Of a stretch of 59,771 nt of DNA, positions 1 to 59,771 are shown piece by piece. Source of the DNA: Bacteroidota bacterium. Its GTDB lineage: Bacteria; Bacteroidota; Bacteroidia; Chitinophagales; Chitinophagaceae. The notes below the pieces were generated by a model. It did no database searches and was not told where the DNA came from. It saw only the letters and a program-made list of their open reading frames with translations. The stretch lies in assembly GCA_013288445.1 (NCBI GenBank), contig JABDBX010000003.1, forward strand, positions 1 to 59,771. The letters are read 5' to 3'. Position numbers and translations under genes: made by a program. Each line of letters begins with the position of its first letter. Position 1 is the stretch's first letter.

Positions 1-3000
1 TTGTATAGCTGAACGTGTAGGTGCCGTTGACGAGCGAGCTGCCGATAGTAAAGTTAGGTGTACCGCCAGAGCATATGTCCGTACCGGTAACATTGAAGGT
101 AGTCACGTTAGGGTTAGGATTTACAGTTACTGTAGTGGTAAAGTAATTAGCATTGGTACAATTATTACCTGGCGTGCTTACTGTTACCGAGTAAACTTGT
201 GATGATGGCGAGCCTACTGCTGTTGGTATAGCTGAAACCGTAGCGTCTGTTTCTGTGCCGCTGATAATACCAACACCAGACCACGAATAAGTGTATGGTG
301 GGTTACCGCCTGAAGCATTTGCCGGGATATTTACTGTGCCGGTCAAACATACAGGACCACCTGGGATCGGGTTGGCTGTTGGCACTGCGTTTACAGTTAC
401 TGTGATCGTGTAAACACCGGAGGTACAACCTGCACCTGTGCTGCTCAGTGTTACCGAATAGGTGGTAGTTGTAGCAGGCGATACCGTTGGGTTTTCGCCG
501 CTTGGTACGCTGCCCGTTGAGGCTGCCCAACTGTAGAAGGACGTATAGAGATCGTTAACTACGATGGCTGATGTACCGCCATTACATATCGGGTTATCGC
601 CAGAGGTAAGCGAGGTAAGACCTGAAGATGTAGGAACGTTGTTCACTGTTACCGAAGCAGAACCAGACAATGGAACTGTGCAGGATGGCGTAGCAGCATA
701 GGCAATGTTCAGCAGGTTGACGGTACTGGTGACTAAAGTGAAATCACTTGAATAAGGAACTGTAAATGTGCCGCCTGCGAAATCAGATGCTACAGTTAAT
801 GTAGCAGTATGCGAAGTACCGCTGTTTACGTTGTAGGATACCGTATAAGTACCGGCAAGCAGGCTGCCTGCTGTAACCGTAACGGTAGCACCCGTGCCTA
901 CACACACTGTGTTGCCCGCGCCTGTAAGGCCGGAAGCCTGTGGCACTGCATTAACAGAAACAGTAATTGGCGTTGCGGGGTAGCTGGTACAGCTATTGGC
1001 ATTGGTAACCGTTAAACTGCCGTTGTAGTTGCCTGTTGCATCTGTTGAAGGAGCAGTGATATTTATTGAACCCGATGTGCCGCTCACAGAACCTGTGCTG
1101 CTGCTGCCGATCAATGGAGTAGCATCTGTCCAGGCTATGGTATAGCCGGTTGGTGTGTTTGCAGTACCGGAGTAGTTAAAGGTTGCAACGCCGCCTGCGC
1201 AGGTGCTTGCCGCACTGTTGCTGAGCGTAATGGTTGGCAACGGATTAACAATAAGCGTGAGTGTAAATGTTTGTGGACACGTTGTGGCGCTGTTAGTAAC
1301 GGTAAGCGTGCCGGTGTAAGTAGCTGCTGCCGTAGCTGCAGGAACTGTAACCGTAAACGCACCGCTGCCCGATGCAACGCTGCCCGATGATGTGGACGGA
1401 CCGCCTGCGCTCCAGCTAAGTGAATAAGAGGCCGCAGCTGAAAGACCAGTATAGCTATAGTTTACGTTATCTGAGTGCACAGGATCTGTACAGAGAGTGT
1501 TAGTAGTACTTACACTACCAAACGATGGCAGCGGGTTCACGGTTAATGTGCCTGTAGCATGTATGGATACCTGACAGCTCGATGCATCTGATGTGATGTT
1601 GTTGAGCGCAAGCAATGTATGACCTGAATTAGCCAGCAAAGAACCTGGTATAGTTAATGTGCCGGTGTGGCTTGCAATAGTCACTGAAGCGGTATTTACC
1701 GGGTGCGTGTTAGGCGAACCTAATGCATAAGTAAAGGTATAAGACCCATCAGCAAGGCTGCTAGCTGTTACAGTAACATTTGTGCCATAGGTAGCACAAG
1801 TAACCGCACCGGTAGTGGTAACCGTACCTGCAACAGGCGATGGGTTAACCGATACCGTAATAGCCGTGCCTGGGTTGCTTACGCAACCAGTAACCGTATT
1901 GGTAACCGTTACTGTACCTGTGTACTCACCAGCAAGGGTAGTAGCTGCATAAGTAGGCACATTTATAAAGCCGCCACCGAGGCTTGAAGTAGTAGGAGAT
2001 GTAAAGCCATTGCTTACTGCCGTAGGATCCCATGTAATGGTATAAGTATTCGGTGAGTTAGTAGTGGCTGAGTAAGTTAATGAACTTGGCACCCCGGCAC
2101 ATACTGTACCTGCATCTGTACCATCAAGTGTGATGGTAGGGAGGGCATTTACGCTTACACTTACAGTAGAATATATGCCACTTGAACAACCCACGCCGGC
2201 GGTACTCACGGTAACCGAATATGTAGTAAGGCCGGTAGCAGGTGGCGTTACATTTGTAGGATTAACCGATGCAGAACTGATATCCGTAGTAGTAGGACTT
2301 GTCCAGTTGAACGTGTAGCTGCCATCGCCCCCTGTTGCGGCCGCCTGAAGTTGTGCCGTGCCACCAAGACAGATATCAGTGGGCGAAGTAATATTGAGTA
2401 CCGATGTAATGCTTGGTACCGTATAATTAGTAACCGTTGCCGTTGCGGAAAGTGGCGAAGTACATGACGTGCTTGATGAGTACGCAATGTTATCCGCAGC
2501 AATTGTGTTGGCACCGGTGGTAACAAGATCCCCGGTAGGGACTGTAAAAGTGCCGGTACCTGGAGTACCCGAAGTAAATGTCATAGTTGCAGATAAGCCG
2601 GATGCGCTGCCTGTATGGTAGGTAACAGTGTAGGTGCCGGTTGCCAACGAAGTTGATGTGACAGTAACCGTAGCATAGGTACTTGCACAAACAGAATTGC
2701 CAGACATGTGGAAATCCGTAACTGCAGGCACAGGGTGGACCGTATAATTTACACCTAACGGAAATGATGAGCAACCTGCTGCCGAAGTCATGTTCACTGT
2801 ATAATTCTGTGTTTCGTCAGCAGAACCTGTATTGGTAAGCACATCTGTTATTGTACTGCCGCAAGATGAACTGCAATTATGCGCGCCTGAAACGTCGGCT
2901 CCGTGACTGAGCGCCAGCCATGAGAACGTTGTGGTTCCTGCAGTGCTTGCTGTAAGCGCGATATTTACCGCGGCGCCGCTACAGCCAGATGGGCTTGTAG

Positions 3001-6000
3001 AGGATGTAAACGTTGGCACCGGATTTATTGTCACCAGGGCGGTTGCCGTGTTGGCACAAGATGTAGTAGCATTATGGAAGCTCACAGTGACCGTATAAGT
3101 ACCTGCGGTGCTTAGCGTATTAACTATCTGGCCGGAACCGTTGATGCTCAAGCCACTGGCTGGTGATACACTAAAACCATCAACCGTAACTAATCCGAGG
3201 CCAATCGGGTTAAGAGTGGTAGTAAAAAGCTGGCAGGATGGATTGCTGCTATAGCTGTAAGAAACTGTCGGTAGCGGGTCAACCGTCAGGGTAATATTGT
3301 ACGTAGTGGTACAGCCCGAGGTAGCGTTCTGTAGCGTTAATACACCGCTATAGTTATTTGCCGCAGTGTTAGCAGCAACCGTTACAGCTATCGGAGAGGA
3401 GGGAAGCGTAGTGAATGATGACACATTTGTAAGGTGACCTGATGGCAACCATGTAAGAGTGTATTTGTCTGCATTTACAGCGCTCGTATAAGCGTAATTC
3501 TCTGTGTGGCCCGATGAGGCATCGAAACACAATTCATTGCTGGTATTGCTCAAAGTGAATGATGGCACAGCGCCTACATTAAATGTAGTTGTATTGCCGC
3601 TATTCAAATAGCTGATACAACCCGACTCATTGATGTAATTTACCGTAACGGTCTCACCTGTAGTGGGCGTAGTAAGGTTGCCGGAAACAATAATGAAACC
3701 ACCAACGCCGGTTGAAGCTGTATAAGTGCCTGCATTGGGCGCGGAAAGCGTATAGCCAACGCCAAAGCCTGAGTAATCAGACAGGCCGCCATTTAATGTT
3801 ACTCCAGAACCCGAAGCACATGCATTGGTAGCTGATATGGACGAAAGGCTTGTGAGCCCCGCACGTGCGTTGGATATAGTGAAAAATGCATTGGAAGTAT
3901 AGGTAATAGTGCTGCCGGTATAATCTGTACCCTGTGTGGCTGTGCAACCGGTAGCTGAGCTGGTAATAGCTGTAATGTCTATTGTAGTTGCGCCAAGACC
4001 CAAGGCGCTGAGGTCAGACGATGGGATAACCATAGTACCCGCGCCGCCAGAAATAAGTACTGTTGCGGTATGACCTGTAAATGATGATGAGCCTCCGCTG
4101 CCAGTCATATTGTAAGTAAAGGTGTAAGTGCCGTCTGTGAGGCCGCCGCCCGAGCTAACGCTAAGGTGCTGCTCTGAATAAGTACCCGCGCCACAGATAC
4201 TATTAAAAGCCGCATCAATGGTAAGACCGGCAACTGTAGGCGGTGCGGTAACGTTAATTGTAGCCGTGCTGCTGCTTAGTGATGAGCTGCAGGTAGTGGT
4301 ATGGTTGGCTATGGAAAGTATATTAATAGTATTGCTGGTGCCCGTAAGCGATGCATCAGGTACCGTGAAGAAGCCCACATTGCTGGTTACATTCAGAGTT
4401 GCAGTTGCTGTAGATCCGCCACCTACGTTATAGGAAACATCGTAAGCGCCATTAGCCAGACTTGATGCTGTTACGTTAACTGTGCCATCTATATGCGCAC
4501 ACTGTGTAGAACCAGCGAAAACCGGTGGTATGGTAGCTACATCTGGTAACGCATTCACGGTTACCGTGTTTGTCGCAGTGCCAGTGCAGGACGAGCTGCC
4601 ATCGGTGAGTGAAACAGTAACCGTATAGGTGCCAACAGCGCTCAGATCCTGGGCAATGGCCCCGGATGTAGGATCAATAACCAGCCCGGAAGGTGCGGCG
4701 CTATACCCGGTAACAGATGCCGTTGTAGTTATCGTTGGGTTCACTGTAGTAGCCGTCTGGCAAAGAGAAGACGGTGTGCCATAATTAAAGGTAGTTGCTG
4801 TAGGTGTTGCATTTACACTGATTGTGGCAGACACGCTGGAGAAAGTAGAGGTACAAGCCGTGCTGCCGTTGGTTATAGAAAGGAAGTTGACTGTGTTACT
4901 GCCCGGAACAAGGGAGCCGGAAGCAATAGTAATAAAACCTGTGCCACCGGACGATGATGTAACCGACCCGCCGGAAGACTTAATATGCGGGAAGGCGCTG
5001 CCACCGCCACCTACGTTTTCGGTAATAAAATAATCAGCGTCAGCAAGCGAACTGGACGTGATATTGACAGTGCCGGTTATGCCTGCGCACTCGGTGCTGC
5101 CCGCAATAGTGAAGGTGCTTATATCAGGTACCGGGTTCACCGTAAGTGTTACTACCGTCTGGGTGGACGTACAGCCACCGGCATTAGACACCGTTACAGA
5201 ACCTGTGTAAACAGCCACTGGAGTATTTGCGGGAATTGAAAAATCCACAGAAGACCCGAGCATAGCATTGGTTTCATTTGTGGGACCTGATGGGCTCCAC
5301 GTCAATGTGTAATGATTGGGCAAACCCGAGGTTGAAGACAAGAAGTAGCTGACGGGAGTAGAAGAAGATGCATTGAAGCACCTTGCTGTTGAACCGCTTG
5401 AAAGCAAAAATGTGGGTAATGGATTTACAGTTAGTGTGTTCGTTGCAATTGACGGCGAACTGGAACAGCTTGTCGTTGGATCTGTGATGCTATTAATACT
5501 TATAACAGGGCTGCCGGCGGTACCGAGCGTAAGGCCAAACGTACCCGAGCCGCTGCCGAAGGCAACGCTCGAAGCCGTTGTTGGGCCGGATGCATCTGGC
5601 GAGCCTACCGAATAAGTAATATTATAAGCGCTGCCTGTAAGACCGCTTCCGCTAACCGTAATTGTGGAAGACTGCCCCGCGCATACCCGAGTGCTGGATA
5701 CGGTAAGACCAGACACATTAGGCGTTGGATTGACGGTTAAAGTAAGTGTATATGCATTTGTACAGCCAGTGCCAGCATCGCTGATGGTGAGCAGCCCGGA
5801 ATAATCATTTACCGAGGTACCGCCGGGTACATCTTCATTTATTGTGCCGCCGGTAGAACCACTTGTTAATGTGCCCGAAAATCCGGTCACATCGCTGAGG
5901 CCGCTGGCGCCAGGGGTCCAGGCCAGGTTATAAGTTAAAGCGCCGGCGCCGGACGTAGCAGAATAGGCATACCCTGCCGTATTGTCGGCGGTAGAACTAT

Positions 6001-9000
6001 GACAAAATACCTGGCTGGTATTGGTTAATGTTATTGTTGGCAATGCGTTTACCGTTACCGCTGTTGTTGCGGTATTCACACAGCTATTAGCATCATTGTA
6101 GGTAACGCTTACGGTATAAACACCTACACCGGCAACGCTGGCCGTGAATGACCCATCAGTGCCGCTTAGCCCCGAAGTACCGGGGCTGCTGCCGTCTGAA
6201 TTAAATGTATAGGAACCGCTGCCACTTAAACTAACGCTAACCGGGCTGGCAGAAGAAACGCAGAATGGGTTGCCTGCATAGCTGGCGGTTGCTGTGGGTA
6301 ATGGGTTCACCGTAATTGTGGTTACCACAGTAGCCGCACCTGTGCAGCTAAGCGCACTTGGCGTAGCAGTAATAGTAGCTACAGTTACAGAAGCCGCTGT
6401 AGCGGTAAACGCTGGTATATTGCCAGTGCCGCTTGTTGTGCCAAATCCAATATCACTTGAAGATGTCCAGGTAAAGGTTGTTCCCGTATTTGCGGGGTCA
6501 ACGAAGTTAATTGCTGATGCCGATGTGCCACTGCAATAAGCAGCACCGGTTATTGTATTTACCGTTGGCAATGGGTTTACTGTCAATGTAAGCGTAGCGA
6601 TAGTTGACGAGCATGGGCCGGCACCATCAGGGTCATTCGTTGTTAATGTAAGCGTAACCACTGTTTGAGTACTGGTTGCCGAATTTGGTGTGTAAGATGT
6701 AGCTGTGATATCAGAGGCGGGCGAGTATGTACCGCCGGCGCCGCCATCGCTCCACGTGGCGCTTGACGCGCTGCCGCCTACGCTGCCCGAAATATTTACC
6801 GAATTACCAACACACACAGCCGTAGCGCTCGAAGAACTTGAATAAGAGATAGTCACCAGGCCATCGCCTGTGTTACCGGTGCTGGCAGATGTGCTGGTTG
6901 CACCTGTAAAATACGAGCCCCCACCGCCGCCGCCGCCATGGTGAATGCTTGAGGTATTTTCGCCACCGGCCCCACCTGAATAGCCGCCGCCGCCGCCGCC
7001 GCCGTTACCGCCAGAGCCACCGCCGCCGAATCCACCTACGGCTGTGAAAGTTGCAGGGCCTCCTCCACCATCGCCGCCATTGACAAACGAAAAGCCGCCA
7101 GGTCCCACACCCGAACCACCATTACCGGTTAGCCCACCGCCGCCGCCACCAGCGCCGCCGTCGCCACCGACAATACCACCGGGCCCACCTGTTCCGCCGC
7201 CGCCCGCCGCACCCCCTGTTCCTACTGCAGGGTTACCAGCGCCACCAGAATTTCCTGTCTGGGCATTCTGGCCGGCAAAATCTTCTAAACCTGCTCCGCC
7301 GCCACCACCGGCTATAATAAGTGGCGCGTTTGAACTGGTGGTTACAAACGAGCCACCACCACCACCTGCATGGGGCGTGCCGTCTGACGCATCAGTTATA
7401 CCCTTCTGACCAACGAGGACATTAAGTACCTGGCCGGGTGTTACAGAAATGTTACCCTGTATTATAGCGCCCGAACCACCGGCAAAAACACCTCCAAAAT
7501 TGTCAGTTCCGCCCGAGGCTCCTTTTGCGAGCACGGTGAGTTGGGTTACGCCGGCCGGTACTGTATAATTTACAATACTGCCGCTATAATTTAGTGTAGT
7601 TGAGCCCGATGATACAAAAAGTGCGGTTGCTGTGGCCGCTGGATTCACGGTTACGGTGGTAACTCTCGTGGCCGCGCCTGTACAGCCATTAAGTGCAGGC
7701 GTAGCAGTAATAGTTGCCACGGTTACCGAAGCCGCTGTAGCGGTAAACGCGGCTATATTGCCCGTGCCGCTTGTAGTGCCGAAGCCAATATTACTTGAAG
7801 ATGTCCAGGTAAAGGTTGTTCCGGTATTTGCGGGGTCAACGAAGTTAATTGCTGATGCCGATGTGCCACTGCAGTAGGCCATGCCTGTAATCGTGTTTAC
7901 CGTTGGCAATGGATTTACGCTAACTGTAGCTGTATTGCCGCTCAATGACGAACTGCAGCCGGTAAAATGGTTGGCTACGGAAAGTATATTAATGGTATTG
8001 CTGCCCAAAGCCAGAGACGTGTTAGGTACCGTAAAGAAGCCGGTAGTGCTGCTGATTACAAGTGTTGATGTGGCTGTAGAGCCACCACCCACATTGTACG
8101 ACACATCATAAGTACCATTCGCCAGGCTCGAAGCTACAGTTACTGTACCGTCTGTACCATGGCATACGGTATTACCTGTGCCGCTAAATGAAGTAAGTGT
8201 TGGTAGTGGATTAATCACTAATGTTGCTGCTGCTGCATTAGAACAGTTGCCATCAGAATAAGTTATGGTAATCGTATAACTACCAGGGCTGCTACCCGAA
8301 AGGGTAACAGCACCGGTGGATCCATTCAGATTTAAAGTACCAGCACCGCCGGTTTTTACATACGATACACTCGTAAGCGTTGGCCCCGAAAGCTGGCTGA
8401 TAGACAACGTACCCGATGAAGCCTGGCACACGGGGCTGGCAGTATAGCTAAACGTAGCTACAGGCAAAGGGTTAACGGTTAGGTCAAATGTAGCAGGGGC
8501 ACTCTGGCAGGTGGTGGTACTATTTGATAAGACCAAAGTATTGCCGGTATAGTTTGTACCAGAGCTTCCAGGGCTGAAGGTAGATATAGCAATGGGCCCG
8601 CTACCTGCGTAAAATCCAGAAGTTACATTTGTAAAACCAGCAGCACCGGCAGCGGTTGAGTAGCTAATACTATATTTGTTCGCTGTAGCGCCGCCTGGTG
8701 TAAGGGTAAGGGTGCCACCGGAAGAGCCCACGCATATTGCCCCGGATGGGGTGCCGGTTATTGTTGGCACATCGTTTATTGTAAGAGAGAAACTTGCTGG
8801 TGTGCTGGAACATCCGGTGCTTGAAATGATCCCAACTATTGTACCTGGATAAGTGCCGGCAGCAGGGGAACCCGTTAAAGTTAAAATAACCGGCCCGCTT
8901 AAAACAGCATTACTAACATTGCTAAACCCGCCCGATGTAGCGGTCACAGAATAATGATCGGGGGCGCCTGCGGTGCTATAGTTAAACGATGCAGTAGCAT

Positions 9001-12000
9001 CGCCGACACATGCAAGGACGAGACCGGGTATGATTACCGGCAATGGATTTACGGTTACTACCGCCATACTTGTACTGCTGCATGTTCCGTTGTTGAAGGT
9101 CACCGTAACAGAATAAGTCCCGGCTGTACTATGGCCTACATCAATTGCCCCGGATGAGGTATTGAGGCTTAAACCGGAGGATGGCGTAACGCTATAGCTT
9201 GTTACTGTAACCGAGCCTACGCCAGTCGGGTTTACCGTTGTAACTGTTTGGCAAAATGGATTACCTGAGTAGCTAAGTGTTGCCGTTGGCAATGCATTTA
9301 TAGTTACCGTGGTGGCTGCGGTACTCACACAGCTGTTTGCATCAGAGTAGGTAACCGCAACGGTATATGAATTTGCAGGAATTGCGCTGAGGTTTATATT
9401 GCCGCTACCTGTGCCGGTTGCGGTAAATCCGGCTGCTGAAGTGGGGTTGAGCGTGGCTGAAGCTAACGTATAAGTGCCAGACGAGAAAGTGACACCTTCA
9501 GTTGTGCTGCTTGTTGTATTACAGAACGGATTGCCTGTGTAGCTGATCGTCGCGGTGGGCAATGCGTTTATAGTTACCGTCGTGGTAGCTGTATTATTAC
9601 ATGTAGTTGCATCTGAGAAAGTGACGGTAACTGTATAAGTACCTGCCGTGCTCAGGTCCTGCGCGATAGCGCCGGTTGTAGCATCAATAACTAACCCACC
9701 CACTGTAGCAGTATAGTTTGTAGCTGACGCGCCACTTGATAACGATATTGTTGGGTTAACTGTTGTGGCCGTTTTACAAAAGGCGGGAGTAGTGCCATAG
9801 TTAAATGTCGTTGCAGTAGGCAGTGCATTTACCGTAACAATTGTAATCGCGGTTCCGCAATTAAGTGAATAAGTTATTGCGGCTGTCCCGGTCGTTACCC
9901 CGGTTACTGTAACAGTAGATGTTGCAGTGCCTGTAAGCGTCACATTAGAACTTGAAGTGGCCCAGGTGCCGCCGCTTACACTATTGTTAAGCGTAGTGGT
10001 CCCGGTTCCGCATATATTCGCTGTGCCGGTATTGGTTGCCGCAGGCAGTGTGAGCGAAATGGAACTACAGCTACCTACTGCGCCGGTCTCATAGTTGGAT
10101 GTGCTACCTGTAAGCGCGAAATTATTTAATGTTCCGCAATAGCCGTTGCCGGAGTAATCAATGGCATTGGCCACAGACGTGTTGGTGCCGGCCGCTGTAC
10201 CTTCGTTAAAACGATAGTAGGCAACTAAGCCCGATTGCTGCGGTACATCACAATTCATATTGTCTTGTATCTCCATCTGGGTGCGCGATGTGTTCCAAAC
10301 ACGTACTTCGTCTATATCCCCAGGCCAATATTCGTCAACCCCACTATTACTATAGCCGATTTCAAATGGAAGCCCTGTAGCCGAAGATATGCCAGCGCCC
10401 ATATTAGAAACAAATACGCCGTTTATGTAAAGTGCCACATCACTGGTGCTATAAACCATTGCAATATGATACCACACTCCCTGTGTGAACGAATAAGGAA
10501 CGATTCCGATTGAACTTCCATTCCAAATGGCAATTAAACTCAGTGTTGAACCTATATGGAAACTGTATCTCGTGCTGCCACTGGGATCTCTCATTGCCAG
10601 AAATGCAGGCGAATGCGTGACAGAACCTAACGCCCAGTTTGGCCTCACCCATGCTTCAAGCGTTCCTGTGCTTGTTTCAAAAGCAGTATTATTAGCTACC
10701 GACACATAGTCATCCGTCCCGTCAAAATCCAGGTCAGCGCCTGGGGCCAGTACATTCACTGTGGTTGTGGCGGCGCAGCTACCAACAGTGTAAGATATTA
10801 CAGAAGTACCTGTTGACAAGCCGGTAACAATACCCGAAGACGGGTCTATTGTACCTACAGCAGTACTCACAGACGACCATGTGCCGCTACCTATGGCATC
10901 GGAAAGGGTGGTGGTAATGGCGGTGGAAAGGGTAGTGTTGCCCGTGATTGTGGCCGGTGATGCAGTTACGGAAACCGTAATTGTGGCTGTGACAGTATTA
11001 GAACCATCCGATACCGTCACGGTAAATGGATCGGTCCCTGTAAAACCTGAATTAGGCGTATATGTTAGCCCTGTAGGTGCTGTAAATCCGGAAGTGAAAC
11101 TTGTAGAATAAGAACCTCCAACCGTAGCTGTCGAAAAACCTCCCAAAGTACCATTAGACGGTACAGATGCAATTGTCCAGGTCAAAGTGCCTGAAGCCTG
11201 GGCGTCAAAAGTATTTAGTAATGTATTTATAGAAAAAGCGCCAGCGTTTTCACATGCCGGTAAATTACCGCCCCCGCAATAGAAATTCAGCACCCCTCTT
11301 ATTCTATTATTATTATTGTCTGAAATATATACGTTGCCGCCAGGAGCAACTGCAATACCTAAAGGCCCACTGAATTCTACGGAAGCAGATGTTGCCGAAC
11401 TGCCATCACCACTAAAACCCGCAGCGCCAGAATTACTAAAATTTCCGGCAAAAGTGCTGATATTCCCGGAGGTTCTGTCCACATAGCGTATTACATTAGC
11501 GCCCTGGTCAGATATATACATATTATTTGAGGCGTCAAAAGCGATATTGTTAGGATTATTCAGCGATGCGCTTGATGCAGGACCGCCGTCTCCACTATAT
11601 CCTCCGGTACCATTTCCTGCAGCGATCGTAGGTGAAATAAAAGCGCCGGGGGTACTTGTTGGTGCAGCTTGTCCTACATAATTACCAGTACCACCAAATT
11701 CATAAATATTGCCGGCATTATCAAACCATATGTCAACCGCTTGAAATGGCAAAGAAGGGCTATGGATGTTGCCTGTACCGGTAGGATTATCTACATAATA
11801 TACCGAACCAGTATTAGATTCCCCATACCATATATTTCCAGTGGTTGGATCAACTGCTATGTTCCCAATTCCAGAAGGTAACATGCCGGCCGTAGCCGGG
11901 CCACTCGTTGTGCCATGGCCGCCACCACCACTAGCTCCATTTCCTGCGACTGTGGTAATAGTACCTGAAGAAATGTTAACTGCCCTTACGTAAACGCCGC

Positions 12001-12511
12001 CATCTAAAAAGAAAATGCTCCCGCTGTAGTAAACAACCGCACTGGGCCCAAGAAGGCCGGCTGCCGTAGCAGGGCCATTGTTTCCGCTATAGGTGCCCAC
12101 TATACTATGAGCACCGGCAAATGTGGAGATCGTACCCGATGGAGTTAACATTCTTATGACCCCGTTACTTGCATCAGCAAAATATACATTGCCCGAACCA
12201 TCAACAGCAACGCCAATAGGATAATTAATTGTTGCGCTTGCGCCTGCACCACCATCACCTGAATATCCGGCAGAACCGGTACCGGCAACCGTGGTGATTA
12301 CACCGCTTACCTGGGCATACGCCCCCACGCTCAAACAGCCCATCACCAGCATCATAAATGCCAATTTCCTGTGCCTGTTCAGCAGCAAGGATACTGCATT
12401 GCGCAGCGCATCAGCACTATGCCTGCAAACACTAAGTGTATTTGCAAACAAGAACTTGAGAAAGTTATTTCTTCCGGCTTTCATGGATAACAAATGTAAA
12501 ACTTGTTTCAT
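1..12511 (-). CDS. Giant secreted multi-domain repeat protein (NHL repeats, LamG/concanavalin-like domain, many bacterial Ig-like repeats, internal glycine-rich domain); C-terminus beyond left edge
   Basis: ATG at 12511 (minus): MKQVLHLLSMKAGRNNF...RKLAFMMLVMGCLSVGAYAQVSGVITTVAGTGSAGYSGDGGAG. Read continuously from 12511 to about 9.5 kb. The same phase was then confirmed at about 6260 (AGNPFC), about 1526 (GTLTVNPLP) and 2-180 (TVTVNPNPNVTTFNVTGTDICSGGTPNFTIG). NHL-like at about 12.3-11.3 kb, LamG-like (VSVANNTAFETSTGTLEAWV...VWNTSRTQMEIQDNM) at about 10.72-10.2 kb. Confidence 0.9.
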   Translation of the reverse strand, partial: MKQVLHLLSMKAGRNNFLKFLFANTLSVCRHSADALRNAVSLLLNRHRKLAFMMLVMGCLSVGAYAQVSGVITTVAGTGSAGYSGDGGAGASATINYPIGVAVDGSGNVYFADASNGVIRMLTPSGTISTFAGAHSIVGTYSGNNGPATAAGLLGPSAVVYYSGSIFFLDGGVYVRAVNISSGTITTVAGNGASGGGGHGTTSGPATAGMLPSGIGNIAVDPTTGNIWYGESNTGSVYYVDNPTGTGNIHSPSLPFQAVDIWFDNAGNIYEFGGTGNYVGQAAPTSTPGAFISPTIAAGNGTGGYSGDGGPASSASLNNPNNIAFDASNNMYISDQGANVIRYVDRTSGNISTFAGNFSNSGAAGFSGDGSSATSASVEFSGPLGIAVAPGGNVYISDNNNNRIRGVLNFYCGGGNLPACENAGAFSINTLLNTFDAQASGTLTWTIASVPSNGTLGGFSTATVGGSYSTSFTSGFTAPTGLTYTPNSGFTGTDPFTVTVSDGSNTVTATITVSVTASPATITGNTTLSTAITTTLSDAIGSGTWSSVSTAVGTIDPSSGIVTGLSTGTSVISYTVGSCAATTTVNVLAPGADLDFDGTDDYVSVANNTAFETSTGTLEAWVRPNWALGSVTHSPAFLAMRDPSGSTRYSFHIGSTLSLIAIWNGSSIGIVPYSFTQGVWYHIAMVYSTSDVALYINGVFVSNMGAGISSATGLPFEIGYSNSGVDEYWPGDIDEVRVWNTSRTQMEIQDNMNCDVPQQSGLVAYYRFNEGTAAGTNTSVANAIDYSGNGYCGTLNNFALTGSTSNYETGAVGSCSSISLTLPAATNTGTANICGTGTTTLNNSVSGGTWATSSSNVTLTGTATSTVTVTGVTTGTAAITYSLNCGTAITIVTVNALPTATTFNYGTTPAFCKTATTVNPTISLSSGASATNYTATVGGLVIDATTGAIAQDLSTAGTYTVTVTFSDATTCNNTATTTVTINALPTATISYTGNPFCNTTSSTTEGVTFSSGTYTLASATLNPTSAAGFTATGTGSGNINLSAIPANSYTVAVTYSDANSCVSTAATTVTINALPTATLSYSGNPFCQTVTTVNPTGVGSVTVTSYSVTPSSGLSLNTSSGAIDVGHSTAGTYSVTVTFNNGTCSSTSMAVVTVNPLPVIIPGLVLACVGDATASFNYSTAGAPDHYSVTATSGGFSNVSNAVLSGPVILTLTGSPAAGTYPGTIVGIISSTGCSSTPASFSLTINDVPTITGTPSGAICVGSSGGTLTLTPGGATANKYSISYSTAAGAAGFTNVTSGFYAGSGPIAISTFSPGSSGTNYTGNTLVLSNSTTTCQSAPATFDLTVNPLPVATFSYTASPVCQASSGTLSISQLSGPTLTSVSYVKTGGAGTLNLNGSTGAVTLSGSSPGSYTITITYSDGNCSNAAAATLVINPLPTLTSFSGTGNTVCHGTDGTVTVASSLANGTYDVSYNVGGGSTATSTLVISSTTGFFTVPNTSLALGSNTINILSVANHFTGCSSSLSGNTATVSVNPLPTVNTITGMAYCSGTSASAINFVDPANTGTTFTWTSSSNIGFGTTSGTGNIAAFTATAASVTVATITATPALNGCTGAATRVTTVTVNPAATATALFVSSGSTTLNYSGSIVNYTVPAGVTQLTVLAKGASGGTDNFGGVFAGGSGAIIQGNISVTPGQVLNVLVGQKGITDASDGTPHAGGGGGSFVTTSSNAPLIIAGGGGGAGLEDFAGQNAQTGNSGGAGNPAVGTGGAAGGGGTGGPGGIVGGDGGAGGGGGGLTGNGGSGVGPGGFSFVNGGDGGGGPATFTAVGGFGGGGSGGNGGGGGGGYSGGAGGENTSSIHHGGGGGGGSYFTGATSTSASTGNTGDGLVTISYSSSSSATAVCVGNSVNISGSVGGSASSATWSDGGAGGTYSPASDITATSYTPNSATSTQTVVTLTLTTNDPDGAGPCSSTIATLTLTVNPLPTVNTITGAAYCSGTSASAINFVDPANTGTTFTWTSSSDIGFGTTSGTGNIPAFTATAASVTVATITATPSALSCTGAATVVTTITVNPLPTATASYAGNPFCVSSASPVSVSLSGSGSYTFNSDGSSPGTSGLSGTDGSFTASVAGVGVYTVSVTYNDANSCVNTATTAVTVNALPTITLTNTSQVFCHSSTADNTAGYAYSATSGAGALTYNLAWTPGASGLSDVTGFSGTLTSGSTGGTINEDVPGGTSVNDYSGLLTISDAGTGCTNAYTLTLTVNPTPNVSGLTVSSTRVCAGQSSTITVSGSGLTGSAYNITYSVGSPDASGPTTASSVAFGSGSGTFGLTLGTAGSPVISINSITDPTTSCSSSPSIATNTLTVNPLPTFLLSSGSTARCFNASSSTPVSYFLSSTSGLPNHYTLTWSPSGPTNETNAMLGSSVDFSIPANTPVAVYTGSVTVSNAGGCTSTQTVVTLTVNPVPDISTFTIAGSTECAGITGTVNITSSSLADADYFITENVGGGGSAFPHIKSSGGSVTSSSGGTGFITIASGSLVPGSNTVNFLSITNGSTACTSTFSSVSATISVNATPTATTFNYGTPSSLCQTATTVNPTITTTASVTGYSAAPSGLVIDPTSGAIAQDLSAVGTYTVTVSLTDGSSSCTGTATNTVTVNALPDVATIPPVFAGSTQCAHIDGTVNVTASSLANGAYDVSYNVGGGSTATATLNVTSNVGFFTVPDASLTGTSNTINILSIANHTTTCSSSLSSSTATINVTAPPTVAGLTIDAAFNSICGAGTYSEQHLSVSSGGGLTDGTYTFTYNMTGSGGSSSFTGHTATVLISGGAGTMVIPSSDLSALGLGATTIDITAITSSATGCTATQGTDYTGSTITYTSNAFFTISNARAGLTSLSSISATNACASGSGVTLNGGLSDYSGFGVGYTLSAPNAGTYTASTGVGGFIIVSGNLTTPTTGETVTVNYINESGCISYLNSGNTTTFNVGAVPSFTLSNTSNELCFDASSGHTENYAYTSAVNADKYTLTWLPSGHLTNVSSFTTLPSSPIAVTVAANTAANNYSGVLTLQNATSGCTTTYNITLTVDPLPTVSYSYSSNPSCQLFTTTLNPIGLGLVTVDGFSVSPASGLSINGSGQIVNTLSTAGTYTVTVSFHNATTSCANTATALVTINPVPTFTSSTSPSGCSGAAVNIALTASTAGTTTFSWLALSHGADVSGAHNCSSSCGSTITDVLTNTGSADETQNYTVNMTSAAGCSSFPLGVNYTVHPVPAVTDFHMSGNSVCASTYATVTVTSTSLATGTYTVTYHTGSASGLSATMTFTSGTPGTGTFTVPTGDLVTTGANTIAADNIAYSSSTSCTSPLSATATVTNYTVPSITSVLNITSPTDICLGGTAQLQAAATGGDGSYTFNWTSPTTTDISSASVNPTNVTPPATGLTTYSVTVSTAGVGCSSGIYSTVSVSVNALPTITLDGTDAGTVCAGVPSSLTYSATTNSPNTYTITWDPTAVSNGFTSPTTSSLGGGFINVPTYAATTLAGEYTGTVTVTNTVTGCVSNPGTAITVSVNPSPVAGTVTTTGAVTCATYGTNVTVTASSLADGSYTFTYALGSPNTHPVNTASVTIASHTGTLTIPGSLLANSGHTLLALNNITSDASSCQVSIHATGTLTVNPLPSFGSVSTTNTLCTDPVHSDNVNYSYTGLSAAASYSLSWSAGGPSTSSGSVASGSGAFTVTVPAATAAATYTGTLTVTNSATTCPQTFTLTLIVNPLPTITLSNSAASTCAGGVATFNYSGTANTPTGYTIAWTDATPLIGSSSTGSVSGTSGSINITAPSTDATGNYNGSLTVTNANSCTSYPATPITVSVNAVPQASGLTGAGNTVCVGTGATVTVTAGSLLAGTYTVSYNVNSGTSHTATLTVASDFAGGTFTVPYSSDFTLVTSTVNLLNIAYAATPSCTVPLSGSASVTVNNVPTSSGLTSLTSGDNPICNGGTSAIVVNDLYTSFYSWAASTGSVPSGENPTVSPATTTTYSVTLSSTGAGCTSGVYTITVTVNAVPTANPIPGGPVCLTGTVNIPANASGGNPPYTYSWSGVGIISGTETDATVSAIPTAVGSPSSQVYSVTVSTPGNNCTNANYFTTTVTVNPNPNVTTFNVTGTDICSGGTPNFTIGSSLVNGTYTFSYT
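6850..7620 (-). other. Glycine-rich domain (PF12810-like) within the giant repeat protein
   Basis: Minus-strand translation in the giant ORF frame: VNYTVPAGVTQLTVLAKGASGGTDNFGGVFAGGSGAIIQGNISVTPGQVLNVLVGQKG...GGGGGSFVTTSSNAPLIIAGGGGGAG...GGGGGGGSYFTGATS. Confidence 0.75.
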
Positions 12512-13566
12512 AAATGGTGCTTTAAACAAAAACTTATAAAATGATATTCAATGTTAATACTAAACCTGTGTCACTATACTTCATTCCAAACTATCTGCTA
12601 AATACCAGGGAACGCAACACTTTTTAATTTTTTACTTTTAATTTTTTACTTTTCCAGCCCAAGTATGGGGAACGATGACAAACTATCCCACCACGAACAT
12701 TTTATCATCGTTCCCAAACTGATTTTGGCAGGCAGTGCGCTGTCCATTTCGCACGGCTGCCCTAATAGCATACCCGGAGATTAACCATTAATCCAATACG
12801 TCCCGAAAAGGGCGTACCGTGCGTGAAACTAAAATCCGATTTTTTTTTAAGCAGGGTATTGTGCTGAATGACCGGCAATGCGTTCTGAATAGATGGGTAT
12901 ATGTTCTAAAACACATAAAATTTACATCAAATCATTTATAATAAAATTCACTTATAATTGCAAATGAATTGTTAACGATATAAAACGGAACAAAAACTAA
13001 CGTCTGCCATTATTACTCAGAAAGTGCGATAAAATGAAAATAGAAGTGACGCATGAGGTTGCTTCGTTCCTGCGCCACCGCTAAGTGACGTTGGCGAAAT
13101 AAATGCCACCTTATTGCGAAACTATTTTCTTTTTTACGAGGTGTAAAATCTGCAAATAATGAATTAATAAATCCCGATTAGTGCCGATAGCCATCGGGAG
13201 GATTGCAACGAAGTAAAAATGGAACGGCGCAGCCCTCACTGAGGCAAATGAAAATCATAGTGAAAGAAGTAAAAGACCGAGCAATACCAATTACTCATTA
13301 AAACGGCATTAGAAGCGAGTAGTTGCGCACCTACGGAGCGCCGTAAAGCCTTGTCCGGCGTGTACTACAAAGCTTTTGCTCCGATGGCGCATCTACGCAG
13401 ACTTATTAAGTTGAAACGGCATAAGATGGCGTACTTCATTTTGTCATCGCTCTCAAGGCGCGGCACACGGTCGCAGTAATGCGAGTTGAGCACAGCTACT
13501 CATGCACGGTTACAAATTTAGCGCCAGGATTATACTTCTCGCCGCATAAGTTTGTGCAATGATAAA

Positions 13567-13722
13567 CGGGCAAGCCCGATAGGGCTTAAATGATGAATAG
13601 CCACCGGTGAAACCGGTGGGAAAATAGATGTGGTCATTGAACCCCGGCGGGGTTCAACTGGTATAACCCTGAAGACTCCGGGTTGCACCCGGAGCTATTC
13701 ACATTAAAGCCTTCCAGGCTTT
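13567..13722. repeat. Array of five regularly spaced perfect palindromes (REP-like)
   Basis: AAGCCCgataGGGCTT (13573-13588), CCACCGGTgaaACCGGTGG (13601-13619), TGAACCCCggcGGGGTTCA (13638-13656), CTCCGGGTtgcACCCGGAG (13676-13694), AAAGCCTtccAGGCTTT (13706-13722). Confidence 0.85.
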
Positions 13723-13874
13723 TTAAATTCAATGCACATTTTTATCCGGCGTATAGTATAATAAAATAGCCCAATTATTACCCCTGCCCAAAGTTATAGA
13801 CAAAAGCTAAATGCTTGATTCCCCGGCACATCGTCCCGATTTTTCTAACGTGAGGGGTCAGGGGTTTCTGGTTT

Positions 13875-16800
13875 TTACACCACCACATTTATCATCTTGC
13901 CTTTTACATAAATGAACTTCTTTGGGTCTTTGCCTTCCAACCATTTCTGGATGGTATCGTTTGCAAGGACTTCTTTTTCCACTGAGGCTTGCTCGGCATC
14001 TATCGGGAATTCCATTTCTATGCGGGTCTTGCCGTTTACGGCTACTGGGTACACTTTGGTGTTGTCGGTTACAAAGCGCTGTTCGTAGGCAGGGAAGGCG
14101 GCGTTAAGCACCGTGCCTTCGTTGCCCAGCTTATGCCATAGCTCCTCGGCTATGTGCGGCGCAAACGGGCATATAATCACGGCCAAAGGCTCCAGGATCT
14201 CGCGCTTGTGGCACCCACTTAGTTCATTCACACAAATCATGAATTGGCTTACGGCAGTATTGAACGAGAACCGCTCTATGTCCTCTCCTATTTTCTTTAT
14301 GGTTTTGTGCAATATGCGCAGCTCTGCGTCGGTTGCCTTTTCATCGTTCACTATCCACCCCTTTTGTTCATCGGCATACAGGCGCCACATTTTTTTCAGA
14401 AAGCGGTGCACACCTTCTATGCCCTTTGTGTCCCAGGGTTTGCTCACGTCTATAGGGCCCAGGAACATCTCGTACATACGGAAGGTATCCGCGCCATATT
14501 GCGATACTATGTCGTCCGGGTTCACCACATTGTACTTGGATTTGGACATTTTTTCGACTTCTGCACCGCAGATATACTTGCCATCTTCTAAAATAAATTC
14601 TGCATCTGCATATTCAGGTCTCCATTTTTTAAATGCTTCTATGTCTAATTCAACGCCGTCAACCATATTCACGTCAACACGAATTGGATTTATGTCGTAG
14701 TGTTTTTTAAGTCCTGCCGATACAAACTGATTGGTATCGCTAATCCGATAGACAAACCTTGTACTCCCTTGTATCATCCCCTGGTTTAGCAGCTTCTTAA
14801 ATGGCTCATCAAAGCCTATGTGGCCGAGGTCATACAGCGCCTTTGTCCACATGCGGCTGTAGAGGAGGTGGCCTACGGCATGTTCGGTGCCGCCTATGTA
14901 CAGGTCCACCTGGTTCCAGTAGTCGGTGGCGGGGCGGCTGGCAAATTCGTTGCTGTTGTGTGGGTCCATGTAGCGGAGAAAGTACCAACTGCTGCCGGCA
15001 TAGCCGGGCATGGTATTGGTCTCGCGCTGGCCTATTGGGGTGGTTACCCAGTCTTCTATATTGGCAAGTGGTCCCTGCCCTTCCGGGCCGGGCTTGTAGT
15101 TCTCTACTATCGGCAATTCCACAGGCAGGTGGCCCAGGTGCCAGTCGCTGTTTATAAGCGGCTCATCTATGCCATACGGTATGTCGTCCACATACATCAC
15201 CGGGAAAGGCTCACCCCAGTAACGCTGGCGGCTAAAACCAGCATCGCGCAGGCGGTAGTTGACTTTTCGTGTGCCCGCGCCAATATCTTCCAGCTCTTCA
15301 ATAGCAGCTTCGGTGGCATCGGCTATGCTCATACCCGTTAGAAAATCGCTATTCTCTATAGTTCCGGTTTTACTGCTATACGCTGCTTCCCCGGTGTATT
15401 TGTCTCCAAAAATATTAGTGATGGGTATGTCGAAATGTTTTGCAAAAGCATGGTCGCGGTCATCACCGCTAGGCACACCCATTATGGCTCCAGTGCCATA
15501 GCCTGCAAGCACATACTCCGATATCCAAACAGGTATCTGCCTATCAGTCAGTGGATGAATAGCGTACGCCCCGGTAAAGCAACCTGTCACCTGTTTTACC
15601 TCGCTCATGCGCTCGCGCTCTGAGCGGCTTTTTACGTATTGCCGGTATTCGTCAATGGCCTGCTTTTGTTCTGGGGTTGTAATGTCTTCTACCAGGGCAT
15701 GTTCCGGTGCCAGCACCATGAAATCAACACCGAAGATGGTATCGGGGCGGGTGGTGAAGACGGGGATAAAAACCTCTCCCCGGCCCTCTCCAAAAGAGAG
15801 GGAGGTGTTACGTACCTCATTATCTGATTGTGGGGACGTTAATTCTGTTTTTATTTTCCTTATTACGTTATCAAGATCGGCAATTACCTCTTCGTTGGTA
15901 AATCGCATAACCCTGAAACCTTTTTCTGCCAAATATTCAGTACGGGATGCATCAGCTTCCTTCTGCTGTTCATGAATTTTACCATCAACCTCAATAATAA
16001 GGTTCTTTGGCAGACATACAAAATCTGCAATAAACCTTCCAATTATATGCTGCCGCCTAAACTTAACGCCAAGTTGGCTGGCCTTTAACTGTCGCCATAA
16101 TATATTTTCTGCTTCGGTAAGGTTGTTTTTTAAATCTTTTCTAAAATCCTTAATCGAACCATAAAGAAGAGGATCAGCCGTATTCCAACCTGGCTCAACA
16201 CGGGCTTGCGCAACACCTCCCTCTCCTTTGGAGAGGGCTGGGGAGAGGTCTCTCGCGTTGGTCTGCGCAACATCTCCCTCTCTTTTGGAGAGGGTCGGGG
16301 AGAGGTTGGATAGCCTAAACCTCACCTCCGCTCCATTACTCTTTCCTATCCAGTTGCGCTGCATTTCTTTCATGGCCTCGCTCCAGTCCAGCGTATTAAG
16401 GCTGGTAAGAAGGCGGTCGGCATACTCAGTGATACGCAGAAACCACTGGCGCATGTTCTTCCTTTCCACCGGGTGACCGCCGCGTTCCGATACTCCATTT
16501 ACTACCTCATCGTTAGCCAATACCGTGCCCAATGCCTCGCACCACCACACCTGTGCGTAGCCTTGGTAGGCAATGCGGTATTGCATCAGTATATCGCGCT
16601 GCTCTTTCTCTGAATAGTTGCCCCACTGCACGGCATCAAACTCTACTGCCTCATCGGCCGGGCATGTAATATTTATGTTGCCTCCTTTTTCAAATTCGGC
16701 TACCAGCTCACTTATTGGCCGTGCCTTTTGCTGGCTACGATCGTACCAGCTATGGAATAGTTGCAGGAATATCCACTGCGTCCATTTATAATAGTTAGGT

Positions 16801-17183
16801 TCACTGGTACGCACCTCGCGGCTCCAGTCGTAGCAGAAGCCTATGTTATCCAGTTGCTCCCGGTAGCGGGCTATATTTTTTTCGGTGGTTACAGCAGGGT
16901 GCTGGCCTGTTTCTATAGCATACTGTTCGGCAGGCAGCCCAAATGCATCGAAGCCCATTGGGTGCAGTACATTGTAGCCTTTCAGTCGCTTGTAGCGCGC
17001 ATAAATATCAGATGCGATGTAGCCGAGCGGATGCCCCACATGCAGCCCTGCCCCGCTGGGGTAAGGGAACATATCCAGTATGTAGCACTTGGGCTTAGAG
17101 GTGTCGTTAGTTACTTTATAAACCTGTTGTTCGTTCCAGTATTTTTTCCGGCCTGCTTCTATTTCCCTAAAATTATACTCCAT
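13875..17183 (-). CDS. leuS: Leucyl-tRNA synthetase with a 179-aa in-frame insertion in the CP1/editing-domain entry
   Basis: MFPYPSGAGLHVGHPLGY, TTRPDTIFGVDFMVLAPEH, GYAGSSWYFLRYMDP, EKMSKSKYNVVNPDD (KMSKS). 1102 aa, or about 923 aa without the insert, which is normal LeuRS size. Confidence 0.96.
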   Translation of the reverse strand: MEYNFREIEAGRKKYWNEQQVYKVTNDTSKPKCYILDMFPYPSGAGLHVGHPLGYIASDIYARYKRLKGYNVLHPMGFDAFGLPAEQYAIETGQHPAVTTEKNIARYREQLDNIGFCYDWSREVRTSEPNYYKWTQWIFLQLFHSWYDRSQQKARPISELVAEFEKGGNINITCPADEAVEFDAVQWGNYSEKEQRDILMQYRIAYQGYAQVWWCEALGTVLANDEVVNGVSERGGHPVERKNMRQWFLRITEYADRLLTSLNTLDWSEAMKEMQRNWIGKSNGAEVRFRLSNLSPTLSKREGDVAQTNARDLSPALSKGEGGVAQARVEPGWNTADPLLYGSIKDFRKDLKNNLTEAENILWRQLKASQLGVKFRRQHIIGRFIADFVCLPKNLIIEVDGKIHEQQKEADASRTEYLAEKGFRVMRFTNEEVIADLDNVIRKIKTELTSPQSDNEVRNTSLSFGEGRGEVFIPVFTTRPDTIFGVDFMVLAPEHALVEDITTPEQKQAIDEYRQYVKSRSERERMSEVKQVTGCFTGAYAIHPLTDRQIPVWISEYVLAGYGTGAIMGVPSGDDRDHAFAKHFDIPITNIFGDKYTGEAAYSSKTGTIENSDFLTGMSIADATEAAIEELEDIGAGTRKVNYRLRDAGFSRQRYWGEPFPVMYVDDIPYGIDEPLINSDWHLGHLPVELPIVENYKPGPEGQGPLANIEDWVTTPIGQRETNTMPGYAGSSWYFLRYMDPHNSNEFASRPATDYWNQVDLYIGGTEHAVGHLLYSRMWTKALYDLGHIGFDEPFKKLLNQGMIQGSTRFVYRISDTNQFVSAGLKKHYDINPIRVDVNMVDGVELDIEAFKKWRPEYADAEFILEDGKYICGAEVEKMSKSKYNVVNPDDIVSQYGADTFRMYEMFLGPIDVSKPWDTKGIEGVHRFLKKMWRLYADEQKGWIVNDEKATDAELRILHKTIKKIGEDIERFSFNTAVSQFMICVNELSGCHKREILEPLAVIICPFAPHIAEELWHKLGNEGTVLNAAFPAYEQRFVTDNTKVYPVAVNGKTRIEMEFPIDAEQASVEKEVLANDTIQKWLEGKDPKKFIYVKGKMINVVV
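15771..16307 (-). mobile_element. DUF559/Vsr-like endonuclease cassette bounded by about 38-bp terminal inverted repeats, inserted in frame in leuS
   Basis: Ends: AACCTCTCCCCGGCCCTCTCCAAAAGAGAGGGAGGTGTTACG (plus, from 15771) and AACCTCTCCCCGACCCTCTCCAAAAGAGAGGGAGATGTTGCG (minus, from 16307). Length 537 bp = 179 codons. Encodes FRKDLKNNLTEAENILWRQLKASQLGVKFRRQHIIGRFIADFVCLPKNLIIEVDGKIHEQQKEADASRTEYLAEKGFRVMRFTNEEV. Confidence 0.85.
16211..16250 (+). repeat. Additional internal copy of the cassette terminal repeat
   Basis: CAACACCTCCCTCTCCTTTGGAGAGGGCTGGGGAGAGGT, offset exactly 57 bp (19 codons) from the outer right copy at 16268-16307. Confidence 0.85.
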
Positions 17184-17232
17184 GAAAAATTAAAAGTTAA
17201 AAATTAAAAGTCAAAATTGTGTGTGTGTGTGC

Positions 17233-17265
17233 AGATTTGACAACTTTTCAAAAGTTGTCAAATCT
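17233..17265. terminator. 33-bp perfect palindrome, terminator-like hairpin
   Basis: AGATTTGACAACTTTT-C-AAAAGTTGTCAAATCT in the leuS upstream / MBL-hydrolase downstream gap. Confidence 0.6.
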
Positions 17266-17357
17266 AATACGTAAAGACCGCTACCAAAAGTAAAGAAATT
17301 TGAAAGAAGTCCGTCTTGAAACAGAAGTTACGTAGTAAGTACCAATGATAAAAGCGT

Positions 17358-18122
17358 TTACAATTCCAGCACCAGCCCATCATACGCCAGGTGCATACCA
17401 GGAGGCAGGGCGCTGTCCACAACATCGTGCAGGCCAAGCTGGTGGCTGATGTGGGTAAAATAGGTTTCATCAGCTCCAACGCCTTTTGCGACCTCTACGG
17501 CCTCGGCCAGGGTATAATGAGATACGTGTGGCTCGTGGCGCAGGGCCGTTAGTGTTAGTATTTTGCTCCCTCTTGCCTTTTCCAATTCTTCAGGGGCTAC
17601 ATAATTGGTGTCGGTAATATAGGTGAAATCGCCTATCCGGAAGCCCAGCACCTCCATTTTATAATGCAGCAACTTTATGGTGGTTATCACCAGGCCATTT
17701 ATAGAAAATGGTTCACTGGCAGTAATTGTATTCAGTGTTACCTGGGGAATACCGGGATAAGAAATATCGCTGAATATGTATGCAAACTCCCGCCTCAGCG
17801 CCTGCTGTGTTTCTTCGGTGGCATACACCTGCATGGGCTTTTTGTCGTGGTAGTTATATGCCCGCACATCGTCAAGGCCGGCTATGTGGTCTTTATGGCT
17901 GTGGGTGAAAACTATAGCATCAAGCCTGCGCACATTGGCACGCAGCATCTGCTGCCTGAAGTCGGGACCGCTGTCTATTACAATGCTGGCTTCCGGGGTC
18001 TCTATCCATACCGATACGCGCAGACGGTTGTCTTTCGGGTTATCCGAAGTGCAGATGGGGCAGTCGCAGCCAATGAACGGAACCCCCTGGGATGTGCCCG
18101 TGCCAAGAAAAGTTATTCTCAT
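17358..18122 (-). CDS. MBL-fold metallo-hydrolase (PhnP-like)
   Basis: MRITFLGTGTSQGVPFIGCDCPICTS..., FTHSHKDHIAGLDD (HxHxDH-type metal motif). Confidence 0.9.
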   Translation of the reverse strand: MRITFLGTGTSQGVPFIGCDCPICTSDNPKDNRLRVSVWIETPEASIVIDSGPDFRQQMLRANVRRLDAIVFTHSHKDHIAGLDDVRAYNYHDKKPMQVYATEETQQALRREFAYIFSDISYPGIPQVTLNTITASEPFSINGLVITTIKLLHYKMEVLGFRIGDFTYITDTNYVAPEELEKARGSKILTLTALRHEPHVSHYTLAEAVEVAKGVGADETYFTHISHQLGLHDVVDSALPPGMHLAYDGLVLEL

Positions 18123-18124
18123 GG

Positions 18125-18433
18125 TTATAGGTCCATTTGGGTTTGTACGGTTGGTTCTGCGCTCTGCGAGGGGTCTGCTTTTACCTGTTTATACCATTTC
18201 AGCATCTCGCCGCTCAGTTCTTCCTCATTTACGGTTATGGACGGCAGTATCTCCAGCAAGGCATTAATACGTCCTTCAATACTGAAGAATTTATTGATGA
18301 CTACCACCCGCCTTTCTTCAAGGATACAATAGCCGCTATTGAAGTTTCCTTTTTCATAACGTATGATGTAACGGGCCTCTTCGTAAAGCTCCTCCAGTTT
18401 TTTAAGCGTGTTTGGCGTATATTTGAAACTCAT
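18125..18433 (-). CDS. Conserved hypothetical protein, likely co-transcribed with the MBL hydrolase
   Basis: 102 aa, MSFKYTPNTLKKLEELYEEARYIIRYEKGNF; 2-bp gap to the next gene. Confidence 0.75.
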   Translation of the reverse strand: MSFKYTPNTLKKLEELYEEARYIIRYEKGNFNSGYCILEERRVVVINKFFSIEGRINALLEILPSITVNEEELSGEMLKWYKQVKADPSQSAEPTVQTQMDL

Positions 18434-18450
18434 TAGTTATAGCTGTTTCG

Positions 18451-19161
18451 ATGAATAAAAGTAGAAAATTCGCGGCACTTATAGTCATTACAGTTTCTTT
18501 AACTGTTTTTTCCAGCGCTTTATTTGCCCAGAATGTGGAAGAAGATGACGAACCCCATGGCTTATATCTCGAAAAACCACGTGTGTTTTATGGTGGTGTA
18601 GTAGTGGGCGCTAATTTTTCGCAGGTGGACGGGGATTACTATGCCGGTTATCACAAGGTAGGGGCTAATGTGGGTGGTATAGTTTATGCCCAACTGGCAA
18701 AACATGTGGCGTTGAGCCTCGAAATCCTATATTCGCAAAAAGGCAGCAAAAGCGATGGTATCCAGAACTCACCGGGCATAGGGTCTGTAACAGTAATAAA
18801 GTATGGCATTAATGCCAACTATGCGGAGATACCGGTAATGATAAACTACTTTGATAAGCGGAGGAGCCATGCAGGTGTCGGCGTTTCTTATGGCAGGCTG
18901 GTAAATATCTCAGAACCCATTGTAGCAGATTCGTTTAGCTCAAAGATAAATACTGACCTAAGTGTAAATTACCCGTTTAAGAAAAACGATTTCAACTTTC
19001 TTGCGGGGGCAGAACTGCATCTTTGGAAGGGGCTGTTTCTGAACGTACGTTTCCAGTATTCAATTGTAGCCATACGCACAGATATACCGCCTGTAGCTTA
19101 TGCCCGTGCCGACCAGTATAACAATCTATGGGTGGTGCGGCTTATGTACCTGCTGAAGTAA
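18451..19161 (+). CDS. Outer membrane beta-barrel (porin family/PorT-like) protein
   Basis: Signal peptide ending ALFAQ; alternating-strand pattern, GGVVVGANFSQVDGD..., C-terminal WVVRLMYLLK. Confidence 0.75.
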   Translation: MNKSRKFAALIVITVSLTVFSSALFAQNVEEDDEPHGLYLEKPRVFYGGVVVGANFSQVDGDYYAGYHKVGANVGGIVYAQLAKHVALSLEILYSQKGSKSDGIQNSPGIGSVTVIKYGINANYAEIPVMINYFDKRRSHAGVGVSYGRLVNISEPIVADSFSSKINTDLSVNYPFKKNDFNFLAGAELHLWKGLFLNVRFQYSIVAIRTDIPPVAYARADQYNNLWVVRLMYLLK

Positions 19162-19175
19162 CGAAAATATCAAGA

Positions 19176-20195
19176 TCAAAACGAAGCAACATGCTCATAA
19201 ACCAACTTGGATATTTTGCATATTTCAGCGCTTAGCTCCTTTGCAGAATTTCCTTTGGTCATTATTGTTAGCAGGTAGGGTTTGTTGTTCATATATACAA
19301 TGCCCGATTCGTGCACCTCATGTATATTCATACGATAATCACCCCACTCACCAAATTTGTGCGCCACTTTTACTGTAGTTGGTAGGTCTTTTACCATACC
19401 TTCTTTAAAATCACATTCTGTCAATAGCTCCAGGGCCAGTTCTGATGATTTACGCGATAAGTAGGTGGCATTGTACAACACAACAATAAAATCTGAGAAT
19501 CGCCTTGCGGTGATCTCGTATCTCGAGTCGTGTATATCAGGTTCCGGCATGTTCAGGTCGGTATAAACTTTCTTGAACAGATTCACGTCCGCATTTTTAT
19601 TCAGCAGGTTGGTGGCGTTATTGTCGGAGTAAGCGATCATGTAGTGCAGCAGTTCCTTCACGGTATAACTATGGCCCGGCTCAATGGTCTTACTATTGAA
19701 TATCTGCTGGGGTACCTTTTCAGTGTTATCGAAAAATAATTTTTTATTCAGCACCTCTGGGTCGTTTTCCGCCTGTTTCAGGTAAGTAACCAGCATGGGT
19801 ACTTTTATCAGTGAACCCGGGTGGTAAGATTCTTCAGGGTTTATGTATATCCATTCGCCCAACGAAAAACTACTCAGGTACACAGATGCCGAGTTAAGCA
19901 GCCCTACACGCTTATCGTCTTCTATAAGGTTCATCACCTTGGCTTTGAGCGGAGCAAGATCATCAGACTCAGCCGTTGGGTTTACTGTTAATAATGGGCT
20001 GATAAGATCGAAGCCTTTCTGCCGGACTAAGTTGAAACAATTATCGGGCTTGCTCGCTACCGCCGCACTACCTGCAACATTCGCGGGTATGACAGGCGCA
20101 GGTGCGCGATGTTTGTTTACATAGATGAAAGTGCCAGTTGCGCCAGATAAAAACAAAAAGAGAAGGCTGTAGAGTGGGAGTTTCTTGGTGAGCAT
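19176..20195 (-). CDS. Beta-lactamase-related serine hydrolase (class A-like fold), periplasmic
   Basis: N-terminal TM/signal; SLIK (SxxK), YSDNNATN (SDN), VAHKFGEW (KTG-like). Confidence 0.8.
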   Translation of the reverse strand: MLTKKLPLYSLLFLFLSGATGTFIYVNKHRAPAPVIPANVAGSAAVASKPDNCFNLVRQKGFDLISPLLTVNPTAESDDLAPLKAKVMNLIEDDKRVGLLNSASVYLSSFSLGEWIYINPEESYHPGSLIKVPMLVTYLKQAENDPEVLNKKLFFDNTEKVPQQIFNSKTIEPGHSYTVKELLHYMIAYSDNNATNLLNKNADVNLFKKVYTDLNMPEPDIHDSRYEITARRFSDFIVVLYNATYLSRKSSELALELLTECDFKEGMVKDLPTTVKVAHKFGEWGDYRMNIHEVHESGIVYMNNKPYLLTIMTKGNSAKELSAEICKISKLVYEHVASF

Positions 20196-20379
20196 AGGAG
20201 AGTTTCAGTGAAATTACGATATGTAAGATAGAGAAAAAAAAACATCAGATACAAACAAAAAAGCAACATTTAGAAATATTTTTAAAAAAATATGCATAAT
20301 CTGTTAAATTTTAATTACTTTTGTAAAAAATCCTATCTATTGAATTATTTCCTATTTTCGTACTTCTAAGCTTGGGCAA

Positions 20380-21240
20380 ATGGGTGTGATGAAGTACTTT
20401 CTTATATTTTTTACATTCATAATACCTTTGTCTTCACACGGGCAAGCGCAGAGTTATACGCTCAATGGCCTGATGCATGTAAAGAATGGCGAAACATTTC
20501 CGTACCAACTGGTATTTCATCTTTCCGGCAATTCAATTGAAGGCTATTCCCTAACAAAGCTCACCAATGGCGTAAGACCCAAAATAGCTATCGAGGGTCA
20601 AGTGGACGTGCCGAGACAACTGATAACCATTTCGGAAAAAAAGCTGATCAATAAACTACCCGATAATTTTACGATGTGCCTTTTAGACGCCACGCTCAAC
20701 TACAAAGAGAAGGCTAAGCATGTGCTGTCAGGTAATTTTTTCGGAATGGATACAGATCATAATTCGTGCGGGGAAGGCTCGCTTGAGTTTGACCAGTGCC
20801 AGGCTATCAACGACCTGTTCAAATTAGATGTTATTAAACAGCAGGAGTTACAGGCGATCAAGGCATACAAGGATACCATTGTTATTACCGAACCAACAGC
20901 TGAATTTGAAATTACACATGGTGTTACCAGGCGACTGGAGTGGATCACGGACACCTGCACACTGGAAGTTTTTGATGGCGAACTTGTAGATGGCGATGAA
21001 GTGACCATAAATTTTAATGGCAGGAACCTGCTCACCGACTACACCCTCACCAAACAAAAAAAGCAGCTAAAATTAGTAATGAGAAAAGGTGTGAATACTA
21101 TAACCATTGTTGCCGGTTATGAGGGCACCAGCCCTCCCAATACCGCCGACATCATCCTCTTCGACAAGTATAAGAAATACAAGATCAAGGCATTCAATAA
21201 TGCCGGTGAAAAAGCTACAATAACTATAAACAGGAAGTAG
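20380..21240 (+). CDS. Secreted hypothetical protein
   Basis: 286 aa with signal peptide (FTFIIPLSSHGQAQ). Confidence 0.7.
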   Translation: MGVMKYFLIFFTFIIPLSSHGQAQSYTLNGLMHVKNGETFPYQLVFHLSGNSIEGYSLTKLTNGVRPKIAIEGQVDVPRQLITISEKKLINKLPDNFTMCLLDATLNYKEKAKHVLSGNFFGMDTDHNSCGEGSLEFDQCQAINDLFKLDVIKQQELQAIKAYKDTIVITEPTAEFEITHGVTRRLEWITDTCTLEVFDGELVDGDEVTINFNGRNLLTDYTLTKQKKQLKLVMRKGVNTITIVAGYEGTSPPNTADIILFDKYKKYKIKAFNNAGEKATITINRK

Positions 21241-21291
21241 TATTCTATCTGAGTTAAATAAATGCCTACCTTTAGTATATAAGAGTTCCTT

Positions 21292-22809
21292 ATGAAAAAG
21301 GTTTTTCTTCTTGTTATCCTATTTAGCACCTACCTGTGCCGTGCACAAAACTATCAATGCCTGCAAAGCGGCGTGAAGCATTATTTTACTAATGGCAATG
21401 GTTATTTGAGGGGCATTCGTATTGATTCCACACGTACCATTGGGAGCGATACAGTTTACTACCCTTATCATACATTCAGGTACCCAATTTCTGCTGCTAT
21501 GGATTCGACAAATGGCAGTTGGTTAGGAAGTAGAGTAATCCAGCAGCCAGATGGCACCTTCCTGTTCAATACTGTCTGGAAGGATACCGTAGTTATTAAA
21601 ACGCAGGCAAATCCTGGAGATTCTTGGGTGTTATATAATGATACTTCATCGAAGTATTACATTGCCAAAGTAACGGCAACAGATACCATGAGTGTGCTTG
21701 GGGTATTGGATTCTGTAAAGGATATAAGCATTACTGCATATTCAGGTTTAACAATAGACAGCACCGATCCGATAAACTATTTCGAGATGATACTCAGTAA
21801 AAATAATGGCTTCGTAAAGACCTTTGACCTCTACGACTTTCCTTACCATGCTCCGGATTCAATTATGTGGATAGATTGGTATGTAAGCTATATTGCTGGT
21901 TCTGGCTATCTCGGCTCGGCTGCCTCAATTGGTAGTTTTTCGGGGGTTTATGCTTTTAGTTCTGTTTTCTCAATTGTACCGTATAATCCCACTCAATTGG
22001 AAATTTATAACTTCAGTGTTGGTGATGCATTTTACAGACAAGTATATGCGAATGAAAATGGCAGCTATGATCCTATTGACAATAGGTATGCATATGACAG
22101 CATCATTGGTAAAACAATAATTGACCCCTATCATGTTGAGTACAATGTTTATGAATGGTATTATGATACCCACTATTATTATGATCCCCCACCCTCTCAT
22201 TATGCTACCGTTGTAACTTATTTCAATTCCAATACTGTAACATTTACCGCAGATACATCTTTTGTCATCAATCTTGTAGAATTACCCGAAGAAATTGGCA
22301 CCTCGGATTCCGCCTATTTTTATCTGCCAAATGACACACAGAAATGCTTTAGAAGCCCATATTATTCCGTAATTAAACCAGTAGTATTTGAAGGGTGTCC
22401 CCAATCCCGAACCTATAAAGGCGGGTTCCTGGATTTTGCTTATAAAAACTATACAATTGATCCTACCGACCCGACTGTAATAGGATGCTCAACTTTCATC
22501 AGTATGTCCACATTATTTTCCATAAAAGACGGCACATATTGCGGTAGCCACCCCGACCGTTTTTTAACAGTTAATGAGCTTGCAAAGAACGAGCATCTTA
22601 TCCTTTATCCAAACCCGGCAAATACAACGCTGGCCATAAGCTGCTCTGCGGCAATAAACACCGTGGCGATTTCCAATGTCATCGGACAAACCATATACAG
22701 CCACAATTATAACACAGACAAGGTGGAAGTAAATGTAGCCGGGTTGCCTGCAGGCGTTTATTTCGTGAAGATAAATGGAACCGAGGTGAGGAAGTTTGTG
22801 AAGGAGTAA
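21292..22809 (+). CDS. Secreted protein with T9SS type A sorting domain
   Basis: Signal peptide; C-terminus LILYPNPANTTLAISCSAAINTVAISNVIGQTI...LPAGVYFVKINGTEVRKFVKE. Confidence 0.85.
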   Translation: MKKVFLLVILFSTYLCRAQNYQCLQSGVKHYFTNGNGYLRGIRIDSTRTIGSDTVYYPYHTFRYPISAAMDSTNGSWLGSRVIQQPDGTFLFNTVWKDTVVIKTQANPGDSWVLYNDTSSKYYIAKVTATDTMSVLGVLDSVKDISITAYSGLTIDSTDPINYFEMILSKNNGFVKTFDLYDFPYHAPDSIMWIDWYVSYIAGSGYLGSAASIGSFSGVYAFSSVFSIVPYNPTQLEIYNFSVGDAFYRQVYANENGSYDPIDNRYAYDSIIGKTIIDPYHVEYNVYEWYYDTHYYYDPPPSHYATVVTYFNSNTVTFTADTSFVINLVELPEEIGTSDSAYFYLPNDTQKCFRSPYYSVIKPVVFEGCPQSRTYKGGFLDFAYKNYTIDPTDPTVIGCSTFISMSTLFSIKDGTYCGSHPDRFLTVNELAKNEHLILYPNPANTTLAISCSAAINTVAISNVIGQTIYSHNYNTDKVEVNVAGLPAGVYFVKINGTEVRKFVKE

Positions 22810-23117
22810 TTATGCAATAAGTAAGCTAACCCGTTTTCCGAGGCCATCTTCAAATATCCGGTATAATGTAGAAAGCTGAATGTCACATTTGCCATTTTCC
22901 ATCTGAGAAATATCGCTTTTTTTAGTGCCTGCTTTTAGTGCAGTTCTTCCTGGGTCAGGTTAGCTTTATGTCTTGCATCTTTAAGTATTTCACTGATCAC
23001 GAAATATTGGGCTTTTGTTTCAAACTCATCACGTTTTTTGCTTCCAATTTTGCCATACTCAATATCCAATAACTCATCAAAAGATTTGGCGCTTCTTATT
23101 GCTTCGTTCTTGTTCAT
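22810..23117 (-). pseudogene. HTH-XRE (HigA-like antitoxin family) gene with a 1-nt frameshift
   Basis: ORF 22935-23117 ends ...KANLTQEELH*. The next frame continues AGTKKSDISQMENGKCDIQLSTLYRIFEDGLGKRVSLLIA* to 22810. One inserted base near 22940 restores EELALKAGTKKSDIS. Confidence 0.75.
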
Positions 23118-23230
23118 GTCGGTATAAACGTTTTACATTCCAAACAAATTTATCTAATTTCGCGGTCATTCATCATCCTTTATAGTTTTTGAAAAACTAT
23201 TTCTATTCCTCTTTTTAGGTTCCTGCTGTA

Positions 23231-23446
23231 TTGCCCGGCCGCAATACAAGGGGCTTTATGGTCGATATATTCGATATGCAAGGGAGACTAGTGCAGCAAA
23301 ACACAATTCTTGCATCCGGCGGAAGTAGCCATTGCCAGCAAACCTTAACCATAAATACTCCCGGTGCCTACCTGTGTGTGGTCAGGTCGCAGGATGGTAT
23401 TCCCTTGTTTCGGCAGAAGATAATTGTAAGGTCCGTCACTCCTTAA
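23231..23446 (+). pseudogene. Orphan T9SS C-terminal sorting-domain fragment
   Basis: GFMVDIFDMQGRLVQQNTIL...INTPGAYLCVVRSQDGIPLFRQKIIV; no passenger domain, in-frame stop just upstream. Confidence 0.5.
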
Positions 23447-24668
23447 TATCATACTCCTTTATCTTCCTGTAAAGCGTACGTTCTGATATACCCAGCTCTG
23501 TGGCGGCATCCCTGCGGCGGCTCTTGTGTTTTTTGAGCGCCTTGGTAATGATCTCTTTTTCGCGGTCTGCAAGAAACAGGGTCTCTTCCACATCTTCATG
23601 GTGGTCATTGGTCTCCAGCAGTATCGGGGTGTTTGGGCTGTAGCCATTATTGCTATGCAGCTCACCATCATTATACACCGGCACAAGTGCATTCGACGAT
23701 GGGTCCACGGGAGTATAGCCCTGGTGGTGTGCTACATCAAAGATCATTTGTTTCAGGTCGTTCATATCCTTCTTCAGGTCAAAGAAGAGCTTGTACAGAA
23801 TATCACGCTCCGTATTGAAGTCGGAGGTAGGGCCGGGTGCAGAAAGCCCTGTAGCGGCCGTTATCAGTGCAAGGCTGCGCGAAGTATTGCGTGCAGGCAG
23901 AAAACGCTGCAACGTTTCGGCGGTTATCATTTTGTCTGTAGAGAGTACGGATATTTGCTCGGCTATGTTTTTAAGCTCCCGCACATTTCCCTGCCAGTAA
24001 TAATTTATAAGCATTTGCTGGGCCGCAGGGTCAAGCTGCACTGATTGGGTTTTATAACGCTCGGCAAAATCCGCAGCAAATTTCCTGAACAATAACGGCA
24101 CATCTTCCTTCCGGTCGCGTAGTGCTGGTACACGTATAGGCACGGTACTCAGGCGGTAGTACAGGTCCTGCCTGAAGTCGCCTTGCTGGGTATATTCCAG
24201 CAGGTCGCGGTTGGTTGCGGCAATTACTCGCACGTCAGTTTTTTGAACCTTCGACGAGCCAACACGAATAAATTCGCCCGTCTCCAGCACACGTAGCAGG
24301 CGTGCCTGCGTGCCAAGCGGCATTTCGCCTATCTCATCAAGGAATATGGTACCGCCGTTTACTGTCTCAAAATAACCTTTACGGCTATCCACCGCCCCGG
24401 TAAAAGAGCCCTTTTCATGCCCAAACAATTCACTATCAATAGTACCCTCCGGTATGGCGCCGCAGTTCACAGCTATAAAGGGGTTGTGCTTGCGTGGCGA
24501 CAGGGCGTGGATGATCATGGAGAAAACCTCTTTGCCCACCCCGCTTTCTCCCACTATCAGCACGGAAAGGTCGGTATTGGCTACCTGCACTGCTGTATTT
24601 AAAGCATGGTTCAGCGCGGGCGAGTTGCCTATTATTCCAAACCTGTTTTTTATACTTTGGATGTCCAT
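23436..24668 (-). CDS. Sigma-54-interacting AAA+ transcriptional regulator with Fis-type HTH
   Basis: GESGVGKE Walker A, FGHEKGSFTGA (GAFTGA variant), GGTIFLDEIGEMP Walker B, C-terminal RRRDAATELGISERTLYRKIKEY. Confidence 0.93.
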   Translation of the reverse strand: MDIQSIKNRFGIIGNSPALNHALNTAVQVANTDLSVLIVGESGVGKEVFSMIIHALSPRKHNPFIAVNCGAIPEGTIDSELFGHEKGSFTGAVDSRKGYFETVNGGTIFLDEIGEMPLGTQARLLRVLETGEFIRVGSSKVQKTDVRVIAATNRDLLEYTQQGDFRQDLYYRLSTVPIRVPALRDRKEDVPLLFRKFAADFAERYKTQSVQLDPAAQQMLINYYWQGNVRELKNIAEQISVLSTDKMITAETLQRFLPARNTSRSLALITAATGLSAPGPTSDFNTERDILYKLFFDLKKDMNDLKQMIFDVAHHQGYTPVDPSSNALVPVYNDGELHSNNGYSPNTPILLETNDHHEDVEETLFLADREKEIITKALKKHKSRRRDAATELGISERTLYRKIKEYDIKE

Positions 24669-24690
24669 TTAAGTAGTTAGTCGTTAGTAA

Positions 24691-25038
24691 TTAGTCGTTA
24701 GTCGCGGAAGGTAAAAGTGCTTCTACTTCCGTTTTTAAAATTGGCAGGCGGTTCTTACATATCAGCCAGATAGCGGCATCATTTATCAAATCATAATCAT
24801 GAACAATGATATGCCTTAAAGAAATGATTCGCTTTTTATCGGAAATAACAAGCTCAGGATCTATTTTACTTGCTTTCCATAAAGCCTCCCCAATTATTGA
24901 TAACCTTCTTTCTACGGCATCAATTATGACCATGCTGTTTTTGTATTCAGATAATGTTGAAACATCCTGAAGATGAGCTTCAATAGTATCAATAGATTTG
25001 AGCATATCGGCTAAGTATTTATAAACCTCAAGACTCAT
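24691..25038 (-). CDS. hepT: HepT-like (DUF86) HEPN ribonuclease toxin
   Basis: RHIIVHDY = RX4HXY HEPN motif; 11-bp overlap with the upstream nucleotidyltransferase gene. Confidence 0.85.
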   Translation of the reverse strand: MSLEVYKYLADMLKSIDTIEAHLQDVSTLSEYKNSMVIIDAVERRLSIIGEALWKASKIDPELVISDKKRIISLRHIIVHDYDLINDAAIWLICKNRLPILKTEVEALLPSATND

Positions 25039-25342
25039 AAATTAGCTGTTTGCTCTCGTTAATACTTTTAATAAAATACGGGTTCCACATTTTTTCTTCT
25101 GATACAAGGTCCACTTTCCTGTGTAAAAGGTCTTGTAAATAAAACAACAGGTCAAAGTAGTTATCTGCATACGCTAACTCATCATCGCCATCCTTCCTAA
25201 ACCTGTATAAAAAATCCACATCGCTTTCATCGGTAAAGTTTTGCGCCTTGGCAGCGCTACCTACCAGGTAAAAAGATTTTACATGATACTTTTTGCAAGC
25301 ATCGCGTATAGCCTCCATATTATTTTGTATCAGCGGAACCAT
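25028..25342 (-). CDS. mntA: MntA-like minimal nucleotidyltransferase antitoxin
   Basis: YLVGSAAKAQNFTDESDVDFLYRF nucleotidyltransferase signature. Confidence 0.83.
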   Translation of the reverse strand: MVPLIQNNMEAIRDACKKYHVKSFYLVGSAAKAQNFTDESDVDFLYRFRKDGDDELAYADNYFDLLFYLQDLLHRKVDLVSEEKMWNPYFIKSINESKQLIYES

Positions 25343-25343
25343 A

Positions 25344-26756
25344 TTATATCATCTCTCCTATCAGTGTTGCCGATGTTGCTGTGTTTATCTTCACGTGTAC
25401 ATAGTCTCCCTTTTTAAGGTCGGCGTCCCCTTTGGGGAACACCACCACTTTGTTTTGGGAGTTCCTGCCGCTCCAGTCCCTGTCGCTTCTCTTACTGCTC
25501 GTTTCTATCAGCACTTCAAATACTTTGCCAATATCATTAGTGTAGCTCTCCCGCGAGTGGCTGTTCTGCAGCTTTATTATTTCCTCCAGCCTTCGCTTTT
25601 TCACATCCTCGGGTATATCATCGGTATAGCGGCGGGCGGCAAGTGTTCCGGGTCGCTCGCTATACGAAAACATATATGCCATATCAAAACGGCTGTTTTC
25701 CATTACCGACAATGTATCCAGGTGGTCCTCTTCCGTCTCAGTGCAGAAGCCTGAAATAACGTCTGTGCTCAGTCCGCAGTCAGGCATTATCTCCCTTATG
25801 CGTTTCACCTTCGCCAGGTACCATTCACGGGTATAGGTGCGGTTCATCAGTTGCAGTATCCGGGTATTGCCACTTTGCACCGGCAGGTGTATGTACTTGC
25901 ATATGTTGTGCCTCCCGGCCATAGTATGCAACACGTCGTCCGTAATATCCTTAGGGTGCGAAGTGCTGAAACGCACGCGCAGCAGTGGCGAAATATCGGC
26001 CACCATAGCCAGCAGGTGCGCGAATGTTATGTTTTCGCCACTTTCATTCGTATAATAATAGCTGTCCACGTTCTGCCCAAGCAGGGTCACTTCCTTGAAG
26101 CCACGCTCAAAAAGGTCGGTGCATTCCCGTACTATGCTTGCTGCATCGCGGCTGCGCTCCCTGCCACGGGTAAACGGCACTACGCAAAACGTACACATAT
26201 TGTTGCAGCCACGCATAATAGTTACAAAGGCAGTAACGCCATTGCTATCTAAACGCACGGGCGATATATCGGCATAAGTTTCGTCGCGGCTCAGTAATAC
26301 ATTTACAGTTTTCTGGCCTCCTTCGGCTTCTGTTATCAGCCCTGGCAGACTACGATAAGCATCAGGCCCCACAACTATATCCACCAATTTTTCTTCTTCC
26401 AGTAGTTTTGCTTTCAGCCGCTCGGCCATGCATCCCAGTACACCAATGAGCATACCCGGATTTTTGTCTTTTATCTTACGGAATGCCTGGAGGCGGTTGC
26501 GCACAGTCTGCTCGGCTTTTTCGCGTATAGAGCAGGTATTGAGCAATACAAGGTCAGCTTCCTCAAAATTGCGGGTTGCACCAAATCCTTGTTCATGCAA
26601 TATAGATGCCACTATCTCGCTGTCGCTGAAATTCATCTGGCATCCATAACTTTCTATATAGAATCTCTTCTGAAACCCGGTCGGGTCGTCAATAAAAGGA
26701 GCATATGCTTCTCCCTGGCGCTCCTCTTCTATCACTTTTTGCAGTACCTCTGCCAT
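25344..26756 (-). CDS. miaB: tRNA-2-methylthio-N6-dimethylallyladenosine synthase
   Basis: [39 protein letters not shown] (CxxxCxxC), TRAM-like C-terminus; start moved to MAEVLQK from the track ORF start 26852. Confidence 0.95.
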
Positions 26757-26835
26757 AATTTCCGATTTCGGTTTGCGCAAAGATAAAGCTTTAGGAATTA
26801 TGAATAATAGCAGTAATTTTGATTCTATCTGCGCA

Positions 26836-28008
26836 ATGAATAAAAAGAACATCTTATTACTTACCCTGGTTCACCCGGACTTTCTTCCCCCGGTTTATGC
26901 AGCGGCACAGGTATTGAGAGATTTACAATACAACATACATATACTTACCTTCGATTCATTAGTGCCCTCGGAATTCGACTTAGGCGATAATATTGTACTG
27001 GAAACGGTTGGCAATCATCATTCGGCAGGTACATTCGAACGGATGAAACTGAGAAATAAGTTTACCGAACTGGCAAAACAATTAACTATTAGTAACCAGC
27101 CGATAGCCATCATTTCTTTCTGCCCCTTCTCATTCGACTGCGGCCTGAAAATAAAAAACAACATCCCGCTGATATATATAGCGTTGGAAATTGCAGATTT
27201 CGTTTTGCCGGTTTTCTTAAGGTCCCCCCTTTCCAATTACAGGAACCTCCTGGCATTGAGAAACGTGAGAAAGGCTGATCTTGTTGCAACACCATCCATA
27301 CAGCGCTCGGCCTGGCTGGCTGGCAGGTGCCATCTCTCCTTCATGCCGCATACGATACTAAATACCGCTTACCGGAATGCAAGACAAGAGGGTGATACTC
27401 TCGATATATTTAAAGAATTAGTTCCATCCACATTTTCTAACAAAAAGATACTGCTATATACCGGCGCTGTGAATACGGACCTGTGTACCCTTGAGCTGGT
27501 ACAGGCTTTTGACCAGGTCAATGACCAGGAAAGTGCGCTGGTCATTACCGGGATCAAAGACAATGAATATTGCAATACTATTACTGCCTTTGTAAACCAA
27601 TGCGCTGCGAAAGACAGGATAAAACTATTCCCGTACCTCACCCGCAGGCAAATGCAGGCGTTGCAGGCTAATGCACACATTGGCGTATGCCTCGCGAAGG
27701 AATATCCGGACAGTGTGAAATCGAAAATGATGGCGCCAAACAAAGCCGGCGAATACCTGTCTAAAGGGCTTTACCTCTTGGGTGTTACCAGCGAGTATAT
27801 GCGGCCCTTCGAGATGAAGGACATCGCCACACTCTCTGCCTCGGCTAGACCGGGTGATATTTGTATTGGCATTAAGAAGGCGCTGGCTGCGATTAACGAT
27901 AAAGAGTATAAAACGAGAATAAGCAGGTTCGTTGAAGATTATTTTTGTATGGAACACCAGTTAAAACCTGTTATTCAATTTCTAAACAACATAGCGAACA
28001 TGTTGTGA
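26836..28008 (+). CDS. Glycosyltransferase (GT4-like)
   Basis: [40 protein letters not shown]...; N-terminal extension from 26773 judged unlikely. Confidence 0.75.
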
Positions 28009-28236
28009 ACGAACATACATATAGTTCTGAAACGATGAAATCTAATAGCAACGGGTAACACCCATCGGAATACGACAAAAATATAAGTAATAAAAAATGT
28101 GTTTTTTGCTGTTGATAGTCAGTAATTTATAAAATTTTGGGTATATTTTTGCCAACGCAGACTTTTACCAATTTCATTCTGACTGTTATTTTTTGGTCAG
28201 GTTTAATGGAAAAGAAGAAATTTACCGGATAAATCT

Positions 28237-30081
28237 ATGTGTGGAATAGCTTGCTACGTAGGCAGTAATAAGGCAGAAGGACTAAAATTTGGCAAAAATG
28301 CGGAGGCTCTACTACAGCATAGAGGCCCCGATGACAATGGCATATATAACGATGAGCAAGTTACCCTATCACACACCCGCCTGTCTATTCTTGAACTGTC
28401 CCAACTCGGCCATCAACCTATGGCCTCATCTTGTGGAAGGTATGTGATCGTCTTTAATGGCGAAATATACAACCACCTTGAACTGCGAAAGAAGCATCTA
28501 CCCGGCCATGAATTCCGCGGGCATTCGGACACTGAAACGATCATAGAGCTTTTCCGCCTGCAAAAAGAAAAAATGCTGACCGAAATGGTGGGCATGTGGG
28601 CGCTGATAATATGGGATAAAGAAGCCCAAAAAGCATTAGTTAGCCGCAGCCGTTTTGGCCAAAAGCCGCTATACATGAGAAAGACGGCTGATTCGTGGCT
28701 CCTGGCCAGCGAAATTAAGCCCTTGCTGAACAAAAGCGAACAGCCGAGATGCGATCATACCTCGCTTGTGGAATACCTGGCTTTAGGTAACTATGGCCAT
28801 CTCGGCGTCAATACTTTTTTTAGTGATGTACAGCAGTTCCCCGATGGCAATTACGCATGGCTGGCCAACGGACAACGGGAGATAGCCGCAAAAAAATTCT
28901 GGGACCTGCCTGATATTCCTGAAAAAGATAAGGTACCTTTTGACAAGGAAGTGCAAAAGGGATTGCACGATCGCATTGTTGAAGCTGTGCTATCTGAGAC
29001 CTTGTCTGACGTGCCGATCGGTATTACCCTGTCGGGCGGCATAGATTCATCTATCATCGCAGGCATCCTGGCAACCTACTATGATAAGGGGTTGCACATA
29101 TTTACCGCCCAGTCTGAGAACAGCAAGTATGACGAGACCAAGTATGTGGACGCCGTTATCAGCAAGTATGCCAAAAGCAATTTTATAGTACACCGCAAAA
29201 ACCTCAACGAACTGTCCATTAAAGACAATCTTGCTAAGTACATAAATATACAGGAGGAGCCTTTTGGCGACCCGTCCATTATTGCCCACGGCTTCCTGAT
29301 GAATATGGCGGCGAGCGCCGGTATAAAAGTGATATTGAACGGGCAGGGTGCTGACGAATTATTTTTTGGGTATAACAATATGGCAAGGGCTATATTGTCA
29401 AAACAATTCAAATCGCTGCAACTAAGCCGGTTTTACAAAAACCTGGGCGAAATGAAATTAGGTAAAGGTTTCACCATGCGCACCTTGCTGGAGTCTTTTT
29501 TCCCCACCCATGAATTCAACCTCAGGACCAAATCAAGAATTAAGCGAAGAAATAGCATAAAGGCTGAACTGCTGGAAGGAGTGGACAACAGCGTTATATC
29601 GCTGTACAAATACAACAGCACTTACAATGTATGGCGCGAATCTATTTATGGCGTCCACATTCCCCACCTGGTACACTATGACGACCGTAATGCAATGGCC
29701 TACAGTGTGGAAGGCCGTATGCCGTTCCTGGACCACAGGGTTGCGGAATATGTGGCCAGGATACGGCCTGAAGAATTTCTGAAAAATGGCATGAGGAAGT
29801 ATATTTTGCGCGAATCGTGCAAGCAATACCTGCCTGACGTTGTGTATAACCGAAAAGACAAAATAGGGTTTTATACCCCGCTGGTACATGCGCTTAAAGC
29901 AGATAAAAACTGGGTTACCACCCAGTTAGAGAAGAGCAATATACTCGATAAAACCGCCATAGACCGCTTCACAGCCATGCTGCGGGATGGCTCTATGGAC
30001 ATAAACGATGCCCTTCTTATCTGGCGTTGCGTATCTGCCCATACATGGATGAATGAATTCAACATCGCACCGGCATCATAA
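28237..30081 (+). CDS. asnB: Asparagine synthase (glutamine-hydrolysing)
   Basis: MCGIACYVG N-terminal Cys; LSGGIDSSIIAGIL PP-loop; VEGRMPFLDHR. Confidence 0.95.
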   Translation: MCGIACYVGSNKAEGLKFGKNAEALLQHRGPDDNGIYNDEQVTLSHTRLSILELSQLGHQPMASSCGRYVIVFNGEIYNHLELRKKHLPGHEFRGHSDTETIIELFRLQKEKMLTEMVGMWALIIWDKEAQKALVSRSRFGQKPLYMRKTADSWLLASEIKPLLNKSEQPRCDHTSLVEYLALGNYGHLGVNTFFSDVQQFPDGNYAWLANGQREIAAKKFWDLPDIPEKDKVPFDKEVQKGLHDRIVEAVLSETLSDVPIGITLSGGIDSSIIAGILATYYDKGLHIFTAQSENSKYDETKYVDAVISKYAKSNFIVHRKNLNELSIKDNLAKYINIQEEPFGDPSIIAHGFLMNMAASAGIKVILNGQGADELFFGYNNMARAILSKQFKSLQLSRFYKNLGEMKLGKGFTMRTLLESFFPTHEFNLRTKSRIKRRNSIKAELLEGVDNSVISLYKYNSTYNVWRESIYGVHIPHLVHYDDRNAMAYSVEGRMPFLDHRVAEYVARIRPEEFLKNGMRKYILRESCKQYLPDVVYNRKDKIGFYTPLVHALKADKNWVTTQLEKSNILDKTAIDRFTAMLRDGSMDINDALLIWRCVSAHTWMNEFNIAPAS

Positions 30082-30159
30082 GGCCAGACCCTTGCGTAGG
30101 CGTCCTACATCTTTTTCCCTTGCGCTCTCCGCTCTTTTTCCTCCGCTCTCACAGGCAAT

Positions 30160-31341
30160 TTAGCTTTTCGAGATTATTGCCGGATCGTCTTTCGAGAATC
30201 TTTTCCTTAGATCCATTACGGGCTTTTCATAATAATAATAGATCACCGACGACAAGCCGAAAACCACAGCCAAATATAGCAGGTAATAAGGTATGCAGTT
30301 GTGGATGGTAAACGCTCCGAAATGAAGCATCGGCAACAAAAGCAAGGAAAAATGCACCAGGTACATTGAGTAGGATATTTTACTTATGAACGTTGCGGCT
30401 TTGCTTATGGCTTTGCTACTTATTGTTGTCAGTAACGCCGCATAAGGAATGGATAGTGAAAAAAACAAGGGCACCAGCGACAGGAAAAATATATTTATAA
30501 ACGCCCTGAAACGTATTGACGTCTGGTATAGCTGAAGGTAGCTGAAAATACCCACGAAATGAATAAAACTCAACACAACAATGCCGACAATGCTTATCAT
30601 TAGCAATGGTCTTCTTATTTTGGCCATCCTATGTTTATAAAACAACAACAGGTAAGCCATAAGCAGGCCATAGCTGATGGCATCTAACCTATAGCAGACC
30701 ACCTTTCTCACACCCGAATCGAAATACAATGGGTCGGTAATGGAAAGGTTATTGGAGCACCTTGCTAAGAGGAAGGTTGAAGCGTAGGTAACGAAGGTGA
30801 GAAAAATTATCTTCTTTTTCGGGCTCGCTTTGAATATTTTGGAGAGTGCAAATATCACAACCGGCAGGGTAAGGTATGCCCATTCTTCGACCGCCAGGCT
30901 CCACGCCTCCCGGAAAAATGCGGGTTGTGGAGACCATAGGTTTTGCAAGAATAGAAAGTACCTTAGCTTGTCAGCCGAAAAGGGATCCATCTGCAATGCC
31001 TGGTAGATGCACAGGTTGGCTAAAAGTATCAACCAATAGTTTGGAAGCGTCCTGAACCATCTCCTTACATAGAAATTGAAAATATCGGACTTCCCATAAT
31101 TTTCCGACTTGATAAAAACCTTTATGAGGATGGTGCCTATCAGGAACCCACTGAGCACGAAAAACAATTCGACCCCCAGTAAGCCTAACGGCTCAGATAG
31201 TGCCAGCACTTTGTGGATCATACTGCCCCAAACCGGAATTTTATATAGCGGGGACACGATCACAAGAGAATGGAATACCAGAACCATAAGTATGGCTATT
31301 GCCCGCATAATGTCTAACCCAATGATCCGGCTCGGTTTCAT
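30160..31341 (-). CDS. Acyltransferase family 3 (OafA/YrhL-like) membrane protein
   Basis: GLDIMRAIAILMVLVFHS, FFVLSGFLIG, multiple TM. Confidence 0.9.
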   Translation of the reverse strand: MKPSRIIGLDIMRAIAILMVLVFHSLVIVSPLYKIPVWGSMIHKVLALSEPLGLLGVELFFVLSGFLIGTILIKVFIKSENYGKSDIFNFYVRRWFRTLPNYWLILLANLCIYQALQMDPFSADKLRYFLFLQNLWSPQPAFFREAWSLAVEEWAYLTLPVVIFALSKIFKASPKKKIIFLTFVTYASTFLLARCSNNLSITDPLYFDSGVRKVVCYRLDAISYGLLMAYLLLFYKHRMAKIRRPLLMISIVGIVVLSFIHFVGIFSYLQLYQTSIRFRAFINIFFLSLVPLFFSLSIPYAALLTTISSKAISKAATFISKISYSMYLVHFSLLLLPMLHFGAFTIHNCIPYYLLYLAVVFGLSSVIYYYYEKPVMDLRKRFSKDDPAIISKS

Positions 31342-31511
31342 AATTTATATCCTTGTCAGGCAACAAAATAATGACTTTTTCATGGCTACCTTTGCAGACA
31401 TCATTTTTACACGGTAATTTTTATCAACGATAGCTTTGGGTCATCTACGATTTGAAATATTCTGTTGCATAAATTTACATAGCACACAATATGAAGAAAT
31501 AGCTTTACAAA

Positions 31512-32807
31512 ATGCTGGAGATCGCTTTTTTACTTATTTATGTACTTTTCAGTGATATTGTTTCGCCGCAAACAATGTATTATATACTTATTATACAAGG
31601 CTTGCTTTCGGTTATCATTCATATAAGGAAGAAAAAAAGTATAGACGCCATATTCATTTTCTACATTGGTATGATCCTTACCAATATTGCCAATATCAGC
31701 CTTATAGGGAAGATCGGCACCTCATACCTGAGTACTTACAATTACATTGTCCCGCGCTACATAGGCAGTTCTGTGCTCATCTGGTGTATATACTGTACAG
31801 TGGTTATTTTCGCCTACCATTGGTTTTCAAATAAGTCGCTGCCCTCAATAGGCTTTGAAATTAAAAATAAAAAACATCACCAGGCAATATTTATCCTGTT
31901 GCTTTCCTTCAATATCATGGCTTTGCTGGGAGGGCATTTAAGGATAAGCGGCGTATTCCTCAAAGTAGCCGGATTGCTTAATACAATGGGCATACTTTAT
32001 TTTTCGCGGATCTGGTCGAAAGAAAATAATAAGAGATACAGAACCTATGCAATTACGCTGTGTATAATCACCACTTACGTTTCCCTGCTAAACTCTTTTT
32101 TACGTTCCGATCTCATTATACCCACCTTTTGCCTTTTCTTAGGCTACTTCATAGGCAAAGACAAGCTGAAATACTTTTTTAGCTTCCGGGTTATTCCATT
32201 CCTGATTGTTATTTTTATTTATGCCTCCGTATTTTCTTCTTTACAAAAAAACAGGTCAAACTTTATCTCTGTATTCACTGAGGAGCCGGCCAAAGAACGG
32301 GCAACAGATAACTCATCGGCGCTGCTTGTGCGGAGCGCAAATATTGCCCAGCTTACCAACGTGATAAAGCTCGTAAAACAGAACGGCTTTTACCAGGGCA
32401 GGGCGTCAGCGCCATTGGTGCTGGCTTTTATCCCCCGGTTCTTGTGGGCCAATAAACCAACCATAGCACTGGGTTCGTGGTTCGCGCTGGAGATAAATGC
32501 CGCATATAAAGACGAGAACGGGCGTGTGAACAATTCGATAAATATGACCATACCCGGTGAGTTATACCTCGACTTTGGATGGGCCGGGGTACTCATTGGC
32601 AGTTTGTTTATGGGTGCATTGATAGCGGCCATGTGGAATGCCACAGAATTTCACAAGTCGCAATACAATCTCGGCGGAACGCTGTTTGGTGGGTATCTGT
32701 TGCTGCTGTCCATGTCGGGGTTTGGCGGCGACTTGCAAATAGTTATTACCTTATTCTCTACTTACTTTACGTTTTTCGTTATTAAAAAACTGGCAGCCCA
32801 ATTGTAA
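31512..32807 (+). CDS. O-antigen/oligosaccharide repeat-unit polymerase-like membrane protein
   Basis: About 10 TM segments; RFLWANKPTIALGSWFALE...NMTIPGELYLDFGWAGVLIGSLFMG. Confidence 0.75.
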   Translation: MLEIAFLLIYVLFSDIVSPQTMYYILIIQGLLSVIIHIRKKKSIDAIFIFYIGMILTNIANISLIGKIGTSYLSTYNYIVPRYIGSSVLIWCIYCTVVIFAYHWFSNKSLPSIGFEIKNKKHHQAIFILLLSFNIMALLGGHLRISGVFLKVAGLLNTMGILYFSRIWSKENNKRYRTYAITLCIITTYVSLLNSFLRSDLIIPTFCLFLGYFIGKDKLKYFFSFRVIPFLIVIFIYASVFSSLQKNRSNFISVFTEEPAKERATDNSSALLVRSANIAQLTNVIKLVKQNGFYQGRASAPLVLAFIPRFLWANKPTIALGSWFALEINAAYKDENGRVNNSINMTIPGELYLDFGWAGVLIGSLFMGALIAAMWNATEFHKSQYNLGGTLFGGYLLLLSMSGFGGDLQIVITLFSTYFTFFVIKKLAAQL

Positions 32808-32830
32808 GTGAGGTTGACAAAAACTAACTC

Positions 32831-34297
32831 ATGCAACCATTTAAGATGTCTTTTTTAGTGTTGTGCGTTATTGCGTGTTTTGTGCTTATCCTGTTCGGGC
32901 TAAATGTGTTCCCCATACCCGGCACCGATTCCATTGTTTTTATCCCCCCGGCCATTTTGTTTTCAAAGGGCAGCGGCTTCATTAACCCCCTGTATTATGT
33001 GTCCGAATTTACGGACCCTACCCACACCAACAGGTTCAATTATTACGTACCATTCTACCCGTTTATTCTTGGCCTGATAAGCAAAATAAGGCCGGGAGCT
33101 AAAACAGTGTTTTTAATGTGTTCTTTATTCAGCTCTGCCGGTTTGTTGCTCTATGCAAGAACAGCTTTATCGTTCATGCCGAAACAAGCCGGCCGCTCGC
33201 TACGCGCACTTATGCTTCTGTCTGTTTTTTACTTAGCAACCTACATGCTGCCAACGGTAGGCAGACCTGAAAATATCACCTCGTTACTGGCGTTTGTTTT
33301 ATTCATTTTGTACAGCAAAAGAGGATCGCTCAATGCTTTCGTTTACAACTCATGCCTATGCATCCTGTTTGCCCTGGCGCTGGCCAGCCAGATACTGTGC
33401 TTTTATTTCTGTTTCCTGGTATTCCTGACCTACGAGGTGCTGAACACTACCGATGTGCGGAAGACGATCTATGCCAATTTTCTGCGCGTAGCGGCTATTT
33501 TATTATTGTTTTGCGTTGTTCTCTTGCTATCTCCCGGTGGGCTGACGGACACACTAAGCGGAATAACAATACACGTTTCTCATGTATTTACCCGGGTTGG
33601 CAGTAACGCGACAGAATTTATGCACTACTGGTTGTTGGCGCCACTTAATTGCGGCTTCCTTGTTGTCTTTTTGCTGTGCGGCATTTTTTACGTAAAAAAT
33701 ATTTACGCAAGGCTAAAGCAGGTACAGATTGTGAAGCAGGTTTTGGTGGTGGTCATACATCTGGCAATGCTGGCAGGCTTGATGAAATTCGTTTTGTACG
33801 CCGCCCCTACCGTCTATAATCTAACCCAGTTTATACTGCCACTCGCCTGCTATCTTTTCGCCGGCATACTGAATTTGCCAGACGGTGCTTGGAAGAAAAC
33901 TGTAACGTTGCTGTCAGCTATTACTTATGTTGCCGGAACCGCTATTTTCATCAGGTGGGTAATCTTATTTGCCTGGTACAAAAGCGATAAAAAGGACTAT
34001 GATTCGGCGCAGGCTGAAATAAGGCGCATAAGCCCAGTTTATCACAATGCATATGTAACGAATAGCCTATGGTCGCTGTTTGATAACTTAGACAGCATTA
34101 GAATATTCGACTGGCAAAATCTGAAGAAAGACGACATCATCATCATCCAGCAGGTGAACTACTCATTCCCTAAATCGTTTGAAAATAGATTCACCCTACT
34201 CCACGACTGGCGCACCAATGAAAACAGTAGGTTTCTTGGTATCCAGCTTGCCAACCGGCCACAGTGCTATGGATTTGCAGTTTACAAGGTAAAATAA
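32831..34297 (+). CDS. Multi-TM membrane protein, probable GT-C/GT39-like glycosyltransferase
   Basis: Multi-TM; periplasmic-loop pattern, TVGRPENITSLLAF. Confidence 0.6.
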   Translation: MQPFKMSFLVLCVIACFVLILFGLNVFPIPGTDSIVFIPPAILFSKGSGFINPLYYVSEFTDPTHTNRFNYYVPFYPFILGLISKIRPGAKTVFLMCSLFSSAGLLLYARTALSFMPKQAGRSLRALMLLSVFYLATYMLPTVGRPENITSLLAFVLFILYSKRGSLNAFVYNSCLCILFALALASQILCFYFCFLVFLTYEVLNTTDVRKTIYANFLRVAAILLLFCVVLLLSPGGLTDTLSGITIHVSHVFTRVGSNATEFMHYWLLAPLNCGFLVVFLLCGIFYVKNIYARLKQVQIVKQVLVVVIHLAMLAGLMKFVLYAAPTVYNLTQFILPLACYLFAGILNLPDGAWKKTVTLLSAITYVAGTAIFIRWVILFAWYKSDKKDYDSAQAEIRRISPVYHNAYVTNSLWSLFDNLDSIRIFDWQNLKKDDIIIIQQVNYSFPKSFENRFTLLHDWRTNENSRFLGIQLANRPQCYGFAVYKVK

Positions 34298-34436
34298 TGA
34301 GACAATTCGACAATGAGGCAATTCGGCAATGTTGTGGAACGCCACGATGCGTTAATCTCAAACCAGGCGAAAATGAACTATGCGTCTTCTTTGCGGTCTC
34401 TGCGTGAAACGCCACTATTTTCCTGAAAAGCCCCTG

Positions 34437-34577
34437 CTACTCCGCTTTGTTCCAGGCAAGTTCTTCATTTGGTTGCTCCGTGTCCGTGACAGGAGCATCC
34501 TGCTCTTTCAGCATTTTTTCGATAAAGTTTATTACCAACGATAGGGTAAAAGCAAACAAAATTATTACGCCACTCAT
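34437..34577 (-). CDS. Small single-TM protein (46 aa)
   Basis: MSGVIILFAFTLSLVINFIEKMLKEQDAPVTDTEQPNEELAWNKAE*; below the ORF-track threshold; hydrophobic N-terminus plus acidic tail. Confidence 0.45.
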   Translation of the reverse strand: MSGVIILFAFTLSLVINFIEKMLKEQDAPVTDTEQPNEELAWNKAE

Positions 34578-34799
34578 ATCACACCTCTCTTTTTAAATAT
34601 TATATAGAAAATTCCGTGCCAAACTCTTCAAAATGAATGGTTTTGGGGAAATTTATTTTTTGCAGAGGTGGGAATTAATACCAGGATGCTTCATTTATAG
34701 TTAGAAATTGCCGCAGCGGCACGTTGAAGTTAGCATATCAAAAAAATAAAACCGGCCACAATATATTTTTTGTACATTGCCATAACCCAAAGATTAGTT

Positions 34800-35579
34800 A
34801 TGAAAAACCTGAAAATAATAACGCTGCTGGCATTGTGCATCCTCAGTTTTTACAAAACCGGTGCACAAACAGAGGTTACCTATTATACGAGCATGGGCGA
34901 CTTTAAGATAGTGCTTACCGATGCACTAACGCCCCGCACCGTGGATAGCTTTATAGCGCGGGTTTCCCAGAAATTTTATGATGGCCTTATATTTCACCGC
35001 GTAATAGACAATTTTGTGATACAGGGTGGAGATCCGTTGGGCAATGGCACAGGTGGCCCGGGCTACACCATTCCCGATGAATTTAGCCCTACGCTGAAAA
35101 ACGTTCCTGGCGCTTTGGCAATGGCCAATGCCGGTCCTAATACGAACGGCTGCCAGTTTTATATTAATCTCGTCACCAACAGTTCGTTAGATAACCACTA
35201 TACTGTTTTTGGAATGGTGACCAGCAATTTTACGGTGGTACAGGCCATAGGCCATGTGCCTGTTGACGCCAACGACAAACCACTGACCGCTGTGGTCATA
35301 GACAGCATCCGCATTACCCGCTACCCAGCTTCAGTGAGCAATGTTACTAAAGGCATACAAGCACCTCTATACCCAAATCCCAGCCGGGGCATGTTCAGCA
35401 TTGATCTTCCACGAATAGATACAAAAGTGGAGATAGTAAATATGTTTGGCAGCATGGTGTATAGCACAGAAGCCAACGGCACTTTATCCATTGATCTCCG
35501 GGCTCAACCGGCGGGCTTATACCTTGTGCGGATGAGTAATGTAAATGGATCGGCGGAAACAAAGGTGGTAGTGGAGTAG
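34800..35579 (+). CDS. Secreted cyclophilin-type peptidyl-prolyl isomerase with T9SS type A sorting domain
   Basis: FHRVIDNFVIQGGDPLGNGTGGPGYTIPDEF, ALAMANAGPNTNGCQFYI; C-terminus APLYPNPSRGMFSIDLPR...LRAQPAGLYLVRMSNVNGSAETKVVVE. Confidence 0.92.
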   Translation: MKNLKIITLLALCILSFYKTGAQTEVTYYTSMGDFKIVLTDALTPRTVDSFIARVSQKFYDGLIFHRVIDNFVIQGGDPLGNGTGGPGYTIPDEFSPTLKNVPGALAMANAGPNTNGCQFYINLVTNSSLDNHYTVFGMVTSNFTVVQAIGHVPVDANDKPLTAVVIDSIRITRYPASVSNVTKGIQAPLYPNPSRGMFSIDLPRIDTKVEIVNMFGSMVYSTEANGTLSIDLRAQPAGLYLVRMSNVNGSAETKVVVE

Positions 35580-35601
35580 GTGACGTTTTACTAGTTACTT
35601 A

Positions 35602-36342
35602 TTACCCCCGCTGGTTCATCACTCCAAACAGATCTTCGCCCTTAGCTCTTAAGCCTTTTGCCTGGCCTATAGGCGCTTCGTAAAGGTCGGCCTTTATGGC
35701 TTCCATGGCTTCCGCCAGGAATTCGTGTATTGGTATGCCGCCATGCGATTGGGTTTTGTCTTCGCGGTGGTGATAGCCGAGTTCGGTATCCACGGATGGA
35801 GGAGCTATTTCAAAAACCTTGATTGATGTATTGCGCAGTTGGTGCCGCAAGGATAGTGTAAGCGAATGGATAGCAGCCTTTGTAGCGCAGTACACCGGCA
35901 TAAAGGCGATGGGCACAAACGCAAGCCCGGAACTGATGTTGATAATGGCGGCGTCCTTTTTTGTTTTCAGGTGGCCTGCAAATAATGAGGCAAGATGTAA
36001 CGGGGCTATAAAATTTGTTTCCACCTCGTTGCGCACCGGGGCCAGGTCCACTGGTTTTGTGAGGTCTGTGGCAAGCTGAATGCCTGCATTGTTTATCAGA
36101 ACATTCAGGTCGGGGTAGTTTTGTACCGCCCACGCGCAAAGCTCCTCTCTTTGTTCAGTGCTGGCTATATCGCATTCTTTGGTGACAAGCGCGGGGTGCT
36201 TTGCTTTAAGCGCTGCCAGCCGCTCAGACCGCCGCCCGCAGATGATAACAGTATTGCCCTCCGCCAGGAATTGCAATGCAAAAGCCCGGCCCAGTCCTGA
36301 TGTAGCGCCTGTAATAAGTATGGTATTGCCAGTAGTAAGCAT
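35602..36342 (-). CDS. SDR family oxidoreductase (DltE-like)
   Basis: ILITGATSGLGRAFALQF; NINAG-type LINNAG; YCATKAAIHS. Confidence 0.92.
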   Translation of the reverse strand: MLTTGNTILITGATSGLGRAFALQFLAEGNTVIICGRRSERLAALKAKHPALVTKECDIASTEQREELCAWAVQNYPDLNVLINNAGIQLATDLTKPVDLAPVRNEVETNFIAPLHLASLFAGHLKTKKDAAIINISSGLAFVPIAFMPVYCATKAAIHSLTLSLRHQLRNTSIKVFEIAPPSVDTELGYHHREDKTQSHGGIPIHEFLAEAMEAIKADLYEAPIGQAKGLRAKGEDLFGVMNQRG

Positions 36343-36443
36343 AGTTATAGTTTTTGTACCGTAAAATTAAGGGAATTGAGTTTGCTCAGACAGCGGCAAG
36401 TTCTAAAATGACGTGCGTTAAGCATGGCTGCTTAGCTCATTCG

Positions 36444-36482
36444 ACCTCACCCTCTCCTTGGAGAGGGCCGGGGAGAGGTCAT
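36444..36482 (-). repeat. Solo copy of the leuS-cassette terminal repeat at the wecB 3' end
   Basis: Minus strand: ATGACCTCTCCCCGGCCCTCTCCAAGGAGAGGGTGAGGTC; same hairpin core as the leuS cassette ends. Confidence 0.8.
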
Positions 36483-37577
36483 TGACTTTACTATCCTCCC
36501 TGCTGCCTGCCCATCGCCATAAGGGTTAGATTTCATGGCCATGGCTTCGTAGGCTTCGTGGTTAGTAAGCAGTGTTATAGCTTCGGTATAAATGAGCTCG
36601 GGGTCGCTACCCACTTTCAGCACCGTGCCGGCGTCAATCGCTTCCGGGCGCTCAGAGGTGTCGCGTAGCAGTAATACGGGCTTGCCCAGCGAGGGCGCTT
36701 CTTCCTGCACGCCGCCGCTGTCTGTGAGTATGAGAAATGCATTGTTTAGCAGCCATAAAAACTCAGGGTATGCGAACGGTGGCACGAGATGAATCAATGG
36801 CTGACCACCCAGCAATTCATGCACCATGTCTTTTACATTGGGGTTCAGGTGTACCGGGAATATCACCGGCACCCCAGTTTCGTCCACTATCCTTTTTATT
36901 GCGAGGCAAATATTGCGGACACCCTCGCCGTGATTCTCCCGCCTGTGCATAGTGACGAGGATGAAGTTCTTTATATCCTGTAGCTTATGCTCTGCTATGC
37001 CTTGCGGTATTGCACGGGCTATTTTCTTTAGTCCCAGGAAGAGTGCATCGATAACCGTGTTGCCCGTCACCAGCATATTTTCTGCGGGCACCCCTTCCCT
37101 CAAAAGGTTTTGCCGCGCATGTTCGGTTGGCGGATAATGAAAGTCGGCAATGCGGGTGGTCATGGTCCTGTTCAGTTCCTCCGGGAAGGGGGAGAACTTA
37201 TTATAGGTGCGCAGTCCGGCTTCTACATGCACCACTTTAATTTTGCAATAGTAAGCAGCCAGCGATGCAGCAAAGGTGGTGGTGGTATCTCCTTGCACCA
37301 CCACTACATCCGGGCGCTGTTCTAACAGCAACTCGCTTATTTTAACCAGTAGCTTGGCGGTGAGGCCCGATAGTTGCTGGTTTTCCTCCATCACGTCCAG
37401 CATAAAATGTACCGGTATTCTGAAGAAATCAACTACCTGTTGCAGCATCTCTTTGTGCTGCCCGGTAGAACACACAAGTGTGTTGAAATTTTTATCGGCA
37501 ATGAGTGCGTCTATAACCGGGGCCAGTTTTATAGCCTCGGGGCGTGTACCAAAAAATACGATCACTTTTTTCATCAC
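36447..37577 (-). CDS. wecB: UDP-N-acetylglucosamine 2-epimerase (non-hydrolysing)
   Basis: VIVFFGTRPEAIKLAPVI, HVEAGLRT, TDSGGVQEEAPSLGKPVLLLRDTSERPEAI; C-terminal tail MTSPRPSPRRG is encoded by a dispersed repeat. Confidence 0.94.
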   Translation of the reverse strand: MMKKVIVFFGTRPEAIKLAPVIDALIADKNFNTLVCSTGQHKEMLQQVVDFFRIPVHFMLDVMEENQQLSGLTAKLLVKISELLLEQRPDVVVVQGDTTTTFAASLAAYYCKIKVVHVEAGLRTYNKFSPFPEELNRTMTTRIADFHYPPTEHARQNLLREGVPAENMLVTGNTVIDALFLGLKKIARAIPQGIAEHKLQDIKNFILVTMHRRENHGEGVRNICLAIKRIVDETGVPVIFPVHLNPNVKDMVHELLGGQPLIHLVPPFAYPEFLWLLNNAFLILTDSGGVQEEAPSLGKPVLLLRDTSERPEAIDAGTVLKVGSDPELIYTEAITLLTNHEAYEAMAMKSNPYGDGQAAGRIVKSMTSPRPSPRRG

Positions 37578-39022
37578 AGGTCGCCTTTTATTACCGGTAT
37601 CTTTTCTACCGTGTTCGTTTTATACAGCGTAAAGTTCGGGTCATTTGGGTTAAGCTCATAATCTATTTTATACCTCCCGGGCAGAAATGCCTGCACTAAA
37701 AATGCATCGCGCCAGCGGGGCACTCCCATCCGGGTTACATTATCGCGCAATATTTCCGTTGCAACCTGGTGGTGATTGTATTGCACATCTGGTCGTACCC
37801 TGTTGGCTAAAACAAAAAACAACAAAGTGGGTACAATTATAAATGCAGGGATAGCCGCCTTAATAAACTGGTTAATGCTGGGGCTATTGCATACAACATA
37901 CATAGTGTATGCCATAAACAGGCAGCTAAAGGGGATGCAAAAAGAGTAGTACCTAAAGTAAAGAGCGGTATAATGTCCCGACTTAATACTTAAAAAAGCA
38001 AGGAACAGCGTACCGCTTCCCCCCAGCAGCAACAGTAATTGCAGGTTTCTTTTCTTCACCTTATCGGCTGTTGCTTTTACAGCAAAAAGGTACAATGCAA
38101 TGACGAACAGAAAGGAAATGACGTAAACCACCTTATTGTCAACGAATGCCGGGAACATGGCCTTGAAATTGAGGTCGGTAAACTTCAGGCTGCGAAAGAA
38201 TACTTCCGGTAAGTTGAACCCCGCATTCATATTCTTTGCCTGTATCTCGTGGTTTTGCATGCCCATAGTTTGCAACCCTGAGTATGCAAAATAAAAGAAC
38301 GCCCCCAATATGCATATAGGCAAGATCAGCGCTCCAATATTTCTCCATGAGAGTAATCTTCCTCTTTGGGCATAAAGAATTGCCGCCAGGAAAACGAGTA
38401 TTACGTAAACGCTTAGAAAGTGAGACAATATAGCCGCAACCGAAAACATACCGGTAAGAAAGAGGTGGAAAGGCCTGGGGTTTTGATAGGTAAATTTGTA
38501 AAAATAAATAGCGGCCAGTATCACAAACGCTACGCCCATTGTGTAGCCGCGTATTTCGTGGGCCATGCCCATAAACACATTATCGGCAGCAAATAACAGT
38601 ATTGCTAAGGCGGTAAAAATGCTGTTCCCGAACAGCAAGGTGCATAGTGCGAAGAACGCTATCAAGGCCACTATGCCACATGCCTGGGTAAACAATGTAT
38701 AGATGGTAAGTGTATTGCCGAACAAGCCTGTGAACCAGTGCAGCCCGATGTTGTATAAAAAGCCGTTACCGTTGTCAACTACTGTTGCATTAAACACATT
38801 CTTTGGCGTATTCAGATCGTTGAGGGTGGCAGAGTTGATCGCAGTAGCATTTGCAAATTGTGCAGGCGTCTCGTGGCTTATGCCCTTACTGCAAAGAATG
38901 GAAACCGTTTCATCGTACCATATTTCTTTTCTCAGTGGTAAAACCAGCGTAATGACGATAGCCACCAGGAGGCAAAAAATATTCGCTTTTTTAGCTGATG
39001 CTATATTCGCAATATCGGGCAT
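37574..39022 (-). CDS. GT-C-type (GT39-like) membrane glycosyltransferase
   Basis: LPLRKEIWYDETVSILCSKG (GT39-like acidic loop), multi-TM, 4-bp overlap with wecB. Confidence 0.75.
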   Translation of the reverse strand: MPDIANIASAKKANIFCLLVAIVITLVLPLRKEIWYDETVSILCSKGISHETPAQFANATAINSATLNDLNTPKNVFNATVVDNGNGFLYNIGLHWFTGLFGNTLTIYTLFTQACGIVALIAFFALCTLLFGNSIFTALAILLFAADNVFMGMAHEIRGYTMGVAFVILAAIYFYKFTYQNPRPFHLFLTGMFSVAAILSHFLSVYVILVFLAAILYAQRGRLLSWRNIGALILPICILGAFFYFAYSGLQTMGMQNHEIQAKNMNAGFNLPEVFFRSLKFTDLNFKAMFPAFVDNKVVYVISFLFVIALYLFAVKATADKVKKRNLQLLLLLGGSGTLFLAFLSIKSGHYTALYFRYYSFCIPFSCLFMAYTMYVVCNSPSINQFIKAAIPAFIIVPTLLFFVLANRVRPDVQYNHHQVATEILRDNVTRMGVPRWRDAFLVQAFLPGRYKIDYELNPNDPNFTLYKTNTVEKIPVIKGDL

Positions 39023-39024
39023 TG

Positions 39025-39771
39025 CTACGGATTTAATTTACCTCTTTTGTAATCAAGCAGCAGCCTCAAAGTTTGCTTCATTGTTTTTTGCACATTCATC
39101 TTTGACTCTCCCTGTTTCAGGTCGTAGCGCAGTATCATGGGTATTTCATTAAGAGTGGCACTCTGCCCGGCCACCTTCAGCAATATCTCTACCATGCAGC
39201 CAAAGCCCTTTTGCGTTATGAATTTATCCCCATACACCGAGATCGTCTTTCTGAGCATATCCACCCGGTATGCCCGGAAGCCACAGGTATAATCACGGAT
39301 ACCTTCGAAGCCCACTAAGACACGGAATAAGAAACCGGCGGCCCAGCTAAAAAAAGTCCTTGATCGCTTTAATCCCTTTATCCGTGCGCCGGGCTGGTAG
39401 CGCGATGCTATTACAAGGTCGCTCCCCTCTGCCACCTGTTGGGCCATTCGTTGTATCAGGAATGGGTTCTGGCTATCGTCTGCGTCAAGTGTTATTACTA
39501 TATCGGTGTCTTTCAGTCCGTGTATTGCTTTGCGCATCCCGGAATCTATTGCATAAGCCAGTCCGCTGTTTGGCTGGATGTCCAATACTTCAATCTGTAT
39601 ATCCGCTTTGAAGTTCCGCGCAACGGCAAGCGTATTATCCACACTCCCATCATTTACTACCAGCACGCTTGCATCCCACTTGTAATGGTTATAGGCGTCA
39701 TTTATTTTCTGTAGTAATGGCGGCAATGATTCTTCCTCATTGTATGCAGGTAATACTATGGTTATATGCAT
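39025..39771 (-). CDS. GT2 family glycosyltransferase (dolichol-phosphate mannosyltransferase-like)
   Basis: ITIVLPAYNEEESLPPLLQKI, VVNDGSVDNT, ITLDADDSQNP. Confidence 0.93.
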   Translation of the reverse strand: MHITIVLPAYNEEESLPPLLQKINDAYNHYKWDASVLVVNDGSVDNTLAVARNFKADIQIEVLDIQPNSGLAYAIDSGMRKAIHGLKDTDIVITLDADDSQNPFLIQRMAQQVAEGSDLVIASRYQPGARIKGLKRSRTFFSWAAGFLFRVLVGFEGIRDYTCGFRAYRVDMLRKTISVYGDKFITQKGFGCMVEILLKVAGQSATLNEIPMILRYDLKQGESKMNVQKTMKQTLRLLLDYKRGKLNP

Positions 39772-39919
39772 ATAGTACCGCGAAAGTAATTTATTTTAGT
39801 GACGTTGATAAAAGCTATTTCCCTAAAAACTCAAGAGCCCTCCCGCAGGAATGCAGGAAGGCTTTGTTTAACTCAACAAACGAGTTTAATGAGCTTGAAT
39901 ATGGTGATAATGATATTGA

Positions 39920-40429
39920 TTAGTTGTAGTTAACAGTTATTGGAACTGCCGTAGAATTGGTGTAAGCGTTTGGAGCCTGTGCAGCAGATACTGTAAGTGT
40001 AGCGCCTACGGTAAGTGTCTGTGTGCCGCCTGCGCTCAATGTACCGGTAGCTGATGGTGTGCTGGTGAAAGTGCCCATGCTCATAGTGTGAGAAGAACCA
40101 TCAGACAATGTAGCTGTAGAAGGTAAAGTGATAGCGTAAGTATATGCTGCTGTACCAGATACGGTAAAGTTAGCTGCTGCTACAGTACCCTGAGTTGCTG
40201 GAAGGGTAACGCCACCGGTTGCAGAACGTGTGCTGGCTGGGGCAAGAACTACTGTACCGCCTGAGGAAGGAGAAACTGCGATGTTACCGAAGTTCATGTT
40301 GGTAACTAAAGCAATAGTGATCGGTGTGATGATCGTTGCTGAGGCAGATGCTGTTGCTGTTGCCTGGGCGAAAGAGTTGTTAACTGAACAACCGAGGATC
40401 ATTGTGGATGCTTTGCTCATTTTCGGCAT
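39920..40429 (-). pseudogene. DUF4402 protein, 5' end replaced by element sequence
   Basis: NNSFAQATATASASATIITPITIALVTNMNFGNIAVSPSSGG... matches DUF4402-like organisation, but the N-terminus MPKMSKASTMILGCS overlaps the recombinase 3' end and lacks a proper signal-peptide core. Confidence 0.65.
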
Positions 40430-41879
40430 TTTGGAAATAGGACGGGTGGTATCGGAATCCGATCACCACCTCATCACCAGCAAGGGTTATCTTGCTGGTG
40501 TTACGCTCGACAAAGCTGCGTTTAGCGGCTTTGTCGAGCGTACTCCATCTCTCATACATTGTTTGCGCCTCCTGTTTAACACTGTCCCCGTTGAGGTGCT
40601 CGATTTTCAAAAGGTCAATTTCTGATTCAATTTTCGGTATGCTGTTCTCTATCTGCCGCAGTTGCAGGTCAAGAGGGGTGTAGTAGCTCCCGAACCTATC
40701 TTTTGGAATTTGCCCCGCCATATACAATTCCATTTTCATATCCATTTCCGCCTGAATCCGTTTTTTCTCGTTCTGAAACCCGGCAAGGATCGTTTCCTTT
40801 TCCGAAATTTCGTGTTTTGTTTTTGAAAGAAAATTGTCAAAATGCGAATCGGTCAAAAGATATATTTTCAATTGGGAAAAATATATGTCCTCCATGTCCG
40901 AGGTGTCAATTTTTGTTTTTCTACATTTGACGCACTTGTACTTTCCGCCGTCCGGGTGGTGGTACATCTTTCCGCCACAGCCGCAATACAGCAAACCGGA
41001 AAAAAGTTGGGTTACGGTTTTGGTCTGGCGTTTCAGTTTTTCTCCTTGCTCACGTAAAAATGCGTTGCACGCCTCCCACAATTCCTCCGATACAATGGCC
41101 GGGCAGGTAAGGTACACCCATTCGCTCTCCGGCTTTATGATGGACGTTTTACCACGCCCCGGACTTTTGCTGTAGTTAGCTACCCGGATACCTTTTGCCG
41201 TACTGTCGCGCAACAGCCAATCTACGGTCGAATCGCTAAAGAGGACATTGTTCCGGGTACGGTAGCCCATTTCGTTGAGTTTCCGGGCTACGACCTTCTT
41301 CTTTTTGCATTCGGCAAATAGCTGGAACATAAGTTTGCGCACGGCGGCTTCGCTTGGCTTAATGACCAGTTCTTTGTTTTTCCACTCGTAGCCATATGGG
41401 GCAACTCCGCCAAGCGGTTTGCCCATTTTCGCCCGTATAGGCACCGATGCGGCCACACGCTCCGCGATCTCTGCCCGTTCCCATTCGGCCATTGCAGCGA
41501 TAATGGTGAAGAATAGCCGCCCTGACGGGCTGCTGGTGTCTATGTTCTCCGCAAGGGAGATCATGTCTGCTCCTGCTTTCCGAAACATCTCGGAGAACTC
41601 TAACAGTTCCTTTGTATTTCTGGCTAACCGGGCCAGCTTTGAGAACACGAGGGCATTGATATGTCCATTGTGAATATCCCGGAGCATTCTTTTTGTTTCC
41701 GGCTGCTCCATGACGGTTTTGCCGGAAATGGCATCAAGGCGATATACCTCTACGATCTCCCAACCTTTGGCCTCGGCATAATACCGCGCCCGTTGCTCGT
41801 GGTGTTCCGGGCTTTCGTCCTTAACCTGAAATTCGGTAGATACCCGTATCCAAATGCCGATCCGCTTTTTCTGTTCCAT
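40380..41879 (-). CDS. Large serine recombinase (resolvase N-domain, recombinase domain, zinc ribbon)
   Basis: GIWIRVSTEFQVKDESPEHHEQ, VFSKLARLARNTKELL, GLLYCGCGGKMYHHPDGGKYKCVKCRK. Confidence 0.95.
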   Translation of the reverse strand: MEQKKRIGIWIRVSTEFQVKDESPEHHEQRARYYAEAKGWEIVEVYRLDAISGKTVMEQPETKRMLRDIHNGHINALVFSKLARLARNTKELLEFSEMFRKAGADMISLAENIDTSSPSGRLFFTIIAAMAEWERAEIAERVAASVPIRAKMGKPLGGVAPYGYEWKNKELVIKPSEAAVRKLMFQLFAECKKKKVVARKLNEMGYRTRNNVLFSDSTVDWLLRDSTAKGIRVANYSKSPGRGKTSIIKPESEWVYLTCPAIVSEELWEACNAFLREQGEKLKRQTKTVTQLFSGLLYCGCGGKMYHHPDGGKYKCVKCRKTKIDTSDMEDIYFSQLKIYLLTDSHFDNFLSKTKHEISEKETILAGFQNEKKRIQAEMDMKMELYMAGQIPKDRFGSYYTPLDLQLRQIENSIPKIESEIDLLKIEHLNGDSVKQEAQTMYERWSTLDKAAKRSFVERNTSKITLAGDEVVIGFRYHPSYFQNAENEQSIHNDPRLFS

Positions 41880-42043
41880 GTGTATTAAATTTTCAATGTG
41901 AAGTTAAACAAATGATTTTTATTTTACTTACACAGTAAGTGTTTTTGGGGTGTGGAATATAGGGAGATGAAAATAGCATTTATAGTAATTTGAAATTAGT
42001 ACATTTGATATGGTATTTGGCCAACATTTAATTTCTAAATATC

Positions 42044-42970
42044 ATGTCATTCATTCAATCAGGTACAGAAAGTGGCTTTAACGATGGGGGCAGGAATCGA
42101 CCAAGCCAAGAAGAACAGAATAAAACTGTAAGGCAGGTCGTTCGGGTAGGCATAGGGCTTTTTATTGTGTATTCCCTCGTGTTTACCGATAGGACTGTTG
42201 CATCGGCCTTTGGCTGCCTCCTTATAGCCATTGTCGCATTACTGGAAAACCTTGATTTGCTCAAACCGACCGAAACGATTTTTAACAAATATGCACCTGA
42301 ATCGTTCAAGATCGGCTTTGGCGCTATGGCCGCATGTGTCCTTTTTACAGGCATGTGGGTGTCAGATATGAGTAGTACAGCCGAGTTCAGTTTTCAATCA
42401 GCCATACCGATTTCAGCCTGTCTTTTTAGCATTAAGGTTATCTTTTATCTCATATCTAACGTTCTAAACGACCTTGCGCGGTTTATCAATATCGCTGTTG
42501 CTGTTGTTCTTTGGTTGTTAATTGCCTTTGCCCCGGCTCCATTTAATGATCCGAAAACGCCGGAAGTTCAGCCGGAGACTTACACTAAGATAGATACCAG
42601 TACCCATAAAGAAGATGAGGATGGCGATGATGATGATAACGACGATAAAGATGAGGATAAGAAGGATAGGCAAATTACCGTAATTGTTAAGGATACTTAT
42701 GGAAGTTACCTTGCTAATATTCCTGTTGTGCTAAAAATCGGGTACGGAATGAAAAACGACACACTAATTGCAAATGATGTTGTGAATAAATCAACGGATC
42801 AAAACGGTAAAGCGGTATTCACTGAATTTCCAGAACACAGAGCCGGAGAAGTAATCACGATTGATGCCATTCCTCAAAATACGTATCTGCCCGACCATCA
42901 GGAATTGTCTTTGCGAGACGGTGAAAAAAAGCCTGTTATTTTCACTTTGAGGCCGACCCCTACTCAATAG
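42044..42970 (+). CDS. Four-TM membrane protein with acidic linker and Ig-like C-terminal domain
   Basis: Hydrophobic segments in the first half; DEDGDDDDNDDKDEDKKD; then QITVIVKDTYGSYLANIPVVLKIG...TDQNGKAVFTEFPEHRAGE. Confidence 0.7.
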   Translation: MSFIQSGTESGFNDGGRNRPSQEEQNKTVRQVVRVGIGLFIVYSLVFTDRTVASAFGCLLIAIVALLENLDLLKPTETIFNKYAPESFKIGFGAMAACVLFTGMWVSDMSSTAEFSFQSAIPISACLFSIKVIFYLISNVLNDLARFINIAVAVVLWLLIAFAPAPFNDPKTPEVQPETYTKIDTSTHKEDEDGDDDDNDDKDEDKKDRQITVIVKDTYGSYLANIPVVLKIGYGMKNDTLIANDVVNKSTDQNGKAVFTEFPEHRAGEVITIDAIPQNTYLPDHQELSLRDGEKKPVIFTLRPTPTQ

Positions 42971-43104
42971 ATATTCTATTACGTATCAAACCGTACTGTG
43001 AACACTCTTTTATCACTTGCCATATATTAGAAGGAAGGAACTATCCTTTATGGTAAACGCCATCTAAAACCAGCAGATTTGACACTGCATGTTATTTGTT
43101 GTCT

Positions 43105-43142
43105 ATATGCAGTTACTACTTGCATATGCAGTTAATAACTGC
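43105..43142. promoter_or_regulatory. Tandem 19-bp repeats with palindrome, putative operator
   Basis: ATATGCAGTTACTACTTGC / ATATGCAGTTAATAACTGC; the second copy contains perfect GCAGTTA-A-TAACTGC. Confidence 0.5.
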
Positions 43143-43203
43143 TATACTCTGAACATAATTATCAAGGGCGAAGATGCCGGCGTATAGTCTAATGAAGTAG
43201 AAT

Positions 43204-43632
43204 ATGAAGATACAACCAACACACGATTACACAGGGTATGGCTGGGAAGGTGAGGCATACCAGCAAACAAAAGCTCTCTCGACCGTAGAGATTGCTAAGA
43301 AAATAAAGAAAGAGGTTGGTAGTCAATATCCAAAAGTTAAGGTTTCAATTCGCACTCGCTACGGCACCTGCACTTCGGCTATTGATCTTAAAGTGCTTGA
43401 TTTTGGATTTGACCCTTTGACGGAACAATACAAAACATATGCACAAAGTGATAAGTCGGTATCGTTCCGGGCATGGTGCAACAACATGGGTTTGCCTGAC
43501 ATGAGATATACCAAAGAAGCAACTGTAATCCTAAAGGAAATAGAATCTATTGGAAACAGCTACAGGTATATGGATACAGATGGTCAGATTGATTATTTCG
43601 ACACCAACTTCTACTTTTTCGTAAGCTGTTAA
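43204..43632 (+). CDS. LPD29-like (large polyvalent protein-associated) domain protein
   Basis: ALSTVEIAKKIKKEVGSQYPKVKVSIRTRYGTCTSAIDLKVLDF. Confidence 0.6.
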   Translation: MKIQPTHDYTGYGWEGEAYQQTKALSTVEIAKKIKKEVGSQYPKVKVSIRTRYGTCTSAIDLKVLDFGFDPLTEQYKTYAQSDKSVSFRAWCNNMGLPDMRYTKEATVILKEIESIGNSYRYMDTDGQIDYFDTNFYFFVSC

Positions 43633-43639
43633 GTGTGGT

Positions 43640-43831
43640 ATGATACTGGCACTTATGAAGGCCAGTATAAATAAATACGAGATTGCAAAAAAATTGGGCA
43701 TAAAGCATCAATCCGTGTACGCATGGTTTTCTGGCAAAACATCCCCTTCTATGAAACACCTCATTTCTCTTTCTAAGGTGCTTGGTATATCTGTAGAAGA
43801 AACAATAATGCTCTTGAAAAAAGGAAAGTAG
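43640..43831 (+). CDS. HTH-XRE transcriptional regulator
   Basis: NKYEIAKKLGIKHQSVYAWFSGKTSPSMKHLISLSKVLGISVEE. Confidence 0.8.
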   Translation: MILALMKASINKYEIAKKLGIKHQSVYAWFSGKTSPSMKHLISLSKVLGISVEETIMLLKKGK

Positions 43832-43902
43832 ATACTATTTGCCGTAAAGACAACCCTCTTATTTTTTTGTGAACAATCGTTCAAAATGCTGGTATAAGGC
43901 TA

Positions 43903-44160
43903 TTGCCGAAGTACCTAATGCATGAGAATGAGAAAAATATTGAAAGCAATCCTATTCCGCAAAATTCCAGCACTATTGTAGATTCCTCCGGCAGCACAGC
44001 CGATAATGGTAAAAAATCAAAGTTCACTTTTGAAGAACGGCAACGGCTGTTAGGGTTCTTCTCCATACTCCTCAAAGTGGATAAGCGTATAAATCCCGAC
44101 TATTATAAGCCTAAACAAAATAACGACAATGAAAGCGATACGACTGGCGCGGGTATCTGA
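43903..44160 (+). CDS. Hypothetical protein, 3' end overlapping the recombinase start
   Basis: 85 aa; 32-bp overlap with the next gene. Confidence 0.5.
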   Translation: MPKYLMHENEKNIESNPIPQNSSTIVDSSGSTADNGKKSKFTFEERQRLLGFFSILLKVDKRINPDYYKPKQNNDNESDTTGAGI

Positions 44161-45694
44161 TAAAAAGCAAGATTCCAATGAGGCGCAGGTCGTGCGTATT
44201 TCCGATTACATTAAATACAAAGACCTCACCATTTGGAAAACACATGAGATTGAGGAATCCTCAACCCGAGGGGATAGAACAAAATTTCAAGAAGTTATTA
44301 AGGAAATAAAGCAATCAAAAGAATGTATTGCTTTGGTAGTGGATACCGTTGACCGCTTGCAGCGCAGCTTTAAAGAATCCGTATTACTGGATGATTTGCG
44401 CAAAGCCGGGAAACTGGAAATTCATTTTTACCGTGAGAATCTTGTCATACATAAGAACTCAAATAGTGCAGACCTGCTCCGCTGGGATATGGCGGTTATG
44501 TTTGCACGTAGCTATATACTGCAATTGAGCGACAACGTAAAGCGAAAGTTTGAGCAAATGCGAAGAAATGGTATTTGGGTAGGTAAGGCACCAATTGGTT
44601 ACAAAAACATCGGGGACGAAAAGAACCGGGATATTATACCCGACCCTGAAAAGTCGCACCTTATTCAAAGATTGTTTGAGTTGTATTCCACCGGCTCATA
44701 CTCCATTCAGCTATTGAGCGTTCAAATATCCAAAGAAGGACTGCGTGGCAGTTTAGGTAAGCCGCTCGTGCCGGGCATGGTGTACAACATTCTCAATAAC
44801 CCTTTCTATTACGGAGAAATGCTTACCGCAGGGCAGATATTCCCACACCGATATATGCCGCTCATTTCAAAAGAGCTTTTTGATCTGTGTCAAAAAAGAA
44901 TGAAGGGATGGAATAAAAACCAATTTCAGTATGCCGCAAAGACATTCATCTTTCGCGGTCTGCTTCGCTGTGCCAAATGTGGCTGTGCCATGAGCCCGGA
45001 GATAAAGAAAGGCAAGTATATCTATTATAGCTGCACAACCGCACGTAAGGCTATTTGTAGTAAAAAAATATTTGTACGAGAAGAAGCCCTATTAAAACCG
45101 ATATACAAGGTTTTAGAGGCTTATGAGGGCATTCCGCAGGAAACTATAAACGAGATCATTGATATTATGGCTACGTCGAATGAGCATGAAATTACATTCA
45201 ATGTAGAAGCCATTAAAACACTTCGTGGTGAATACGATGCAATCCAAGTTAAACAAAACAGGCTTACTGACTTGCTTTTGGAAGGTACTGTTACCACGGA
45301 AGTTTACGAAGTGAAATTAAAGGAATTTAAAACCCGCCAGCGGGACATTAACCAACAGATTGAGAACCACACCAGCGCAGACGAAAGCTACCATATCACC
45401 GCAACCAACGTACTCCGGCTGGCTAAAAATGCTCTTGCTTTGTTTAAAAGTTCTGAACCTCTTGAAAAAAGATCATTGCTAAATTTGCTACTTCAGAACT
45501 CGACCGTAAACGGAAAAAACCTTGAATTTACCTTGCGATCTCCATTCAATACCATCTATGATATTGCAATTCACTCTACGGGGCGGGGCGCACTGGATAC
45601 GTTTAGAACTCTCGACTGGAAACACATAAAGGCCGACTTAGATAAATATAATAGCGAACAGGTCTCACAAGACTTGTTAAAAATAGCATGTTAA
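44129..45694 (+). CDS. Second large serine recombinase
   Basis: IRLARVSDKKQDSNEAQVVRI, VVDTVDRLQRSFKES, GLLRCAKCGCAMSPEIKKGKYIYYSC. Confidence 0.93.
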   Translation: MKAIRLARVSDKKQDSNEAQVVRISDYIKYKDLTIWKTHEIEESSTRGDRTKFQEVIKEIKQSKECIALVVDTVDRLQRSFKESVLLDDLRKAGKLEIHFYRENLVIHKNSNSADLLRWDMAVMFARSYILQLSDNVKRKFEQMRRNGIWVGKAPIGYKNIGDEKNRDIIPDPEKSHLIQRLFELYSTGSYSIQLLSVQISKEGLRGSLGKPLVPGMVYNILNNPFYYGEMLTAGQIFPHRYMPLISKELFDLCQKRMKGWNKNQFQYAAKTFIFRGLLRCAKCGCAMSPEIKKGKYIYYSCTTARKAICSKKIFVREEALLKPIYKVLEAYEGIPQETINEIIDIMATSNEHEITFNVEAIKTLRGEYDAIQVKQNRLTDLLLEGTVTTEVYEVKLKEFKTRQRDINQQIENHTSADESYHITATNVLRLAKNALALFKSSEPLEKRSLLNLLLQNSTVNGKNLEFTLRSPFNTIYDIAIHSTGRGALDTFRTLDWKHIKADLDKYNSEQVSQDLLKIAC

Positions 45695-45790
45695 CTAAAC
45701 AGCGTCTTGCTTAGTTCATGTAATTTTATTTATCACAAACCGTAACAATATCCTCCTTAAAAAGTATTTCTGAAAGAATAGACTACACCC

Positions 45791-46699
45791 ATGAGCCTAA
45801 ATCATGGGAGCTTATTTTCAGGCGGGGGCGGTTTTGATTTGGCAGCCGAAATGATGGGGTGGAATAATATATTTCATTGCGAAATTGACCCGTTCTGCAA
45901 TCGTATCCTTAACTATTATTGGCCGAAAGCATATCACTTTCACGACATACAAAAATTCGATGCGACATCATTCAAAGGAAAAATTGACATCCTCACCGGC
46001 GGCTTTCCCTGCCAGCCGTTCAGTACAGCGGGGAAACGGAAAGGTACTGCGGACAGCCGACACCTCTGGCCTCAAATGCTTCGTATCATTCGAGAGATCA
46101 AACCCGAATGGGTTGTGGGCGAAAATGTTTACGGCATTGTTAGTTGGAATGAAGGGGTGGTATTCGAGCAGGTGCATTCTGATCTGGAAAGAGAAGGTTA
46201 CGAAGTACAAACGTTTGTACTTCCAGCTTGCGGTGTCAACGCTCCCCACCGAAGATACCGGGCATGGTTTATTGCCCACGCCATTGCGCGAACCGGATGC
46301 TCACAAGAACCTGCAACTGACGGAAAACAGGAAACAGCGCATTCTTCGCAATGGAAAGACATACACCATCAACCTGGCAGACCTGGCGGCTCTCAACTTG
46401 CTTCCTACACCGACAACTCGGGATTGGAAAGGCGCAAGAAAACCGGAAACACTACAGAAAGTAGGGAGAAACAAATCAAACAGTTTGCCCGACTATGTAA
46501 GAGCGGATACTGGCGCTGCTGGCCTACTCAATCCCCGGTTTGTAGCAGAGATGATGGGCTTCCCGCCAAGCTGGACGGAATTACCTTTTCAAAGTGGAGA
46601 CGGGAATCAATAAGAATGTACGGCAATGCAATAGTGCCGCAAGTAGCTTTACAAATATTTAAAGCCATTCAAGAATATCACAACGTAAACGGCAGATGA
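45791..46699 (+). CDS. DNA (cytosine-5-)-methyltransferase
   Basis: GSLFSGGGGFDLAAEMMGW (motif I), GGFPCQPFSTAGKRKG (IV), VGENVYGI (VI), PHRRYRAWFIAHA (VIII), MYGNAIVPQVALQIFKAI (X). Confidence 0.95.
   Translation: MSLNHGSLFSGGGGFDLAAEMMGWNNIFHCEIDPFCNRILNYYWPKAYHFHDIQKFDATSFKGKIDILTGGFPCQPFSTAGKRKGTADSRHLWPQMLRIIREIKPEWVVGENVYGIVSWNEGVVFEQVHSDLEREGYEVQTFVLPACGVNAPHRRYRAWFIAHAIARTGCSQEPATDGKQETAHSSQWKDIHHQPGRPGGSQLASYTDNSGLERRKKTGNTTESREKQIKQFARLCKSGYWRCWPTQSPVCSRDDGLPAKLDGITFSKWRRESIRMYGNAIVPQVALQIFKAIQEYHNVNGR
45885..46613 (+). other. Long +1-frame ORF inside the methyltransferase gene, itself resembling phage/plasmid methylase-associated sequences (possible overprinted gene)
   Basis: 242 codons with no stop; KVTKYKRLYFQLAVSTLPTEDTGHGLLPTP...LLPTPTTRDWKGARKPE...LLNPRFVAEMMGFPPSWTELPFQSGDGNQ*. 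Confidence 0.45.
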
Positions 46700-46727
46700 A
46701 AAGGCTAAACCGGTCACTCAAAAACTA

Positions 46728-47324
46728 CTATACCTTTAAGTTCAAATGCTTAGACACAGCGGTTTCGATTTTAAGAATAGCTGCATCAATTTCATCCTTT
46801 AGCTTGTTTGGTGTTGTGTTGTTATAAACCTTTTGAGATATAGATGCTAAATGTTCAAAATTATTTGTCACTCCGACCAATTGAATGTACTCATTGACCG
46901 CATCATTATATTTTGATACAACCAAATTTATATCCCAACAGACTTTTATTACCTCTTTCCCCAATAGCACTTCCACTTCCGGAAATACACTATAGAAATT
47001 GTTAAGTGCCTCCTGAAATGGCTTATATCTGTTGTTCAAACAATAGATCAAATTTTCGCGCTCATAATTATCTTCATTTTCAGCAGCTCTCGGCAACATT
47101 TCCCCGGCATAAGTTAGCGGTGAGCGCATACTCATAAATTGATCTCGCAAAGTATATGCCGATTTTAAAAACTTGAAAGAACAGTCAAAATAAACTTTCG
47201 CTTTATACTCTTTCTTCCACTTATCAATAGTGAATAACGCAAGAAAAAATGTTGCAATTGGTATGGCTATTAGCACTACATCCTTAACAGTATCAAGCGT
47301 ACTTGTTGTCGGTTGGTACGGCAT
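46728..47324 (-). CDS. Hypothetical protein with one N-terminal TM and helical cytoplasmic domain
   Basis: 198 aa, DVVLIAIPIATFFLALFTI TM. Confidence 0.65.
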   Translation of the reverse strand: MPYQPTTSTLDTVKDVVLIAIPIATFFLALFTIDKWKKEYKAKVYFDCSFKFLKSAYTLRDQFMSMRSPLTYAGEMLPRAAENEDNYERENLIYCLNNRYKPFQEALNNFYSVFPEVEVLLGKEVIKVCWDINLVVSKYNDAVNEYIQLVGVTNNFEHLASISQKVYNNTTPNKLKDEIDAAILKIETAVSKHLNLKV

Positions 47325-47524
47325 TATTTTTCTTTGTAAAATACGAGAATTTTATTTGGGAAGTAAGTTTTTAAAGCAAATATGATATAATATTTTCCCG
47401 ACGAAAATACCACCGAAATTCTCTCACGGCAGGAGTGATCAAATCTCTCCTGCTTTTTCTTTTACCATAAACCGTATTTCTGTTCTCCTTATAACCTCGG
47501 TGCGTTTTAGCTACGCTCTTTTAC

Positions 47525-47833
47525 ATGAAGCAAAAGGACGACAAACCACAGCCTCCAAATCATTCGAGGAACTTTCGCATTGAGGAAAGGTTGACGCAAA
47601 GCGATGTAGCTTTTCTTCTCGACATTAAAAATGCAGGCCGTATTTCCGAATGGGAAAACGGTTTGGCTAATCCTGGGCTTGAACATTCGCTTACACTCGG
47701 ACTGATATATCAGAGGCTTACCGAGGACATATATTCCGAATTACGAAAAAAGCTATCGGCAAAATTAGAAGTGAGAAAAAAGCTGTTGCTTGAACGTAAA
47801 GAAAAGCAGCGATTACGGAAAGAAAGTGGTTGA
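47525..47833 (+). CDS. HTH-XRE-like protein
   Basis: ERLTQSDVAFLLDIKNAGRISEWENGLANPGLEHSLTLG. Confidence 0.75.
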   Translation: MKQKDDKPQPPNHSRNFRIEERLTQSDVAFLLDIKNAGRISEWENGLANPGLEHSLTLGLIYQRLTEDIYSELRKKLSAKLEVRKKLLLERKEKQRLRKESG

Positions 47834-47923
47834 AGTAAACAAAGTCGGGAAAAGGTATCAGTCAAAAAATGTAAAACGAACGACGAACGTTTTTATTATA
47901 AAAATAAAAAACGAACGTAGGAA

Positions 47924-48181
47924 GTGCTGTGGATAACCCTGCTTTCGTGTATCACAAATAGTATGGAACAAAGTAAAGAAACAAAGCTGGCGTATGAGAT
48001 CGCCGAAATTCTTGATGACATGATTTCGATTGATTGGCATATCCGCAAGTGCAATGAATATCCAGAATCGTTTTTGCGAAAGCAATTAAATACCGTTTTG
48101 AAAAGCAAGAAGATACTAACCAGCCGGGCGGCGTATTATAACTATCTCGTAAACCTGCATGGCAAGCATTTTAGGGATTAG
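47924..48181 (+). CDS. Hypothetical protein
   Basis: 85 aa ORF in a tight run of same-strand genes; start uncertain. Confidence 0.5.
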   Translation: MLWITLLSCITNSMEQSKETKLAYEIAEILDDMISIDWHIRKCNEYPESFLRKQLNTVLKSKKILTSRAAYYNYLVNLHGKHFRD

Positions 48182-48647
48182 CTTAAAGGTCAAGCATCTG
48201 GGTTTGGCGGTCTTGACCGATGGTGAACTAATAGAGTTTCGGGTACGGACATTTTACGGAGTTTGGACACCGGAGAAACGGCGCGACATACTACGGACTA
48301 TTAGGAAAATGGATGAACGGCATGAGGTTAGCGCCATTGTTGTCAAAACCCCTAAGCCTACTCATTGTTCAAGGAGAATACTCAATTTGATGCGGGGCAT
48401 TGAGAAGTTTGCAAAGGATCACGGTATCAAACTAACCCTATGCACCATTACCGAGCTTACGAAGCAGTATAGCGGCAAAGAGAGATGCACTAAGCAGACG
48501 CTCATACAAGCAATTCTTCAAAAATATCCTCACCACAAGAAATTAGCAGAACTGTATGCGAAGGAACGGAGCAACCGGAATAGCTACCATGTGAAAATAT
48601 TTGAAGCCATCGCCTGCGCGGAACTCGCACAAAGGACAGAGCAGTAA
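48159..48647 (+). CDS. Probable RNase H-fold/RuvC-like nuclease
   Basis: ILGISLKVKHLGLAVLTDGELIEF ... RSNRNSYHVKIFEAIACAEL, RuvC-like overall layout; weak. Confidence 0.45.
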   Translation: MASILGISLKVKHLGLAVLTDGELIEFRVRTFYGVWTPEKRRDILRTIRKMDERHEVSAIVVKTPKPTHCSRRILNLMRGIEKFAKDHGIKLTLCTITELTKQYSGKERCTKQTLIQAILQKYPHHKKLAELYAKERSNRNSYHVKIFEAIACAELAQRTEQ

Positions 48648-48728
48648 TGCCCTGTTTTTTGTTTGTATATCACTATCAGTATTTCCGTCCTTCTTTTTTC
48701 CTCTCTCCCTAAAACATATCCTTTGAAC

Positions 48729-49910
48729 ATGAAAGGATATGACAAGCATTCGATCACGCCCATAGGGATCACCAACTACCGGAACACCAGCGTACCGTTT
48801 GGCATTACGGATACGGACAGGCTGGCGCATATTTTTTGCATTGGTAAAACCGGGGTCGGTAAAAGCACGCTCCTCACCAATATGGCTATCTCCGACATAC
48901 AGAAAGGCAAAGGTCTCTGTGTCATTGATCCGCACGGAGACGTTGCAGAAAACCTTTTGAGCCATGTACCCGAACACCGCAAGAAAGACCTCATATACCT
49001 TAATCCGGCAGACCCGGCAAACGGCATTGCCTTTAACCCGCTACACAGTGTTCACCCGAATTACCACTACCTCGTTGCCTCCGGCCTCGTGTCTGTATTC
49101 AAGAAGATATATGCGGATTCATGGGGGCCGCGCATGGAACATATCATGCGCTTTGTGTTTCTGACACTGCTTGAATATCCCGATGCTACGCTACTTGATA
49201 TACAGCCACTTCTTACCGATACCCTGCACCGGGACAAGATACTTGGGTATGTAAAGAATGAACACACCATAGCATTCTGGCAAAAAGAGTTCCTGAAATA
49301 TGCCCCAACACTTCGCGCCGAAGCCATTGCCCCGATATTGAACAAGACCAGTCTGTTTCTTACCAATACGGCACTTCGTAAGATAGTCGGGCAAAAGACA
49401 AACAGCTTTCGTATGCAACAGGTATTAGACGGTGGAAAGATATTGATCTGCAACCTTAGCAAAGGACAGATCGGGGAAGATGCTTGTTTGCTGCTCGGCA
49501 GTATGCTGGTAACCTTTATCCAGCTTGCAGCCCTGTACCGGGCAAAGCAACCGGAACACCAGCGCAGACCGTTCTTTCTCTACATTGACGAATGCCAGAG
49601 CTTCATAACGCTTAGCTTCACGGACATGTTGGCGGAAGCCCGTAAGTACGGACTTGGGGTGTTCATGGCTAATCAGTTCTTAGACCAGCTACATGACAAG
49701 ATACGGGCTGCGATTTTTGGGAACTGTGGGTCGGTTATATCCTTTCGGGTGGGTGCGAATGATTCTGAACTGTTGGCTAAAGAGTTCTTTCCGGTGTTTG
49801 ATGCAACCGATCTGGTGCATTTGCCGCGCTACGGCATGTACCTAAAACTCATGATTGACGGGGCTACCAGTCAGCCGTTTAGTGCAGGAGCATTTTTCAA
49901 AAAAGCTTGA
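48729..49910 (+). CDS. HerA/VirD4-like type IV secretion DNA-binding ATPase
   Basis: FCIGKTGVGKSTLLTNMAISDI, LCVIDPHGDVAENLL, FFLYIDECQSFI; start moved to MKGYDKHS. Confidence 0.9.
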   Translation: MKGYDKHSITPIGITNYRNTSVPFGITDTDRLAHIFCIGKTGVGKSTLLTNMAISDIQKGKGLCVIDPHGDVAENLLSHVPEHRKKDLIYLNPADPANGIAFNPLHSVHPNYHYLVASGLVSVFKKIYADSWGPRMEHIMRFVFLTLLEYPDATLLDIQPLLTDTLHRDKILGYVKNEHTIAFWQKEFLKYAPTLRAEAIAPILNKTSLFLTNTALRKIVGQKTNSFRMQQVLDGGKILICNLSKGQIGEDACLLLGSMLVTFIQLAALYRAKQPEHQRRPFFLYIDECQSFITLSFTDMLAEARKYGLGVFMANQFLDQLHDKIRAAIFGNCGSVISFRVGANDSELLAKEFFPVFDATDLVHLPRYGMYLKLMIDGATSQPFSAGAFFKKA

Positions 49911-49941
49911 CAAAACAAATGCTTAAAGCTGTTAAGATAAT

Positions 49942-50394
49942 CTATTGGGCTAAAATATGTTGATTAGCTTCTAAGGCTTTATCTTCTAAAAAGCCCATTT
50001 TGTAGGTTTCAATACCGGCATTGCTCAACAATTTTTCCCCAACACACGATACAAAATTTGCAGGTTCAGAGGCTGCATAAAAGACCCTTTGGAATTGATT
50101 TTCAATAATCAAATTACTACATGACTTTGGCTTGGAATTTCTTTGTGAGCACGGTTCCATAGAAACATACATTGTTGCATTAGCAATGTTTTCTTTCTGT
50201 TGCAATGCTTTTATTATCGCTTCTTCTTCGGCATGATTTGTAGAGCTTGTCTCTCTACTATATCCGGTATAAACGTGGTTATTTTCCAAAACGATTACAG
50301 CACCAACAGAATACGCTGTCATGGATTTTGGGGATTCTTGGCTTAATTCAATTGCCCGTTCTAAATAAGCAATATCTTTTCTATAAAAAATCAT
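49942..50394 (-). CDS. RibD N-domain-like cytidine/pyrimidine deaminase
   Basis: TNHAEEEAI, MYVSMEPCSQRNSKPKSCSNLI (HAE...PCxxxxxxxxC). Confidence 0.85.
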   Translation of the reverse strand: MIFYRKDIAYLERAIELSQESPKSMTAYSVGAVIVLENNHVYTGYSRETSSTNHAEEEAIIKALQQKENIANATMYVSMEPCSQRNSKPKSCSNLIIENQFQRVFYAASEPANFVSCVGEKLLSNAGIETYKMGFLEDKALEANQHILAQ

Positions 50395-51056
50395 TTTAAA
50401 CTAAAATACATTACTCCAACATCACCAAATTTCTTAACCTCTTTGAGATACATTCGATTGTCTTTCCCAAATGGAAATACACCTTCTTTTACAAGCCTGG
50501 GTGCTTTGCTTTCACCAACAAAGAAAGGAGCAATGGCTAATCTAAATTCATTAACCAAATTTTCTTTGAAAAACATTGTAAGTATGCTTGACCCTCCTTC
50601 CACGAACAAACTTTTTACACCTTCTTTTTCAAGTGCATTAAGAATATCTTGGCCGGTAATATCTTTTTGAGGAATTTTAATAATAGTCGCTACTGCCGAT
50701 AGTTCGTTTAGACTATTAGTGTCGGCATTATCATTTGCTATAACGATTTTTTGACAATTGCCTTTTTGAAAAAACTTTAGATCAGGGCTAATTTTACCAC
50801 TTGTTGTTACTGTTACTTTGATTGGGTCTTCACACTGCCCTTTATTCTTCCGCAACTCTTTGAGTTCGTCGCTATATGTAATCAACGAGGGATTATCTTT
50901 TCGGACTGTTTCTGCACCAACCAAAATTGCATCGGCTTCTGCTCGCATCTCTCTAACTTCTGCAAAATCTTCTTCGCTGGACAATATCAGTCTATTTGGT
51001 GAAAGATCATCTAAATATCCATCAATTGAAATTGCTGCCGAGATTATTACTTTCAT
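50391..51056 (-). CDS. RibD C-domain/DHFR-like reductase
   Basis: ISAAISIDGYLDD, ADAILVGAETVRKDNPSL, KSLFVEGGSSILTMFF; 4-bp ATGA overlap with the deaminase. Confidence 0.87.
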   Translation of the reverse strand: MKVIISAAISIDGYLDDLSPNRLILSSEEDFAEVREMRAEADAILVGAETVRKDNPSLITYSDELKELRKNKGQCEDPIKVTVTTSGKISPDLKFFQKGNCQKIVIANDNADTNSLNELSAVATIIKIPQKDITGQDILNALEKEGVKSLFVEGGSSILTMFFKENLVNEFRLAIAPFFVGESKAPRLVKEGVFPFGKDNRMYLKEVKKFGDVGVMYFSLK

Positions 51057-51744
51057 GTTTTTTTATTGTTTTACATTGTTCTGCAATGTACTTTCTTGTA
51101 ATTGCACTTATAGCGATAAAATGCAAAGCTATCAAAATTGCTGATAGGAAAAAAAATATCACCCTTATCACTGTAATATCACATACACACAGGTAGGTAA
51201 AAGTTAACAAAAAACTTATAGAGGGACACAAAAAAATAAAGTTTCTTAATTTACTTAACCACAGTCCTATTTTGACAGTTTTATAAAAATGTGTCAAATA
51301 CTTTTCCCATTGAAATATTAGAATATCTGTATGTTTTTGTAAAGTTTCTTTAATATAGTGTTCAATATAGGCTACACTACAGAAAATTCTAAATTTTTCA
51401 TAGAGATGCATAAGCCCAAAAATTGTAAAAATTGGAATAGGAACGAGTAGTATCTCTGGCCATGATACAATAAAGTCTCTTACACTTGTCTGGCTTACTA
51501 AACCAAGAAAAATACCAATGCCAACAATTGAAAAATTAACCGTTTGGACTTCCAAGGAAACTAATTGGTTAATCAAATCTCTTTGAGTTTGATATTCTAA
51601 AAGCAAAATCTGCAATCCTAACTTTTCTCTATTATTACCTTCGTTTTCGTTGGTATCTACAATACTTTTTATGTCTTGTGCTATTTCGGTTAGTACAAGG
51701 CTAAGAAGTTTAGATAAGTATTTCTTTATAACATCAGATGCCAT
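51022..51744 (-). CDS. Multi-TM membrane protein upstream of and overlapping the RibD-like reductase
   Basis: 240 aa, about 4 TM segments; 35-bp overlap with the next gene. Confidence 0.7.
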   Translation of the reverse strand: MASDVIKKYLSKLLSLVLTEIAQDIKSIVDTNENEGNNREKLGLQILLLEYQTQRDLINQLVSLEVQTVNFSIVGIGIFLGLVSQTSVRDFIVSWPEILLVPIPIFTIFGLMHLYEKFRIFCSVAYIEHYIKETLQKHTDILIFQWEKYLTHFYKTVKIGLWLSKLRNFIFLCPSISFLLTFTYLCVCDITVIRVIFFFLSAILIALHFIAISAITRKYIAEQCKTIKKHESNNLGSNFN

Positions 51745-51815
51745 ATTTATATTTTGTCTTTTCTATGTTGATGTATTTACAGATTGAATTTGTAATTATT
51801 TTTAGTAACGTTCTT

Positions 51816-54770
51816 TTATTTATTTCCATTCAAGTTAGGTATAGAAGTATCAAACTCCACCTTAACCCGATACCCCTTAACCACTGTTTCAGCCGGAACA
51901 TTCTGTACCATCTGCCGGTCAAAAAACAGGATCACTTCATCAGGCGAAAATGTGTAAACCTTAGCAAGCTGTTTCTTATTTAGTTTGCTTTCAAGCTGTG
52001 TCCGTATGCGCTGCAAATTCGGTGCATCATTGGAGCAAACAATTACTTCGTCATAGCCTGCGGAAAGGCATTTCTCAACATTGTGCGCTTCCCATTCATC
52101 GCCCGTGGTAACAGATATTTCACAGGCAATTTTCTTGCCTGCTTTTTCAAGGCTCACATCAACCCGTCCTTTTCCATCTGGTATCATTTCCTCAATACTG
52201 GCTTTGTAGCCCCGCGATTCAGCCATACGTTTAATGAAGTTCTGCAAGTACCTGTGCAGGGTCTCGACTTTCTTGCCAATAGAGCCTTTTGATTTCGGTA
52301 TCTCTACTGACGTAAATCGTTCCGGTGCGGGTTTCTCCTGCACAGGTGCGGTTGGCGCAGGCTCGGCAACAGGCTCTTTGGCAACAGTTCCTAAATGCTC
52401 CAAACTTGCCTCTACGATCTCTTTCTTTGTGCCGTACTTCTCGCGTGAATGCGATATTACCAGTTTAGTAGTAGCCTCGGCTTCATACACGTCAATTTCC
52501 GGCAGGGGTATTGTCGTCAAACTAAAGTCCAGGTTCGGTTGCTCGATTCGTGCAATGGCTTCTCCAGTATGCAGGTTTTCCAAGTCCTGTGCATCAAAGT
52601 ATGAGAAGCCGTTGGCAAAGCGTTTCGCGTCCGTGTCGCCAAGCCGGAAGCATATCCGTGTTCCGGCATTCACTACAACGGAACTGGCAAGCTCGGTATC
52701 ATACTTCTGTAACTGTTGCATGTCTTGGTGAGCAAGGATAAGCCCTAAGTGGTACTTTCTTGCCCCGCTCAATATATGTGACATGGATGGCGTAACAAAG
52801 TTTTGGAACTCATCTATGTACAAAAAGAAATCGTTGCGGTCTGCCTTGCTCTTGGCCTGCCTTGCCATTGCCGCCTGGTACATCTTTGAGACAAAGAATG
52901 TACCGAGCAAAAAACTGTTCTCTGCGCCTATCAAGCCTTGTGATAGCTTTACCAGCAATATTTTCCGGGTATCAAGTATGTGTTCAAAATCCAGCCCTTT
53001 CTTTTGAGCCACCATGTTGCGGATCAGCTTAGGCCGCAAAAAGGTATCTAACCGTGTAAGTATTGACCCTATGGAATTGCTTTTTAAAAGCGGGTACTCA
53101 TGCTGCCAGTAATATACGACATGGGGATCGTTGACGGTTTTAAGGTAAGCGTTTCTGAACGATGATTCTACCAAGAACCTGCGCAGGTCAAGCAATGTGC
53201 CGCCATCCTTGCTCTCTAAGAAAGCAAGGATGGCGTTTGCAAGTACGCTGTTCATCTGGTCGCCCCAAGAAGTGCTTAGGCGCTTGAATGCCGCTACCAG
53301 ATCAGAGGAAAGTATTTCTTTCTCAATCTCTGAATGAGCGGACAATATATTAAAGGCTACAGGATATTCACCGTCTGCTGGATCAACTAATATCACATCG
53401 TTGACCCGCTCTCGTGGCACATGGGCAAGTATGGTTTCAATCAGGTCGCCGTGCGGATCAAGCACTGCAAGGCCGTTACCATGCCGCATGTCTTGCCCGA
53501 TCATGGAAAGAAGCAACGTAGATTTGCCCGTGCCGGTCGCACCAATGATATGAGTATGCCTAAGCCTTAGGCTCTCCGGTACGCTTACTAAATTCTGCTG
53601 CCCGTGATATGTATTTAGCCCAAGTACCATTTTTTGGCCGTGCGTGCTCTCCGGCGCAATTTTAGTCTTGCGAATATTGCGCACAACTTTTGGCGATGCA
53701 ATTTCAGGCGTAGGAAAGTGTACAAGGGTGGCAAGCTCGTTGCAGTTTAAGAGCATACCGAGGCGGTGGGTGTCCCGGAGCAGTATGTCGTCAATCATTT
53801 GCCGCGTGATGTAGCCTTCCTGGGCCAATATATCCAGCCGGTTGCATGAGGACTTTGTGAGGCGCGTAAGAGCCGCACTAATATTCTTCGCTATGGAAAT
53901 GGCCCGGTCGCTTCTCTCCGCTTGCGCGGCTACTTTCACGCATACGGCAAAGAGCGGCACAGATACCTTTGCCTGCGCGTACTTCACCATTTCAGGTGCA
54001 TCGGCAAAAAATGAGCCGCCCCGACCATCCGTAACGGCTCGCATAATGCTTTCCGCCCAGGGATTGCCTGCGCCTTTAAATAATATCTGCACTATGCCAC
54101 ATTCACCCTTGCCAATATTTTCAAGTGTGGCAAACAAACCAACATATGGATCATGCTCTAATTCACTCGCCATGAGAATGGGACACATGAACTCATTGGT
54201 TAAGCCAAAATCAACCGGACATATAGGGTCTTTGCCGTCAAGTGTTTGAAAGGCATCTTAGCTTTTGGTTATGACCGCATTTGGAAAGTAGGCTTTTGCC
54301 TGTTCATACACATGGGCCGCATCGCTTGTGCGGCAGGCAAATTGCAAAGTGATTGTAGAAGCAGTCGCTACGATCTCAAAACTCACAGGATAGGTAGTGT
54401 AGGAAAGCATAATGAGCAACTGGCAGATGTCCTCGACTTCCATTTTTTCGCCTTTGGGCAATACAATGGCAAATGTTTCTATCGGCTCGTTGCAGTACAG
54501 GTAATGCCCCTCTACGGGCGGTATGTCATACAGATCGTTGTATGGTTCCGGCTCTTCCTCAACCTTCTTTTTGAAAAGCCCGGCAATGCTGCTTAACAGC
54601 GAAAGCTGCACCCCGTCGTCTTGTATTCGTTGGGGCGGCAGATAGTGGCCGAAGAACGGGAAAAAAATAGGTTCCGGGTCAATGTAGGAATCACAGACAT
54701 GCCAGCCCCGGCCACGCTGTTCCCATGCGTAGAAGCGGTTGGTTAGTTCCTGTGAAATGAGCGATGCCAT
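51816..54770 (-). pseudogene. HerA/VirD4-like DNA-translocating ATPase with C-terminal nuclease-like domain, split by a single in-frame TAA
   Basis: ORFs 54258-54770 and 51816-54188 share a frame: ...FPNAVITKS*DAFQTLDGKDPICPVDFGLTNEFMCPILMASELEHDPYVGLF.... Walker A GATGTGKSTLL, Walker B DFFLYIDEFQNF, C-terminal GRVDVSLEKAGKKIACEISVTT. Confidence 0.8.
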
Positions 54771-55288
54771 CAGGATATGTATTGCCGTTCGAGTTCAGAG
54801 AGGCCGCGCACCCCATGCGTATTAGTCGTCTTGTCTATGGCTTCCTGCACAATGCTATGCACCATGCCTTTGTACATTGCCTCGGTGTCCATCTGGTAAA
54901 AGGTCTTGTTGTTGCGATCTTTGCCCATGAGCTTGCTTACCAACCAAATTTTATTAACCCACCCCTCGTCTTCCACACACAGCCACCAGGAAACAAATGT
55001 GCCTGTGCCGAAAGGCGCGGCACAAACGTAAAATATGAATTCGTTGTGAGAGATTTTGAGATACGCGCGAAGATCGGAAAGGACGTGCGTTTCGTGAAAG
55101 GTCTCTTGTCCAATACTCACTATGGGCATCATGCGCTGTTTTACGCCAGCCTCAACTAATGCGTAAAAATCGGTTGTAGAAAATTGCTGGCCGTCGAAAT
55201 AATGTTGCCAGGGTTTTTTGGCAGTAAAAGGCTTTTTGCTAAGTACCAGAATGAAAATAACTGCGATTACTATTAGAACTATGTACTC
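54770..55288 (-). CDS. Membrane-anchored hypothetical protein upstream of the ATPase
   Basis: MEYIVLIVIAVIFILVLSKKPF TM; start at MEYIV preferred to the track start 55357. Confidence 0.65.
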   Translation of the reverse strand, partial: EYIVLIVIAVIFILVLSKKPFTAKKPWQHYFDGQQFSTTDFYALVEAGVKQRMMPIVSIGQETFHETHVLSDLRAYLKISHNEFIFYVCAAPFGTGTFVSWWLCVEDEGWVNKIWLVSKLMGKDRNNKTFYQMDTEAMYKGMVHSIVQEAIDKTTNTHGVRGLSELERQYIS

Positions 55289-55502
55289 CATACCATAAGT
55301 GTTTTTTATGTGAAGAAATAATTGAGATACGCATAATTGCGTTTCAGAAAAGTACAAAAAAATATTTCACACATACAAGTTTGCAACCCAAAAATATTTC
55401 AAGCCTTTACCATTTGTGGTATATCCGACCTCCTTACTTCCTGCTCCATTCCTTTCTACACTGTGTCTGAACAATTTTTCTTTCACAAAAAAATATAGCA
55501 AC

Positions 55503-56351
55503 ATGGAGACGCAAACAGCGACTACAAAAAAACGTGAGCAAAAAGACACGCACTTAACCATTACCAGATGGATCATTGAGAAACTGCGCGAAGGAATAGT
55601 GCCTTGGCAGGTATCATGGACTAAGGCCGGACTGCCGGTAAACCTTGTTACTGGCAATGTGTACCGAAGCGTTAACAGGATCATTCTGGCCTCGCTCGGC
55701 TATTCCCGCAACTTGTTTTTGACCTCAAAGCAACTCAAAGGGTTGGACGGCGCGATACTGGCCGAAGAAAGGCCGCACCTTATTTCCTTTTACGGCGAAG
55801 GCAAAACGGAAACGACCAATGTTGAGGCAGACAATGACAAAAAGGAATTGTTGCCTTACACGGTATTTAACATCGCCCAATGCAAGTGGGATACAGGCAA
55901 AACATTCCCGGAAGCGACAGTAGAACTTGACCAGCTACAGGACATTGTGAGCATTAAATCGAAAGATCAAAAGCTGACATATTACGACCCCTGTTTCGAC
56001 TTCATCAACTTGCCGCACGAAAAGAACTTCCCGAACAAACAGGCATATTGCGAGGCTCAATTTCACCAGCTAATGCACAGCACAGGCCATCATACCCGGC
56101 TCAACAGGAAAGACCTTATCCAAATGTCAGAGTTTGGCTATGATTCATTTTCTCATGAGGAACTTGTAGCCGAAATTGGTACTGCTTACCTCATGTCTCA
56201 CTTTGGCTATGCAAAGGAAGTTGCGCCTACAAAGGAATACCTGGACGGTTGGATACAGAAATTGGAACAGGACAAGTACCTCATATTCTCGGCTGCGCTA
56301 CAAGCTGAAAAGGCTATTAGCTTTCTGTTTCTCGGAGAAACAGGAACGTGA
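55503..56351 (+). CDS. ArdC-like ssDNA-binding domain plus zincin-like metallopeptidase (HQxxH variant)
   Basis: ITRWIIEKLREGIVPWQVSW...LVTGNVYRSVNRIILA; FHQLMHSTGHHTRLNR; SHEELVAEIGTAYLMS. Confidence 0.88.
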   Translation: METQTATTKKREQKDTHLTITRWIIEKLREGIVPWQVSWTKAGLPVNLVTGNVYRSVNRIILASLGYSRNLFLTSKQLKGLDGAILAEERPHLISFYGEGKTETTNVEADNDKKELLPYTVFNIAQCKWDTGKTFPEATVELDQLQDIVSIKSKDQKLTYYDPCFDFINLPHEKNFPNKQAYCEAQFHQLMHSTGHHTRLNRKDLIQMSEFGYDSFSHEELVAEIGTAYLMSHFGYAKEVAPTKEYLDGWIQKLEQDKYLIFSAALQAEKAISFLFLGETGT

Positions 56352-56423
56352 ATTTAAAGTAGTTTAACTGTGAATGGTCGCCATGAAAACAAAACAAAGG
56401 CTCGGCAAAAAAATGTCGGGCTT

Positions 56424-56843
56424 TTATTTTTTGTCACTGCTTTTCTTTAGCATGGCTTCCAGCAATTCAACTTTTTGTCGTTCGCTTGCTAATAGGCGCT
56501 CATACAGTTTTTTATTTTCTTCAAAAACTTCCACCAGCTTATCTACCGGATTGTATTGGTAATTGATCTGCGAGTTCACAACGGCACTGTCATAGTTATT
56601 CTGCACGTTGTTGATCGCGGCATCTTCATTAAAATTCTCTATCGCTTCAACGCTTACTTCCAAACCGTCAGCGATTATCTTCAATTTTGCATCGTCTATA
56701 GTCGCGGACTTCTCTATTTTTGATAACGCACTTTGGCTCATACCGACTTTAGCAGCAAGTATCTCCTGCTTGATACCTTTGAGTGTGCGTATGCGCTCAA
56801 TCTTTCTACCGATATGCGGAATGACTGCTGTTTTGGGTGGCAT
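56424..56843 (-). CDS. HTH-XRE transcriptional repressor
   Basis: IERIRTLKGIKQEILAAKVGMSQSALSKIEKSATIDDAKLKIIADGLEVSVEAI; start at MPPKTAVI preferred because the track start (56903) reads through the operators. Confidence 0.85.
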   Translation of the reverse strand: MPPKTAVIPHIGRKIERIRTLKGIKQEILAAKVGMSQSALSKIEKSATIDDAKLKIIADGLEVSVEAIENFNEDAAINNVQNNYDSAVVNSQINYQYNPVDKLVEVFEENKKLYERLLASERQKVELLEAMLKKSSDKK

Positions 56844-56865
56844 GTTTGATTCAAGTTTTAGTGGC

Positions 56866-56901
56866 GGAATAAAATATTCCAGTTTTGGAATAAAATATTC
56901 C
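56866..56901. promoter_or_regulatory. Twin palindromic operators upstream of the repressor
   Basis: GGAATAAAATATTCC at 56866-56880 and 56887-56901, identical, 21-bp pitch. Confidence 0.75.
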
Positions 56902-56961
56902 AAAAATTCCTTCTTTGTAACAAAAGTATGAGATTATTTCGCCCCAAACAAAATCAAATTT

Positions 56962-57429
56962 ATGAAAAGAAAAATAATGACAGCATCTTTAATGATCGCG
57001 GTAGTGAGTATGTTCTATAGCTGCTCAAAAAAGAAAAATGATAGTAACACCATTCCCACTTCGCTAACGGCCACTATAAACGGCACGGCTTTTAATGGTA
57101 CGACTTGCATTGATTCTTTTTTCGCGTCAACAAGCGGTATTTTGAGTATCGGTGGTGGTTCAGGATATGACAAGGATACCGGGTTTGCATATCCATATAT
57201 TGTTATGGATATTACCGACTACTCGGGCGGCATGGGAGCGTTTTATTTTTATAACGGTAGCGGCGGCGGTGGCGGAATAGTTACTGGCTCATATACCAGC
57301 GGCGCTAAGTCTGCTTTGTATGGCACTATTACCATAACCGCAAGAACACCTTACCTAACGGGTACATTCAACTTTACCTGTTTAGATTCCACGAAAGTTG
57401 CGGGTTCATTTCAAGGCAAGCAGATATAA
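56962..57429 (+). CDS. Lipoprotein
   Basis: Lipobox MFYSCSKKKNDSN; 155 aa. Confidence 0.75.
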   Translation: MKRKIMTASLMIAVVSMFYSCSKKKNDSNTIPTSLTATINGTAFNGTTCIDSFFASTSGILSIGGGSGYDKDTGFAYPYIVMDITDYSGGMGAFYFYNGSGGGGGIVTGSYTSGAKSALYGTITITARTPYLTGTFNFTCLDSTKVAGSFQGKQI

Positions 57430-57464
57430 CTCATTGCTCATTCAATTCACTTAACTAATGAAAT

Positions 57465-58010
57465 ATGAAGAAGATACTTTTGGTTGTGTTATTAACCATA
57501 GCCGGCACAATAGCGGAAGCGCAAAAAATGTATGTCTGGTGCCCGAATGAACAAACGATTGTTTCCAAGCCGGGAGCATTCAGCGGTGTAAAGATCAATT
57601 TGGTCATTACTGACAAACGGGAGTTTGGCTCAAAAACAAGAGATAAGTGTTCGACTGAAGAACTGGTAGAAAATCTTGCCAGCGTGATCAGGCGTACATA
57701 CCCCTCCATTAAATTTACTCTTTCAAAGGAAAAAACGGCAGAAAAAGGCACTGTTAGCATACAGATAGACATACTGGCCTATGCCGCTACATTTAGTACA
57801 GTGATGTGGAACGCGTCAGCAGAATATGCCGTTACTATAAACGACTATAGAAAGGAAAAATCAGCGGAACAAACTCTTGACATTGCGAAAGACCGGAAAT
57901 TTTACAACGCGATCGGTTTTACAACTGCAAAAAGCAATTTGAATAAGACCTATGCTATGGCAAATACCGAACTGGTTGAATTTATTTACAAGGCACTAAA
58001 CAGTAACTAA
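57465..58010 (+). CDS. Secreted hypothetical protein
   Basis: Signal peptide MKKILLVVLLTIAGTIAEAQ; 181 aa. Confidence 0.7.
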   Translation: MKKILLVVLLTIAGTIAEAQKMYVWCPNEQTIVSKPGAFSGVKINLVITDKREFGSKTRDKCSTEELVENLASVIRRTYPSIKFTLSKEKTAEKGTVSIQIDILAYAATFSTVMWNASAEYAVTINDYRKEKSAEQTLDIAKDRKFYNAIGFTTAKSNLNKTYAMANTELVEFIYKALNSN

Positions 58011-58181
58011 GTATTTATTCGATTTCAGATACCCGATTGCTGCGTTCCCTAATTACAAAAGCGTCACATATAAAAAAGTTTTTCGACTATTCTTTAATTG
58101 AAAACAAATTTTTACATTTATCGCTTTCATCTACAGTTCTTTCATTTCTCATCTTTTCTTCACTCTATAAAAATTTCCAGC

Positions 58182-59771
58182 ATGAAAAAAATCCTGCTCT
58201 TTTCGCTGTTACTTTTTGTTTGCTCTGTACACGTGTTTGCCCAATACAATACCGCCCAAAACAAGGAATGGGCATTCGGATTTTGGACTGGCTTAAATTT
58301 CAACTCCGGCACACCAAGTTGCATAGGAACGAACATAGCAACGAATGAGGGTACGGCCTCCGTTTCCGATCTGGCTGGTAATCTTCTGTTTTATACGGAC
58401 GGATATAAGGTTTGGAGAGCTAACGGCGTGGTGATGCCCAACGGCGGTAGCATCGCAGGTTTTTCTACCGCCAGCACTACACAGGCTACCGCCATAGTGC
58501 CAATGCCAGGAAACGCCAACAAATATTATGTTTTCTCGGTGGAACAATGGGATACCACGCATTGGGATAGCCGTGTTGTTTACTCGGTGGTCGATATGTC
58601 CCTTGATACGGGGCATGGGGATGTTCCTTTCCCGCACGCAACATCCTTAGGCATCCATATGGGCGAGAAGATCGCTACTGTTGCCGGAAACAATTGTGAT
58701 GTGTGGGTGATAACACACCGTAGGGATTCCGCTATTTTCTTGGCTTACGATATTACTTCAACGGGCGTCGCCCCTGCACCTGTTGTTTCCTATGTAGGTA
58801 GCCTGACCGACAGCCTTTCATATGTTACGGGTGTAATGAAAGTAAGCCCTAACCGAAAGAAAATTGTAACCCAATGCGGCCCCTACGCAGGCGACGCGGC
58901 GACAGAATTATATGATTTTAACCCTTCTACGGGCATTGTTTCCAATTGCCGTGTTCTTGACACAACTTTAGGCTATAAGTATGGGGCTGAATTTTCTCCC
59001 GACAATACGAAATTGTATGTGGACGAAGAATTTGGCCCGGTACAACAATACAATATAAGTTTAAGCACAACGGATTCAATTAAAGCTTCTCGGGTTGTTC
59101 TTGATACTGCTACTCCATATCCTAATTTTGGGGATCTGAAATTAGGGCCGGACGGAAAAATTTATATCACCTATGCGGGAACGCTAACACTGGGGTATAT
59201 CAATTCTCCCAATGTTGCCGGAACCGGTTGCGGCTATACAAATCCGGGGGTTGCGCTAACAACGGGATTTGGTTTTTGGGGACTGCCGAATCTTGTAAAT
59301 TCACTTATCCCGGTTGATACCTTTTATACCAGTCACGATACTACAGTTTGTTTATACCGTGATAGCAGTGTAACCATAGCTGCACATGGGGCGGGTGAAT
59401 ATTCCGGCTTTCTTTGGAACGATGGTGCTACGACAACCAGCACTAAAAGTATTTCGGCAACAGGCACTTATTGGGTGAAAATTTATTCTGGCTGCAACTA
59501 CACCGTAGATACCATACACGTTAGCTCTTACGTTGTACCCTCTATAATCACCGGAACGGTGCATGTGTGCGTAGGATCATCAACCCCGCTTATAGATTCA
59601 ATCGGTGGCGGCCTGTGGACGAGCAGCAATACAACCATTGCAAAAGTTGGTTCCCTGACGGGCATTGTTCATGGCATGGCGGCAGGAACGGCAGTAATAA
59701 ATTACACCCTTAGCACTGGCTGTGTGATGAGTGTAACAGTAACCGTAAATCCGCTGCCCTCAATTATTACG
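58182..59771 (+). CDS. Large secreted protein with Ig-like repeats (likely T9SS substrate), truncated by right edge
   Basis: MKKILLFSLLLFVCSVHVFAQYNTAQNKEWAFGFWTGLNFNSGTPS...VHVCVGSSTPLIDSIGGGLWTSSNTTIAKVGSLTGIVHGMAAGTAVINYTLSTGCVMSVTVTVNPLPSIIT; open to the last base, hence absent from the track. Confidence 0.85.
   Translation, partial: MKKILLFSLLLFVCSVHVFAQYNTAQNKEWAFGFWTGLNFNSGTPSCIGTNIATNEGTASVSDLAGNLLFYTDGYKVWRANGVVMPNGGSIAGFSTASTTQATAIVPMPGNANKYYVFSVEQWDTTHWDSRVVYSVVDMSLDTGHGDVPFPHATSLGIHMGEKIATVAGNNCDVWVITHRRDSAIFLAYDITSTGVAPAPVVSYVGSLTDSLSYVTGVMKVSPNRKKIVTQCGPYAGDAATELYDFNPSTGIVSNCRVLDTTLGYKYGAEFSPDNTKLYVDEEFGPVQQYNISLSTTDSIKASRVVLDTATPYPNFGDLKLGPDGKIYITYAGTLTLGYINSPNVAGTGCGYTNPGVALTTGFGFWGLPNLVNSLIPVDTFYTSHDTTVCLYRDSSVTIAAHGAGEYSGFLWNDGATTTSTKSISATGTYWVKIYSGCNYTVDTIHVSSYVVPSIITGTVHVCVGSSTPLIDSIGGGLWTSSNTTIAKVGSLTGIVHGMAAGTAVINYTLSTGCVMSVTVTVNPLPSIIT

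Follow-up and report, generated by a model that had tools for sequence, protein, structure and literature searches.

In textbook bacterial riboflavin synthesis, deamination comes first and reduction second, and one fused enzyme carries out both steps. The locus described here raises the question of what a RibD-type reductase and a RibD-type deaminase are for when they are encoded by two genes in the opposite order, preceded by a gene for a membrane protein and enclosed by two ATPase genes. It lies at position 49942-51744 of the window, by which we mean the whole stretch of DNA that was analyzed (59,771 nucleotides), and consists of three overlapping minus-strand genes in the order A (membrane protein), B (reductase) and C (deaminase). 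We think it likely that B and C form a Rib7/Rib2-type pair which would do the work of RibD in reverse order, and that they are accessory cargo gained horizontally. This explanation draws on protein family, residues, trees, operon layout and the in-place replacement of RibD in Eremiobacterota, from which substrates and activity are predicted. The features of the element that bear on the question are as follows.

40380..41879, minus strand: serine recombinase, 45-47% identical to recombinases adjoining the large ATPase in related elements
44129..45694, plus strand: second serine recombinase of the element
48663..49910, plus strand: small TraD/HerA-like ATPase, left border of the slot
49911..51815, no strand: cargo interval, occupying all of the slot from one ATPase gene's 3' end to the other's (empty-slot comparison)
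49942..50394, minus strand: gene C, CDA-superfamily deaminase, Rib2-like, 150 aa (Pfam, AoRib2 alignment, residue test, tree)
50391..51056, minus strand: gene B, RibD_C-fold reductase, archaeal Rib7-like, 221 aa (Pfam, TIGR01508, structure match)
51022..51744, minus strand: gene A, orphan membrane protein, 240 aa (ORF, hydropathy)
51816..54188, minus strand: large TraD/HerA-like ATPase, right border of the slot; the N-terminal part is encoded apart from it, by an ORF at 54258-54770
55416..56351, plus strand: ArdC-like anti-restriction gene of the element backbone

A cargo slot in a family of related elements

Genes A and B overlap by 35 bp and genes B and C by 4 bp (ATGA). The GC content is 0.295 for A, 0.356 for B and 0.355 for C, against 0.480 for both flanking ATPase genes and 0.452 for the window, and third-position GC is 0.24-0.29 in the cargo genes vs. 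0.51 in the adjacent ATPase gene. Open reading frames, overlaps and composition thus bear out an earlier note on this DNA, which had described three overlapping minus-strand genes that are AT-richer than their flanks; the ORF layout likewise confirms the reductase-first order that it reported, with no other riboflavin gene near the pair on the element. The same note had placed the genes between two convergent HerA-like ATPases. Position and convergence hold, however the best profile scores of both ATPases are to coupling ATPases of the TraD/VirD4 type (TrwB_AAD_bind, T4SS-DNA_transf, SXT_TraD), with weaker matches to HerA/DUF87. Predicted promoters and terminators within the cargo were in no excess over chance, and the sole match in a search for target-site repeats at its edges was 9 bases long, the length expected by chance.

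Some observations on other parts of the window can be added. Related elements encode the large ATPase in one ORF of ~1000 aa, whereas it is two ORFs here (170 + 790 aa), and therefore it may be frameshifted or mis-assembled. A second AT-rich orphan on the element (46728-47324, minus strand) encodes a protein of 198 aa, hydrophobic over a stretch at its N-terminus, that has no significant family match. The leucyl-tRNA synthetase ORF at 13875-17183 (minus strand) appears, by eye, to carry an inserted stretch resembling a DUF559-type endonuclease domain.

Elements with the same two ATPase genes are present in other genomes of the family. In one genome of the same genus (L171), with a small ATPase 77% identical to that of the window, the convergent ATPase genes are separated by 57 bp and flanked in the same order as here (geneX, ArdC, HTH); this slot is an empty site. 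Another locus (L172) has 311 bp between the ATPase genes. Both borders were read in 13 loci, of which nine contain cargo and four have little or none, and the interval between the ATPase genes is a genuine hotspot for cargo. Cargo for scanning was picked by eye, and as such the counts of defense-type cargo below give no rate.

L136, 9845-12306: complete-looking Pycsar operon (PycC, PycTM, E2-like) in the equivalent slot (PADLOC)
L135, 10827-14751: three-gene cargo, a 750-aa PDC-M65B/PRTase-CE-like protein and two genes without match (PADLOC candidate conflict system)
L178: TIR-like candidate (PADLOC)
L182: E1-E2/JAB (PADLOC)
L185, 8592-12820: Hachiman HamB-type helicase with a 272-aa neighbor, adjoining the small ATPase
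L187: E1-E2/JAB-like genes, adjoining the small ATPase
L180: Avs2-like NTPase, adjoining the small ATPase
L190: GmrSD-like gene, adjoining the small ATPase
L170: radical SAM protein in the slot, cargo that is not defense-like

In a search of 396 Bacteroidota genomes the only close copy of gene B was that of the window itself. The other 395 genomes gave no match with E below 1e-20, and the distant matches (E above 1e-17) are long frames of the size of a fused RibD, bar one frame of 257 codons. A close copy is also absent from 34 other genomes of the genus. The empty site in the same genus, together with this absence of close copies of B from genus and phylum, is what assigns the genes to cargo.

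Family assignment of the reductase and the deaminase

Gene B passes the Pfam gathering score for RibD_C (PF01872) (1.7e-39; 136.1 bits vs. 24.1). Against TIGR01508, the archaeal reductase model, it scores 135.1 bits, below the equivalog cut-off of 186.45, and for that reason we term it Rib7-like rather than filing it as a member. Like the archaeal and fungal Rib7 reductases (MmRib7, 5xux; MjRED, 2azn; ScRIB7, 4ha7), it is a stand-alone RibD_C fold of ~220 aa; unlike them, it is bacterial and paired in an operon with a deaminase. Its best solved relative is 5xux, from Methanosarcina mazei. A profile built from ten such split reductases also finds archaeal Rib7 members as the best matches among solved structures (5xux, 8e-44; 6p8c, 7e-35; 2azn, 5e-29), with bacterial RibD behind at 2e-23 and Rv2671 and similar RibD_C proteins as weak relatives. 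In a tree the split reductases form one branch apart from fused RibD (93/100).

Gene C carries a dCMP/cytidine deaminase domain (Pfam, 1.3e-19) and the zinc motifs HAE and PCx9C, which correspond to the HxE and PCx8-9C of the Rib2 type. In the fungal enzyme AoRib2 the ribitol and phosphate of DARIPP are contacted by Arg105, Ser107, and Glu136, among others, whereas BsRibG uses Lys79, Asp101, and Asn103 (Chen et al., PMC8256712). We aligned nine split deaminases and 22 RibDs (20 fused RibDs and two RibD structures) to AoRib2 (7drz). Equivalents of Arg105 and Glu136 occur together in all nine split bacterial deaminases, gene C included, and in none of the 22 RibDs; every RibD has Asp at the Glu136 position, and the Arg105 equivalent is found in 0 of 22. 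In gene C the corresponding stretches read PCSQRNSKPKSC and SEPANFV, the Ser107 equivalent is present, and the Lys79/Asp101/Asn103 set of the RibG type is not matched. The residue equivalent to Asn59 of AoRib2, a phosphate contact, is Thr in gene C and variable across the other split deaminases, which is why gene C is called Rib2-like and not filed as a Rib2 member. It further differs from AoRib2 in being bacterial, in its length of 150 aa and in lacking the fungal C-terminal extension. The tree places the split deaminases with AoRib2 against all RibDs (98/94) on a long AoRib2 branch, and both a phmmer search with gene C alone and a profile of all nine split deaminases rank some RibDs above AoRib2. 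With so long a branch, and with scores that fail to tell AoRib2 from RibD, the Rib2 assignment is carried by the residues first and by the tree second. The match of active-site residues to the Rib2 of the riboflavin pathway also leaves the earlier suggestion of modified-pyrimidine chemistry unsupported; the one PADLOC match of gene C is partial and weak (dCTPase, 23 bits).

As in the bifunctional RibD/RibG of bacteria, the two proteins are predicted to catalyze the same two reaction types and belong to the same superfamilies. They differ from it in being two proteins in reversed gene order, with other substrate-binding residues and on a separate branch of the tree. Against TIGR00326, the RibD equivalog, they score 93 and 65 bits vs. 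a cut-off of 156, and in place of the fused, deaminase-first architecture of bacterial RibD there are two ORFs with the reductase first.

The host assembly (3.05 Mb, 65% complete) encodes its own fused RibD (381 aa) outside the window, on contig C20, and three further DHFR-like RibD_C proteins. Whether the host has a complete ribD of its own had been raised at the outset; it has, and B and C are consequently extra copies, as expected of mobile cargo that is not the host's sole RibD. GTP cyclohydrolase II was not found in the assembly, from which nothing follows, as 65% completeness can explain its absence.

Based on these assignments, gene B would form DARIPP by reducing the ribose in the product of GTP cyclohydrolase II, and gene C would then deaminate DARIPP to ARIPP. 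We infer this order for B and C from their sequences, and the reductase-first operon fits it because Rib2 acts after Rib7. In this reading the pair was gained horizontally: an integrative element carries it in a slot whose contents change among related elements and are often of the defense type. The role of the pair would be that of a non-housekeeping accessory which supplies or diverts an intermediate of the flavin pathway independently of the host RibD.

Relatives of the pair and the orphan gene A

The near relatives of gene B are found in a Rikenellaceae MAG (L009, 50% identity), in two Eremiobacterota-type MAGs (L010 and L011, 40-42%) and on ~50 Streptomyces plasmids (up to 45%), SLP2 among them. 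The reductase is directly followed by the deaminase in all loci read closely but one, a Streptosporangium locus (L110) where no deaminase was found beside the reductase. In both Eremiobacterota-type MAGs the pair is part of the riboflavin operon, with a ComF-like gene on one side and ribE on the other; in L011 an HTH-RibBA gene follows downstream within 4 kb. Neither assembly holds a RibD_C gene besides that of the pair. A relative of these two genomes (L205) has a fused RibD at the equivalent place, where a ComF-like gene precedes it, ribE follows and the downstream dehydrogenase is the same, and the other matching genomes of this phylum have the reductase domain in frames of fused-RibD size. 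In the Rikenellaceae MAG, where GTP cyclohydrolase II is present, the pair follows a metallophosphoesterase gene with an overlap of one base and its reductase is the only RibD_C gene. The three assemblies agree, allowing that MAGs may be incomplete, and the pair appears able to stand in for RibD.

The pair on Streptomyces plasmids (SLP2, pSCL2, and others) resembles that of the window in being reductase then deaminase, overlapping and on mobile DNA, with a reductase 38-45% identical. In contrast to the window, its partner in the plasmid loci read is not a membrane protein; the pair follows a gene for an HTH-TPR protein, often with a GntR gene as well. Two actinobacterial-looking viral contigs carry the HTH-TPR gene and the reductase, with no deaminase gene noticed adjoining. 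A literature search, of partial coverage and with no priority claimed, returned no description of a bacterial Rib7/Rib2-type pair, nor anything linking RibD or Rib2/Rib7 to phage defense.

The product of gene A has a long helical N-terminus and approximately four hydrophobic segments (66-84, 91-116, 168-190 and a stretch continuing to about 217). The ORF is genuine rather than random, as none of 3000 shuffles reached the length of its 246-codon open frame, and judging from the 35-bp overlap the gene is probably translated together with the pair. Searches against Pfam and NCBIfam gave no significant match and PADLOC a partial one (Csm2, 20 bits); models of known small membrane effectors, PycTM and the others in Pfam and PADLOC, gave none of significance. 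No convincing relative was found in plasmids, in viral contigs, or in genomes drawn from the phylum (396) and from the family (399), two matches near E=0.0005 being short fragments with an internal stop that were left uncounted. Membership of a known effector family is rejected on these grounds. A single-sequence AlphaFold2 model (pLDDT 49, pTM 0.28) was too poor for use. The expectation in the earlier note that the membrane protein would accompany the RibD-like pair fails within the range of these searches: gene A is absent beside the pair in every other locus read, and the three-gene unit is accordingly known from one place.

Possible roles of the cargo and their meaning

The purpose of the pair can be argued along three lines: ordinary flavin supply, bypass of an inhibitor and phage defense. 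Plain metabolic cargo is a possibility that we hold to be tentative yet substantial. Extra riboflavin steps would raise the supply of flavin or of 5-amino-6-ribitylaminouracil, or would back up a weak or incomplete host pathway, with gene A being transporter-like or unrelated. The pair's apparent service as a working RibD substitute in Eremiobacterota and the Rikenellaceae MAG speaks for this role, whereas the intact fused RibD of the host and the lack of any other rib gene near the pair on the element speak against it, as do the relatives on Streptomyces plasmids, where the regulator gene preceding the pair in the loci read points to a conditional role.

An anti-phage module, with the pair producing or using up a metabolite of the flavin pathway upon infection and the four-TM protein A acting as membrane-damaging effector or as sensor, is unlikely in our estimation, though it deserves some weight. 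This proposal concerns the role of the genes and is compatible with the enzymatic reading. A membrane gene translationally linked to an enzyme is a usual layout of signal-plus-effector systems, and gene A is probably linked to the pair in this way; the host already has RibD; and the idea gains positional support from the defense-like genes in the slot or ATPase neighborhood of related elements, namely Pycsar, Hachiman HamB, E1-E2/JAB (L182 and L187), and the TIR-like, Avs2-like, and PRTase-CE candidates. Likeness to Pycsar and other membrane-effector defense operons extends to the coupling of a membrane protein with small-molecule enzymes and to Pycsar's equivalent slot, but the cargo has neither a cyclase nor a PycTM match and its enzymes come from families of the riboflavin pathway. 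PADLOC has no model that matches B, the matches of A and C are partial and weak, A is without relatives and does not travel with the pair elsewhere, the slot also takes non-defense cargo such as the radical SAM protein and is sometimes empty, and the arrangement occurs once. The specific version, an immune module whose Rib7/Rib2-type pair controls the four-TM effector by converting an intermediate of the riboflavin pathway into a signal or by depleting that intermediate, we regard as distinctly unlikely.

Bypass of an inhibitor is improbable. With its different residues and its reversed order, a substitute for RibD could resist an antimetabolite directed against RibD or a folate reductase and be carried like a resistance gene, and the differing substrate-binding residues, the mobile occurrence and the weak relationship to RibD_C proteins such as Rv2671 agree with this; however, no resistance gene is linked and gene A matches no exporter family. 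Finally, the notion of a housekeeping RibD broken in two within this lineage, suggested by two adjacent genes that carry both RibD-type domains, has next to no probability and is ruled out by the separate fused RibD of the genome, the position of both proteins outside fused RibD in the trees, the residue test and the reversed domain order, so that the earlier picture of RibD split into two halves is not borne out.

Whatever the role of this particular cargo, the hotspot between the ATPase genes deserves to be mined for new defense systems. Should the pair prove to belong to a defense module, phage immunity would be seen to trade in a new currency, flavin intermediates. As a Rib7/Rib2-type pair, the genes would belong to a bacterial set with archaeal and fungal-type residues and order, one that spans at least three phyla, is often carried by mobile DNA and replaces RibD in one lineage. 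Such a pair would show that the order of these two reactions is not fixed by domain of life.
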